DNA of 64,000 nt. Origin: Amphirosellinia nigrospora. Taxonomy: Eukaryota > Ascomycota > Sordariomycetes > Xylariales > Xylariaceae. A program made the position numbers and the translations under genes. The stretch covers positions 992,001 through 1,056,000 of the forward strand of contig SCHM01000005.1 in NCBI GenBank assembly GCA_004123355.1. The letters run 5' to 3'. This document shows, one piece after another, positions 1-64,000 of the stretch; within the stretch, counting starts at the first letter, position 1; every line of letters starts with the position of its first letter. A model generated the notes under the pieces. That model was not told where the DNA came from. It searched no databases and saw only the letters and a program-made list of their open reading frames with translations.

Positions 1-1
1 T

Positions 2-1793
2 TATGTGACCGACAACATAATTGCGACGTATGAATCTAGATTTATATTCACTGACTAAAGTTTGGAGTAACTGATGTCTAGTCCAGCTCCGGGCCTTCAC
101 AGACCTACCCGCAACGCGCCTATCGCAACCCTCTCGACCGCCTGGTCAAGTTCCTCGACTCACAGCACGGCAAAGATTGGGCCATATGGGAGTTCCGAGC
201 TGAGGGAACAGGATACCCGGACCGGCTCGTGTATGACCGCATACGGCATTACCCTTGGCCTGACCACCACCCGCCGCCTTTCCGACTGGTGCCCATGATC
301 ATCGCGAGCATGAGAAATTGGCTGAGCGGAAATGATTTGGACGCGGATGTTTCTGATCATAAGTCCAAGCTAGCCACCAGGTGCTTGATGCACTGAAGAA
401 AAAGAAGAATGACCGAGTTGTTGTCGTACATTGCAAGGCCGGCAAGGGAGAAGCGGGACGATGGCGTGTAGTTATCTGATCGCCGAGTGTGGATGGACAC
501 CGATCGAGGCGATCGCGAGATTCACCGAACGGAGAATGAGGCCCAACTTCGGCCCGGGAGTATCGATCCCGAGTCAGCTTCGGTGGTTGACCTATGCTGA
601 TCGCTGGACCAAAGGCGGCAAGAAGTATGTCGACCGCGAGGTAGAAATCCTAGAAGTCCATGTTTGGGGCCTCCGCAATGGGGAAGCTTGCGGTTGAAGG
701 GTATGTGGACCAAGGGAAGAAAATCAAAATCTTTCATACCTTCTCAAAAAAGGAGCGCCAGATCGTCGAAGGCAACGCGCCTGGTGGTTCCGGAATGATT
801 GACATGGTGTACGAGATGGCGGGCTACGGGCCAGACTCAACGACCGCGCAACAAGAGGTAGAGAGAACCGAAAGCAGCGACGACAAAACCAATGTCGACG
901 ATACAGCATCGCCCCAAACTGACAGCGATGCACCAACCCCAACAATACCGAAGAAACGGCATTCGAAGAGTCCGCCTCAGCTTATCTCCCGATTAGCTCG
1001 CACTGCATCAACCCGGTCCAAAAGGTCAGGCGACGAACCCCAAAAGCCAGGCAGTACGGCTCGCCGACATCACCCGCTGATGATAACGGCGAACCAGAGC
1101 CCGGTGGTATGGCTGTCATTTTTAAACCTCATACACCTATACGAATTCATAATAGCGATGTTAATATCACACTCGAGCGCCGCCACCGGCGCCAAGGTCA
1201 GTAGGGCTTACCATGGTCACTGCTGTCGCTCACGTTTGGTTCAACACATTCTTCGAGGGTAATGGGCCAGAACAGGACGGCATACCAGATGATACTGGTG
1301 TTTTCGATATCGATTGGGAAAAGTTGGACGGCATCAAAGGCTCCAGTCAGAAAGGAACCCGTGCCGCTGATAGGATTGCTGTTGTGTGGCGGTCGATCAA
1401 GCCCGAAAGCGGCGGCAAGAGGCAGAGATTGGAGAACCAAGCATCAATACTGCAGTTCCTCAGATGCAAGCCGCTGATTGGAAGGGAGATAACTCTGAAG
1501 ATCCCGGAAAAGAAAAACACCTTGGCCTTCGCGTGCAGAGCCCGGACAGCGCAAGTGTTAGTAAGGCGAGCAGTCTCATAGACGAAACTGTCAGTGGGAA
1601 TGAGGGTAATGATAAGGAGGAAGATGAATTCGAAGGTCTCAAATCGCACGGACGCGGCGAGGACGGGAAATCTAGCTCAGGCAAGAAACCCGGCGGGGTG
1701 GAGAGTAAGAAGACAGAGAGCAAACAGAGTAGCGAAGACTCGCTAAAGGCGTACTCTGACAAACTGCCGAATCCCGACGGCAATACCACTTGA
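2..1793 (+). pseudogene. tep1: PTEN/TEP1-like phosphoinositide 3-phosphatase, 5' partial and frame-broken
   Basis: The family dephosphorylates the 3-position of phosphoinositides at the plasma membrane. The upstream exon fragment YVTDNIIAT is readable from base 2, so the N-terminus lies outside the window. An intron-like gap follows to about 81. The phosphatase domain then reads YRNPLDRLVKFLDSQHGKDW and IRHYPWPDHHPPP in one frame (121-380). The P-loop starts as HCKAGKG at 429-449 but loses one base, so the RSGTMACSY half lies in another frame (431-697). A further two-base loss sits near 690 (VWGLRNG to KLAVEGYVDQG), and another frame change lies before MVTAVAHVWFNTFFEGNG (1213 on, the C2-like part). 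The Ser/Asp/Glu-rich tail ends at 1793. At least four breaks are seen. The identity is firm; whether the gene is dead or the sequence has errors is open, because many genes in this window carry similar indels. Confidence 0.8.
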
Positions 1794-2580
1794 ATTTGAT
1801 GAATAGCTTAACGCAGATCATGATTATGATACCCGCTGATATACTTTTAGTATTCCAGAGGTGTTGGATACAGGGGTGAAAAGAGAGCACACAGGCCGTG
1901 TATATTGTTGCAACAAACGAGTAATTGTATTATACATTTATCACCGCAGTGGTCGGGTTTTAGTACTTAACCAACAACATCGTGGCATGTTCTGGATGAG
2001 GAGATAATGAATGTTTAATTTATAGTGCGGGCATTCACAGGTAGTGAGATGTGAGAACTATGAACGCATGCATTTCTTTGATACGTCCGGTCTCACAGGA
2101 ATCATTCTTTGACGTGGATGCTAGCGACACGGGTCAAGTAACATCAAATAATTACAAGAATTTTAATATTGCAACCTTATAGATTTCATCAAGTATGATT
2201 CACCTAAACACCGACCGAGCAATTACAAGCACGCAGCAGTACTTTAGGAGAATCCGCTTGTGAGAAAGTTTACGTTTCGTGTTCATCTTACTGACAACTA
2301 ACGACGTCATATCGCTACAACATACTCTTAACAATCTCTATAGTGCGCTCCATGTTATCGGTCCTCTCCATCGCGACACCCCACGTCGGGCCCGCGACCC
2401 CGAGATCCTCGCCACGACCTCGTCTTCTCCTCAACGCATCTGCTACTTGTGCCCACAGTTGCGACGATAGCGTTGTTATGAGGGTCATGTACATAGATAT
2501 CGTGGCCTGCGGCAGCAGCGGTCCGTTGAAATCCACTAAAGGGTTCGGGGTTAGTCATCATACTATTTAGAGCATAGCCA
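1794..2580. other. Intergenic, nothing recognised
   Basis: This 790-base AT-rich stretch lies between the TEP1-like gene and the 3' end of the AflR-like gene. Short open frames on both strands around 2279-2570 overlap each other and show no recognisable motif. Confidence 0.6.
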
Positions 2581-3930
2581 TTAGACCGAAGGGGGAGCCT
2601 TTTGTCCTCCTAACAATAAGAAGATAGGGGGGGGTGGCATTGGGATGTCCTTACCACGCACCGCGGGCGAGCTGATACCCCCGGTCCCGCCAACTTGCAG
2701 CTGTGGGAGGATTATACCTGCCGTCGAATGAGGTGTTGCGTTCGACCCCTCGAGACATCGCCGCATGGATTGGAAGACGGACTTGTAGATCTCGACAAGC
2801 TGGCAGTGGCATGAGAGGAAGAGTAACATGGTCGCTTCGTCGAGGTGTGGGTATGGCTTTAGGGATGATGTGATATCTGGTTCGCGGGAACCTTGGATGG
2901 TGGATGGCTGGGTTATGGAGTCGGGTGTGGTATATCCCTGGTCTGAGAGTATATGTGGTGTTATGTGTGGCGGGTGTATCGTAGATCCCATCTGTGTCAA
3001 GGGTGACGAGGTGGGCAGAGAAGCCGGGAGTTCGTGATAACCAGTTGTTGAATAGGGGTTCTTCATCACGCTGATGAACTCGTTCGTGGCACGGAATACC
3101 TCGTCGAGCGCGAACAATGCCCCTCTCCTTCTACTGCTATCCATGGCACAAGGGACGTTCACTACACTTGCCGACTCTGCATGCGATATTTTGATGGATG
3201 GGAGCTTGCTGGCGCAGTCGTAGAGTGCCATGCTTAGGGTCGTCAGCCGTCCGACTGTTGAGGTGAGGGGACGCCCTAGTCCACGACTTGGACTATCGTG
3301 GTACCCTTGTGATTCGTAAGTATTGTGTGAGCTGAGTGAATGGCCCCCTTCCCCTGTGTTTATCGTATCTTGATGAACGGGTATAATGCCAAGAACCTCG
3401 TTATCACGATGATCTGGCGCACGTATGTCTAGAGGCTCGGCAAAACCACCAGGCCCGCAAGGATCTATCGCGAGGGTTGTCCCTGGACTGGCCTGCAGAG
3501 GGAATCTATCAAAGTACCTAGGACGGACGCGCGTTAACGCAACCGCGCCAAGCATCAAAGATGTCACCCAAGAGCTTACCAAGTTCTGCATCACTCGTTC
3601 CCAAGTCTAGGAACGGCAGCCAATCACACCAACGCCCCCCGGCAGGGCAGCTATATCTGGGATTGCCGGCGCTATAGCCGGGGCCAAGCTGCGCGGCTCG
3701 ACCCAGGTGCCGGGTCCCGGGTTCGACGGCCCATTCCGGCGTCCGCGCGGCCTGGGGCGACACTCTGTCTTCAATCTGGCGCATCGCTCGCAGCTGGCCT
3801 GCTCTCTCGTCTTGATGCATCGGAGTTTCTGTTGATGGCAGCGGTTACAGGCCGAGCGAGACTGGGAGCGGGCGGATGGGGTCGCCGATGCTCGGCTATT
3901 AGTGGGCGATTGAGCCATGACGGATTCCAT
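2581..3930 (-). CDS. AflR-like Zn(II)2Cys6 transcription factor (frame interrupted)
   Basis: This is a probable nuclear regulator of a secondary-metabolite locus. The N-terminal frame starts with ATG at 3930. It carries a binuclear zinc cluster at about residues 28-57 with spacing CX2CX6CX8CX2CX6C, starting CNRCHQQKLRC, followed by a basic Arg-rich linker (RPRPRGRR). The frame then changes at about 3610-3650 and again near 3560. The long C-terminal frame (3594-2581) has AflR-domain style sequence: NPYSTTGYHELPASLPTS, then LLFLSCHCQLVEIYKSVF, then LPQLQVGG. It stops soon after the LQVGG motif, where relatives continue with a further helical segment, so the 3' end may be truncated or shifted. 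One short intron could explain one of the frame changes, but not obviously both. It is divergent from the SDR gene at 4365, a common arrangement in fungal biosynthetic clusters. Confidence 0.7.
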
Positions 3931-4230
3931 ATTAGCAAATGATTCAAGGTGAATATCATAATTGTTCGATGTGTAGACCGAACTGAAGGTTGGACGCCGT
4001 TCAGCTCGGTCTGGCGTGCCAATAGCAATCTAGTGAGCCGACGCAATTCGGCCCCGCTATGCAGGTACGGCGTTTTCCAGCCAATCACGACGCCGTTATT
4101 TATGGTCAACGCCGAATGAAGCTATACTCATGTTGTCGTGACGCTCTGCTACACAGATGCTGCTGGAAACGATATGTCCGTGTATTTTTGGGCCCTTTTG
4201 ATCCCATTCGCAATAATACGTAAGCAAAGG

Positions 4231-4238
4231 TATATAAA
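4231..4238 (+). promoter_or_regulatory. TATA box of the SDR-like gene
   Basis: TATATAAA lies about 130 bases upstream of the SDR start codon at 4365, inside the 434-base divergent promoter shared with the AflR-like regulator. Position and sequence are seen; function is inferred. Confidence 0.5.
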
Positions 4239-4364
4239 TGCAGGTAATTTTGATATTATCGTGCTCCTACTTCTAGCTGGAACTACACCTACATAAGGTT
4301 GCGATTAGACAATAGACATCTTGTAACGCCGTCAGTCGACTTAGACTATCAACACTTACATAAA

Positions 4365-5544
4365 ATGGTTTCTCTCTCTAGTATCCGTTTGTCCAACTCT
4401 CTGATTTCTTCCGCTTTACCAAGTGGGCTGGTCGCGATTTTTGTCGGAGGAACGAGTGGCATCGGGGAGGCAGCGTTGAAGATATTTGCAAAGTATGCCG
4501 CTCACCCGCGTGCGTATTTCGTCGGCCGTTCACAAGAAGCCGCAGACCGCATCGTCGCCGAGGTGAGGAATCCCAAGAGTCATTTGCTTCTTTTCCCAGC
4601 TAGAACTCTCATATATCACGCTCAATTGGCGATAACTAACATCGAGTATTACAGTGCAAGGCACTCAACCCGACGGGCCATTATATCTTCCGAAAGGCCG
4701 ACGTGAGTCTGATTCGCGTCGTCGACGAAGTATGTGATGAGATCAAGGCAAAAGAAGAGGTCATCAACCTTCTCTTTCTCAGCTGTGGAGTTCCAAGTAT
4801 GGATCGTAGTAGTAAGTCCCGAGTGCCCCTAACACTTCTCGGTCATTTTATAACCGAAGACGGGAGTCGTCGTTAAGTGCTAACTATCTACCGACCACAG
4901 AAACAGCCGAAGGTATTCATCTCCTGGCCGCCCTAAACTACTATGCCCGCATTCGCTTCATCGACAACCTTCTCCCCCTCGTCCGACGCGCACCGGCCCT
5001 CCGCCGTATCGTCACAGTAGGGGGAGGCGGGCACGAGAGCGAGATTGACACGACGGACTTTCCGGCCCTGAGAGTTCCCCAAGATAAGCTTCGTGGCCAT
5101 CTTACAGCGCTGGTGACCCTTGGTCTCGAAGCTGTCGCGCAAACAGCACCCGAGGTCGGTTTTGTCCACGATTACCCGGGCACGGTGCGGACGAAGCTGC
5201 TGGACTATTTGCCAGAGGAGATGCTGCGGACCTTGGAATTCATGCCCATCGATGAGAGCGGTGAGAGACAGCTATACATCGCGACATCTGCGAGGTTCCC
5301 ACCCGCCGACGGCGTGGACACTGTCGGTGTGCCTCTGGGAGATGGGGTTGAGGTTGCGATAGGAACGTCAGGAGTAGGAGGCAGTGGCATGTACTCTACT
5401 GGATCCGACTGCGAGAATGTATCCCCTGCTGTAACAGAGCTATTAGGTAGTATGAGGGGACGTGGACTGGTGCAAGAGGTGCGCCAACATACTCAGGACG
5501 AGTTTCGCCGTGTCACTATTAGAGGAGAGCCATCCAATGTCTAG
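4365..5544 (+). CDS. SDR-like oxidoreductase (atypical short-chain dehydrogenase)
   Basis: The gene is intact, with three exons: 4365-4562, 4655-4811 and 4901-5544. They join to a 332-residue protein. Donors are GTGAGG and GTAAGT and acceptors are TACAG and CACAG. The start fits the TATA box at 4231 and the family's MVSLSxIRxSNSLISS opening. The Rossmann glycine motif GGTSGIGEAAL lies at about residues 29-39, with VGRSQEAADRI after beta-2 and ALRRIVTVGGGGHE in the middle. HDYPGTVRTKL corresponds to the post-catalytic PG segment. No YxxxK dyad is visible at the expected place, so catalysis by the classical mechanism is doubtful. Relatives of this group often sit in fungal polyketide or terpenoid clusters; the divergent AflR-like gene fits that. 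No synthase is present in the window. Confidence 0.85.
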
Positions 5545-8500
5545 AAAGATACATCTGGCTCGCTTCTACTTAGGTAGCTACTAGTAAATTAATGAATGAA
5601 AAGAAGATCGATAGATCTCTGATATCGTAATAGTCGAAGTCACAGGAGTCTAGCTTCGTAGCCATATCTGACGCCAGTATTTAGCTGACTAGTGTCGTCG
5701 TGACTTGGCCATTTGTACCCCTTCTGGCTTCCCCCTATAGTCAGAATTATACCTGAAGTTGTTTATCGGTCTTTGTGGTGTGTAATCGGTATTAGTGTCT
5801 AGTAAGATGGCTCATAACAGCGTTCTGGATAGAAAATGCAAGTATCAAACGGCAGGGCGCTGACAAAAGGTCTCACCATTGTAACCCTTCCCCTTTACTG
5901 GTTTGCCTTTTTAGGAAAACCGACCGAGGCGTATTTTCATCAACGGGGATTGGTTCAAGACGCGCTCAGATGGAGTATCGAACTGGATATTCAGACGCTA
6001 TGTCGACAACAATTCTCTCACTCTTGCTATAGATCAGCATCAACCTCGGTAGTCAAAGCAGTTGTGTAGATTGGAGATCCGACGAAGTTGTCGGACGGAA
6101 GAAAGGTTTGGTTTGGTAACCATATCAACACCGTTCCTATCACATGGGATGTTGCGTGCGACTATATCGAGAACTAGCTTCGGCATAGAGTGATGATCCA
6201 TATGCTTCGGGCAACGATCTTTGTGAATCATAACTAAAAGTATCCTGCCAGATTTTACCTTTCGATTAGCCTTATCACCCTGGGTCGATCTCATGTATTA
6301 ATAACTGTTAGGTTTGGGATTCGGAGATCCGCAACGGCCTTCGCTATTGAGTGATGATCGCCACGGCCGTCTCGGTGAAGATCTGCTTTCCTCGGCCAAA
6401 CTAGCACCGCATGGGACTACCACGGTTTTGGAAATTCATAATGGTAACGCGACGAGCACGAGGGCATCGTCGTTTATTGTTCGAAATTTGGCTAATGCAT
6501 CATTTGCCCGACGGAAAGGCTGGCACCGCTTGAAGGAGAAGGAGGGTACCTAAAACAGCTGGTCGTAGAGAATACCGCTAGGATGCATAGACTGATAAGT
6601 TCATATCCGGAGAATCCGTTACACGATGCTTGGATAGATCTTTATCAGCTCGCCGTCGTTGTTTGGACCGCCTTTCCTCTGATCGGGGTGGTACAAGCAC
6701 AACTGCCGGCCATAAATCCATTGCCGCCCATACCGCGCTCTAAACATAGAGAATATGACCCGGATCGTGTCCTAGTAGTAGCTCGCCCGGGCTCGACCTC
6801 AATCGCCCGGTTTTGGGTTGGAAGCACTTTCTTTGGAGGTCGAAACGGCGATAGGGCTTTTTTTTTTCTGTGAGGTCGAAGTGTGATAAGGGTCAATATC
6901 CCCAACTGCAAATTGTGTCGGTATATACAGCCGATCGATTAATTAAGTAGCCTCCAATAAATAGCCGACCACGAGACAGCAGTACACTCGCTAACGTACT
7001 TGCAAGACATGAACAAGCCAATCGGCACTGAGTGTTGATCCACGCCTCCTGCATCCAAGAATCTGGTCCGCAGCCGTCGCTTGACCGGCTTCAAGCGAGC
7101 TGCAAGCCAATAATTTTCAGCACCCGTTTCAATTAGTAGGCGCGGTAGCGTCCTGGTTTTCTATCGCAAGTAATCTACCTTTGCCAGGTTTTGAAGCGCC
7201 GGGTAATGGATTTTAGAGGACGGGCCGCGACGGCTCGCTATCCAGGAGCGGTTCAGCGCTGTGACAAAATCAACTACTACACATGTTGATTAGTTGTTTA
7301 GCGGGCGGGGTTTGGCATCTAGGTCGATATTTCTAGAAGCCATCATAATTAATAGCACCGTCTTGTTAATGGCGAAGGACGACCAGAACGGGTTCTCGCC
7401 TGTGTAGGGTTGTGTATGATTGGGATGATTAAAGCTTTCGGGTACCGCTGATAACGGCTAAGATCACCCTTGCTTGAGTGCTCCCGCGGCCATGACCAGA
7501 AGAAAGGCCGACCGATCGGCGTCTTTCTTGCTTGGAATGGGAGGTTGGGCTGCAGAGTCTGGTTACTGTGCAGACAGCGCGGCAGAAAAGCGCTGATCTC
7601 GACGGTCGTTTCATTATTTTCGATCCTTGGTGGCCCGATCGACAGGTGCAAGGCTAAAAGGCGCTACGATCGGCATTTGAGCGAGCCTCCGTTCCTGCGC
7701 CTGAGCGGATCCGTGATAACGGAGGGTGAACAAAAATGGAATTCACCTAGAAACATTGCACCAAGAAGATTTTGGCGTGTAGCACGATCGGCGAACGCTG
7801 AGGGTGAGTACGGATTTTTCGATGGGGAAATTAGCTTTCGTATGGGAAAGCGAGGATTCCGTACCTACAGTACTATAAGTAAGTAGTGGAGCGAATAGAG
7901 GGCCTAAACCGAGGCAATTTATCCCTATACAGTAGGTAGTCCAATTGTGAAGCACAAGTCGCCATCACGGGTTCCAACCTTGGAATTTGGAGTAGGTATT
8001 GCCAGTTTCGTATCAGATTAGGTGGCCGACTATGGAAAATAATCGTGAGTACATGCTAATCACCTGCATTGGCTATTTTTTATCGTTATTTTCCTTGTTG
8101 AGGTATTGAGCCAACCGAGCGTGCGACAACTGCTGCGCGGCCGCAAGCGAGCAGGGGTCCTACTGGGATGGTATTGCGTGCATAGCTCACGTCAAGCTCA
8201 CGATGAGAGTGTTTCGATTTCTGCAGCTGACTCGTTGATTGGAGCGGCTGGGTTGCGAAAGCTGCGAAAGGTAACGTCCTGGGAATGTTTTAACATACGC
8301 ATTCAGCCAAAAACGCAACGTCGAGGTGTTGGGGACTTACGTCTTATGGATTTCTTAGCACCCAGCTTACAGAACACACGGGTAATCAAATTGTTTGGGA
8401 GAAGCAACCCTAGCGAGTCTTTGATAGGTGGTGTAATTAAGTACCTAGCCTAAGCGGACGCGCTAAGCAAAAGTCGGGTCCGACCAATGACGAGCTTTCG

Positions 8501-9088
8501 CATTGGAGTATGTCGCCCATCTACACACTTACAATTTGCTGATGTTGAACATGCCACGAATAGCCAAGAACCGTCTGTATGGTATAGAATGGTGACGAAG
8601 ATCTGTCTAAGATCATTTTCTTCATTCGACGACATCGGAGGCTGTGGCATTCTTGCGCCGTCAGAGATCACCCAACATCTCCGAGCGTATAGCGTGCTAT
8701 GTAGGAGTGGTTAATATCGAATCCCTGTTGTGGTTATCTCAGTCTTTCAGTACTAGACAGATATGCGGCTACCGTTGGTGTTGTTGACTGCCGATCGCCT
8801 TGGTTCTCCGAGCCAATGAGCCTCCGGGCACCCCTGAGCTAGATGTTGGGTGGACCCTCATTATAGCCACGACGTTTGAGTCTTGGCCAAGAGTAGCCAA
8901 GAATTTCTATATTGAGTCTGTCAACTGTGTCCGAGTACGGTATGCGCGATAGTAGTGTGGATTACATGAATACAAGGGCTATACGCTACCTTCTTATACA
9001 GGTCAACACATCATAGTATAACGTAGACACAGAAACCGCAATGGAATTGCCGATCGTTGTAAGCATCCGAACGGCCTCCGTACGTTGA
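5545..9088. other. Gene-poor stretch, no gene recognised
   Basis: This 3.5-kb stretch contains several short open frames (for example 6314-6553, 7470-7886, 8106-8453). None shows a domain, signal peptide or convincing splice structure, and overlapping frames on both strands look equally open. It may contain decayed sequence; no repeat boundary was found. Confidence 0.5.
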
Positions 9089-9095
9089 TATAAGG
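9089..9095 (+). promoter_or_regulatory. TATA-like element of small secreted protein gene
   Basis: TATAAGG lies 137 bases upstream of the ATG at 9226 and is followed by a C/T-rich leader, the usual layout of a well-expressed fungal gene. Confidence 0.4.
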
Positions 9096-9225
9096 TGGGC
9101 TCGTCTCTTCCTCGAACTATCGAAAAAGACCATCCCACATCCTTCTCTACTCATTCCATTCTTTCAAAGCTCCGTGCTCCTTGGTTGCTCATCCCTCCAC
9201 CGATAAAACCCCAACATCATCAACA

Positions 9226-9414
9226 ATGGCTAAATTCTTCGCTGCTCTGCTGGCTGCTGCCGCTCTTGTTCAAGTTGGCATTGCCGCCCCCTACTATCCT
9301 CCAACCAATGGTACGTTGATCAAGGCCAGAGACTACAACACAACGTACACTCCCACGCCTGTTCTCCGCCAGCGTGAAATTCGAACATTCCCTATTGGCC
9401 TTCAGAGACCTTAA
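9226..9414 (+). CDS. Putative small secreted protein
   Basis: This 62-residue frame starts in a good fungal context (CAACAATGGC) after a TATA-like box and a long pyrimidine-rich leader. The first 20 residues, MAKFFAALLAAAALVQVGIA, form a clear secretion signal with an A-x-A cleavage region. The mature part is short, with PYYPPTNGT, an N-glycosylation site and a KAR dibasic-like site. An in-frame ATG at 9181 would give a longer start without a good signal peptide, so 9226 is preferred. The 3' part is uncertain: the alternative frame at about 9373-9449 reads VKFEHSLLAFRDLKGHINIP and ends TQAI then stop. This looks at least as protein-like, so an indel or unseen intron may have altered the end. 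No homologue is recognised. Confidence 0.5.
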   Translation: MAKFFAALLAAAALVQVGIAAPYYPPTNGTLIKARDYNTTYTPTPVLRQREIRTFPIGLQRP

Positions 9415-9571
9415 GGGACACATCAACATCCCGACACAAGCCATTTGAGCACACGGCACTGTATATACAAGACTTAACGACGACTTCGATCCTGGTTGAT
9501 CCCTTGAACGCGAGTGGTGATACCCTTATTTACATATTACTTCGACAATTAGAGTCGATGGGATGACTTCA

Positions 9572-9644
9572 CATGGGGTAGCCTTAACAGGCTACCCATG
9601 ATACACTTTTGACCCCGGCGGTTCCAATCGCCAGCCTAGGGGTC
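9572..9644. repeat. Two adjacent strong hairpins
   Basis: Hairpin 1 (9572-9600) pairs CATGGGGTAGCCT with AGGCTACCCATG around a TAAC loop, 12 base pairs with one bulged G. Hairpin 2 (9611-9644) pairs GACCCC with GGGGTC and contains an inner GGCG/CGCC stem with an 8-base loop. They lie about 160 bases downstream of the small secreted protein. They could be a 3' UTR structure or a transposon end. Confidence 0.5.
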
Positions 9645-12600
9645 TGGGTCTCGGCTTCTTGCTTTACGTTCACGGCCATAGACTTATTTCACGACTTTTT
9701 GGAGATTTTTTTTGGTGGGAGAAGGGGTTTCTGACTTGGGATATATTGGGCACACAGGGCACGTTAGTGCCGATTAGATGTCAACTATATCGATGGCGCT
9801 GGACGAGCATGGAAATGGATATGGGTAACTGGTTCTTCTGCTATGCAGAGTTAGACGTTGGGCTACCTGTTTGATATCTCAAGTCAGCACTACTATCATT
9901 CACATCCGAACACCAGATTCGCTTCACACATCATTCACCTCCCCAGTCTATGTGCAGTTTTGATGAATACCCCGTAGCATATACGTATGATAAACGCGTA
10001 TGGATCCAATAACTTAGTAATGACAATATCTGGCTGCCTGTAAAACTTGTTTTTGTGTGAGTAATAGGCTTGTAAGATTCCTGTGCCTTCTTTTAATGCT
10101 AATATAGATATCGTTCATTTATTCTTGTGCATTTATTCTTACCCATTCATTCTTGCTTATTCATTCTTGTCTATTTGTTTTTGTTTATTGCCTCTCGGTC
10201 GGTTCCGTGTTTCACAATGCCTAGATTAAATATGCTAATTGAGTCGCCGGACTATTGAGACAGTGGAGGTAATCAAATCTGAATCACTCGTCACTACTCA
10301 TAATCTAAGCAAGATGAAGCGGGGAGTAGCAGTACCTTTTTTACACCTAATATTATAACATGCCCCACGGATAAGCCACATACTTGTCAATAGACACAGG
10401 GCCACGAGCCGCACAACGTCATACATGGCGATGACCTCCGACCCCTCCTCAAAGGCTGAAACGTCTAGCATTAGTCAATATAATCTCATATAGTTTCTCG
10501 AGGGAAGTCTATGACCAAACGTCTGAATATTTTTAAATTCTATCTATAAATCCGAGCTATAGGCGAAGCTACATTGCAGTCAAAATTAGGAAAATAGAGC
10601 CTCTATAGACCCCAAAGATATTATTAGCTGAATAAGACATTGAGTTGCAAGCACTTGAGCACAAGCCTTCAACACATAGTACGTAGCCCGGACCTCCCAA
10701 ACCTTCACCTGCCCAGGCTTTGCTTAGACCCCATAGGGCCCGAGACCCCTTTCAATTCAACAAGCTAGCAGGCTTGCCAACAATAGATGTCAATATAGAT
10801 TCTATACCCAGACTTGCAAAGTCCTGAAAGCCTAGTACCTCGTGTTACATTAGCAGCTTTAGTGTTACAAGGGCTCAGATAGAGGGCTCGGAATAGTTCA
10901 ATTGAGTAATAATCAACTAAGGTGCCAAAGGTGCCATGAAGATCTATCTCCTCTATTTCTCCAGGCACGAGGATTCCTTGCATTTTATGCTCGAATCCTT
11001 CCTAGTATCCTTCCTATAGCTTCGCGGGCCTCCGTAAACTTGTGTAGCCGGAGTCTGTGTGTTTCGGTGATATATCTCAGCTGTAGGTGAGTGACTGAAA
11101 CTCACGATAACCTCATACGATTGCCTCGGCCTCGTAGAGTAGTATTTAGCGAGCTCAGTGATAGATTCGTGTGACATTCATTCAGTAGCACGCACATCAA
11201 ATATTTAACGTCCTCTAGATGAAGCAATAGAGAAGGCATTGGCTTCTACGCTCAACAGGCACTCGAGGATTAATGTGATTTATGATTTATTTAAATATTT
11301 ACAGAAACTGATTGAAACGAAAATCAAGGCGCATTAGGGATCGATGTGTACCTCATACTCGGGGATATTATGTGAAAATAAAAATTTTTTGCACGCGAAC
11401 TATACCTGCGTACATGACATCAGGACCTTACATATCAGGGTATAACGTCTATGTTGATCTCTATTGTTGCGCAGAGGGAGTCTAGGAGTCTTCGAGGGCT
11501 AGTCCCCAGCTATATACAAACAAGTACTTTGTCCCTGGGGTCTCGGGTCCCATGAAGCTTTGCAAAGGAGGCATTGGCGGGTCCGGGTATAGCATCGTGA
11601 AATTACGTAGTGCCCTGTAACACAACAGCAATAGACTAAGAGGCGAGTTTGGTATGTAACGGGGGCTTCTGTATAGGGCGTGGAAAGTGTTCCGATTCTA
11701 TTAATTCTTCTGTAGAGTCAAGCGGGCGGCAAAGTTTTATTCTCTCATTTCCTATTTATGTGTAGTCTCGGTGCCACAGTTCACACTGTCGGTGTTTCTG
11801 GTATCGCTTATTTTTATTGCACAAGGGGAGAAACACACTTTTTCTAGAGATATGATCTCTTATTTGGTATACATGCACAAGTCATGGGCCCGTGCCCTCA
11901 TCCCCCTATTGCCGAGAGTTATTCCGTAGCGTTCCGTAGCACTCGGGGTCCGGAGGCCGGGAGTTACACTCGGACACATACAGATGTGTGTGACATAATA
12001 AAAGGTAGGCGGTGCCTTCTAATCAGATCTAAATGACGGGGACCAGGTATCCGTATGGTATAGACATCTATCGTTGCACGAACGTCTGAGATTATCCCCA
12101 TGGGACTACTGTCTAGCTATATGGCTCTATGTGTAATCCCTTTATTCTTATGCCCCTAAACACGTGGTTCTGGCCCTAAATATATGTTGTTCCATCCGCA
12201 TTTTGTAGAGTTACCGGTATAGGGTTTCTGTTTGACGAAACAGCGAAAAAAAAAAATGAAACCTTATGGTTGAGTGTTATTTTTACTTGTCACCATACGC
12301 ATTTGGTCATTAGCAGGCAGTCGAGGACTTGACTTAATACTATTCTTCTTTTATCTAGATAGCGTTGTGATATAGTGCTGTGGTTTTATTCTGTGACATT
12401 ACTCAAATAAGCTAATCATAGATAGAATGAGAAGAGAATGATCTCGACCCCTATCTCTAACCTCATTGCTAATACCGCCTAATAGCGATTTACGCGGCTA
12501 TTGTGAGTTTTGACGCATCACTACCAGAGGCACGTTGATTGATTGATTGAAATTTCGACATTTATTTACGTCATGAGAGGGACTATCCTACAGTGATCGT

Positions 12601-12741
12601 GGCATCCTCAAGGACGCGAGGCATGGCTATCTGCTACCGTGTAGGTACAACTATACGAACCACCCTGCAAAATATATGTACATGGAATTCTCGGGTATCA
12701 TTATCATCATATAAAGTCGCTTCGACCACCCACATAACTCC
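9645..12741. other. AT-rich gene-poor stretch
   Basis: No gene is recognised in about 3.1 kb apart from the tandem repeat at 10113-10180. TA-rich composition and many stops in all frames suggest decayed repetitive DNA, possibly mutated by RIP (repeat-induced point mutation). I cannot compute RIP indices here. Confidence 0.45.
10113..10180. repeat. Degenerate tandem repeat, about 14 bp unit
   Basis: At least four imperfect copies of an ATTYATTCTTG unit follow each other in a T-rich tract. Confidence 0.55.
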
Positions 12742-14027
12742 TTAAGTGGAGTATTTAGCAGCCACGATATCGGCCTGGACCATCTTGTCGACATCGTCAG
12801 ACGGGAAGCCAGCCGTGATCACGCCCTCGTAGAACGTGCCCTCTGCACTGTTGCTGTTGTCGCCGCCGATGCGAGGATGATGGCGCCCTCTTGCGTCTGT
12901 GCAGATATCCGGTTAGCACGTCTTATCGAAACAATCTTCTCCGACAACAATCGAATAGAACTCACCATCGTCTCGTATCCCGCAGGCCTCACGCCAGCGT
13001 AGCCCGTCGTCAAGTCACGGTAGAATCACCAACGAGGATCTCCCAGTAGTTGTTCGGCATGCCCTTAACGACGCCGGTAACGAAACGGTGCTCGCGGTCG
13101 GGTTCCCGGGGACAACGCCCGGATCCGAGCCAGCGAAGACGCCATTCTCCAAGTCAGCCATGACCCAAGGTCCATTACCGCTGCCCTTGCCACCAGTGGT
13201 GCCGAGGCCGAAGTACAGAGCCTGCATGTGGGTGTTGCCGGTGTCGTCGTTGCTCACCTCGGCGTTGCCGTAGTCGAAGCAGCAGTTACCGTTGTAGTGC
13301 GTGCCGTCCAGAACCGCGTAGATGCCCTGTGCGGCGTCTCCCGTCGGGATCTTCGACGTCTTGTCGTTGCGGTACCCAATTCCTGGCGAAACGGACACGC
13401 CATAGACAGTTTGCCCGCCGAGCGTCACCTTCGCGGCCGTCGCATCGGCCAGCGCATCATCCCCGCCGGCTGCGGGCCCTGAGGCCGCGCCACCTGGCGG
13501 AGCACGCGTCAGGTCGTTGCCGTTGCCGGACTGATCGTAGATCTAGACACGTAAAACACGTCGTTAGCACGCTCTGCTAAGGTTATTACTTCGTTAAGTC
13601 CAGCATGAACACTAGGTGTTTTGAGAAGGACAGCAAGCTGCCACAAGGTTGGAGCTGGGTCCGATTTCACTCACTATATGGTGGGTTAGCGATGACCGGA
13701 TATCGTGAGAGCAAGGGGAATGCATAGGTTCCCAGGTGCGTGAACATACCAGCAGAGATAACACAAGATGTGTTAGCGCAGAACGAGTCCTGAGACGCGG
13801 CATCGGCTATGCCGCCGGCGGACACAGGCTTGATGTCCTGAGTAGTACCATCTTCACGCTGCACCTGGTAGAGCGGCGAGTCATAGGCAGAAAACAGAGC
13901 GCGGGTAGTGCCTATGGGCGGCTACACAAGGCGCGCCGTTCGAACCGTAGATGTCGCAGGGCCCTGCGGCGACGAACGGCAGCAGGGCGGCAACGATGCC
14001 GGGTGCGAGGTTACGTGATGAAGGCAT
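12742..14027 (-). pseudogene. abfB: GH54 alpha-L-arabinofuranosidase (AbfB catalytic domain), frame-broken
   Basis: This is a secreted enzyme that removes arabinose side chains from arabinoxylan and arabinan. The start at 14027 opens a signal peptide (MPSSRNLAPGIVAALLPFVA) followed by AGPCDIYGSNGAPCVAAH, the GH54 N-terminus. One extra base then shifts the frame. Next come SPLYQVQREDGTTQDIKPVS and AGGIADAASQDSFCANTSC (another frame), then an intron to about 13545. The catalytic core reads IYDQSGNGNDLTRAPPGG, AVLDGTHYNGNCCFDYGNAE and GNGPWVMADLENGVF. Frame changes follow near 13100 and 13020, there is an intron at about 12910-12965, and one G is missing in EGAIIL-GIGGDNSN. The end reads VQADIVAAKYST. 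It stops where the C-terminal arabinose-binding (CBM42) domain would start in AbfB, so it is catalytic-domain only. Confidence 0.8.
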
Positions 14028-15368
14028 GCTGACTCTTTTGTCTCTTTAGATGATGAAATAATGAGAAGATCTTGGTGGCGTGGACACAAGCTGCTATCAA
14101 ACTGACCTGGGCGGTTCAGAGCTACCTTTTTATATTGTTTCCCATTCCCTCTCCGGCGTCTCCGTTCCATCAGCCGACGTCTGTTGTCCAGTTAGGTCGC
14201 CATGACGTATATCACGATGTTGACTCGAGCCTCGTCAGCCATTTCTATTGTGTGGAGCACCCTCGCTGTCGGTCGTGCCAATCACAATAACGAAACTGCT
14301 GGCGCCGGCCTCGTGAGGATCTCTAAAACGCGCGCACGCCGGGCGAGATGCGGTAGGTCCATAGAGACTGGTCGGGCAGACCCCGGACGCACAGCACCGT
14401 AAACGGCTCCGGCACCGCCGATCCTTTCTTAGTGCGCAAGCTAAGCTTACATATTCGTCAGCGACATCTCCTCCTTCCCTCTACAGATACCCGCAGCTTG
14501 CTTCCCCGCGTTTTTTTACGGACGTGGGGAATCTATATCAGGATTTTAGATCGGTAGAACTTTTCCTGTTCTTACATTCAAGATCTTAACTACGAGTCGA
14601 TCAGGGGTTTCCTCCATGTGTAGATCGCCTTTCGCCGATCAAAAGCGGGCTTCATTTCTTGTACAGGATCAACCGCGGTCGCCGGTATGAAGCCTACTCT
14701 CAGTCACATGGAGGTAGAGGAATGCAGCTGAGAGGAATGCAATCTCCAGCATAGATGCGCATAGATGCCCAAAGGTCGGCGCGTGATTTGCATTCCAGGG
14801 CTTCGGCAACGGCAAGGGTCCTGGGGTGGGTGGTCGTCACATCTCAACTCCGGGATGTGCCAAGAAAATTGGCGGTCAATTAGATCCACGTGCCGAAGTA
14901 TGCTTATTTCCCCGGAATTCCGCCTCACGAGAGGTCATTCCACATCTACCCCTTCAAGTGCCGTTTCGGCAGTGTAACTTAAAAGGTGGGGAATTGGGGC
15001 TATGTAGATAGCGAGTTATCCAATCGCCTTTTGACCATTATATTCTAATCCGATTGGATGATCTCACAGAGTACCTACAACCTTGCATACCTCTTTTAAG
15101 TCACTACTAGGGGAGAAGATTCATATACATGTTCACATTTTAACTTTGGCATGCTACCTTCTAAAGTACCTAATCAGCTATTTCCCCAAAGACTACCTAT
15201 GTATGGTTCACGAATATGCGGGACAGAGTACTTTGCAGGAAGCTTTTCTCTCTCTCTCTGAGTTATTGAGTAGGTAATCTAGTATACATTATGTCCTACT
15301 TTTAACGTCTCGGACCCAGACGATACAGCAAATCTTAACTCCGCCGCATGTTTAACTAGCCGAGCCAA
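14028..15368. other. Intergenic, nothing recognised
   Basis: This 1.3-kb stretch lies upstream of the arabinofuranosidase and contains only short overlapping frames without motifs. Confidence 0.5.
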
Positions 15369-15900
15369 TCATTCCTCCGCCCGTATCGATCTTTGGAGTT
15401 TTACGTTAAACTCCTTCATACAATGAAGATACCGAGAAAGTCCAAGGCCTAGAAACTCGTAGTCATATAGACAGCGACTCTCACCTTGCAGAACTTCGAA
15501 GGCTCTTTGAACTTCTGTGGTTTTAGCGGCGGCTGTCAAGTTGACCGACAAGCCTTTAGAGCCGGCATTCTTGGTTTGGGGGTTTTTGTTGCTGTGCAGC
15601 TTCTAGGCTGGATATTTGGGTATCGTACCCAACCCTGATCTCAATATCTGTCGCGTTAACAGGAACGCCTAGGACATCATAGTAGTTCGCTGTCTTATTC
15701 TGAAAATCAGCTTGAGGGTAATTGGTTGTCCTAATAGAATACTGGGGTACTACGTAGGAAAGATACAACTGTGCTAGAATGGCGCCAAGTATAAAAACCC
15801 CGATTATGCGCAACGAGTACAGTTCTCTTAGAGATTGAGGTTGTTCGTCCTGAGCAACTCCCTGTACACCCGGCGCCTGTGGTGGTGCGTTATCTGCCAT
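15369..15900 (-). pseudogene. Membrane-anchored J-like (degenerate DnaJ) protein, one frameshift
   Basis: The likely start is the ATG at 15900 (MADNAPPQAPG), 13 codons inside a longer frame. One transmembrane helix is clear (SLRIIGVFILGAILAQLYLS, about residues 28-48). It is followed by a J-domain-like segment: TANYYDVLGVPVNATDIEIR (helix I-II), then a break near 15585 in an A/C homopolymer, then TTEVQRAFEVLQGESRCLYD (helix III-IV). The HPD tripeptide needed to stimulate Hsp70 is absent in either frame, so this would be a J-like protein of the Pam16 kind rather than an active co-chaperone. The membrane (mitochondrial or ER) is not determinable. A short intron could be invoked, but it would remove part of helix II. 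Confidence 0.5.
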
Positions 15901-18570
15901 ATTGAGGGTTTTTCTTGGTAATTCTTCGGTTTTGGGCAATTGGACTGAGTCTGGTCAATTAAGCGATGTTTGTCCAAATAATTACTTGTCAACACTGATG
16001 AGGCCAGTAATAAATATATATAGACAACCATTCATTCCAACAATGACTTCTTTTCAACTCTATTGTGACTTTGTTGATGAAATTATTGCTTTGTTGTGGT
16101 GGGGTGAAAAACAATAAAGGAGATATAATAAAGCCCATATAACGCATTGTTGAATAGCTTTCTCTTGCATTACAAAGATTGACAAAACAGAGTGATAAGC
16201 TCAAACCCAGATCGAAATCTGCGCTATCGATATTTGTAGCTCCCTTATTACCTATTGATTAAATGTGGGCTTATTAATCATTGATTGTTTTGCTTCTGAA
16301 AAGCTGACGGTGTCTTTACACTAAATCGAGTAAAGGGGTTAGGCAACAACACAAGGTAAATTTACCATCACCATTTTTCGATTTCGCGTGTAAATGCTTG
16401 GCAAAATAACTCACAAGGTAAGAGCACATCCCTATCGCTTATTTAAATATTTTCTCCTTTTATTAATAAGCTGCCTTTAAGATGCTTTTTACTCGCTAAT
16501 AATCAAAAGGACCAAGTTCAAACCATGCACTAACAACAAGTGATATAGCTATACTGTTCCCATTACTTATAAATCAAACTTGAAAATGATTACCATAAAT
16601 AGAAGTTTACTAGTATCCAATAGACACCGAAAACTATGTTGTAGCTGACACCCCAGTAATCGCCGTATTGCGCACTATCTGATGAAAATCGTCACCTAGG
16701 CATGCGGCTTCTCTCTCTCAAAGGGTCTGAGACCCTTTTTGTCGTAGAATAATCTTCTATTTGTAACTATATACATGCGGACATTGCCACAACGAAAAAG
16801 AAGCACAGCAACATCTACTTGGTGAGAAAGTACATGCATAGTTTGCCAGCGAAAGGGTACAGGACCTTACTATATAACCCAGCCATATCACAACGTCATG
16901 ATGCTTATGCCGAAACCCTTCTTGGAGCGCTAGGATGCACCCGCTTTATCTCAAGCTTCATAAACTCTGAAAACCCTCTCCTATTATTTAGGATAGCTTA
17001 TACACATCATATTTACAGTCTAGGTACCTAAGGTAAGAGGCCAACTTTGTCATAGCTTAATGAGCTCGGCGAAGCAAGACCGGATAGGGAACTATAGGCG
17101 CAAATATTAGTTAGTAGATTCTCGGCCGTACATAGAAATGTGCGCAGACAGAGAATCACCCAGATTAACATAGCATAAACACGATATGGATAGCAGCAAC
17201 GCCATCTATCCTTACCCTAGATTTGAGTACATTGGTGTCATTTAGTTAGGGAGATGCACTACAGTATATTAACCTTTCAAGTAGATAGGTCATGAAAGAC
17301 GCAAGAGCTTTGAGGCCGACTAGAAGATACAAGACGTACGTATTGGTCTATTTCTATGATGTTCAATCTGGTCGCTATGTTAGCCTAGGTACCTATGATA
17401 TCCTCCTCTTGATCTGGTCATTGGTACGTACCTACAGAGGTACGTACGATTCCTATATGCAGGTAGGTACCTTGCTGTCCCACACGCGACTTGAACGTGA
17501 CGCATCTTGGATGTGAGCCGCAGTGAATGAATGCGCCTTTAGTCAATACCTCCAGTACGAACTCTTGCCGCACCTGCCATGTAGCTACCTAGGTAGCTTA
17601 CTGCCTGATTTGTATAATATCGGGATAATATATGATGCACCTACCTGCCTCCAACCCCGATCTCGCCGTGCATTCCCCCCTCTCTGCTTCGTACTTCCTG
17701 GTTCACATCTCACACCACACCAGCATCAGCGACCTCGCGTTGGAGCACTCTCTGCCTACTGGTGATAGCACACAATTATCGAGAAGCAGGTATGTAAGGC
17801 AACTTTTCTTCATCTCATCTGCTTTATCCATGAATTTACCTCTCATTTTCAAAGCCTGGCTTCACATCTACGCCCGACATCGAAACAACAGGGCCAAAAC
17901 ACCTTGACTGGTAGAACCAGTAACCTTCACCCCACCCATTAAGCTTTTTCCTTCCTCACCTAGATACTTTAAGCGACGAGTTGGGACTCAGCTACCGGCC
18001 TACCTTCCTCTCTTTTTCTTACTCCTCTTTCTAACGGACAATACCCGTATCCAGAACACCACTCCCCAACCCACACATCTGCTGCCGATCCAGCCCGTAT
18101 CGGCCCCGGCGAAGAGCTTACTGCCGTTCGTACCCGTACATGATTTATCAAGCAAGCCGCTTCGTATCTCATTGCTGTTGTATTGGCCCTGCTGCGTCAT
18201 CAATCCTTTCTATCGCTGTCCGGCAAATCACCTGCTCGCCAACTCTTTCCCACACATCGCGCATCTTTCGTCGGCTAGGTAGAGATCTCGCAGCAGCAGA
18301 GGGCCCATGGTCTTGGATAAATGTAGCTTGAAGCGCTCCCGCCCACTTCTCTCAGCTTCATGGTTCATCTACCATAAACTTCACACCACCGTCCACGAAG
18401 CCGCAGTTAGAACAGCTTCCACTGTGCAATATCCCCTTGCCGAGATCAGACGCCGCATTTACGACTTGTCATCTTCGGAAAACAAAGGATTCTCTCTTCG
18501 AGTAGGTGCATCACTGTGCTTCACCCTTCGCGGTTTACACTGACAGAGAAGGCCTCCATCTAAAGCAAAC
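15901..18570. other. AT-rich stretch and leader of the RBR gene
   Basis: No gene is recognised from 15901 to about 17500. From about 17600 to 18570 the + strand becomes C/T-rich, like a promoter and leader for the RBR ligase gene. A perfect 16-bp palindrome AGCTACCTAGGTAGCT lies at 17583-17598. Confidence 0.5.
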
Positions 18571-19672
18571 ATGAGTCGTCGTAATACAGACAACATGACT
18601 GCTATCCCCATGGAGGGCACCCTTGAAGATCAGCAACAACGAAACCGCGATCTTGGCCAGACCGCAGATGCCGCCCAGCTAATGGAGGTCCAACAGCGTA
18701 TCACGCGGAACCGTCAGCCTTCTCAACCCAGCTCGTCTTCGCCTTCAAAGAATGCAGCGCCTCAGAAAAAAATACAGTGTGCTCTATGCCTTGATAAGTT
18801 TCCCCGCAAATCCCTTGTCCTTCCAACTTGCGGACACTTCCATTGCATCAAGTGCTTCACGTATAACATTCACGTCGCCCTCACATCTAAGCCCTTCGCC
18901 CCAGCCAGATGTTGCCAAGTCATCCCAATCGAGCTGCTCAAGGAGTCCGATGCTCTCACAGCCGACGATATCAAGCGGTACAAAGTCTGCATGGAAGAGT
19001 TGACCAACCCAAGCACCACGCTCTATTGCCGCAATTGTGAGACCTACATTCCCAGGACAACCGCGGACGAAGAGCTGGGCTATGCCACTGTGGGACAAAA
19101 ACCTGCAAGCGCTGTGGGGAAATAGCCCATTTCGGCATATGCGACGAGGCGAAGATGCAAGCCAACAGACAGGCCGACGATGAGATCTACGGTCTCGCCG
19201 AGTCGCATGGCTGGAAACGCTGCCCGAAATGTCTCAACTTGGTTCAGAAGAATGGCGGTTGCAATCACATGACGTAAGTAAATACCACAATCATCCCCCA
19301 TTGCTCGAACACTATATTGACGAATCCTTGATTATCTAGGTGTACTTGCGGCCAGTCTTTTTGTTATCTTTTTGTGGAGCAGCCCTAAGTGATTCTTGGA
19401 CCTATTTTCTCTTGTATTGGCCCCTGTTTGGAGGACAGACCTTTTTGTCCGGTCAAGACAGTGTCTAGAAGCTTCTGATATTTCATAAATCACACATGGA
19501 TTTGTGGTAACTAACCCCGAATGTCCTAGTTGGAACTGACGTTCATAAATGCGAAAAGCAACAGCTTTATGATGAACAGCAGCGACGGCGGCGCGAGACG
19601 GCGGAACGACGACGACGGCAACAAGAGGGAGAGCAGCAGCAGCAGCAGCAGCAGCAGCCGCAGCAGCAGTAG
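18571..19672 (+). CDS. RBR (RING-IBR-RING) E3 ubiquitin ligase, frame interrupted
   Basis: RBR ligases take ubiquitin from an E2 onto a RING2 cysteine and then onto a target. The first frame starts at 18571 (MSRRNTDNMTAIPMEG). RING1 starts at about residue 70 with CALCLDKFPRKSLVLPTCGH and FHCIKCF. The IBR begins LYCRNCETYIP. One base is lost at about 19088, so the remaining IBR (CGTKTCKRCGEIAHFGIC) is in the next frame. RING2 reads CPKCLNLVQKNGGCNHM, then a 66-base intron (19274-19339), then TCTCGQSFCYL. The Cys after HMT is the expected catalytic residue and is present. Two extra T's then shift the frame before CGAALSDSW. The tail, after a probable intron to about 19527, is Arg/Glu/Gln-rich (VHKCEKQQLYDEQQRRRRE) and ends in polyglutamine at 19672. 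Confidence 0.75.
19634..19669 (+). repeat. CAG trinucleotide repeat (polyGln)
   Basis: About twelve CAG/CCG triplets in the reading frame encode a run of Gln with one Pro at the C-terminus of the RBR protein. Confidence 0.85.
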
Positions 19673-20483
19673 GAAAGGACGAACTCGAATAGAGCGAGTG
19701 CCTGTCTACGTCGTAATCGGTTATCATTCAAAGTGATTCCCAGGGCTGAGTCGTACGGCTATCGCGACTAAAGGGTGGAACCATCTACTCAAGGGGAAGG
19801 CTACGACATAATACACAACCACTGAAGAAATATCGCCAATAATTTCCCGAGGTTCACATACAGTTGGGCTTCAGGGCTTGAATCTATGTTCTGATCATGG
19901 ATATTTGGCGAGAAAAAGTTGTAAAATTGGCGGAGAGTACTGGACACCCAAAGCTGGCTACGAACTAGAGCACCCCCCTAATGTTTCTTTTGTGTTTCTG
20001 ATCACTAATTTTCTTTCCTACGACAAGAGTTCCGACATACACCTTAGTGTATTCTACCCCAGAGACATACTGAGTGCAAATCATATGTGGCATTTCCGGG
20101 CTTCATATGATTAATGCAAGGATATTCAGGTGGCTCTTTAGGTAGCTAATAAGGACTGTACTATACAACACGAATGTTAAAACTCCCAGGCGGTTAATCG
20201 TGTGTTGCGCAACAGATAGGTTTCTCCTAACAGTCGCACTCACAACTCAGATGAACACCGCTTTTAATAATTGAAACCCACGACCACATGCTCAAAGACT
20301 TCCCATATGCTACGAGATAATCCGTTGTCAAGATGTCCTGTCACTATGTTAACGACAATGAAGCTTTTATTATCATAATAACAGACGTGAAACCCCATCA
20401 AATTACAGTAGTGACACTGGAATTATCCAACTGTTTCTTTTTCTTTTTGATATCGATTGCGCATTGAACTTTCCATCCCATCT
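19673..20483. other. Intergenic, nothing recognised
   Basis: This is AT-rich sequence between the 3' ends of the RBR gene and the small hydrophilic protein gene. One 78-codon open frame (19878-20114) shows no motif. Confidence 0.5.
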
Positions 20484-20890
20484 TCATTCCATCAACCCCA
20501 TGTCGGCATCCGAAGGTTCGGCCATGGCACCCCTCTTCGGCTCATTGCCGCGCAACCGGCTCTTGATCACATTGTTCTGACCGATGGCTTCCTTCTCATC
20601 TTGTGCTACTCATGCAGATAATACGTTAGTATCCTCGGCTCATTAAATGGGATCCATGAGACTTTTTTGACGGCAGGGTGTAGCTTGCATACCAAGCTGC
20701 CGGTCCGAGTCGGCGCCCTTGGAAGGCACGGGATCCTCAATCTTGGCATCGTCTTTGACCACGTCTACGGGGCCACCGTCGCCGCGTTGCCTTACATAGG
20801 AGTTATCGCTAAATGCGCCGGTCGGCGCCTCGGGATGTCTTCTGGATTGGCTTGGCTGTCGTCGACCTGGTGACTTGCGTACTTCGACAT
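20484..20890 (-). CDS. Small hydrophilic conserved fungal protein (one apparent frameshift)
   Basis: This resembles a widespread short, charged, probably disordered fungal protein of unknown function. The start ATG at 20890 gives MSKYASHQVDDSQANPEDIP. A one-base break near 20840 leads into PTGAFSDNSYVRQRGDGGPV and DAKIEDPVPSKGADSDRQL. An 87-base intron (20606-20692, donor GTATGC, ACTAAC branch site, acceptor TAG) joins this in frame to AQDEKEAIGQNNVIKSRLRG and EPSDADMGLME, ending at 20484. The DSDRQLAxDEKEAIxxxNVIxSRxRG core matches what I recall of the family. A longer in-frame start at 20990 would add residues unlike the family and ignores the MSKY start. Confidence 0.6.
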
Positions 20891-21883
20891 GATTCGTGAA
20901 ACAGGAGATATAGGGTTTATTTAATCGTACACTATAGTTTCTGAAAAACCAATATGATGTCCGAAAAAGATTATAAAATTGCTGTTCCACAAGATGACGG
21001 TGTTATTTATAGAGCTAGCTAGTAAGTGCATGTGTTGTTCGAGCAGCAGCTCTTTGACTCATCATGCGATTACTGACATCATCGACAGCGCGCCCGCCTT
21101 ACTTCTGATAACGAAAGTCTATCATCGAGAAAAAGTATCACTGGCTTCCAGAGACAAAAGAGAGTGGTGATTCTATGTTAATAGAGGAAACGTCCGATAA
21201 GCCCAATATAATGACGGATCAGACATGTGGTCTGTGCATAGACTGGGCGCTAGTGCAGCTGTAGATTGTCGGTGATTACTCGGGAAGCTCCGCGCTGAGC
21301 CACGCCACGCGCCATGCAGGTCTGATTCGCACACATAAGATTTCACCAGGTCGGATTCAGGGACATCACGTTCTGGTAAATAGACATCAAAGTAGCCGTA
21401 TTCAGATGCATCCCTACCACACCTCTTGGACGCTCCATATTTCACCCAATTTGAGTTAGAACTAGAGCAGCCAAGAAGTAGAGGTTGAAAAATCCAGAAA
21501 TGACAGTCTAGTTAATTCTACGCAAAAAGCTACAAGAGTACTTAAATAAAAAAAACCACAAGAGGTATTTCGACGTAAAAAAAAAAGCGGTCGATAGCTA
21601 GAGATGCGATAAAGCCAAAAAATAACAGTGTTTTAATAAAAATAGCAAATGCGTAGTGTTTTAACGATGATTGAAGGTGGTTAGAGATGCGTAGTGGTAG
21701 TGGTGGTGCAATCTGTTATTTTGGTGGTTTTGGTGGCAACGAGCCACCTTGACCGTTATTTTACGTGTTTCTCTTTTGAAGAGGTGAATTCAATTGAGGT
21801 GTGCTGGGGTGTCTATACAAATTGGGTTAGAATGGGGTGTGCGGTGGGCTTCTTGACTAGGTAGAAATGGACCTGAGATTTCA
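20891..21883. other. AT-rich low-complexity stretch
   Basis: This stretch contains A-runs (for example 21548-21557, 21578-21587) and a GGTGGT-rich tract near 21670-21740. No gene is recognised. Confidence 0.5.
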
Positions 21884-22204
21884 CTATCTGCCTTTACCCT
21901 TCGACTCTTTCGGAGAGATATCGAAATCCGGTCGCGAGCCATCTTCCTTTTTGCCTCGACACGACATCACGTCATGTAGGAGCTTGGGCCCTACAGCCTT
22001 GGCGGGCCACTCACTCACCCTGGACCATATCGGATTTCTAACTTGACCTCTAATGCCCCAGTTTCGCGAGTAGTCTATATGCATCGCCACGAATATAAGC
22101 GACATCAGAAGGTCCTCACATGATGAGCTGTCATCATTTCCGGCCTCTGCGAGGGTCGGTGTCGAGATGGCAGGTCTGCCCTCAAGGTCGAAGGGTACTT
22201 GTAA
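21884..22204 (-). CDS. Possible exon of an unrecognised protein
   Basis: A 106-codon open frame runs on the minus strand from just after a stop at 22205-22207 to the stop at 21884. It contains PFDLEGRPAISTPTLAEAGN, SCEDLLMSLIFVAMHIDYSR and PDFDISPKESKGKGR. Composition is protein-like, with an acidic-Ser segment and a basic end, and an acceptor-like CAAG lies near 22198. I do not recognise a family, and an upstream exon was not found. It could be chance or a remnant. Confidence 0.25.
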   Translation of the reverse strand, partial: LQVPFDLEGRPAISTPTLAEAGNDDSSSCEDLLMSLIFVAMHIDYSRNWGIRGQVRNPIWSRVSEWPAKAVGPKLLHDVMSCRGKKEDGSRPDFDISPKESKGKGR

Positions 22205-22611
22205 TTACTGCGAAGTCAGAATATACCAAAGTATTGAGAAGACCAATCAACCTGTACAAGCGGGCGGGTAATGCGATCGGTGCTCACGCAACTTAGCGAA
22301 CGAAGGCTCTCAGTTGTGTGTGTGAGTGTAGGTTACTTACTGCAGGTACACTGACCCTAGTGAGATAGATACCTACTGCGTGCGTCTTTGCCTCGCCAGG
22401 GTCTATAGATGTTCATGACATTCAACCTTGCTGTTCCTAGCCCTATGGCATGTCGGCATCGCAGCTCTCTGCTTTCCCCCCAGGCCTTATAACTAAAATG
22501 AGTTTTCCTTTCTTCTGCTGTCTCCCAGGGATAATTTATCTTTCCATTGTTTCGTTTATTATATTAGTATCCCCGTAGCCTCTTTAAGCACCACCTTATG
22601 AACATATGAGA
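22205..22611. other. Intergenic, upstream of membrane paralogue A
   Basis: C/T-rich patches (22440-22590) could be the promoter and leader of the gene starting at 22612. No clear TATA box is seen. Confidence 0.4.
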
Positions 22612-22962
22612 ATGACGACTCTTTCCGTCGAAACTATCGTCGGCATTATCGGTGTCATCGTCAGCCTGCCCCCAACAATTCTGGTTTTGATTCGATTTAT
22701 GAAGCGCCGTTACCAGGCACGTCGAGGTACCGCCTACCGCTATACGTGATCGCCTTAATTCCCTAACCCATCAATTTGTATAGGCGAGGTTCTACCTTAC
22801 ACAACGACCCAACTTCGCCCACCACATTCAGGTCGGCATTACTTCCAAGCTATCAATGGGATCCCTATCAACTACCCAGGCTACGGCTTCGTCGAAGAGC
22901 AGTACTCACTACACCAAACGGTTACGTTTAGACGTCCGAGCCCATACCATCATCCTCCCTAG
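22612..22962 (+). CDS. Small single-pass membrane protein, paralogue A
   Basis: Two exons (22612-22726 and 22784-22962) flank a 57-base phase-1 intron with donor GTACCG, CTAAC branch site and acceptor TATAG. They give a 97-residue protein. The start is MTTLSVE, chosen because paralogues B and C start at the same point; another in-frame ATG lies two codons upstream (22606). Residues 8-28 are a hydrophobic helix (IVGIIGVIVSLPPTILVLI) followed by a basic stop (RFMKRRYQARR), which predicts N-outside, C-inside. The tail is Pro/Tyr/His-rich: LPYTTTQLRPPH, then HYFQAINGIPINYPGYGF, then VEEQYSL and a SPYHHPP end. No known domain is recognised. The frame and splice sites are intact although the surroundings are AT-rich and gene-poor. 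See paralogues at 25701 and 27608. Confidence 0.7.
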
Positions 22963-24284
22963 ATGGCTGTTAGGAAAGCATCATAAATTTCTAATGATAG
23001 AATGACTTACCATGCGTAAAGTGTAAGTTATCGATATCAAACACACCAGCTTCGACGTCTGAAGCCTTGTGCAGAACCTAGTTGGCCAATATGGTGTAAT
23101 GCAAAGGTAAATAGTTGGCGAACCAATATAGACGTTGAGTTGCCCACATATTTGGCAAGGGCCCGTTAAGCTTAGTTTTCATGCAACGGGCGTGCATGAC
23201 GTCATCCGTATTACGACCATCAGATGGGATCTCTCGCCATTCCTAACACTCGGAGAATATGGCCCTAGTTCGTTGTTTTCGTTGGATCGAAATTCAAGTC
23301 TAATAGAGGAATAGATAGACAAGCGATAAATGGGTAGATGTACAACATAGTGTAGGTTCTGCGAGGCATGACTGGGCAATCGCAATATTAAGATAGGAGG
23401 CAGTGAGTTACCTAGGATAAGCACAACTTACAATGACCAATTCAATCATATCGCTTTGCGATGCTGTACTTCGATTTTACCTAGAAAGTTATTATCCTAA
23501 CTCGCACACTAGCACCTACGATACTTATGGACATAGTTGCCTGACTTCTTTGCCCTAGCTGCCTGTCATCAAAGATAAATAGGATGTTGGTATATTGCAC
23601 GAGTAGACGTATATTTAAGCTCGTAGGGTACGGGAAGCCATGCTGGCTTATGGAGGGTAGCCGGGAGCCGGTCTCGGCAGGGGTGGCGCGTTCTATTTGT
23701 CCCACTCTGGACTCCGCATCGCCCGTCAGTGGCTCACAGACATTTTGGGGTAGAGTAAATTCTCACGATAGTAAGAACTTGGAGGGCATAACACCTCTAC
23801 GGCATATAAATCATCGGGGCAGCGCTACAACACTTGCGCGCAAGTCTCGGGGTCCCATTATATTAACAAATCCCAGAGAATATGGACGAAGTATCCCTAA
23901 ATCGGTTACACGTTCTTATATATTTTATCAGCGTGTTTAGCGTCGAATACGTAGTATGAAACGGGCTTCGAGGTTTGTGATCTTTTATTTGCCTGTGCGG
24001 ATGCCAACTTTCATACTATCGATTGATAGATAATGGATCGTTGCTTCTACGTTCAAAGTTTCGTGTTTAGAAAGAACAATTACGTATGTATAGGTAGGGG
24101 ACTATGCTGGAAATTGGCGGACTCCCTACTAACTGTGGCTACCCATATGTCGAGTAATACCTAGGTACCTTCTATAAGTAGACACCAGCACACAAACACA
24201 CTCAGGCTGCCATCTCGTTCACTTATTCGCTGCTGCTGGGGTACGCGAATATTAGTGTGCATTATGGATGCCAAGGATTAGGTA
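22963..24284. other. AT-rich stretch, nothing recognised
   Basis: The open frame at 23584-23940 (118 codons, +) has no motif. A perfect TACCTAGGTA palindrome lies at 24158-24167. Confidence 0.5.
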
Positions 24285-24610
24285 TACAGGTCTCCAGGAT
24301 GATAATTGTGTAGCGCGGCGCTAGGGCTTGTACTGGCAGGGGATTTTTGGTAGGAATTTTGCTACGTCTACTTATCGACCAGGGGTTGGTGAGTGGCAAA
24401 AAGGCTTCGAGACTGATCAACAGCTATTTTTCTATAACAGCCTCGTGAGTAGCAGTATTCTTACTCTTCTAGTTTTAGCACGACGCTACACGATTATCAT
24501 CCTGGAGACCTGTACTTGAATTCATATAACAGCCTTGTGAGTATCAGTACTCTTGCTCTTCTACCTAGTTTTAGCACGGCGCTACACAATTATCATCCTG
24601 GGGACCTGTA
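24285..24610. repeat. Direct and inverted repeat cluster
   Basis: Two diverged direct copies (24433-24514 and 24525-24610) share TATAACAGCC...GTGAGTA, TTTTAGCACG and CGCTACAC-ATTATCATCCTG. An inverted copy of their 3' third lies at 24285-24323 (GGTCTCCAGGATGATAATTG). No open frame spans them. This may be a remnant of a small non-autonomous element. Confidence 0.65.
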
Positions 24611-24736
24611 GTTACTGTAAGTATTAGCAGCGATTCTCCCAACAACCAAGACAAACCGTTCACTCTAGCCCCACAATCGCCCGTCCCGAAAAACTGGCCA
24701 ACACGGGAAAGATACCCAACTTTACACTAGTGTACC

Positions 24737-25233
24737 TACATACATAGTCTATGCCCGGAGAAAGGGACCTTGTCAGGTATTTGGGGCGCGCTAGCTGACG
24801 GTCCACCAACGACCCACCGCGCAAGAAGTATCTCGTTTTACGGTTACTGGTATAAACCCATGTTAGAGGCACCTAGCAGTGTATTATGGGCCAACAAGGT
24901 TTCGTGCAAGGCTTAGGCAAAGGTTTGGACAAGGGCTTCGACAAGGTACGCTTAGGCCAGGCGATAGCTTTTGCGCCGAGTTTTGGTGTAGGTACCGTAA
25001 TCTAACCGCAAAACGAGATACTTCTTGCGCGGTGGGTCGTTGGTGGACCGTCAACTAGCGCGCCCCAAAATACCTGACAAGGTGCCTTTCTCTAGGCACA
25101 GACTATGTAGAATTACGGTACTTACACCAAAACTCGGCGCAAAAGCTATCGCCTGGCCCAAGCGTACCTTGTCGAAGCCCTTGTCCAAATCTTTGCCTAA
25201 GCCCTTGCACGAAACCTTGTTGGCCCATAATAC
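24737..25233. repeat. Compound inverted repeat, order X-Y-X'-Y'
   Basis: Block X (about 24737-24846) recurs inverted as X' (about 25003-25110). Block Y (about 24881-25000) recurs inverted as Y' (about 25112-25233). Shared tracts are long and nearly identical, for example ACGACCCACCGCGCAAGAAG in X and its complement in X'. The order is X-Y-X'-Y', not the simple palindrome X-Y-Y'-X'. Y contains a 39-codon frame (24886-25005), but the equivalent in Y' is frame-shifted, so the repeat is probably not coding. A fragment of X (TGGACCGTCAAC) recurs near 25384. Confidence 0.75.
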
Positions 25234-25493
25234 ATAACTAGGAACCTAAAACAGGGGGTTCAACCAGTACACCATGGGTACTTAGGCAGGTGACGGTTCA
25301 GGTCCAAGGTTGAGTGATTGGTCGAAAAAAGTTGTTCCTGTCGGTTGCTGCAGGGGGCTAATACTACAGGTATTCATTACCTAGTGGACCGTCAACGGTA
25401 ACCTACCTAAATCAGTAAAATGTTGTTGCCGGCATGTGGCTGTGTAGCTGACCTATTTAACAGTCCAATCGCGATGTCTTTGCTAGGCTTTAG

Positions 25494-25565
25494 ACTGACG
25501 CTTTTTACTGACTCGTCACTGACTGACGCTTTTCGCTAACTGACGCTTTTCACAAACTATATAAA
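25494..25565 (+). promoter_or_regulatory. Tandem ACTGACGCTTTT motifs plus TATA box
   Basis: Three exact copies of ACTGACGCTTTT lie at 25494-25505, 25522-25533 and 25539-25550, followed by TATATAAA at 25558-25565, about 135 bases upstream of membrane paralogue B. The layout looks like an upstream activating array; this is inference. Confidence 0.5.
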
Positions 25566-25700
25566 CATCTCGCCGGCACAAACACCTTGATAAATAATAA
25601 AACGATTCTTTATGTGTTATTGAAGTAATCTAATTTTTACATAGTTTACTAGATTAATATTTACGCATACTTCCTGACTACGGCCCTACGAATATACAAT

Positions 25701-26057
25701 ATGGTAACTTTATCTGTCGAGGCTATCATCGCTATCATTGCTGTAATCGTAGGCTTGCCTCCAACAGTTTTGGTCTTTGTTCAATATATTAAACGCCGTC
25801 GACAATCTTTTCGAGGTACTATCTTGGAATTATATTGCTCGTTACTATCATTTGTAGTTGAATTGATTCCCTGACATGCATGTATAGGCCGGGATCTACC
25901 CTACGCTCTACCCCAACTTCGCTCCCCACATCATTTACATGGGCAATACTTCTATCCTGCCAACGCTATGCCCAATGGTGAGCCAGCATACGGCTCGGTC
26001 GAAGAACAGTACATTCTTATGTATAGACGTTCAAGCCCATACCATCCTCCTCCCTAA
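25701..26057 (+). CDS. Small single-pass membrane protein, paralogue B
   Basis: Two exons (25701-25815 and 25888-26057) flank a 72-base phase-1 intron with donor GTACTA, CTGAC branch site and acceptor TATAG. They give 94 residues. Exon 1 is exactly as long as that of paralogue A (115 nt). The protein starts MVTLSVE, has a hydrophobic helix IIAIIAVIVGLPPTVLVFV and then a basic stop QYIKRRRQSFR. The tail is GRDLPYALPQLRSPHH, then GQYFYPANAMPNGEPAYG, then SVEEQYIL and SSPYHPPP. The conserved tail motifs shared with A are LPY, QLR, YF, EEQY and SPYH-PP. It has a TATA box and a tandem motif array upstream. The orientation is the same as A and opposite to C. Confidence 0.75.
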
Positions 26058-27050
26058 AGCTTTTATACGGAGAAGATGACAGATTCATATGCTAGCGACA
26101 CGTAACATGGGCAGAAGTATGTATATAAGCCATTCTTTTATTTAGGTGCGTACACCAACCCCGCGACTGATGTTCTCTAATCTTGAATTATGGGCTAATA
26201 TGACATAGTTAATAAAGCATGTGGCCGGAGAAATAAGATAGATCTCGAGCCGCTCGGACATTCAGTGGCATCTCTATTTCTCTCCAGTCTTGCGGTCTTG
26301 TTAACCAGTTCTTGGATAGAAGCATGAGTACATGGTATATGTTGGAACGAAGATCTCCTGCGCCGGCTACATCTATAACATTTGTTCATAGTCCATAGCT
26401 ATCACTCTATCGCTGTGTTTCTAAGCGGCTCTTAGCTTATTCATAAGCATCGGGCCTCGTTACACAGCGTTAAGAATGATACTTGCGGCACTACGAGAGA
26501 GGGAGAGGGAGGACAGAGGCAGCCTGAAGAAAGACAACGAGTTGGGGATTTCACCTCCTGTATGTAACCATATGAATGTATCACCATGTCCAAAAGACCC
26601 ATCAGTCAGGATCAAGCTATGTTATGTTACGTTGACCTCGTGTTAGATACGGCTTCACCTTTCAGAAGCCGGTGGTAGCCCCGGCTCATGCTTTAAGGGT
26701 CTAAACTCAATTAATTGTCACTCTAGCTATGTGCACTCGCCACCATGCACATTTACCTTCAATTCCCTTGTTTTTCGTCTGCTCGAAATATGTAGACAGT
26801 TGGAGAGCAAAATGGCGTGAAGTATTCAAGAATTGATACTAAGTGATAACTTAGCCGACAGGGATTCTCACGCTAACGCCTAACTAGCGCCCCACCGGAG
26901 GGGCGGGGGGTGGGTTTATCATTGAGGATTCACCCCTCGTAACAAAGCCACCAGCAAGAGATCCTACCCGAAAAGCATCGATGACCCAGATAACGTCAAC
27001 ACCTTCAATTCATAAATACCACCGAGGCATCTAGTCTTATATACTCTGAT
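26058..27050. other. Intergenic, nothing recognised
   Basis: This region contains a purine-rich patch (26495-26520, GAGAGGGAGAGGGAGG) and a G/C-rich short tract at 26890-26915. No gene is seen. Confidence 0.5.
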
Positions 27051-27608
27051 TTAAAAAAAAAATCCTAAAAAAGAAGCGCAATTATTTCCCATAACGCCAA
27101 ACGCGTGACCAACTCTACATCTATACGAGTTCACACCAGACGATGTTAGCCAATCAAGTCCTTCATATAATTTCAAGTGTAGATGCTGTACCAGAGATGA
27201 TAACCTACATTTTACATCATGACTATTTTCTGTCATAAGAACTCGTGATCTCATCAACCTAGGGATCATGTCGAAGGTTTGTGTGATAGTTTGCCTTCGT
27301 GAATATTGTTCTTCGAGGAGATAATAGACTGGCTCGCTATTAAAGACTCCGTTGATGTCGTGGAAGTTTTGTGCATTGTATGGGGGGTAGAGTTGGGATC
27401 TTATTTGGAATCTAGTCTCGCCTATATAATAGCTAGGTTAGGGAAACAGAGCAACTATGTATAATAGAAATAAACGTTATAGTGCCTAGATCATACCTCG
27501 TGCTTGGCAAAAGCGGTTTATATATCGGACGAGCACCAAGACTATTGGAGGCAAGCCTACAACGACGCCAACGATAGCGACAATGGCCTCGACGGAGAGA
27601 GTTGTCAT
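27051..27608 (-). CDS. Small membrane protein, paralogue C (longer C-terminus)
   Basis: Two exons on the minus strand (27497-27608 and 27051-27421) flank a 75-base phase-1 intron with donor GTATGA, CTAAC branch site and acceptor TATAG. They give 160 residues. The start MTTLSVEAIVAIVGVVVG is nearly identical to A and B; it is followed by LPPIVLVLVRYINRFCQARG. Exon 1 is one codon shorter than in A and B. The tail retains QLYPPYNAQNFHDINGVF, then LEEQYSRRQTITQTF, aligned to A. It then departs: instead of the SPYHPP stop, it reads about 65 further residues (from IPRLMRSRVLMTEN) to a stop at 27051. Loss of the ancestral stop is likely. The intact frame over both exons argues for a recent or maintained gene. 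Confidence 0.6.
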
Positions 27609-29784
27609 CGTAGCAAGCTTAAAGGCTAACGTGTAGGAAAATTGCGTAAATCCTAATATATTTCAGGGGATAAAGTCATGTCAAGTATACTTTAAAGTAA
27701 GAGAAGAGAAAAGTTGACGTACGGTAAAAGGGCGAGGGTCGCAACTCCCAAATGGGCGTACTCCACTTTGCGCCTCGACTCGCGGCGCGGGCCGCGCTAG
27801 GCAAGGTTTGGACAGGACTTGGCTTGGACTGGAAGCCACCCTAGCTCGAATCGTCAGCCTGCAGATAGATTTCGCACACGTCCACCAAGTAACTCCAAGT
27901 CGGATTTACGGATATAAATGCAGTACTTGTCGCCCCTTAAGTAAATAGGTTAAATCTACGTGACCTATGGCTAAAATGATTTCGAATAGCGAAAGACCGT
28001 CACGCCAATTCGAGCTTACGTCTATTTTAACGGCAAAAAGCATAGAATATAAGACCATCGAAAAGTTACCTAGTAACCGTTACGGTGATGCTCTCCCAAG
28101 AGCCCCCCAACCCCCGCTGCCGCCTCTCTCTCTCTCTCTCGCGTGCGCGCGCAAGTCTACAAGTAAGCTGACGGTAGCTAACCCCTGTTAACTTAAAAGT
28201 ACCTACCCGTGCGTCTAATACCAACGTAAAGTAGATCAACACATCGTAAAACGTAACAATTTTATATACAGATTTAAGGTTACCTTTAGTACTAGAGCGG
28301 CTACGCCACGAATAACCGCAATCCCACTTTCTATTTAAACTCTTTGACCTCCGGGGGCATGCAGCTTCGCGCCGACCCCTACTCCGGAAAAAAGTAAATG
28401 TATTGTCAGGTGTCAACGCATGAACTTAAAACTGAAGATACCTTATCCACCAGACACCGTGCTGTCGTTGAGTTAGTACCTGTCACGTTTATCATGATGA
28501 AGACAAAACACAGTCCACAGGCCCTGAAAACACAAAGCCGAAAGCCAGGCAATATCGGAGAATCTACTAGTGACATAGTAATGTAACAAATACATAGGTT
28601 TCTAAGCCATCATGAGGCCTCTACCCTTCTTCACACTCAACACTTTTATTCTCCCCTCATGCGCATTCCGCGCCACACATCATGTCTCATCAATCCGTTT
28701 TCTTCTCAGCCGTATGTGCGCGTGATGTAGCATGATTGCCGCCAGGATGCTTCAACTACCGGAACACATCAGGGCCACATTCCAGGACTCATTGTTCATC
28801 AGCTCTCCCCGTCCACCCACGTCGCTTGGCGGTCTCCGTCAGTCCAAGATGAAACGGAGTGAATGGAAATTTGTTAAGATATGAATTGCAAGATTTCTGA
28901 CCCGGCTGACAAGATCGTTTCTATCGTCAGATGTCAAATCGGCCATCAATCCTTCAAAAGTCGCAATTAGAATACGAAAAGTGAATGGAGAAGTTGACGG
29001 CGGGGTCTAGCTCATACCGAAATAAAGACGAGCGTGTGATGAGATTAAGCTGAGATGTGACGACGAACACTGTATAGGAGCCATTCGACAACCGAAACAC
29101 CGCCAAGATGCAGTACATCTATGTAGTGGCGTCATCCTTAGACCCCCCGAGCCTTACCTACGGCCAGCAATATGTATACCGGCCAGAGATCATGATGAAA
29201 ACCGCGCTCACTTTCGAATCTATGAGATAACTTTCCTCGTTCTAATTCGTAATTTCGTATCGATCGTAGCAGCATTTGGAAGCATCGGATCTCAAGCACA
29301 GACCTTCCGTGATCACCTGTTGCCATAAAGACGATAAACAGAAGGCAGCAGTATTAGGATAGTGATACCGAAGATCTTGAAGCAAAGACTCAATGCCTGC
29401 TGATCTCCTACCATTTTCTATCCATCCATTGAAATGCTGGCCAATCAACTAACAAGATGGGTCAAAACATAAAACAACATAAATTAAGCCAATGCCCAAC
29501 AGGATTGGCAACGCTCGCTCAAAGCCTTAATGAGCACTGGGTGCCGATTCATCACGCCACCGTCGTCCAGCCCTCAAAATTGGAGCTGTGGTAAACAGCC
29601 TTCGAGGTGAGAGATTTATGGACTGGCGTTCTTGATCTACCGGCATGCGGGCTGAACTTCTGCGTAAGTTTGATCGGTTCGAATCCTTCGGCTCACGCTG
29701 AACGGCACATTGTACATTGCAACTATGCGGTTCACGGAGTCTGTCATTTGGAATAGACCGTGAGGATGTACCGAGAGGGCTGTC
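27609..29784. other. Gene-poor stretch with a CT microsatellite
   Basis: A (CT)n tract at 28124-28140 followed by GCGTGCGCGCGC is the only clear feature. Short open frames show no motifs. The distal part is probably the 3' flank of the J-domain gene. Confidence 0.5.
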
Positions 29785-32739
29785 CTACCAGACCCGATCT
29801 CTGAATTCCTTGAATTGTGCGACTCTTTTTCGGTGTTCCGCACAAGCATCGGCGTACTTCTTTTGTACATCCAAATCCTGATCCACTTCCGTGAGATATT
29901 CGGTGACACCTTCTTCCAGCCAATTCGCACCGCACCGTAAACGGCGCGACTTGAACTCTCCCTGCCGCGTTACGAAATGAGTAAGCACTTTGTTATTGAA
30001 AATATCCCATTTCTCCATGTAGATGTGGAAACTCTCAGCGTATTTCTTGAAGGATGAAGTGTTCGGTCGCAAGCCTGCCACACCCATAGTAGGCGGGAGC
30101 CGAGGTGCTACTGGAGGATTAGGGAATTCCAACGGTCCAGCGGGCACGGTAGGCGGTTTAATATCGGGAGGGATGTGCTCCGACGGCCGGCTCTCGAATG
30201 GAAGAGTGGCTTTAAGGTCTGCAAACGACTTGAGCCCACTGGCTGACGGGTTGACAAAGGGCTCGACATTCTTGAAGTCTGAAAGGGTCGTACGAAACTC
30301 TTCAGAATCCTCTGAGCCCCCATGCTGGAGAGGATTGTCGTTCGTAGCACCGACTTTCGGATTGACATCGTTAGTTTCAGAGTGATTTCCGTTGGTACCA
30401 TTGGTGCTTGGGCCGCCAGCATTTGAAGCGACGCCGTTGACATCACCTGCCCTCCAATCTTTTCTGTAGGGCTCTGTGGCATACTTGCGAGCACTGTTTG
30501 CCTCGGCAGGATTATGAAGTTCTTCCATTTTCTCGACCGGTGGAGTGTCAATATCCATGGCGTCTGGTACCGTCGGAGTAGGACCCATGGAGGGTCGATG
30601 ACCGCCTTGGTATTCTTCACTCTCCTCCTCACTCACCACTGCCGCCGTACCAGCGGTCATTTTGAATGACTTAGATTTCCTCGGAGGGGCGCGCCTGGTT
30701 GGTGATGTAGATGCACTGTTTGAAGACTGCGGCTCGAAATGTTGTGATCCTATCTGTTCATTCCACATCCCCGCCGAAAACGGTTGCTCGCCAGAATTAA
30801 GCACTGGCGTTTCTCGTGCCTCAGGCACGGGAGCTGAGGCGGGAACTGAGACGGTGGGTTTGGGGATTGACTTTTGCCGATGGATAGGGCGGTTGCGAGA
30901 TTGTGGCCGTGGTCTGGGGGTCGTCGTTGCTTCGTTCGCCGAGGCGGAGCCTGCCTTAAACTGCCAGTCATCTAATCCTTCATGGTCAACAAACCTGGTA
31001 TTAATGCTTTCCGCACTGTTCCTTGTAAAGGACTTGAAACCGGCGTCTGTCCTAGCCGCATTGAGACCATTAGAGAAGTTGAAGCTAGAAGCACGATCAC
31101 AGTTAGCGTCAACTTTCTCGTTGCCGGTCATAAGGCCTTGTAATGGATTTTGTTTTTTGTTTATTTTATGACTATTGCCGACGCCACTTTCGCCGGCCGT
31201 GGAGGGTTTTCTGAGTAAACGATCGAGTGTATTTCTTTGATGCATTTCCAAGGGAAGTAAGGCGGTGGGTTACGGGGACCGCTTTCTTCGCTTGAAGGAT
31301 TTAGAGGGTGGTAGTCTGTGATGCGAGAAAGCCAATCTGCGTCCCAGCTTGTGTACTCACGAGACCTACTAGGTCGAGAAGCGGTAGTATTTGATGTAAA
31401 ATGGGACTGAGTTGGAAGGGTCTGTGAGCCGTACACTGAAGGACGAGTGCCGTTCGGCTGAGCCTCAGATGAACATTCTATCGATTATCTTGATTAGCGG
31501 CAAGGCTTATCAACTGAGCGCGATGTGGTTTACCATAAGAAGTGGTTGTGGCGGGTTCTCTGCAGCGACCGGAATCTTGGGTTTATATCGTTCACCTGCT
31601 CTCGATTGTGCGGCTGCACTCTCATGATTACGAGTCCCGTTGATACCTGTATTAGCTTTGGTTGAATCTTCAGAGCCGCCATCATTACTGAAACTTCTGG
31701 TTGGGCTCGTGCTCCGAGGTCGCGAATGCGGGAATGCGCCTGGCATTTCAAAAGCTCGAGGTGGCGTGCGAGTACTAGTGGACCGTCCTAGGCTCGGGTT
31801 GCTATCGAACCTAGTCTTCTCGCCGCCAGGTGTGTGATATGGGTTCTCTGACGGTCCATAAACCGGTCTCCGAACGGCGTGATCGGGTTCGCAGGGATCT
31901 CAGCATCCATATAAGACGGCTGCGGCATATCAGACGGCTCGGTGAACAAATTTGAGTGCGTCCGATTCGTGAAATAGTTCTTGTTAGTGACAGGCGGTTC
32001 ATCTGCCAGACCTGGAGATCTTGGGGTAAAACCCGTCTTCTTACTAGTCCCAAATGTTGCCTCGGCCTTTTGTTTTTGGTAGGCAGTTCGTGGGGAACTG
32101 GAGCTGGCCCCGGTCTTGAATCACGCGTTGCCGACGTAGGAGCTCTCCCAGGTGGCGCCCTTCCGGGAGTAGCAGGCCGTGAGGACGCGTTGTCCCGTCC
32201 GCGGTTGGGTCGAAGGTGGTCCCATGCTTCCGCATTGCTCCGACGAAACTGCGGGTCGTCTTTCGGAGACTGCGGCCTCGCATGCCGTGGCATACTTTCG
32301 GCGAAGCGCTCATAGCGTTGGCTCCCGGAGGTCGGACGGTACGGCCGGTTCTGGGTGGCTGGTTGGCGCCGTGGAGGGGCGGATAGGCCTTCGCTGCATC
32401 TTGCCATGGATTACCTCTTACCCCGAAGCGCCGGGGTAGCGGCTTGTGTAGCTCCTACGTGCCTCGTCATATTGCCTCCTCAGCGTCTCATCGGTCAGGA
32501 TCTCGTGTGCGGACTGGATGATTTGGAATTTGGGGTTGACTTCGGCTTCTCTGCCTGGATTGCGGTCTGGATGGTATTTCAGAGCTGCATTTTTCTTGAG
32601 TCAGTAGTCGATCCCAAAGGCCAGGATCGTCAGTTGAAATACCTAATTTTTTGAATTGCCTCTTGATCTCATCAGACGAGGCAGAGGGCGGCAGTTCCAG
32701 GTCTACGTAGTAGTCCCTTGCCTTATCCCACTTCGGCAT
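29785..32739 (-). CDS. Long J-domain protein (frame interrupted)
   Basis: The start at 32739 reads MPKWDKARDYYVDLELPPSA. A 58-base intron (32585-32642, GTATTT...GCAG) joins FKKL to ALKYHPDRNPGREAEVNPKF, so the J-domain is complete with its HPD motif and should stimulate an Hsp70. After helix IV (TLRRQYDEARRSY) comes a long, low-complexity Pro/Ser/Arg-rich region that changes frame near 32430, 32040, 31830, 31510 and 31250. A continuous 488-codon frame (31251-29785) carries a Ser/Asn-rich linker. The C-terminal module contains KYAESFHIYMEKWDIFN, GANWLEEGVTEYLTEVDQD and CAEHRKRVAQFKEF, a conserved end of this fungal J-protein group. Several breaks fall in G/C or A runs. Function beyond Hsp70 co-chaperone is not assignable. 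Confidence 0.7.
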
Positions 32740-34884
32740 GGTGACGGATCGTTGGCAACCACCACGCGAAAGGTTTATAGCACAACCAAAGGAAAGCTAG
32801 AAATGGCGGTCGAATATCATCTGAGGAGGGCGCAGACGCCAGGTTCGTGGTACTTCAGGTGGGTAGGGCGCGCACCGTACGGCACGCTAAATTGTACTGA
32901 TTAAGTCGGATTGCGATTATTAACACTGATGCCAGAAATGAAAGTTGAATGCGCGCTCTGGAGTGGCAGGTTGCGATGGAAATTTAGAGAAGACTGAAGT
33001 TCGGGGTTTGGTCTGTGGTGTTGTTTGGCAACTGATGTGCAAATGTTTATATTCTATCCCTAGCCGCAGGTTGCCTGGTGATTATCGTTAAACCATGTGA
33101 AAGAGGGGACCCAAATAAATAAATGGGGTATGGGGCGCAGGCAGGTACAAGACTGAAGAAGTGAGAGGAAGCCTAGCCACGATGGGAGAAGAACTTGGGG
33201 TATCTAAACCAGGTGGGTATTAGACAGGCCAGAGAGTGTGTGAGTCAATAACGTCGATCGAAAGGCAGGATGGTAGGTAAGAGAATGAATGGGTATGCGA
33301 AGTTGGCTGACGATGTAGAGAGCGGAAGAGAGCTATACGTATGTCCAGGCTGATGGACATGGACATGTGCACATCAGCAAAGAGATAAGTACCGCGACAG
33401 CTGCTATTGATGATTGAATGGCTTAAATGGGAGATAGTGAGGCAAGGGTGGGGTGAATAAGGGACGTACCGTACCTAACCAGGGGCTGACTATATGGGGG
33501 CGGTGGTAGTCCGTAGCTACCTAGGCAAGGCAAATGCGTACTGGCAAGTAGTTAATGGAATTGGTGGGGCACGCGGGCATGACCTAAAGATGCATCCAAC
33601 ATCAGTTTGCGAATTTGGAGTGCAATTAATGACTGCAAGAGATGCTTAGCAACAAGGAGGCAGTTTCGCAACCCACTCTTGGTAACTCGAATCTGCAAGT
33701 CTTAGACCTGCCTATGTCAGGTACTTAATTAAAGTAGTAGGGCTGAGTAGCTCATGCAAGACTTGTGTTGTTGCTAAAGAGTAGCTGCTGAGAGCGAGAC
33801 TGTATAGCTATAACACAGCTCAAGAAATGAATTGACTGAGGAGCGTAGAACTTCGTCGCGTGTGGTTTGAAGAGACAAGGCTGTTTTTACAAGATGCGGT
33901 GTGTTATCCGAGTAGACGGTTAACGTGGGCAGTGAATAAAAACAACCTGTCACAAAACTTAAGTCTATGTCAAAGGTAAAATGTTAAATAGCCCTGGAAA
34001 ACCCCCCACCCAGCTGCAGAAGTAGGAGCAGGAGCTGCGTACCTGCCTGGATAGCGACAAAGGAATCTACATGATACCTACTTACATATAGCTGCATGAA
34101 TCCTGGAACCAGGGAACCAGGGCAGGGAAGTACTGGGCATTGATATATATCTGCACGGGTACCTGATAGCTTACCAACACGAATACAAATTCGCCAACAT
34201 CGCAACAGAAACCCAAAGGACAACCAACAGTCAGACCAAATGGGGGAGGGTTCTTCCTGTTCTCCAGATAGCCATTTAAGCTTGGAATCTAGTAAGAAAA
34301 TCTATTATTACTATAGGCGAATGCCTATACAGCAGTAAATCAATCACCTTGCATGGAAGTCGTTAAATGACGTCATAACGAGAAGCCACCAGCGTGAGCC
34401 ATTTCTGGGCTTTTCGCGGGATTGGGTTGATAAGGTTGCAATTGGTCGATTGAGAAGATGACAACAGATAATGTCCGCTCGTACTTACATGCCTATAGGT
34501 AGGTAGGTACTTCTCTCTACAACATATGAAACCTGAGCTACAGGTAAATATTAAAAAGCGCAATGACTTATTGTAACACATAGAAACGCAAGAGCTGATA
34601 GCCATGAAATTGAAAAGGGGAAAGTGACCACGCCCAAACCCAGGCAGTAAGCTTAGGTAACCGGACTACTGCATGTTTTGTTCGGCGCCTTTGTCATCTA
34701 TATCCGTCGCCATGCGAAAATAGGTTCCTCATTCCGCTAACCCAAGCCCACCATGATGTTAATGCCACCGAAAAAAAAACAAATAATACAATCCCATTTG
34801 CACAATGAATAGCCCAACACCAGCCTGATGCTAATAATCCATTACCTCTCGCACATGGCCTACCATGGCCAGGATTTAGACACC
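32740..34884. other. Intergenic, no gene recognised
   Basis: This 2.1-kb stretch separates the J-domain gene (its promoter side) from the 3' end of the INCENP-like gene. It is purine-rich in 33100-33480. No domain or spliced gene was found. Confidence 0.5.
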
Positions 34885-37800
34885 TCATACCATTTCGCGG
34901 CCCATATCATAAGACCACCCACCCTCACGTCTCATCTTCTCGCGCGCCGCCAGGTCTTTCCGTATATCCTCTTCCGTCAGCCCATCAGGCCCGCTCCAGT
35001 TAGCGCTCGACGTACGGGCCCGGAACTTGGGAAACGATCTTTGTTCCGGGCGAAAACTTCCTCCATGTTAAGAGGAGCTGGTGCCCCAAACACCTCGAAC
35101 GGTTCTTATTCTCCTGTTCCACAAGGGCTTTTCGGAGGTTGGGAGAATCGGCCCAGTCTGCGACCAGACCCTTACCATCATCGTCGTCGTCGTCATCCTC
35201 ATCATCGGTATTGATTTCAGGTAGCTCGATCGAGTCGCCGTTCTGAAATCTCGGCGATGAGCGCGTTGACTTGGCCGCCGATTTCGCAGCTGCTAGTCGA
35301 CAGGTCGCGCGGGAGTCTTGCTGGATCCTCCGGCGGCATGTGAATTAGGCGCAAAGGGATAGCACCCTTAGACACTTGTGCCATATCTAATGGATGCGCG
35401 GTCTTGATGTGACTGTTGTGTTGGCCGGTCACAGTTGCCTTGAACAAGTCCCTCGTCACGCTCTGCGGTGGTGCGTTGTATAACCATTTGAAAATATTGA
35501 CTTGGTGGGTAAGTCTGGTTTTATATTAGCTTTGCTTCTAATAAAATTATTTGTTCATCTCAAAGAGAAAAAAATGAAATATTACCTTCTTACACACGGT
35601 GGCGCACAGGCGCCCCCTTCAAGCTTGGTTGCTTCTCACTTTCTGCGGGGTCATTTAATTCATCCGTCATACGCATACGCTTGGATTCTTTAGATTCTTG
35701 TGGCAAAGGCCGCTTCGTCTGGGCTTTGGAGGCATTCGAAAGGACAGCATTGACAGGCCGGCCAGTATCATCCTGTGAACGGGGAGCCAAAGAACCGATC
35801 CGTGAAGCCGGCCTAGAAGGCCCAGTTTCATTCCTAGTATAGTCTGGAGGTCCACCAGGTTGACCACGCACGGCAGGCGGGGGAGCTCGAGTTTGTTTCG
35901 CTTTTTCAATCATAGCTTGTCTCTGGGCGTTCTTCTTTGCCTCGGCTTGCGCAGCTGCCTGCTTCCTTTCTTCTTCCCTTTGACGTTCGGCTTCAAGTTT
36001 TCGTTGCTGTTCCTGGCGCCTCTCTTCCTCTTGCACAGCCGCTCGCTTCCGATCCAATTCTGCTTTGGCATCTCGTCTACGCTGTGCTTCACGCTCTTCT
36101 TGCTCTTTCCTCCGCGCTGCGGCTTCGAGGGCTTTCGGCCGACCGGACGATGATGTTGTTGAGCTTTTGAGACTTTGTTGAGATTGTTTTAGTTGCAGTG
36201 ACGGCTGGCTCGCTTTACTTTTGAGTTGAGGTTGCGATAACGTATCATGAAGGCTTGTTGAAAGCGTACTGTTGGAGGGGTGAAACTGAGATTGTTGAGA
36301 GCCCATATTGACTCGAATCACTGTAGGTGCTTGCTTCACCTTGCTAGTTGGTTCCTTGGTAGGTCTAACGGTCGCTTGATCTCCCTTGTTTTCATAGCCG
36401 AACGAGGAATAGAGGGAGGTGGCATCGTATTTGGCGCATCGAGCATCTCAACCTCTGCAGTGTCTTCCTCGACCCTCATGGCATCCGTATCTTGATCATC
36501 TGAGGAAATCTGCGGCTTAGCTTTTTGAGGGCTGCTTCTGATTGACTTCGGCATATTACCAGGGGTAGCAATAGCAGCTCGTTTTTCTTGCTCTTTTTGA
36601 GCTGCCGCCTGCTTCTCCATAGCTGCCACGCGTTCCTGTTCTTTGCTGAAGACACGTGCTTTCTCACGCTCCTTCTCTCGCGCCTTTTCAAGCTTCTCCG
36701 TCTGTTCGGCCAGCCGCCGTGACTCCTTAGCCTCCTCTTTCTTCCGCTTTTCTTCGGATTTTTCCTTCTCAATAGATGCCCTGGTTCTTCTTCCCTCAAA
36801 TCGCTCTGGACTGGTGGTGCTTGCAAGTGTTTGGGTGTCGGCTACTTGACGAGTTAAATCCGGGTAGAGGGATTGAGACTCTTTCGCAGAAGGCGATCTG
36901 AGCGTCTCTGTGGAAGGGCCTAGATGCAAACCAAGCCGGGTAGTAGACGGGGAAAGAAGCGAAGTTTTGCCTTCCGCACTAACTGCCGCACTGCTAGCCA
37001 AGAGGCCCCTAGAACTCTTCAAGATAGAGGACAGCTTGTTCTTGACCTGTTTAAGAGGGCTATTATTGAATCCACGTGAAGGTGATTTAGGAGTGGCAGG
37101 CCGCCCATCTTCTGCAACGGTCGCCAGTGGAAGGGTTGAAGCCGACGTTATTTTTTGCAAATTATTCTCATCGTCATGCTCCCGGTTAATGACTGGGAAA
37201 ACGGGAACTGAAACCGACTTATGATGTCCAAAGCCACCGATATTCCTTTCCAACACAGGTGACCGAGGGGAGACTTAGCATAGGCTGTCTGGGGTCGTGC
37301 CGTTGGCAATGCGAAATCATCCTCACTGATAGTATTTTTGCCAGAGAAGCGTTCCATGACATCCGTCGTGTGGCTTTTAAGAAAGCCAGGTCGCGGGCTT
37401 CTAAAGTTCGAAGCATCATCAGGAGTTCCAAGTGGCTCAATCCAATCGTCATCATCTTCAGGAAATGTTCCAGGTGTCGCCATTGTCTTCTTCGGGGATG
37501 ATAATTGCTTATTTGGAGTAGGCTGCTGCAGTGCATCAGTCGATGGTGATGTCTGGGATGTGGTAGAGCCCGTCATTCTGTTTGAACTTTGCTGAGAATT
37601 GGCCTGGGGCTTGCCCAGCTTGTTAATTTGATCTTGAAGTCGTTGCGTATATGTCTTGTTATGCACAGCAGCATCATCTACCTCTGCCTGTAGTTGGGAT
37701 TTCGGAGGATCTGGAAACTCATCGATATCCATGTCATCATGCTCATCGTCTGTGATATCCTGTTTCGCGTGTCCGAGGCTCTTGCCTCCAGTATGACGGT

Positions 37801-38949
37801 AATAGCTTGTCCGATTCTGATCCAGATGACTCCTCGAGATTCGATTACCGATGCTTTTGTGACTAATAGGTTCTCGCGCAGGCAGGGAAGGGAAATTAAG
37901 ACTGCTCTTCCTGACAATTGGTCGAATTGGGCTTGAGCCGTCAGACGGTGACCGTAAGACTTCATCTACTGCCACCTCCATCGCATCAGGCTCTACTTCT
38001 CCGAGCTGAGAAGTGGGTGTTTGGGCACCCTCAGAAACCTGTGCGGGTGTTGGACTCTTGTCTGTATTGCAAAAAGTAGGCAAGGCAGGCGAGCCGGCAG
38101 GTGTTGTGGTGTCATTATCAGCTAATTTTGAAGGTGATGTTGGAGCTCCGACGTGAGCGGTAAAATATTGTGTGGATAAGTCACCCGCGCCTTTTTCTTG
38201 AGTCGGAAATGATGGATGCCCAGGACTCCTAAGGTCTTTCTCTGGAGATGACACTTCAAGCGCTACATGAGCCATTTGTACATCACTTTGAGGGCTGAAT
38301 GGCTCAGTTGCTTCGTCAAAGGCAATATCATCGTCTACTTCCATAGCATCATGAGACTGACTGCCATGGTACCAGAGTCCACCATAGACAGGGGCTTCGT
38401 CGGTACCACAGGTTGGGGCGGAGCGATGACCTTCACAGGGCTCACGGGAATCATAGCTTGGCGCGGTGAAGGTTGAGGATCAACGGCTATCTTGACTCGA
38501 GACGTGTTGGGTCTCCCATGGTTCGGTATGACGAATGGATTTGGCGCGTCTTTCGGAGTTGAAGAGAAGATATTTGAGAGAGGCTAGGGCTAACTTAGTA
38601 ACACGACTCGCTCGAGGGACCGTCAAGACACCTACAACACGGTTTTCTAGGTTTCCCTTCCGAACTGTTCGGGGGTTTTGCCTCGTAATTTACCAGGAGT
38701 CTTGAATATTTCGGCAACGTTTCTACTCAACAAGTAATTAGCAACACGCAGACCGCATCCCGGTACGTCCTCTACGCACATCTGATTCTCACTAAACACC
38801 TCGGCCATATGTTCGTTCAACCAGTCGAAGTCATTTTGGACGGAGAAGGTAAACTCCTCAACCTCCGACTGGGCAATATGATTTGCAGATGATCTCTCTT
38901 CGGCAATCCATGGCCCTGAGCCAACCTGCATTCGCGTCCGCCCAGCCAT
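34885..38949 (-). CDS. sli15: INCENP/Sli15-like chromosomal passenger protein (frame interrupted)
   Basis: This is the scaffold of the chromosomal passenger complex, which binds and activates Aurora/Ipl1 kinase at centromeres and the spindle. The start at 38949 gives MAGRTRMQVGSGPWIAEE and the segment FDWLNEHMAEVFSENQ. A 57-base intron (38723-38779) joins in frame to INVAEIFKTPGKLRGKTP. Frame changes follow near 38660, 38600 and 38370. Long frames then carry a Ser/Pro-rich disordered middle (38344-37260), a Lys/Glu/Arg/Ala single-alpha-helix-like coil (37256-36336; EKLEKAREKEREKARVFSKE), a second coil (36339-35590), then an intron. The C-terminus has VTRDLFKATVTGQHNSHIK, NTDDEDDDDDDDGKGLV and the IN-box: PFEVFGAPAPLNMEEVF and, after another break, SSANWSGPDGLTEEDIRKDL, ending at 34885. 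Several breaks in a presumably essential gene suggest sequence errors. Confidence 0.75.
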
Positions 38950-40268
38950 GGCGCGAGAGATGGGCTAGCACTGATGATAGCTCGCAGGACGCGTCGGTGG
39001 TGTTTCGCGTCGCGTAATTGTAAAGCACGGCGTAGGGTAGATGAAAAACGAAATATGAATCAGTTAATCATTGTTCGGGTTGCATGTATGAAAACGCTGG
39101 ACAGTAAATGGTCGGAAGGGCGTAGCTGTTTTTGTTTATGAAAGGGAAAGAGTAATAGTTAAAGTCTAGGTTCGATAGCGAAGCGAGGTGCGGTGTGCGA
39201 CGTGTGGGCGGGCGATTGGATATGGCGGGATTTAGCAGCATGATTGGCCACACGCTCCGATATTGTAAACACGACGCTCGGGCCAGCCCCAGTAGGTGGG
39301 TCTAGACTACCTAAGATAGCTAGCGCGCATCCATTCCCTCCGACGTTAGACTATCAATGCCGGTAGGGTGACATCAGTCCTATAATCTTAATAGAGCATT
39401 TCTATTTTGGGAGCATCCCATCATATAATCAGCATCGAGATATCCCATACAAATACAGAGACATCAGGTACTAGGTATTCTTTCCTACCTAGGTACTTAT
39501 AGAGTTTCATTCATTATTATTCCCAGCTTAGCAGCAAAACAAAAAGGATGGAATACCTACCTGAGGCTACCTATCCAGGTACGTACCTACATCCTACGGT
39601 AATAGAGAGAGGTAGGGACAAGGATACCTAGGTAGATTCCAGCTCCACTTTCCGACTAGTATAGCCCTACAGCCTAGGTAGGTAAACATCTCAATCCATG
39701 CGTAAATCTTGTGAGGTTATCGTGCATTGTTCAAGACTGTACCTCACATCATCCTAAAGACAATGCTGTGGGCATACTAGGACCTACTAAGTACGTCGTA
39801 CCTGCCAGGTCAAATATCAGATTTCGCATGGTCGTTGTAGAGAGGGAACAATGGGAGCCAAAGCTACGGGAAATGATGGTAATATTTCTTCCATTGCTTT
39901 CAAAGTCGTCACTCTGCCTATTTTACCATGTTTCAACCCATTGCAAATCGCGATCAATGGTATCTTGTTCACGGGGAAGGTCACATAACAATGAAAAATG
40001 AGTCCGCGAGGACAATGCCCGATCCTTATTATGTCCAGCAAGACGTCGGTCTCCTAAAACAGCCGATTAAGCTGCTCTGCCTATTCACTAGACGAAGGCA
40101 TCAAACGCCACGCAAGTAGACCTGCCACTGTAGCATTTACAGCCCTGGGAGGGCCGCTCCCGGCCAAGCCAAGGCTATCCGTTTCCCTTAGTTGGTACTC
40201 GTACAAAAACGCCAACCGCGTACCAATACGTACGGTTTTCGCAGTGACATCAAAGCTGCATGCCCCTC
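38950..40268. other. Intergenic with CCTAGGTA-type repeats
   Basis: Perfect TACCTAGGTA palindromes lie at 39486-39495 and 39625-39634 within a tract rich in CCTA/TAGG (39470-39690). No gene is recognised; a 96-codon frame at 39711 has no motif. Confidence 0.55.
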
Positions 40269-42764
40269 CTACAAACCTGTATTAGGGTTGGTCTCGAGAT
40301 CTGCATAGTGCAACGTCAGTTGCCGCTGCATGTGGGTCAGTAAGCCAGCTACGTTAGATAATGTTTTTGGCACGACAACGTACTCTCTCCTTACGCCATT
40401 CGTCAGTGCTCCACACAATGTAGTAACCTTCTTCGTGCTGGGCACTCAGTATTCGCGGGTGCATGATTTCATCCTTCGTCAACCAAAGCTTCAGCTTCTT
40501 GTGCCATCTCCATTGTCGCTGAAAGCTAAATGAGATTAGCAAAGTGGTAAAAGTAAAATAAGTGACGGCATCCTCACAGTTGCTCAGCAGCAAGTTGCTG
40601 TTGGTGGTCTCCAGGACAGCTGTAGAATATCCACATCAATGTCTCCTCATTGAAGTTGGAAATCTTGTTGCGCAAAGGCTGAACGTTGTTCACTTTGTAG
40701 CAATCTGGCAGACGGAACTCAGGAATCGCTGGCCGTGGCGGGGTGTCGTTGAACGGTGACCAGATTTGTGTCGATATCAATCTATTATAAAAAGTCAATA
40801 AGATGAGGAGTAAGCGTGAGGTATTCCGAGAGTTCGTACGTAGGTGAATTAAGATCGAGTCCAAATGTGTTCGGGTCCATCCCTGCGATACAAGCGGCGT
40901 AATCGGGATAATTGTTCATCAAAGTACGCAGGCCTTTAATACCCACTTGTCGATCTCTGCCATCCCTGCTAAGGGATCACGGGCTGCAGGTGGTTGCACC
41001 TCTTCATTGTCCTTGCCCTTGCTCGATTGTGCCTCGTTGGTGCCAATAGCTCCTAAAGGATTTCGACTTTCGGGGGACAAGGCTGATTCTTTAGAGGCCT
41101 GAGAAGTTAAAACATCGTCGCGAAATCCGGGCGGCTTCTGGCGAGCCTCATCATTACCGCTTCTCAGTTCCTGAGATCGAGAGAGATCTAAGGCTAAGGT
41201 AAGCAGCTGCAAGTAAACTCTAGGCGTGTCAACGTACCAAGTGCCGCAGCCCCATCAGGCGAGCGAACATCGGATGTCCGAGAGTTGGCAGATAAGGCGT
41301 TCAGCAAACCGTTACCAGCACGGGTGCCTTGCAGTGGGCCACCTGCGGCATTGCCTTGAGCACCGAACCCAAGTGTTGACATCAGAGTTGAGCCACGCTC
41401 TGGGTTAATCTCCCCATCGCCATTTCTCAGGCTATTGTTGAGCGGTGGAAATTCGTCGATGCTATTCGGTTGGGGTTGAGACGATTGCGACATGCCCGCC
41501 TGGTTGCCAAAGCGGAAGGCTGCCTGACTTGTGTTCATGCGAGCAGATGATGAGAAGAAGTCGTCCTGTTGGCTTTGTTGCGAATGGGGGTAGGCTGATT
41601 GCGCGAAATAGCACCACCGATAGGTCTCGAGCCTCCAGCCCATAAGGAAGCCGGGTTGCCACTCGAAAGCTGCGAGTTGTTGGAGAGTGAGGGGAATTCG
41701 CTGGGGAAACGTTAGCAGTTGATCATGACAAAATACAAAGCAGAGACAGTCAGGGACGAATTGAAAGGTAACAGGAGACGGAATTATACGCCGAAAAGAG
41801 CAAACAGTGGGAACCAAAAGCAAATGATCATCTTGATTTACCGTCTCAACACGGAAGCATAAGGCGCTCTGGGCGGTAGAGGTAATCCAGAAGGCGAAGT
41901 GTCAGTGAGCTGGGCCCCATCCTTACGGGCGCCGGTTTGGCATTGCTCTGAATCCTGCCATGAAGCCATCTTGGGATCATCGGTAGAGTTCCAAACGTTC
42001 GAACTCAGGTTAATCGCGGGAAAGGACGCGCCTTCAGCAGTCGGCATCTCCATAGAAGGAGAAGGACCACTAGATTGCAAGTGCACTTTGTGCACAAGCT
42101 TTGGCTTGCGAGGCCTGCTACTGGCTGCACACTCGGGCAGGGACGGCGGAGGTTGAGGGTGACCAGACATGTTGCATGCAATACGCAAAGCGAAAGCATA
42201 GACTAGCCAGATGAAGGGAAGCAGCAATTGCTAGGGGTTGGAGAGGGGGAGTGTGTGCGTGTGTGAGGGCGTGAGAGAGTGAGAAAGAGAGTGCGTGTAT
42301 GTGCGTGTTGTATACGTGCAAGAGAATATCAATCACAGTAGGTAGCGTGAGTACAGCGCAGCGTGTGGCCCCCAGAGAACACAAACCACATAAACAGGCA
42401 ATAACAGAGTGAGCACCTACGAGAGGTCTAGCGGCGTTGCTGGTTGCGAGGCACCCAGACTCTGTGCAAAACTAAGACTCCCCCCAGCTGTCTGGAGGAA
42501 TTCTGAAGATTACTAGCACCGCCGCCCATTGGCACATTTCCACCAAAGGCCCATCCACCTGCATTGTTTGCTTTGCAGGCAAATAGCAGATCAGTGTCTT
42601 GACACCCATATTTTCGGATGGATTTTGACTGCCATACCTAGTTTACCATTTGGTAACCGACTTGATGCTGCTCTACCGGGTTGTTGAGGTTGTTGTTGCT
42701 GTTGTTGGCTACCAAAGCCAGCCGGCATCCCTCTTAAGGTTTGCGGCACCGCTCCTGACCGCAT
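40269..42764 (-). CDS. not2: CCR4-NOT complex subunit NOT2 (frame interrupted)
   Basis: NOT2 scaffolds the CCR4-NOT deadenylase in mRNA decay and transcription control. A likely start at 42764 gives MRSGAVPQTLRGMPAGFGSQ, a polyGln and SRLPNGKL. A 67-base intron (42571-42637) joins to ANNAGGWAFGG. One G is missing in a G6 run before SLSFAQSLGASQPATPLDLS. A roughly 712-base intron then leads to EFPSLSNNSQLSSGNPASLW (from about 41704), SARMNTSQAAFRFGNQAG and NGLLNALSANSRTSDVRSPD. The conserved NOT box follows: MAEIDKW...LRTLMNNYPDY, an intron at 40782-40839, ISTQIWSPFNDTPPRPAIPE, ETLMWIFYSCPGD, a second intron, RQWRWHKKLKLWLTKDE, and a last 59-base intron before RQLTLHYADLETNPNTGL, stop at 40269. 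Start and first exon are the least certain. Confidence 0.8.
41842..42170 (-). CDS. ORF inside the long NOT2 intron (alternative first exon or nested gene)
   Basis: A 109-codon frame starts at an ATG (42170; CAACATGTCTGG) preceded by a pyrimidine-rich minus-strand tract, and ends at a GTAAAT donor after APYASVLR. The donor phase is the same as that of the preceding NOT2 exon, so it can splice in frame into REFPSLSNNSQL. It reads MSGHPQPPPSLPECAASSRP, then SFPAINLSSNVWNSTDDPK. No family is recognised. It may provide a second N-terminus for NOT2 or be an unrelated nested exon. Confidence 0.4.
42239..42320. repeat. GT/GA-rich (CA/CT on the minus strand) low-complexity tract
   Basis: An irregular GTGTGCGTGTG and GAGAGAGTGAGAAAGAGAG tract lies just upstream of the ATG at 42170 as read on the minus strand, where it is a CT/CA-rich promoter-like leader. 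Confidence 0.7.
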
Positions 42765-43653
42765 TCTTGTATTAGCCAAGCTTGCCAACATGAGTGCGCA
42801 GAAGTGGTATAGAGCAGAGCAATAGATGCAGGCATGGTTGGAGCCTCCCCGCCCAAGATCCGATCCAACAAGACTGGCAGCCCCTCCCCATCGCCTCTGG
42901 GGAGCTTCAAATTGTGACGAGGCTGAGATCGGGCGGAGCTAGTTACGATCAATCGATCCGGCCCCCATCCACAATCAACCGTGTACTATTCAACCACATG
43001 AGTCGCAGGACGATGAATTGTCCAGGCCATGGAATGGTGGTTGCGTCAAGCGTACGAGAGTGATCGGAGTCGAGCGGCAAACAGGGGTATGCGTGCAGAC
43101 GAGAGGCAGAGGACAGACGGGCAAAGGATGCGGGACAGCACTACCTGGTCGATTCATGGTTTCGGTCTGGATGAGAGGGAGACACTTTGATATCTACACG
43201 CTTCCGAGGGTCGTCGAGGGTTGTCTCGTGGGTCGGGTCTTCAGGTTGGCGATCGATGAGTCGGGTATGTCGTCAGGACTGTTCTTGACTTTGGAGTTGG
43301 AACCGTGGTGGCTTCTGATCAAGGCGCTCTCAGCTTGATTCGCTCCTTCAGCTGTCGGGTATCCACTAACTTTGTGCCTACGGCCAATAGCCGCTTGCCG
43401 CCTGCGCTAACGTCAGCCTTGCCATGACACCAATATATCTCCGACTATCTCCGAAAGAATACGTCAACGTTCTATGGTATCTTTTATCCGTTTTATTTAT
43501 AGAACTTATTATTGGCTAAGATAAATTATAACGCCTAAAAACGCCAATCCCAAAAGAAAACATAATGAATATATATATGTACATAGGTACATACTACCAT
43601 TCAGCTGTCATTGTAATTCAACTCTACATTCTCAGTCTCGATTGCATCTTCTG
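42765..43653. other. Promoter side of NOT2 and 3' flank of the Cys/His repeat gene
   Basis: No separate gene is recognised. The open frame at 43018-43338 (+) has no motif. Confidence 0.45.
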
Positions 43654-44288
43654 CTAACTGTGGCCCACCCGCTTTCGAGCCGCTGCATCTAGCTCGATTA
43701 GAAGATCTTCACTAATGTAACCGGTGCCGAGCGTGTGCGGGCATGGACACCACTGAAAAATTATGGGTTAATATTGCTGCTTAGAGGGAAATCTCGGGGC
43801 AAAAAGTTTCCAAAACAAGAAGAAAGCGGGTTTAAGAAATACTCACATGATCATCGCCTTTTCCGACAAAGTGTCCACAAGGGCAACAATGATCTGAACG
43901 CCTTGCCTCATCGTGACTGCAGGGGCACTACAAGGTTTATAGTCAGTATGATCCACACGGCCTGTGAGGGTTCAGAGGCTACTTACATAGTGGTCTAATA
44001 GCCCCGTCAAGTCGTGTTGGCATTCGCCACACTAAAGCTCTTTGTCAGTATTACTTTCCAATAAGTGGTCTGCGACAAGGTCTTGAGCCGAGAATAACTT
44101 ACATAGTGGTCAACGTAGCGGGAGAGCTTGTAGGTTGCACGCCGTATGAGTTTACGATGTCTTCTGTCCAAGCTCCTCCTGTTCGTGTTCCTCTGCACCC
44201 TCACTGGCCTTTCCGCTGCGAGAATTTTCACCAGCGATTTCTGAATGTTGGCTTCCATGTTTTTCTGTTCCATGTTTTTCTGTTCCAT
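43654..44288 (-). CDS. Small Cys/His tandem-repeat protein (four phase-0 exons)
   Basis: Four exons read without a break on the minus strand: 44103-44288, 43987-44031, 43847-43927 and 43654-43752. Introns are 71, 59 and 94 bases, with donors GTAAGT, GTAAGT and GTGAGT and acceptors TTTAG, TGTAG and TTCAG. All junctions are phase 0. The product has 136 residues. The first 62 are basic and start MEQKNMEQKNMEANIQK, ending in SRYVDHY. Then come CGECQHDLTGLLDHY (exon 2), CPCSHDEARRSDHC plus CPCGHFVGKGDDH (exon 3) and WCPCPHTLGTGYISE (exon 4), ending ARKRVGHS. The unit is C-x(1,2)-C-x-H-x(7,8)-D-H, a likely metal-binding repeat unlike CCHC knuckles or RING domains. An LTR-like or MITE-like 88-bp element lies just upstream. 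Function unknown. Confidence 0.6.
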
Positions 44289-44312
44289 GTTGATTTAAAA
44301 TTGTAACAAGAT

Positions 44313-44400
44313 TGTTAGTTGTCTCTTCGATACTGGAATCAAACTGTACTTTATTCAGAACGGCGCCTGGGCTCTTATATTCACACTGAGACAATCAACA
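44313..44400. mobile_element. Short element with 13-bp terminal inverted repeats (MITE or mini-LTR remnant)
   Basis: The ends are TGTTAGTTGTCTC and GAGACAATCAACA, which match as inverted repeats at 11 of 13 positions and have TG...CA termini. On the minus strand the 88 bp contain a TATA-like AATATAAG and an AATAAAG signal, as in an LTR. No target-site duplication is evident. It lies in the promoter of the Cys/His repeat gene. Confidence 0.4.
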
Positions 44401-45064
44401 CATAAAATAGCCCTAATAATTTCCTTATGTCTTTGTTCCTCTATGAAGTTTTAATATGGACTAAAAATAGCCCCCACGCCTTTTCGATTTCCTTTGTTCT
44501 GCCCTTTGGCTATTGTTTTGACTTGGAAGCCTTTATGCCTTCTTTTGTTAGCTCCAGTGCGCAGATGCAATTACCACGGTACTGGGCTGGCTGACAGATA
44601 CCAACCCCATTATTCTTTAATTCCCGAGTTCGTCCCAATTATTGCGAGGACTCCAAGCCCTCTATGATCAGAATTCGTGATCTGAGTCAGAGAGCATCAT
44701 GTCAACTAGCATGAATGGAAGCACGTGATTTCAGGGGTGCTATGGCCAGAAGTAATGTTAGCCGCAGTCTTCTGCTCTTCAGAGCAAGAACTAGAAATCG
44801 GGACATGACCTACCAATGTAAGCTTTACAGTTGCATCTTCACCGGCATAAATAATGGCGTCACGGGATGATTGTCTATGGAGTTGTACACTGTGTATGCT
44901 GAACTCTCAATTTCTGCTCTTCCGCCTTTTGCTTACTTCTTTTCTTGCTAAAAAGAATTAGATCAAACAAAGATCAAATACTATGTAGCAATCACATTCT
45001 TTGCTAGTTGCTACAAATAGCATAGAATGTGAGGGTGGCATCCATTATGTATTCTTCAAGGCCT
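44401..45064. other. Intergenic, nothing recognised
   Basis: This AT-rich sequence lies between the 88-bp element and the 3' end of the CobW-like gene. No gene or clear repeat is seen. Confidence 0.5.
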
Positions 45065-46428
45065 TCATACATGTTTATTATGTATCCTATCTAAGAAGCT
45101 TTGCTCGAGGTCGACACTGTGTATGCCTCGTCCAATCAATACAATCTTCCCTGCCTGCGAAATCGCATTGGTGGCGGAGGTAATTTTTTCTCCGTCTATC
45201 ATCTCGAATATCTCTCGGACACCCTGAACTATCTTTGTGTTCCCATCTGCCAAGATCAGACGGGCTTTCAGTCGATGGATCTCGATTTTAGCATGCTTAT
45301 TTGAAGCACTCGGCACCTCGCTTTCCCAAAGAACAGACCTTAACCAGCCATCGACCTCCTCCAGTTGGCTTGTAGTCAGTACTGGAGTACTAAAAGATGC
45401 CGTGGAAATAGTCTACAAAGGTTAGCATGTTCCATATCCAAAAGTAAGGTCAAAGGAGGTAACGAACAGGGTCAAGGTGGCTATGCCCCTTCTCCGTATT
45501 ATCTAACGTCTCGACTTGGTCATAGGCATGCAGGTCTAGCAGAACGCCTTCCAACTGCGGTACCTTGCTCTGCTCAGTCACGTGTATCTTCGCGAGGCCA
45601 TTAATAGCCCGTATTCGAGCCTTGACATTCTCGAGCTCGTTGAAAGTCACTAAATCCGCCTTATTGATAACTACCACATCGGCATGCGATATTTGTACGT
45701 GAGCGGTTGTCATTAAGGGCCCGTGGTCATCGTTGTCCTCGTGACCTTCCACTTTTCCAGCGGGATCGTCCAAGCTCCTCAGTATGTTCTTAGCGTCAAC
45801 CAAGGTGACGATACCGTCAAGGTAAATGGTACTACCTAATCCTTCGTCAACCCAGAACAGAGGTGCCAGGTTGCCGGGATCTGCAAGCCCAGTAGTCTCC
45901 AGAAGGATGTAGTCGAACGCGCCCTTCTTTTCCATCAGCGACTCTATCGCGTTGACTCCGGAGTCCCTGGAAATCCATCAGCCCTTTGTTCTGCATGCGA
46001 TTGGGGATAGATAGGTACTTCACTGAGCAGCAGATGCAGCCATTTCCCACCTCAAGCCATTCTTCCACCTGCTCGCCGCCTTTATTCACTGTCAGAGACT
46101 TTTCAATGTCAAGAGCTATAACATCAGGTCAGCGCGCAACCTTCTCTTTTTGGGAATTCTGACTCAGCCATACAGTCGCCAAACTCGTTCATGATGACTG
46201 CGATTTTCTTGCCATGACGAGCTGTTAAGATATAGTTCAAGAGAGTGGTCTTCCCAGCTCCCAGATACCCTGATTACGATGTGAGCATACAGCTAGGACA
46301 TGCTTAGCCATCGGTGCTTAGCCCTTACCAGTAACGATGGTTATTGGAACCTTGACCAACTTCTCCTCCTCGACACCTTCGTGCCCCGCTTCAACCAGCT
46401 CTGGAGGGGCATCATCATCCATGTTCAT
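45065..46428 (-). CDS. CobW/ZNG1-type G3E GTPase, zinc chaperone-like
   Basis: The gene is intact, with five exons: 46329-46428, 46174-46269, 46019-46115, 45468-45966 and 45065-45412. Introns are 52-59 bases and the product has 379 residues. G3E GTPases insert metal into client proteins; the eukaryotic branch (yeast Zng1) delivers zinc to methionine aminopeptidase. Visible motifs are the P-loop [16 protein letters not shown] (about residues 33-48), NEFGD, the metal-binding CxCC in [23 protein letters not shown], and the guanine-specificity motif NKADL. A CobW C-terminal domain follows ([13 protein letters not shown] ... [13 protein letters not shown]). The N-terminal [12 protein letters not shown] resembles the ZNG1 client-binding CPELVPI motif but lacks its Cys. 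The frame has no breaks. It is divergent from MOB3 with a 490-base shared promoter. Confidence 0.88.
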
Positions 46429-46918
46429 GATGAATAGTGCGATGGGTGAAAAGAACACTCCCTTTTCGCATGTACGGCACAAACCAAAAAAATTATCGGA
46501 TAGATAAGATAGAGTGCGATTTGAAGCACTTTGGAATCGATCTAAGGTTCTTGTCAAACCGAAATACCTTATCCAACCATGTCCAGCAGCTTATATGTAC
46601 ATATAAGGGCGCGAGTGGGAATGGGAGCCCCGAATTGGAAGTGGAGACGGGATACAGCCCGTTAGGTACTCAGAAATATTTAGGTAAAAGGTATAATGCA
46701 GGGCAACGTCATGCCGCCAATCAGGCGTCAAGCCTCGGCAGGCTTAGGTCACCTTAGCTCCAGGCGCCCGAGCGTTGGGACCGGGGTACATAGTACAACA
46801 CAGGTGTACACTGGACGAAGCTGTTAAACGTTTCACCCCTCCGAAACAAGACAACACCACCAAAACAACAACCAGATAAATTAATCTCTGCCCGCTGCCC
46901 GCTGCCCGACACAGCGCC
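46429..46918. promoter_or_regulatory. Divergent promoter region between CobW-like gene and mob3
   Basis: A 490-base interval separates the two start codons and faces both genes. No clear TATA box is seen; a short G/C-rich GCCCGCTGCC repeat precedes the mob3 start. Confidence 0.4.
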
Positions 46919-48749
46919 ATGTCTCTGACCCAGGGGTCGCCTCGCCTACCCAGTCCGCCGCCCGCCGCCGAGATCCAGCTCGGCCCAAGTCGCCCGCTTG
47001 GGTGCCACCGCGAACCGCCAGGCGCAGCAGATGCAGATGCAGATGCAGATGGAGCAGACGACCAACGATGCCAACGCGAGGCGGCGCATACACCCCGGCA
47101 CGAAATCCGAGGACATGGCCACCGGTCCGCCCTTGGTGCCCCTGAACGAGGTACGTCCCACGTCTCCGTCTCCATCCCCGTCTCGCGAACCGCGAGATTG
47201 ATGGTGTTGCGATCGATCGACCCTGACCAGCATTCGTACTGCTACAGCTCGACTCGGCCTTCCAACTGCAAGAGCATCTAGCTGCTCTGCACTATCACCA
47301 CACTTCCGGCGGCACCGCTGCCATCACGCGCGCCGCCGCTGCCCAGCTTGCCCAGCCGCCGCCTGGCATCGACCGCACCCTTTGGCTGTATGAGCTCTGC
47401 CGCTTCCTGATCGCCCAGTGCAACAGCCTCATCGTCGGTTTTCTCTTCGACAACCGCCGTGTTCGTCTGCCACATGTCCCGAGATGCGCGCTTCCGAGTG
47501 GCAGTTCCTGTGTGCCGTGCACGACACACCCAAGAGCTGCTGCGCTATCGACTATTGCTGCACACGTAGACTGGGCCGCCAACGTTGTCACGAACCCCAA
47601 GATCTTCCCCAGCCGCTTCGTGTTGGTGTCGGAGGGCACGATAAGGGTGCCGTGTTAAAGAATCTTGTCAACGTGTTTCGACGGCTGCATAGGATATTTG
47701 CGCATGCGTGGTTCCAGCATCGGGGAGTGTTCTGGTCCGTCGAGTCTCAGACCGGTCTATACGCATTTTTCAAGACGGTCTGTGATCTGTACGATCTCCT
47801 ACCAGCAGAGAACTACAAACTCCCCCCGGAGGCCGAAGGCTTGGAGGCGGAGCCTACCAGCAAAGAAGAGAAGCGGCTTACGGTGACGTCCATCGCCAAA
47901 CCCCCCCTAAACCAGAGCGATAGCTTTGAGCACGATGACGATCGAAATAGTATGCAGGCGCGTAGAAGCAATACCGCCAGGCATTCAAGCAGACCGTCGA
48001 CTGGTAGTGCCGTGACGACCGTCATTGAAGAGGGCGAAGATGAGCATCCTGATATTACCAATAAGCTAAGGGGTATGCGTATATCGGCTGCCGACATAGT
48101 TGGGGAAGAATCCGAGATAGAAGTCCCCGTCATTGTTGAGGGCGGCATGATCGAGGAATCCACACCTACAGATACACAAGCAGCTGAAATCTCCGAAGAT
48201 ACAAGCGATCAAGACGATGCGCACGACGAGACCATCATCGCGGACACAGAAGACACACAAGAGAACGAAGAGGTGAAAGATACGCCGCTACCTAATCAGG
48301 AATCACCTCACGACCCCAGTGAAGAGGGAACAAACAACTTACAACCAGCCGCGGATGATGACGATGAGAAAGCCACATCACAAGACACTGATACACCCTC
48401 CAAGGAAGCTGTAAAGTCCACCATGGTGAAGCCTCCCAGGAAGCCGGGGAGTCAAGTCAAGAGAAAAGGCGAAGTGAATTCGACTCCCGAGGAACCGAGC
48501 ACTGGATAGGACCCTGCTGCCCGTCTCGAGCGATTGGAAGAAGACAACAAAGACATTTCAGATGGTAATGGGATCCTTCGGCAAGGTAGGACGATTCAAC
48601 GCCAGATGCGACACATGAGGGCACCCAGAAGTCCGCCGAAGGACGGAGATCCCGACGTAGACACCAAAAGAATCATCGAGTGTACGAGAGAGGTCGCGAG
48701 TCGGTTACGCCAAAGTCAGCGTCAACAACAACGACAACCTCAGCCATAA
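46919..48749 (+). CDS. mob3: MOB3/phocein-family protein (STRIPAK subunit), frame interrupted
   Basis: MOB3 is a subunit of the STRIPAK phosphatase complex, which controls hyphal fusion and fruiting-body development. The start gives MSLTQGSPRLPSPPPAAEIQ. The frame changes near 46985 (four CAGATG units at 47028-47051 encode Gln-Met), reads RRRIHPGTKSEDMATGPPLV, and has an intron from 47151 to about 47249. Next come LDSAFQLQEHLAALHYHH and TLWLYELCRFLIAQCNSLIV. A break near 47453 precedes CPEMRASEWQFLCAVHD and PKSCCAIDYCC. The segment to GHDKGAVLKNL is read through two compensating indels (47560-47645), followed by FRRLHRIFAHAWFQHRGVFW and VCDLYDLLPAENYKLPPEAE. An acidic disordered region follows. 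An in-frame TAG at 48507-48509 separates it from DPAARLERLEEDNKDISDGN, a conserved C-terminal coil ending at 48749. Confidence 0.75.
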
Positions 48750-50932
48750 TGTATGTAGATATACTTTTACTAAGGGGATGAAATGGGATGTTTTAGAGGA
48801 AAAGTGGGTGGTAGGTTAGGAGTTAATATCGTGCTCGCGGTTCGGGGGTTTATTGTACATTATTGACAGGATCGCGGGCTGGGTGGGTGGGTAGGTGGCG
48901 GAAGGCAAAGCAGGCGAAGCATGCATGTTGAAAATATCTCTGTACGAACGAAGCCTACGACAATGTTTTATGAGCTTGGCTCTTTCTATTCTATTCTTGT
49001 GTTCTTAGCTATTTAAATCAACAGTATTAATTCTCGGTTGAGATATATTTGCTAATTGGGTCTACTAGTTTTCATAATTGAGGTATGATAAGCTGGACTT
49101 TAGGTTTCGGAGACCTCATAACATGGGGGAAGAAGTCGGAAACATGGATTTAGAAAGAGATAGAGTGATGGCATGGTATGTATAACTTGTGGAATCATGG
49201 AAAATTCAGATATAGGCCGTTTGGCTCTAATTAATAGACATAACTTGGGTGTGTATAAACAATTATATACTGTTATTATAAAAAATGCAAGTTGTTTACA
49301 TTTTCGTCCATTTGGATTATGTCGACAAACTTCCTTGACTTTTGCTGCGTACCAAATAGTAATTACCCAATGCCCACCCTAAGTACATATCTAATAGCCA
49401 CGGACTAATTTAAACCGACCATTGGAACTATATCGCTCTTCATATCCGTAATATTGTTGTGTCTATGCCCATGCTTGCAATAACAGGATGAACAATAGAG
49501 CTTTTAAGCTTATATATAGTTAGCAAGGTAGATAAATTAATGAGATTGATTATCCATTAAGTGGACAATTAAGCTTTCTCACGTATAGCGTAGCTTGACA
49601 ACTGGGTTGGCATTGACATGCTGGTGAAACCTAGGTAACAGTAGATTAATATCCGAAGAAGGGGTAATACAAGATATCTAGAGCACAGAGACACCACCTA
49701 TCATCCTTTGGATTTCTTACTTATCATAGCCCGTTTCGTGTAAGGGAAGTAACCTACAATTACGACTCCGCCGCTCTTCTCCCAGCCGTGATAGACGAGG
49801 GATAACTCTATCCGTGATGCGAAAACCAGTACCATCCGCAGCAGTAACCCGTTACCGAATCCCTCAGGCGTGACGTGACGTGACGTCAAGTCTCATCAGG
49901 CGAGGTCAGAGCGGCAGCGTGTATATTGAGACCGGGGGGGCATCGAGGTCGCGGTTCTGGCCGCAGCCGGGTAATGTGTCAAGCGAGACCCGCCAACAAT
50001 GCGGAGGTAGGTTAGGTAGGTTAGGTCTCGCAGCCGCGAGGGAAAATATCCGAGCGTCGGTTTGTGGTATAGGCGTAGGTAGCGATGACGCCTTTCATGT
50101 AAGTATGTACGAATGAGTGAGTCCGAGACTGGTAACAACTGATCTCCCCATGGATGAGTGGATGGGCCTTATTGGGGCCGGCATATGATTGTCTGGGGAT
50201 ATTATGCTTGTATTATATTCTATGACGTCCTTGGACGTTTCTGGGGAGTATAGGTAGGTACTATATAGGGTTGGTTATAAGGGGGTGTGTTCCGATGGTG
50301 ACCCTGTGGACATCTCTGACTACCTCGTCCATGTGTTGATCTGATATGGTCCAGGAATCGGGCCTGGATCAGAACCCGGGTCGTGGTTCGGATGGTTCAT
50401 GCAAGGCGGGCTGGCGGGAGGGAGGAGTGGTACACCTTGTTGGGTCTTGGGTGTTGTTGAAGGTAAAGTAAAAGTAAGGTACACACCGGCATGGCATGGC
50501 ATGACATGACAAGCCATCGATCTTCCGTCACATTACCTACGCGGCGCGAACCCGACAGGGCAAGCTCTTTCAAGTCATATAGCCAGCCCCCCAGTTTCCC
50601 CAGATCCCGGGTAGTAGTAGTCCGCCCTGCATCTAACCTACATGACGGCTCGGCCCCAAGCCGAACCCGTCTCTCTGCCCATCACGTTTCAAACCCCGGT
50701 CGGCTGGGACGTCCGTGGTTCAATTCTTCATCGTAACCCCAATCCCACCTTCTCAATACCGTTTTTTGACGTCCGTTTTTCGTACGACCCTCGCCGTTAG
50801 TTGCCCTATGAGTTGCATAGATCTCCTCACATATGATCTTCAAAATCTGATCGAAACCGGGCCGGGGGGCATCGTTCCCCCCAGCGGAAAGCGACACACA
50901 TACATCTCGTTCAACGTCCACATACGCGGGGG
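48750..50932. other. Intergenic, nothing recognised
   Basis: The region is AT-rich at 48950-49680 and GC-richer from 49880 on. Short frames on both strands show no motif. Short tandem motifs are seen at 49865-49880 (GTGACGTGACGTGACGT) and 50005-50025 (GGTAGGTTAGGTAGGTTAGG). Confidence 0.5.
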
Positions 50933-53433
50933 TCAGCTCCTGCCCAGCACATTCTTGCCTTTGATTCTCGCGCCCGTGCTAGTGCTGCTGACTCGATCGC
51001 GAGGGCTCGGGCTGTCCTCGCTGTCGATGCGCATGTTGGAGAAGATGGCGCTGATCTCTCGGATATCCTCGTTTTGTGGCGTCAGCTTGGTGCCGTGGTG
51101 CGCGTCTGCGAAGGCCCGTATGCTTCGGAGGATGGGGGATAGGCCCTCGTCTTTGGGAAGCCACCATTGGTTGCATGACAGATCGCGGAATAGCTCGGCC
51201 ATTCGCATGCGCATTGTTAGAGGGAAAACGTATCTAGAATGACGTAAGCTGAACGGTTATGCTATTTTTTAAAAAGATGCGGCTCTTCAGGGACTGTTGG
51301 CTAAGTATGATATCTCGGACCAATGAAGATATTACTCAGAATCCCAGAGTAGATGATAGAAATCTTGCGTCTGTGGACAGAAAAGGGGCTACTCACCCTG
51401 TTGCTTCTAGCGACGCATACCGGCGTCTCATCCACATATGGTACTTCTGATTCCGGGGAATAAAGAGACAAGCGATGGCAAGGCAGGCTTGAACTGTCAT
51501 GAGTGTTCCCATTGGGGTTTCCGGCCAGAGTCGTACCGTTTCAAACATTTCGCAAGCTGAGAGGGCGAGTTGCCTCAGCTCGGCGGAGGGTTCCTGCTGC
51601 AGTGCGTAGCCCTCGAGGCGGCTCTTATGCATGATACTTATCGAATGCCACTCCATCAGCAGGATACTTGTCGGAAATAGCGGAAATTGGTAGAGGAAAC
51701 CCGTCTTGTAGGGATTCACAATGTCGTCCTCCGTCAAGGGCTGTTTGTATGGGAATTCGGTTACGAGGTAGTTCGAGTCCATGATGGCGGGGTCGACTCC
51801 GTTCTTCCACTCCGCTAATCGCGCCGAGATGTCATCATATTCTTCGTTATAGGCCTCAGCCGAGATTTCTCCTCGGGCACTTTTTGCATATAGAAGTGAC
51901 ATATCCAGTGACATCAAGCGTAAAGTCGTAGCTTCCACCTCTATCCTCCAAGACAGGTCGCTTGGATTGCTTTCTACCCTTTTTTTGCTTCCTTCCACGG
52001 CGGACACGAACCATTCCCTCGGCAATGCGGTTTCGAACCCTCCCATCATGGCGACGAAAACGTCGAACCTAATATACCAGTTTAATAATGCGCTAACGGA
52101 CGACTGCATGATGGTTTCCGGCGTAAACAGCTGTGTCATTATTTGCAGTGCCGCTTTTTGATGTCCGGATAGGTTTACCCAATCACCTAGGTATTCCTTA
52201 ACCTGGGTTAGCAATAGTTGACATCTATTTGAAACGTCGGCTCTCACCTCTATCGTAGCAAGCTGAAGTATTGTCAATAGGCTGGTTAGATTTTGTTTGT
52301 CTCCACGCTGAAGGCTGCCTAAAAGCATTGTAACACTCTTGTTATAATATCCAAGGAAGTCTTCGATTTTGCCATGTGGATGCTGGATCGTAGAGTGGTA
52401 AGCCGCGAAGCCGACAACGGCATATAATAAGGCATCGTTTCCTTCGCGCACGGCGAGGGAAGGCAGAACGGACTTGAAGAAACCGTCCGGGTCGTTGGGC
52501 ATCCCGTAGCTGAAGTGGGTGATGTTTTCGCGAAAATAGCCAAGGTAGTATTGCTGTTCTTTGTGAAGATGGACCACTCTGGGTTGGGTGTGCTCGGTTG
52601 AAACGCTGCATCGGACGTTTGGATGGTAGTGGTGAAGCTGGCCGAAGTCCCTGTGGAGATGGATGGAGAAGAGCTCTTGGTGCCTTCTAAAGAAGGCGTC
52701 TCGGAGTTCTGTCGGTTCCCTGTTCTTTGTAAATTGAGGACTGCAAAGGAGGGTTCGCGACGCAACCCTTTCGCTGACCGCAGTTGTTGAGGGAGTAGTC
52801 GGACGGCTCCTCTTCATCACGGATGGACTCAAGCTTCGATTCCTTTTCCATGTCATCCATGTCATCTATCGAAGATTCCGGGCTGCCCTCTTGGCTGGTC
52901 GATGTCGCTTCTTTCGACGTACTACTACTGGTAGATCCCTTCGTTGCGGGCGGGTCCGGGTATACACATTCCCTCTTTCCTTTGCGACACCCTAGTAAAG
53001 TTAGCTGCATGCATACGGATCCGTCTACGGGATACTTCTCACGATCACAAATAGGGTGTTTTTCATCACACTGCAACCAAGTCAGCACGCTCCCCCTACC
53101 AAGTCTAGTTAGGGACTTCCATACCTTGACTCGCCTGCTTCTACAGGTATAGCACCCTGACCGTGTTCTACGGTGTTTTACATGATCTATCCCCGGGACT
53201 GATTTCTTCTTGCTTCGGCTGCTCTGAGGTTTTGGTTCTTGAAACACAATGGGATCAGGAAAGCCAGTATAGTATCCGAGGCTCGGGTACTGGTTGGTTA
53301 GGGGTCCGGGATGACTCCCTATCTGCGAAGGTTGCTGAGGTTGATAACGTGCATCTAGATCCTGGAGGCTTGTATTCGGCGAAATCCCCATCTCCACCAT
53401 AGAAGATGAGGATAACTGATAGAATCCACTCAT
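50933..53433 (-). CDS. Zn(II)2Cys6 transcription factor with DUF3468-type domain (one frameshift)
   Basis: This is a nuclear regulator of unknown target. The start at 53433 gives MSGFYQLSSSSMVEMGISPN. The zinc cluster spans three exons: RRTRSGCYTCRSRRVK, a 54-base intron (53071-53124), CDEKHPICDR (28-base micro-exon 53043-53070), a 51-base intron (52992-53042), then CRKGKRECVYPDP. Spacing is CX2CX6CX6CX2CX6C. Both introns are multiples of three without stops. After a Ser-rich acidic linker the frame changes at about 52700-52790. A 490-codon frame then holds the fungal-specific domain: YYLGYFRENITHFSYGMPND, LLYAVVGFAAYHSTIQHPHG, KEYLGDWVNLSGHQKAALQI and FTPETIMQSSVSALLNWYIR. A 163-base intron (51234-51396) leads to the last exon (50933-51233) with NQWWLPKDEGLSPILRSIR. 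Domain organisation resembles sterol-regulator-like Upc2 relatives. Confidence 0.8.
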
Positions 53434-56400
53434 TGGAGACCGGAGTCAGTCATGTACGCGGTGGAAAAAAGTGTTAGTTGCCAGTTAATTGTTATGGCGT
53501 CGACAACGACTTAGTGTTGTTGGTTTACACTACTCCTCCGAACAACGGCGATGGGCTTGCTGTGCTAAATTTGTGAACTTTGAAGGGGATTGCAAGAAGC
53601 ACCAAAATGGCAAATTCTCTTAGACGGTAGATAGTCGATAGATCAATGAGATCTGAGGGTACAACAATGGAAAATTGCCGTGATATTTGATGAGAGTCGA
53701 ATAGACGGGAAGAGTCAACCCGTCCTACGAGAGTATCCGTGGTTCAATCAAGGGAGTAACTGCTCATTCGAAAATTCCTTGAGCCAATGGACAGGCTTGA
53801 TATGAGCAAGGTTGGCCACCCCAGATAATTGGGGTGTTGGACCGGCCTTTTGCGGCGGCTCGGATCACCCTGGCGCTTCGAATGGGAGATCGGACGGGGT
53901 ACGGGCGCGCGAGGGACAGGGAGGAGAAATGAGTATGTATAGGCAAAACTTGTTATAGCTGCTGAACACACTGTCATCGCTATAGGCCGATGGCCCGGTA
54001 TCGTATTTCCCCAAGTTGACAATTATTAAGGCCCCAAGTAATAATCGTTGTCCGTCCAAGTGAAGATGCAGTGGGGTTACTGATGTCTATCTCGCATCAC
54101 TCCCCTGCTGTTACACGCACTCTTATTAGGAGAAGCCTGTTCAAGATCTGCTGACGGGATCGTTACTGTAATGTAGGCGCAGCGGGGCTCCTTGTGCGTG
54201 ATGGTCGTCGGCTTAAGGCCTACCCTCTTTTCTTGTATACGGCGGACGGAGTCTCGAATTTTTTCTTCCCCACCAAGGTAGAAAGAAGACAGGATGGTCG
54301 ACACCTCACAAGTTAAGTATTAGGTATGCTTCGAAATTGGACAAGTCAACGCGTCGTCACTGGTAGCGGATCTCCGTCGATTACTGCACGGTCGACAGCA
54401 AGGGGTTAAGAACGTGTGATAGTCGATCTGATGGTATACTAGTAAGGTGCAGTAGAGTGGTCCTGTAAGGCATAAAACCTGAGCTCTGTTCAGAGAAGCA
54501 ATTCTACGGGATCTACCGGCAGCCCGAAGTAACATGGCCTGGTTGGCTACAAGGAAGCTGGCAACGCTGCGCGTAGTGTACACTACACGTACAGTAGCTA
54601 TTCGACGACCAAGTACTGGTCAGAATGGAGTGGGGGGCGAGGTGCCAAGCGCACTTCCCCCCTCGATCCAAGATCACTTTGGGTTGATGAGCCGGATCTG
54701 CCGCGTGCCAGGATGCTCAATCAGATATTATAGAAAGTCTGGAATGGAATCTCTCTTCAACGTCACCCCTACCCGCATACGGAAGAGTTCCGCGACAATA
54801 CTGGCTTCAAGTTATCAATTCGGGGCGATGTAGTGTAGACCATGGTGTTGGGCCTGCGCTCAAGGGTGCCGCGAGACTGGAGCTAAAGTGAGTTGAGATG
54901 GTGGGCGAGCTGTGTACTTGCAAGGGGTAATCGTCCTAAGTTAAGAGAGACCAGTATTTTGGTAATCACTTCCCAGGCAATACGGGATGCAGCAGATGAT
55001 GACATGCAACAGGGGCCGAGAAGATTAGGACAGGGGTAAGGAGTGATGCCACAATTATTGACAGGCTAAGAAATCAACACTTGTGATACAAGTACAGGGC
55101 ACTCAATCTGCACTTCATCCTCTATTTTGGAGAAACCAAAGTTTCAGCTCATATCATAGCTATCTGAAATAGGAACTGTATGTCAGCGCCCTTATCATCT
55201 CTGTATGGGAAAAATTAACGAAGGACGATAGACTCACCGCACTTGTTCAGTCGCCTGTTTAAGGGGCTAACCTCTCAGCGAATCTCGGTGACATCTCGCA
55301 CAAAGATGCCTGCTGTGTAGTACAGGCAGACGATTTCTACCAATCGTTTGATCTGCAAAAAGTGGCGGGAGATGTTAGACATGCCTAGCAAAACGGTGTG
55401 TATGAGGCTTGGTTTGAGACGCTCATCATCGTAGTTGAGGGCAGACGAGCATGTCGCATACTGACCTCCCTACATATTCTGACTCTTCAAGAGTAGCGAT
55501 CCCAAACTCAAACTACCTAGTGCACAGCATCCAGGCTCCTGTAGAAGCCGGGCCGTTCGAAACACTGTGTGGATTTCTTGGATGGGCAAGAGGGACTACT
55601 ACACCATACCAATGCGCGCCGAGTATACTATCCCACGCCTCGAATCTAGCCGCAGGTAGTTGGGATCAAACTAAAGCATAGTACTATGCTGTAATATGCA
55701 TAGGAATCGCCACAAACGTACTACGCACGCCTACGCTATGGGTTTTTCGACGACGAAGCTTCTCGAACTAGTCGGTGGCGTGTTTCTTTTCAGTTAGAGA
55801 AGTGGTATACATATAAGATAGTGGCGCTTGAGGGATGGCTATCATGAATGGCGCAGGATTGGGCAGAGCCGTGAGCCTGATCGTCCGACCTTGTGTGTTT
55901 GTAGCTTTGGCGCGTGTACTATAGCTATGCACGCTGGTTCATATGCACCATATGCACAGTACCTCAGCTGCAAGGCATGTCAACCACGCTGAGGTCCGAG
56001 GGTACCTACTTACAGTAAAGTACTATGTAGGTAGGTGATGTTGAAGGATGGGGTGGTTCTGGGGTGGAGGCCAACATTTCAGAGCTGCTGTCGCAAACGC
56101 AGCTGATTGGTGTATTGGGCAGCAACTAGACAAGGGCCCCCGGCACGGAGCCCGTAACCACTTACACTACCTGGATACGCTATGCCACATGTGTCGAGTA
56201 CCAGCCTTGGAAATTCAGTGGATACATGGCCCGTTGCGGAGGATCGCACGTAATGACCGACTGCTAGACTACTTTGGGCATATATGCTGGACGTCATGGC
56301 CGGAAGCTGATTGCCCTGGCGCATCCGCTCATGTCGAACGGGAACGAATACTAAATACCCTGTAGAGAACCACTACCACTAAGGTACCAACTGTAGGTAT

Positions 56401-59400
56401 GTTACGTGCTTACCTAGGTAAGTAAGTATGTATAATCAAGTGAAAATGTCTACTGTAAGGTGTCATCCTCCCTCGAGCTAACGCAATGAATGCGCACTAC
56501 TACCTACCTACTTGGAGCAGCCATTCAGAAAAGCTAGTATATAGTTTTCTCGTCTCTCCTCCCCTAGCAGGATCATAGGTATATATATCTATCTATATTA
56601 CCAAGTTTGGGAAGTTTTAGGCTATAAATGTCCTCGTCAGCAAGCGTTGTCTGCTCAGTATTAAGTTTGGCACTTCAGATAAGCCAAGACCCTACCACGG
56701 TTATATATCGCACTAAACTGAAAAGTGCCCATGTCCGACGACGGCTCGGGGAATGGTAGCAATCTAGCCACGGCACATTACTGTACGTCGGATATACTAG
56801 ACTAATTAGTTTGCATCTGTCTACGAGAAACTTAAAAATAGCTGTGCATAGATGTCTATCTTTCCGCCTCCCGAACGCCCTATACATATGCGTTGCGTAA
56901 TTACATACATAGCGAAATAGTAATAGGCTATCCGTTAAATTAAGGATGATAGACCGCCTTTGTTTGTTTGTAAGTACCGTAAGCAACGAGGACGAGGAAG
57001 ATTCTCCGCGGTATCTCGAGGAATGGAGGACACAGACACAAATTTTCCAGGTTTATCGTCATCAAAAACTAGGTAGTAGGTGATACAGTCCGAGCTTTCA
57101 GCACCCTACTAGCTTTTTTTACCAACTCCTTATAAGTTTCATCAGCGTATCTTGCAGAGGGTGAGTTGGAGCTTGAGATTTATCCCGGGGTAAATTCGTT
57201 CAACATCCCTGCTGCATACCAGCTAAGGCACCTCTCTATCTATACATATACGTATGCACAGTAACGCATCCTAGTACGGTAGGTAGTTGTAGGTAGGCTT
57301 GAGCTGAGGCCTTTTCAGATGAATTCCAGCTTGCGGCTCAGAACGTGGTGTATCAACAACAGCAGCACACTAACTTGGCTTGAAGCGGACAAGCCTCTTC
57401 ATTTCATGGTCACCAGCGCGGTAACTACACTAGGGTTGCCGCAGGCAGATCACACAGTGAAAAAGAGACGACGCTTTGGCCTGTACAACCCTAACCCCTT
57501 AGCACGATGCATTGTTCGATATGACTCCCAGTCCGCTGGGAAGCACCCGAGCCCGAATCACACGCCACGGCACATGTACGTAGTAAACACAGTACGCCAG
57601 GTATGGGCTTTCAGCTGCCCAGCCAGTTACCAGGACAGGAACGGGAGACGTGATGGCGGGAGTCCCCAATCCCCCCTTGCCAAGCCGAGCGCCCCTTCTC
57701 CGCATCGTAGCCCTGAAGGCCTGTCGACTTACACTCTTACACTACTGGATGGCGAACGGGCTCGACACAGCGGTCACCCTGGTTTCTGCATTCTGGTATG
57801 CATGTAGCATTTGTCATGTTACAATATTCCTGCGTTTCTCGTATCAGTATACGTACTCCTGCGCTTCACCTGTTGGGGGCTGTAGGAATTAGGTATCTGC
57901 TGCTGTAGGCAAAGCGCACTACACTACAGTACATTACGTGACGGCACGGTTGAATGAAAGGGGGTCCCGGGAATGTCGGCGGGAATGTCGGCGACGTTTG
58001 CTGAACCCGCAGCTCTGGGATCCTAATAAAGTCTCTCCGCTAGACAAGGCTTCTCGACAAGGCTTCTGACAAGGCTATCGCAGGACCAACAAGGGGTTTG
58101 GCAGGGAATATTTGCTATACCTCGCACTAGTCAGACCTACAGCATATTATCTACACGTGTCTGTACACGGTAAATGCCTGTCTATCCACGGGCATCCGGC
58201 CATGTGGAGAAGGGCCCTGGCCGCGGCATTAATATACGCACAGGATGGATACGCAGTATGTATGTAATTAATGTATATGTATATCACTTCTGAGCACAGC
58301 AGCAGCAGTACCGTGCGTCTGAAGCCCCCGATTGAGCGTATACTGTCCTCCCTCCCAACTGCGTAGGCACGGGCACGGGCAGACACGGGCAGCACATGAA
58401 CCCGCGTATTCGTAATAGCGTCGTGATTTCATCGCGCTCGAGCCAGGCCATCGCTGCTCTTCTGTCGCCGCCAAGCCGACTACTCGAGCGATTAGGCATT
58501 AGCATGTAAGGTGCACATACCATGGTAGCAGCGATTGTGGCGACACGCCACCGAGCGTTGCACCCCTAAATCAGACGGCGCAGTAGCGTCACGGACGACT
58601 TGCCTGTTCTTTCGTTTCTGTCGTAGTTCCAAACTGTAGCGCAACGGGCCACTTGATGCGGCGCATCTGGCCTTTGCCGCTGCACCATCCCCACCAACAC
58701 GCGTCTCTCACACGACAGGTCGAGGTCGAGGTCGAGGTCGAGGTCAAGGTCGAAGGAGACTTTAAACTTGGCGAGAAACGGAAGAAGTGTACCGATATCT
58801 CCGATGAGACCACTTATAGAGCAAATCCCGATACCTACTGGTAGTCTATCATGTAGCATCAGAGTTCCAGGGCCTCCCTTGCCAAGGCTAAGTAGCCGTG
58901 AACTAGTGTACACTACACTAGATTTTCTCCCGGCTCAATAGTGTAGTCAATATTATTATAGGTTAGGTACCTACCATCAGACGGAGTGCCTATCCTCCCG
59001 ATAGAACCAACTAATCACCCTTAATTAGGAATGATGAACTTGCCAGTCATCAGGTCAGGTACGCGCGCGCACGAGAAGCAGGCCGTAATAGGGAGGCAGG
59101 CAGCTTGCAGCAGCTCGACCCGTTTAACCAAATTGATGGATCACGAATCGAGCAGCAACCCCGAGTCCTTGATGACGACAGCCCATGCATATAGATAGTA
59201 TATAATACCAGTAGCCCAGCTGCTACGGTACACCAAGTGCGGTGCGGCTCTGTCGGGTTCGGGTTCGACGCGGGTTGCTAAACCATGCCAGATTTAGAAC
59301 ATGACGCTACGATACACTACTGCGGCACATACATACATAGTAGTAGAAAATAGGTTACATAGTACATATATACATGGCACATAACACGCAGCAGTTATTG

Positions 59401-59924
59401 CATTCGTGGCGCAAACTGGAGGGCAAAAGTTCCGACGATTGGGGAACCCGGCAGCCACTAACACGAACGGGAACCTATAGTTGGGTCGTATTAGGGTTCG
59501 CAGCCCTTGTTCATCCAATATATTGAAGGGTGTGTGAAACGTTGTTGGCTAATAATGATTTCTATTATAAACAGCGGCTATAAACCGAATGACATGTTAC
59601 GAACCAACAATCACAAGGAGGGTCGTCGAAACATGTGGTCACGTGGTGGTTCCCCTGAGATGTTTCTCAAGTGTCTCATAGTGGGTTTTAAAAACGAAAC
59701 ATGATGCTATCCAGAAAATATACCCAATTCTTATTAGTCAGCGTTCTCATGAGCAAACTACATCTGTGCGTCAACTAACCAACCAACCGTATGATGCATT
59801 GAGAACACAATACAACGCTTCTTGCTGGACAAGCAGCTAAATTGAGTGTATCTCGGATTTATTGATAGGTAGTTAAGGTAGTCTAGGAGGGAGACATTGC
59901 GCGCAGATCATCACACATTCGAAG
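53434..59924. other. Long stretch without a recognised gene
   Basis: This is 6.5 kb with many short frames and none with a domain, signal peptide or convincing splice structure. A hexanucleotide repeat (GGTCGA, about six units) lies at 58718-58755. TACCTAGGTA occurs at 56411-56420. Tracts rich in CTACC/GTAGG are frequent (56000-56520, 57280-57300). Confidence 0.5.
58718..58755. repeat. GGTCGA hexanucleotide tandem repeat
   Basis: About six tandem copies of GGTCGA are present; the fifth has AA instead of GA. Confidence 0.85.
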
Positions 59925-61522
59925 ATGGGTCAATCCGTGTTAGAAGACCTGAACCTGGACATCGGCTCCTTGTTCCTGCTCTTCATCACAGTATGCGCAT
60001 TCATGGTCCCCGTGGCCATAGTGCTGCCGCCGGTACCCGTCGCAAAAGCGACGCGCTCCTGCAGACGCACAGCAGAGCCGGCGTCCGGAGAGCCAAGAGC
60101 GCGCTCAACAACCAATATGACGCGGCAGCGCATGCGCCGAGGCCGGCAAGCCGGCGACGGTCCAGAGCCTCCTCATCCACCCGGTCAAGTCGTGCCGGGC
60201 CATCGAGGTGGCGCGCAGCCGGGTGCTGCCGCAGGGCCTCGAGTTCGACCGCCTGTTCACCTTCGCGCAGCTCAAGAGCCCGTTCCCCGTGTCGCTGGAT
60301 GCGACGGACGAGGCTAAGAACCGGCACCGGTGGGAGTTCGTCACGCAGCGGCAGTTCCCGCGCCTCGCGACCGTCAAGGTCGACCTCTGGCTGCCCGACG
60401 AGATGAAGCTACGCAGGCAGTCGATGCAGCTCACGCGGGAGGCCTTCGTGGTCGTCCGGTTCCCGTGGAAGGAGGCCGGGTGGCGGGGGTTGCTGTCCGT
60501 TGTCGCGGCCAAGCTCGGCGGGGGCGCCGCCGCGGAGCCCGAGAGGGAGATCTTGCTGCCCGTCGACTTCCCGTCCGCGGCCGAGATCAAGGAGAAGGGG
60601 TACACGTTCGAGGACGTCAAGATCTGGAAAGAGGTCGTCACGGCGCTGAATATGTCGACGGAGCTGCCCAAGGAACTGATGCTTTACTTGGGCGTGAGCA
60701 ATAAACTAGGTCTATTTCGCATCGATCCTACCAGACTTCGTGAGGTCTACAGAGGTGCGCCTGCGAAGGAGGATGCCGGATACCAACCCATTACGGGATT
60801 TCAAGATGCGGTGAGTCACCGAGATTGGGCCACCTACCTCTACGACGCAACCAACTAGGAAGAAAACTGATGTCAAGTGTAGTTCCCGCTTCATCTGATT
60901 ACTCTGAACAGCCTGCAAAAATTCAGCGAACAAGTGCCGAAGGACGACCAGCTCAAAGAGCTCGACGTGCGACGGTTCCGGGCCAACATCATCCGTAAGA
61001 TATTTTGTCTTATATAACCGATGCGACAGCTAGAGTAACTAACCACGCCCTTCCGCAAAACAGTCTCGGGCGTTCCTCCCTACGACGAGGAGACGTGGGC
61101 AAGAGCACGGTTCAAGCCGGGCAAATCAGGCCTGTACAACGATGCCGTATTCCACGTCTCGTGCCGGACAGTCAGGTATGCACCACGCCACCGAACACAC
61201 GATACGTAAAGAAAGCTAACATCCCCAAAAGGTGCAAAATGCCCAACGTAGACCCCTACACAGGCGAAAGACACCCGCGCGAGCCCGACCACTCCCTGCG
61301 CACCCTGCGGGACGTAGACGAAGGCGCGCCGCTCAACGGGTGTCTCGGGATGCAGCTGACGCCGTTATTCGAGGTAGACAACCCCCCGAATCCACTACTT
61401 CCAAGTCAGGATCTGGTTTACTCGGCGACGACGACCCCGACGACGGGCGTTCGGCCTGGATCGCCGTTGGTATGACGGTCGACGTCGAGGAACGGGGGGA
61501 GCATCTCTATATCAAGCAGTGA
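59925..61522 (+). CDS. Membrane-anchored MOSC-domain protein (mARC-like), frame interrupted
   Basis: MOSC proteins bind molybdenum cofactor; the membrane-anchored eukaryotic mARC type reduces N-hydroxylated compounds. The start at 59925 (MGQSVLEDLNLDIGSLFLLF) opens one transmembrane helix (about residues 12-34). The frame changes near 60040 and 60140, then reads VQSLLIHPVKSCRAIEVARS, FTFAQLK and RWEFVTQRQFPRLATVKVDL (the MOSC N-terminal barrel). Exons then run to 60810, 60883-60994, 61064-61175 and from 61232, with introns of 72, 69 and 56 bases joining PITGFQDA, LITLNSLQKFSEQVP, RFRANIILSGVPPYDEETW and VFHVSCRTVRCKMPNVDPYT. GERHPREPDHSLRTLRDVDE and GAPLNGCLGMQLTP form the conserved cofactor-binding part. 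A last break or short intron near 61390 precedes AWIAVGMTVDVEERGEHLYI and the stop. It is convergent with SMC2. Confidence 0.75.
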
Positions 61523-61960
61523 ACACTTGCTTATATGTAAAGAATAGACATAAATCATCATTGCATGTAAATATCGGGTTTGCATATACACTATAGAATA
61601 AATGTATATTCTTCTCCAATAGCGGCAACCACCGAAATTCAGAGCTGGGGTGGTGTCTTTCAATAAACAAACAGTAAAAACAAAACCTGTACTCGTACGC
61701 TATGTATCGCCAGCGCCCAAGAAATAGCATTGCCAACTAGCAGAAAAGAACAAACAGTCCTTTTTCGAATCCATGCCACACATGCCTCCGCCGCCAGGTA
61801 TTTACCGAGTTTCCCTGGATCGACGATCCAATAACCCATAGCGTGTGTACATCAAACGTAACCAGTTCGTATCTCCATGAACAACTCATTATAGCGTGCC
61901 GCCCCCTATACAAATATCGCGTCATATCATCCATTCATCACTCAGAAACTTCCGCAGATC
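61523..61960. other. Convergent 3' flanks of the MOSC gene and smc2
   Basis: This AT-rich 438-base interval between two converging genes is expected to hold both 3' UTRs. No gene is seen. Confidence 0.5.
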
Positions 61961-64000
61961 TTACTTAAAGTCTGCGGCGGTCAGGGCCTGCACCATACTC
62001 GTGCCCTCGGAGAACCGGGTGCGGAAGATGCGGTTGGCGTTTTGGAACATGCCATCTTTGAGTGAGACGACGATGAACTGGGAGCCCTTAAAGCGCGTCT
62101 TGATGAGGCGGCCGATATTTTGCGTGTGCGACAGATCCAGAGCGGCATCGACCTCGTCAAGAATATACATGGGAGCTGGCTTGAATTGCAAAAGAGCCAT
62201 GATGAGAGAAAGGGCAACAAGGGATCTACAAGGTCAATGTTAGCACGCGAGTACATGAAAGTTGATAGACAAACGCAAGGAATGAAAAGGACTAACCGTT
62301 GACCACCGCTCAATTCCGTCAAGCTCTGCTTCCATACCTTACCCAAGCAGACCTTGACTTCGAGACCCTCGTTGATCGTCTTGCCTTCGGGCGGATCGAG
62401 TTTAGCAAAGCTACCTCCGGGCAGCAGCTCAGAGAAGATCTGGCCGAAATCGCCGTTGACCTTCTTCCACGTCTGCAGAAGGGCCTTCTTCTTGTAATCG
62501 TCGAGACTAACGATCGTCTCCTCAATCTTGCGCTTATCGCGGATGACCGTCTTCATCATTGTCTTGAGACTGACCTCTTTCTTCTCGACGCTATCGATCA
62601 TGTTCATGACCTTGGGATTGATCTTCTTCTTCATGCCTTGGAACCGCTCCGTTAGGTTCTTTAGAGTCGCCTTGCACTCTGTTATATTCTGCGATTTGAA
62701 GTCGTAAGGCGTGCCGGCGCGACCAAACTTGTCCTGCTCGTCCGCTATCCACTCATGTTCTTGCTCCATATGCGCGACAGCCTGTACAGCATTCTGCTGC
62801 TCTTTGTTAAACTTCTCGACCTGATGGCCCAACTTCTGCATTTCTAAGCTCTCTTCGGCGATGCGAGCATTCTTTGACCGAGTTGCGTCTTCCAGGGCAC
62901 GCAATTCATCATCAAATCCAGTAAGCTTGGCGCGCTCGTCATCAAGCTCTGCTTGGGCAACGTCGTGAGTTTCTTGTAGTTTGGCCTGCTTCTTCGCAAG
63001 GTCTTCGATCTCTTCTTGCTGCGCTTTGATGGCTAACTCAACCTCTAGAAGTTGCTCTCTTGCAGCAGCAAGATCAGAGGAAACCTGTTCAGAGTCTAAT
63101 AATGCATTCTGCAATTCCTTTTGCAGGGTCTTGAGAGTTACGGAATTTTTGGTCAGCTTATCTCTTAGCTTGTCAAGGTTTGCTTGAAGCTCAACGAGCT
63201 TCGAGTCTTTGTTATTCTCAAAATCCTTCATGTCCTTCTCTATACGTTTTACATCGGCACTGGCCTCGGCTTGTCTTTTCTTCGCTTCAGCGCTGTTTGT
63301 TTTCAATTGACTGATGTTGCTTTTCATGTTCTCAACCTCCTGAATAATAGAAGACGACGAGTTGCCGCTGATCTGCTCTTCCGCTAGTTTGATTTCGTGG
63401 GTTTTGAGATCAAGTTCCTGCTTAATCTTACGAGCTTGATCAAGCTTGGACTTCTCACGTGCTATCTGAGCTTGGAGTTCGTGCAGAGAAGCCTCGGCTT
63501 CTTTCAGCTGGCGATTGACATCGTTTAGCTTTTGAAGAGTAACAAGCACACCGCTCGAGTTAGGGGAGCTGCCGCCCGACAAAGTACCCGAAGGGTCGTA
63601 TGCGTCACCTTCGAGTGTTATACTCCTCATCCGGACGCTTGGATCGAATGTGACCCTTTTAGCTGTCTCGGCGTCATGGCAGACAAGAGTATTACCAAAA
63701 ACGTATTCCATGGCAGCAGAAACTTCCTCCTCATACCCGACAAGCGATAGTGCGAGGTCGACTTTCCCTGGCGCAAGCCTTTGTGCTGTTGCAATGGTCT
63801 GGGCAGAGGCTTTAAATGCTGCAATCTTGTTTAATGGAATAATAGTGACTCGTTTTCGTAACTTGCCCCCTTGAAGCAGCTGGGTACCGGTCACCTCACT
63901 GTCGACAACAACATTGTAAAGGCGCCCACCAGCACAAATCTCGAGAGCCGTACCTGCTTCAGTATGGTCCTTGTCTAAAGTGAAGAGCTGGGCAACTAGA
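61961..64000 (-). CDS. smc2: Condensin subunit SMC2 (C-terminal part; N-terminus beyond window)
   Basis: SMC2 pairs with SMC4 in condensin and drives chromosome compaction. The window holds exon 62297-64000 (continuing past the edge) and the last exon 61961-62225, separated by a 71-base intron (62226-62296, GTTAGT, CTAAC branch site, TGTAG). The frame is unbroken. It starts in the hinge ([59 protein letters not shown]). A long coiled coil follows (about 63500-62600, Lys/Glu/Gln heptads). The C-terminal head reads [16 protein letters not shown] and [20 protein letters not shown], then the ABC signature LSGGQR just before the intron. Walker B ([13 protein letters not shown]) comes after it, then the D-loop and [13 protein letters not shown]. 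The hinge [11 protein letters not shown] and head sequences match SMC2 rather than SMC1, SMC3 or SMC4. Confidence 0.92.

Follow-up and report, generated by a model that had tools for sequence, protein, structure and literature searches.

Among the closest described systems, three are from fungi. In Neurospora, 670 lineage-specific genes have been catalogued as orphans of filamentous ascomycetes (PMC10684091). Spk-1 of Neurospora sitophila is described as a killer protein of 134 residues that is predicted to be membrane-bound and has numerous diverged homologs (PMC8092558), and in the wtf drivers of Schizosaccharomyces pombe exon 1 is the more conserved part of the gene (PMC7591262).

The locus analysed here lies in a stretch of 64,000 nucleotides from Amphirosellinia nigrospora (hereafter, the window), for which a first-pass annotation had proposed three genes, A, B and C, that share an intron and encode small membrane proteins of the single-pass type. 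Three members are indeed found in this stretch, but whole-genome searches located a further one, D, which lies on contig C6, and the family occupies these four places in the 48.1 Mb searched. Like the Neurospora orphans (PMC10684091), the four genes belong to a filamentous fungus and have few or no recognisable domains. They probably represent an old, small paralogous family of membrane anchors, oriented N-out/C-in and furnished with fast-evolving cytosolic tails.

Gene structure, descent and selection

Gene A (22612-22962, forward strand) has a first exon of 115 nt (22612..22726), encoding a predicted membrane helix and a basic segment, an intron of 57 nt (22727..22783; GTACCG...CTAAC...TATAG) and a second exon (22784..22962, including the stop codon), whose tail contains LPY, QLR, EEQY and SPYHHPP. 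Gene B (25701-26057, forward strand) is built from a first exon of 115 nt (25701..25815), an intron of 72 nt (25816..25887; GTACTA...CTGAC...TATAG) and a second exon (25888..26057, stop included) with LPY, QLR, EEQY and SPYHPPP. Gene C is found on the reverse strand (27608-27051), with a first exon of 112 nt (27497..27608), an intron of 75 nt (27422..27496; GTATGA...CTAAC...TATAG) and a second exon in an open frame (27051..27421), where the homology to A and B extends up to EEQY and ends at 27303. The first exons of these three genes share the motif MxTLSVExI...LPPxxLV, followed by basic residues, and their introns carry a fungal-type branch site. Copy D has kept exon 1, and its intron position corresponds to that of the others, give or take about one codon, with its donor picked in the light of the other copies; its tail is unrelated to those of A, B and C. 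The intron is in phase 1 in all four genes, and each contains a CTRAY branch site whose A lies 12-17 nt upstream of the acceptor. The coordinates, first-exon lengths, intron phase and motifs given for A, B and C in the first-pass annotation were all correct. The proteins are 69-97 residues long across the family, with the exception of the 160-residue open frame of C, and the 94-97 residues initially proposed apply to A and B but not to C.

A, B and C are diverged paralogs, and their likeness is far beyond chance. The exon-2 peptide of A, compared with the whole genome, recovered B at an E value of 2.3e-7 and C at 0.00185, and the DNA of A matched B at 3.9e-10. An exon-1 consensus retrieved A, C and B at 3.8e-15, 4.5e-12 and 1.6e-11, respectively, values that are flattered by its having been built from the same copies. 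The first exons of A and B align with zero indels, and their second exons differ by 9 nt in length. Chance open frames were rejected on the basis of the genome-wide peptide matches and of purifying selection, while a recent tandem duplication was rejected because the exon-1 dS amounts to 0.72-1.35.

Exon 1 is clearly under purifying selection. Its dN/dS is 0.29 for A-B, 0.16 for A-C and 0.29 for B-C, with pS ≤ pN in 7, 0 and 3 of 1000 bootstraps, respectively; in the comparisons with D, pN was below pS in three out of three, with 4, 3 and 0 contrary bootstraps of 1000. The exon-1 ratios among A, B and C are well below 1, whereas a value near 1 would, in the terms of the first-pass annotation, have refuted the proposal. 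Exon 2 evolves faster (dN/dS of 0.41-0.62 among A, B and C), and selection there is weak, with 60, 27 and 59 of 1000 bootstraps showing pS ≤ pN. Codon composition, too weak a test here to decide for A, B and D, gave scores of -0.018 for A, -0.079 for B, -0.036 for C up to EEQY and -0.007 for D. All four scores are under the 95th percentile obtained for non-coding DNA (-0.000), and the 5th percentile obtained for coding pieces (-0.031) is exceeded by A and D only. From their sequence features, A-D look like real genes that are retained by selection and presumably expressed.

Conserved putative anchor and variable tails

Each of the four proteins has one hydrophobic peak, with Kyte-Doolittle values of 2.62-2.96 in a 19-residue window. 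In all four, no lysine or arginine precedes this peak and 4-6 are found in the 15 residues after it. AlphaFold2 applied to exon 1 predicted a helix at residues 6-37, with a mean pLDDT of 84.3. The exon-1 anchor, the conserved core of the proteins, would comprise a single N-terminal membrane helix at about residues 6-30, without a basic residue ahead of it and with a basic patch behind. According to the positive-inside rule, the basic side of a membrane helix faces the cytosol, and since the basic residues are found solely after the helix, the N-terminus would be outside or luminal and the tail cytosolic, as in a reverse signal anchor. Furthermore, A-D all retain small residues at 11, 14 and 18 and a double proline at 20-21, which suggests helix packing with a kink, by which the anchors may assemble into dimers or higher-order forms. 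Taken together, the introns, dN/dS and hydropathy support the initial proposal of a single-pass membrane protein family with a shared intron under selection.

The tails encoded by exon 2 would be cytosolic; they evolve faster than the anchor and carry short motifs. Yxx[V/L]EEQY is present in A, B and C, and RRxSPYHxPP in A and B, whereas the tail of D lacks all of the A/B motifs. Being so short, the Yxx[V/L] pattern may be a chance occurrence. The probable role of such a tail is in sorting or in the recruitment of a partner. With regard to C, the tail looks degenerate: its last 83 codons have no protein match to the other copies and a non-coding-like score, and parts of them align with the DNA that follows the stop codon of A. 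The final 252 nt after EEQY are probably former 3' non-coding DNA into which the frame now reads.

Surroundings, relatives and rival explanations

The region had been described as repeat-rich, which the repeat search bore out, and as AT-rich, which holds in a mild form: between 22 and 30 kb, the GC content of the four 2-kb bins is 44-47%, against 48-53% in 21 of the 28 other bins, but two bins, at 10-12 and 16-18 kb, have even lower values. MITE-like repeats are located between the genes, which are not themselves high-copy, and the flanks of the copies are mostly unalike, with little homology. An 18-base element, GTAATCTAATTTTTACAT (25625..25642, forward strand), lies 59-76 bases upstream of gene B, and its sole other site in the genome within one mismatch is 125-142 bases upstream of D. 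Positions 10849-11176 of the window are similar to a stretch found 1.2 kb downstream of D. Neither the tRNA scan nor the Rfam scan of the window returned a match.

Searches of Pfam, NCBIfam, PDB, viral contigs and prokaryote genomes yielded no accepted match to the family. The best PDB hit, with A as query, had an E value of 0.27 (threshold, E ≤ 0.001), and the A-B-C profile had none at E ≤ 1. The Pfam family Adeno_E3_CR2 (PF02439) was hit by B and C only, at 16.1 and 13.8 bits; kinship was rejected, and the hit is ascribed to composition, because these scores fall below the cut-off of 36. Literature searches found no paper matching peptide words that resemble the protein start and none on fungal NLRs paired with small membrane proteins; broader ones brought up work on orphan genes and on spore killers. 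With respect to these collections, and with this genome as the only fungal one covered, the family is new-looking and may prove to be new.

This scope leaves room for a tentative but quite possible alternative, in which the genes are already deposited as Pezizomycotina 'hypothetical proteins', widespread and with a housekeeping role in an organelle membrane, for instance as one of the small accessory subunits in a membrane complex; the family would then be new only to the libraries searched. In its favour, conservation of the anchor is clear, and similar N-termini presumably occur in fungal hypothetical proteins. However, tails that evolve faster or have been replaced, a degenerate C and a dispersed D do not resemble what is seen in a conserved subunit of a complex, and no PDB chain reached the threshold. 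This alternative overlaps with the family of fast-evolving anchors proposed here, which makes no statement on distribution.

An involvement in genetic conflict (spore-killing, allorecognition or a poison-antidote system), by membrane disruption or assembly, appears unlikely. The small size and membrane helix, the conserved exon 1 with a variable remainder, the clustering among repeats and the decay of one paralog would all fit, and they resemble the small membrane-predicted killer Spk-1 (PMC8092558) and the more conserved exon 1 of wtf (PMC7591262). Nevertheless, purifying selection on exon 1 is no particular sign of conflict, the likeness to Spk-1 and wtf is drawn from their descriptions, and those proteins have two (Spk-1) and six (Wtf4) predicted membrane segments, against one here. 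Among the HET-domain matches listed, a part of the 151 found, none lies in the window and the one nearest to D is at a distance of about 33 kb. Equally unlikely as a whole is a further reading, in which the conserved exon supplies a kinked, self-assembling anchor and exon 2 adds interchangeable fast-evolving tails (that of A and B, that of C rebuilt from former 3' non-coding DNA and the unrelated one of D), all used in self/non-self recognition or conflict. The least probable explanation, and a very improbable one, is that the copies derive from a transposon protein as its remnants, a match to which would have refuted the first-pass annotation, or that they are passengers of neighbouring repeats. 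The repeats between the copies and the resemblance downstream of D could point that way. Conversely, the family has four places only and little shared flank, as opposed to the neighbouring MITE-like repeat, which occurs nearly full-length at 22 or more sites beyond the window, and a transposon fragment was rejected on these grounds; the frame is under selection, and no Pfam transposon match was obtained, enclosing termini having been sought via the repeat search. Nothing marks the copies as parts of a known or high-copy element.

Comparison with described families

Small membrane protein genes split by an intron are easily overlooked by gene callers. A family of four members in which the anchor is selected and the tail lost or exchanged offers a compact, testable case of how fungi retain and alter small membrane proteins; it would add to the fungal orphan genes if restricted to a few species, and would be an overlooked conserved family if widespread. 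Members of Adeno_E3_CR2 have a hydrophobic segment followed by basic residues, an arrangement also seen here, with the scores of B and C under the cut-off. The Neurospora lineage-specific genes aggregate near telomeres with HET-domain genes (PMC10684091), whereas here the window has no such match among those listed, and about 477 kb separate it from the closer end of the contig. Compared by description, Spk-1 is likewise small, membrane-predicted and devoid of known domains, with diverged homologs, but it has two predicted membrane segments in 134 residues (PMC8092558), against one in 69-97 residues here (160 in the frame of C). Similarly, and again by description, the wtf genes are a family with a more conserved first exon; however, they comprise at least six exons and encode proteins with six predicted membrane segments, and their exon 1 is specific to the antidote (PMC7591262), while in A-D it encodes the membrane anchor itself.

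A four-copy gene family and its introns

The genes A, B, C and D constitute a real, modest gene family. A (22612-22962, plus strand), B (25701-26057, plus strand) and C (27608-27051, minus strand) lie where the first-pass annotation had placed them. When spliced as proposed, they have first exons of 115, 115 and 112 nt, respectively, each followed by a phase-1 intron. The claimed product length of 94-97 residues holds for A (97) and B (94) but not for C, whose spliced frame encodes 160. In the alignment, A is 57% identical to B and 49% identical to C, with M1, T3-E7, L19-P21, L24-V25 and the tail motif EEQY invariant across the three.

A search of the 48.1-Mb assembly (11 contigs) with an exon-1 consensus returned four matches at E<=10 (four candidates, four scored), namely A, C, B and a fourth paralog, D, on contig C6 (E 1.8e-4). 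The same four were recovered with D as the query, and a blended generic query likewise found these only. Queries from the second exon reached less far: exon 2 of A matched A, B and C, that of B matched B and A, and the tail of D matched D alone; these searches scored the best candidates only and may miss remoter members. The three-member family of the first-pass annotation had been seen correctly, with D and the decay of C passed over. D, read from G000:C6 position 7570289 (MALPTEAVIALIGVLVALPPAVLVL...), encodes 69 residues with a 66-nt phase-1 intron, the putative donor of which was picked in the light of A, B and C; its intron place agrees with that of the other copies to within about one codon in the alignment.

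The introns of A, B, C and D measure 57, 72, 75 and 66 nt. All four lengths are divisible by three, a post hoc observation with a chance probability of 1 in 81. Every intron contains a CTRAY branch site whose A lies 12-17 nt away from the acceptor, and the intron of D holds a second such site farther away. An in-frame stop is present in all four, so that intron retention would yield a protein of 40-57 residues without the tail, a tail-less anchor. Intron alignments of A, B and C exceeded 300 of 300 shuffles in all three pairs.

Protein anatomy and selection

All four proteins present one hydrophobic stretch, with the peak 19-residue window at residues 9-27 (8-26 in D), preceded by no K/R and one D/E and followed by 4-6 K/R within 15 residues. 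For exon 1 of A, AlphaFold2 run with the three window sequences predicted a helix at 6-37 (mean pLDDT 84.3). At positions 11, 14 and 18 of the four-copy alignment only G, A or S occurs, and P20-P21 is invariant, which suggests helix packing and a kink arising from these small residues and prolines. The tails of A, B and C carry a Y-x-x-[V/L]-E-E-Q-Y motif (YGFV, YGSV and YYLL), in which Y-x-x-[V/L] presumably resembles a YxxPhi sorting signal.

Nei-Gojobori dN/dS for exon 1 was 0.29 (A-B), 0.16 (A-C) and 0.29 (B-C), and for exon 2, where C was entered only up to shortly past EEQY, 0.62, 0.41 and 0.49, values that are rough in absolute terms because dS is high. Bootstrapping was weaker for exon 2 than for exon 1, with pS<=pN in 6.0, 2.7 and 5.9% of replicates for A-B, A-C and B-C. 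Compared in register with D, pS/pN was 0.70/0.39 for A, 0.66/0.34 for B and 0.75/0.39 for C; the pairwise comparisons are mutually non-independent. The codon score does not tell A, B and D apart from non-coding DNA, so the argument that the genes are coding is drawn from homology, selection and splice signals.

The tail of C and the flanking DNA

Past EEQY, the frame of C continues for 83 codons without likeness to the proteins of the other copies (27051-27302), with a codon score of -0.190 nats per codon versus a non-coding mean of -0.100. Its DNA can be aligned to the end of A only through frame-changing gaps. Compared with the DNA behind the stop of A, one place outscored shuffles in 993 of 1000 cases and randomly drawn window pieces in 998 of 1000, and a second, co-linear place lies farther on (p 0.01 of 300 shuffles); no such match was found with B, where the score was reached by 891 of 1000 shuffles. 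The extension seems, on this modest sequence signal, to have once been 3' non-coding DNA, into which translation would run following a shift of frame.

Within 250 bases upstream, four of the six gene pairs were no better than shuffles (p 0.27-1.0), B-C was marginal (p 0.03) and B-D exceeded them (score reached by 0 of 300); downstream from the frame ends, none of the six pairs stood out, their scores being reached by 68 to 229 of 300 shuffles. Conservation is therefore mostly restricted to the genes themselves. Upstream of B and D, 17 of 18 bases (GTAATCWAATTTTTACAT) are common, at 59-76 bases before the ATG of B and 125-142 before that of D. The best 18-base match never reached 17 bases in 400 trials with unrelated 250-base pieces (largest 16) or in 400 shuffles (largest 15). 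At up to one mismatch, the pattern, derived from both places, occurs genome-wide at these two only, and at up to three mismatches the window holds no further match, which leaves A and C without the element.

Genomic setting and affinities

MITE-like repeats sit between A, B and C. An inverted-repeat element of this type (24284-24514) recurs nearly full-length at 22 or more places outside the window (74-90% identity). A composite fold-back element (24739-25269), whose main arms span 46-92 nt and are 84-97% complementary, has partial copies on contigs C1, C4, C9 and C10. The 2-kb bin 24001-26000 shows the highest TpA/ApT ratio of the window (1.36), as RIP might leave. The 167 bases at 21891-22057 are 98% identical to G000:C5:712588-712754 and form a young duplicate with them. 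Two low-copy repeats, at 23542-23962 and 21347-21860, have their best relatives on C6 (86%) and C4 (82%), the latter also matching C1 and C10 partially and more weakly.

Seven of the 20 window open frames scanned matched Pfam at E<=0.001. Those above the cut-off are an alpha-L-arabinofuranosidase (13015-13542), a CobW protein, a Mob1-like protein, a fungal transcription-factor domain and a MOSC domain; a Zn2-Cys6 cluster and a RING finger fall slightly short of it. HET domains match at 151 or more places in the genome, none of those listed being in the window, and in none of 14 control genomes, an abundance that would fit a filamentous ascomycete. Three open frames were scanned around D: the preceding one matches ankyrin repeats, and the two that follow match SPX and anion-transporter domains. 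Two 1-kb bins that start about 7.4 kb downstream of D (L035, about 7001 to at least 9000) have 19 and 14% GC and look like AT-rich, RIP-affected DNA. Window positions 10849-11176 share 78% identity over 344 aligned bases with DNA about 1.2 kb downstream of D.

Pfam gave no match above the cut-off for any of the four proteins, NCBIfam none for A, B and D, the PDB nothing convincing for the family, and IMG/VR and GTDB genomes no match; because the coverage of NCBIfam, IMG/VR and GTDB is not fungal, the family is a candidate novelty among fungi. The best-supported reading is that of an old family with few members, whose membrane proteins would be reverse-anchored and are predicted to join a conserved anchor exon to a changing cytosolic tail. 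A role in conflict or recognition, to which the sequences themselves lend no support, is possible by likeness to Spk-1 and wtf.
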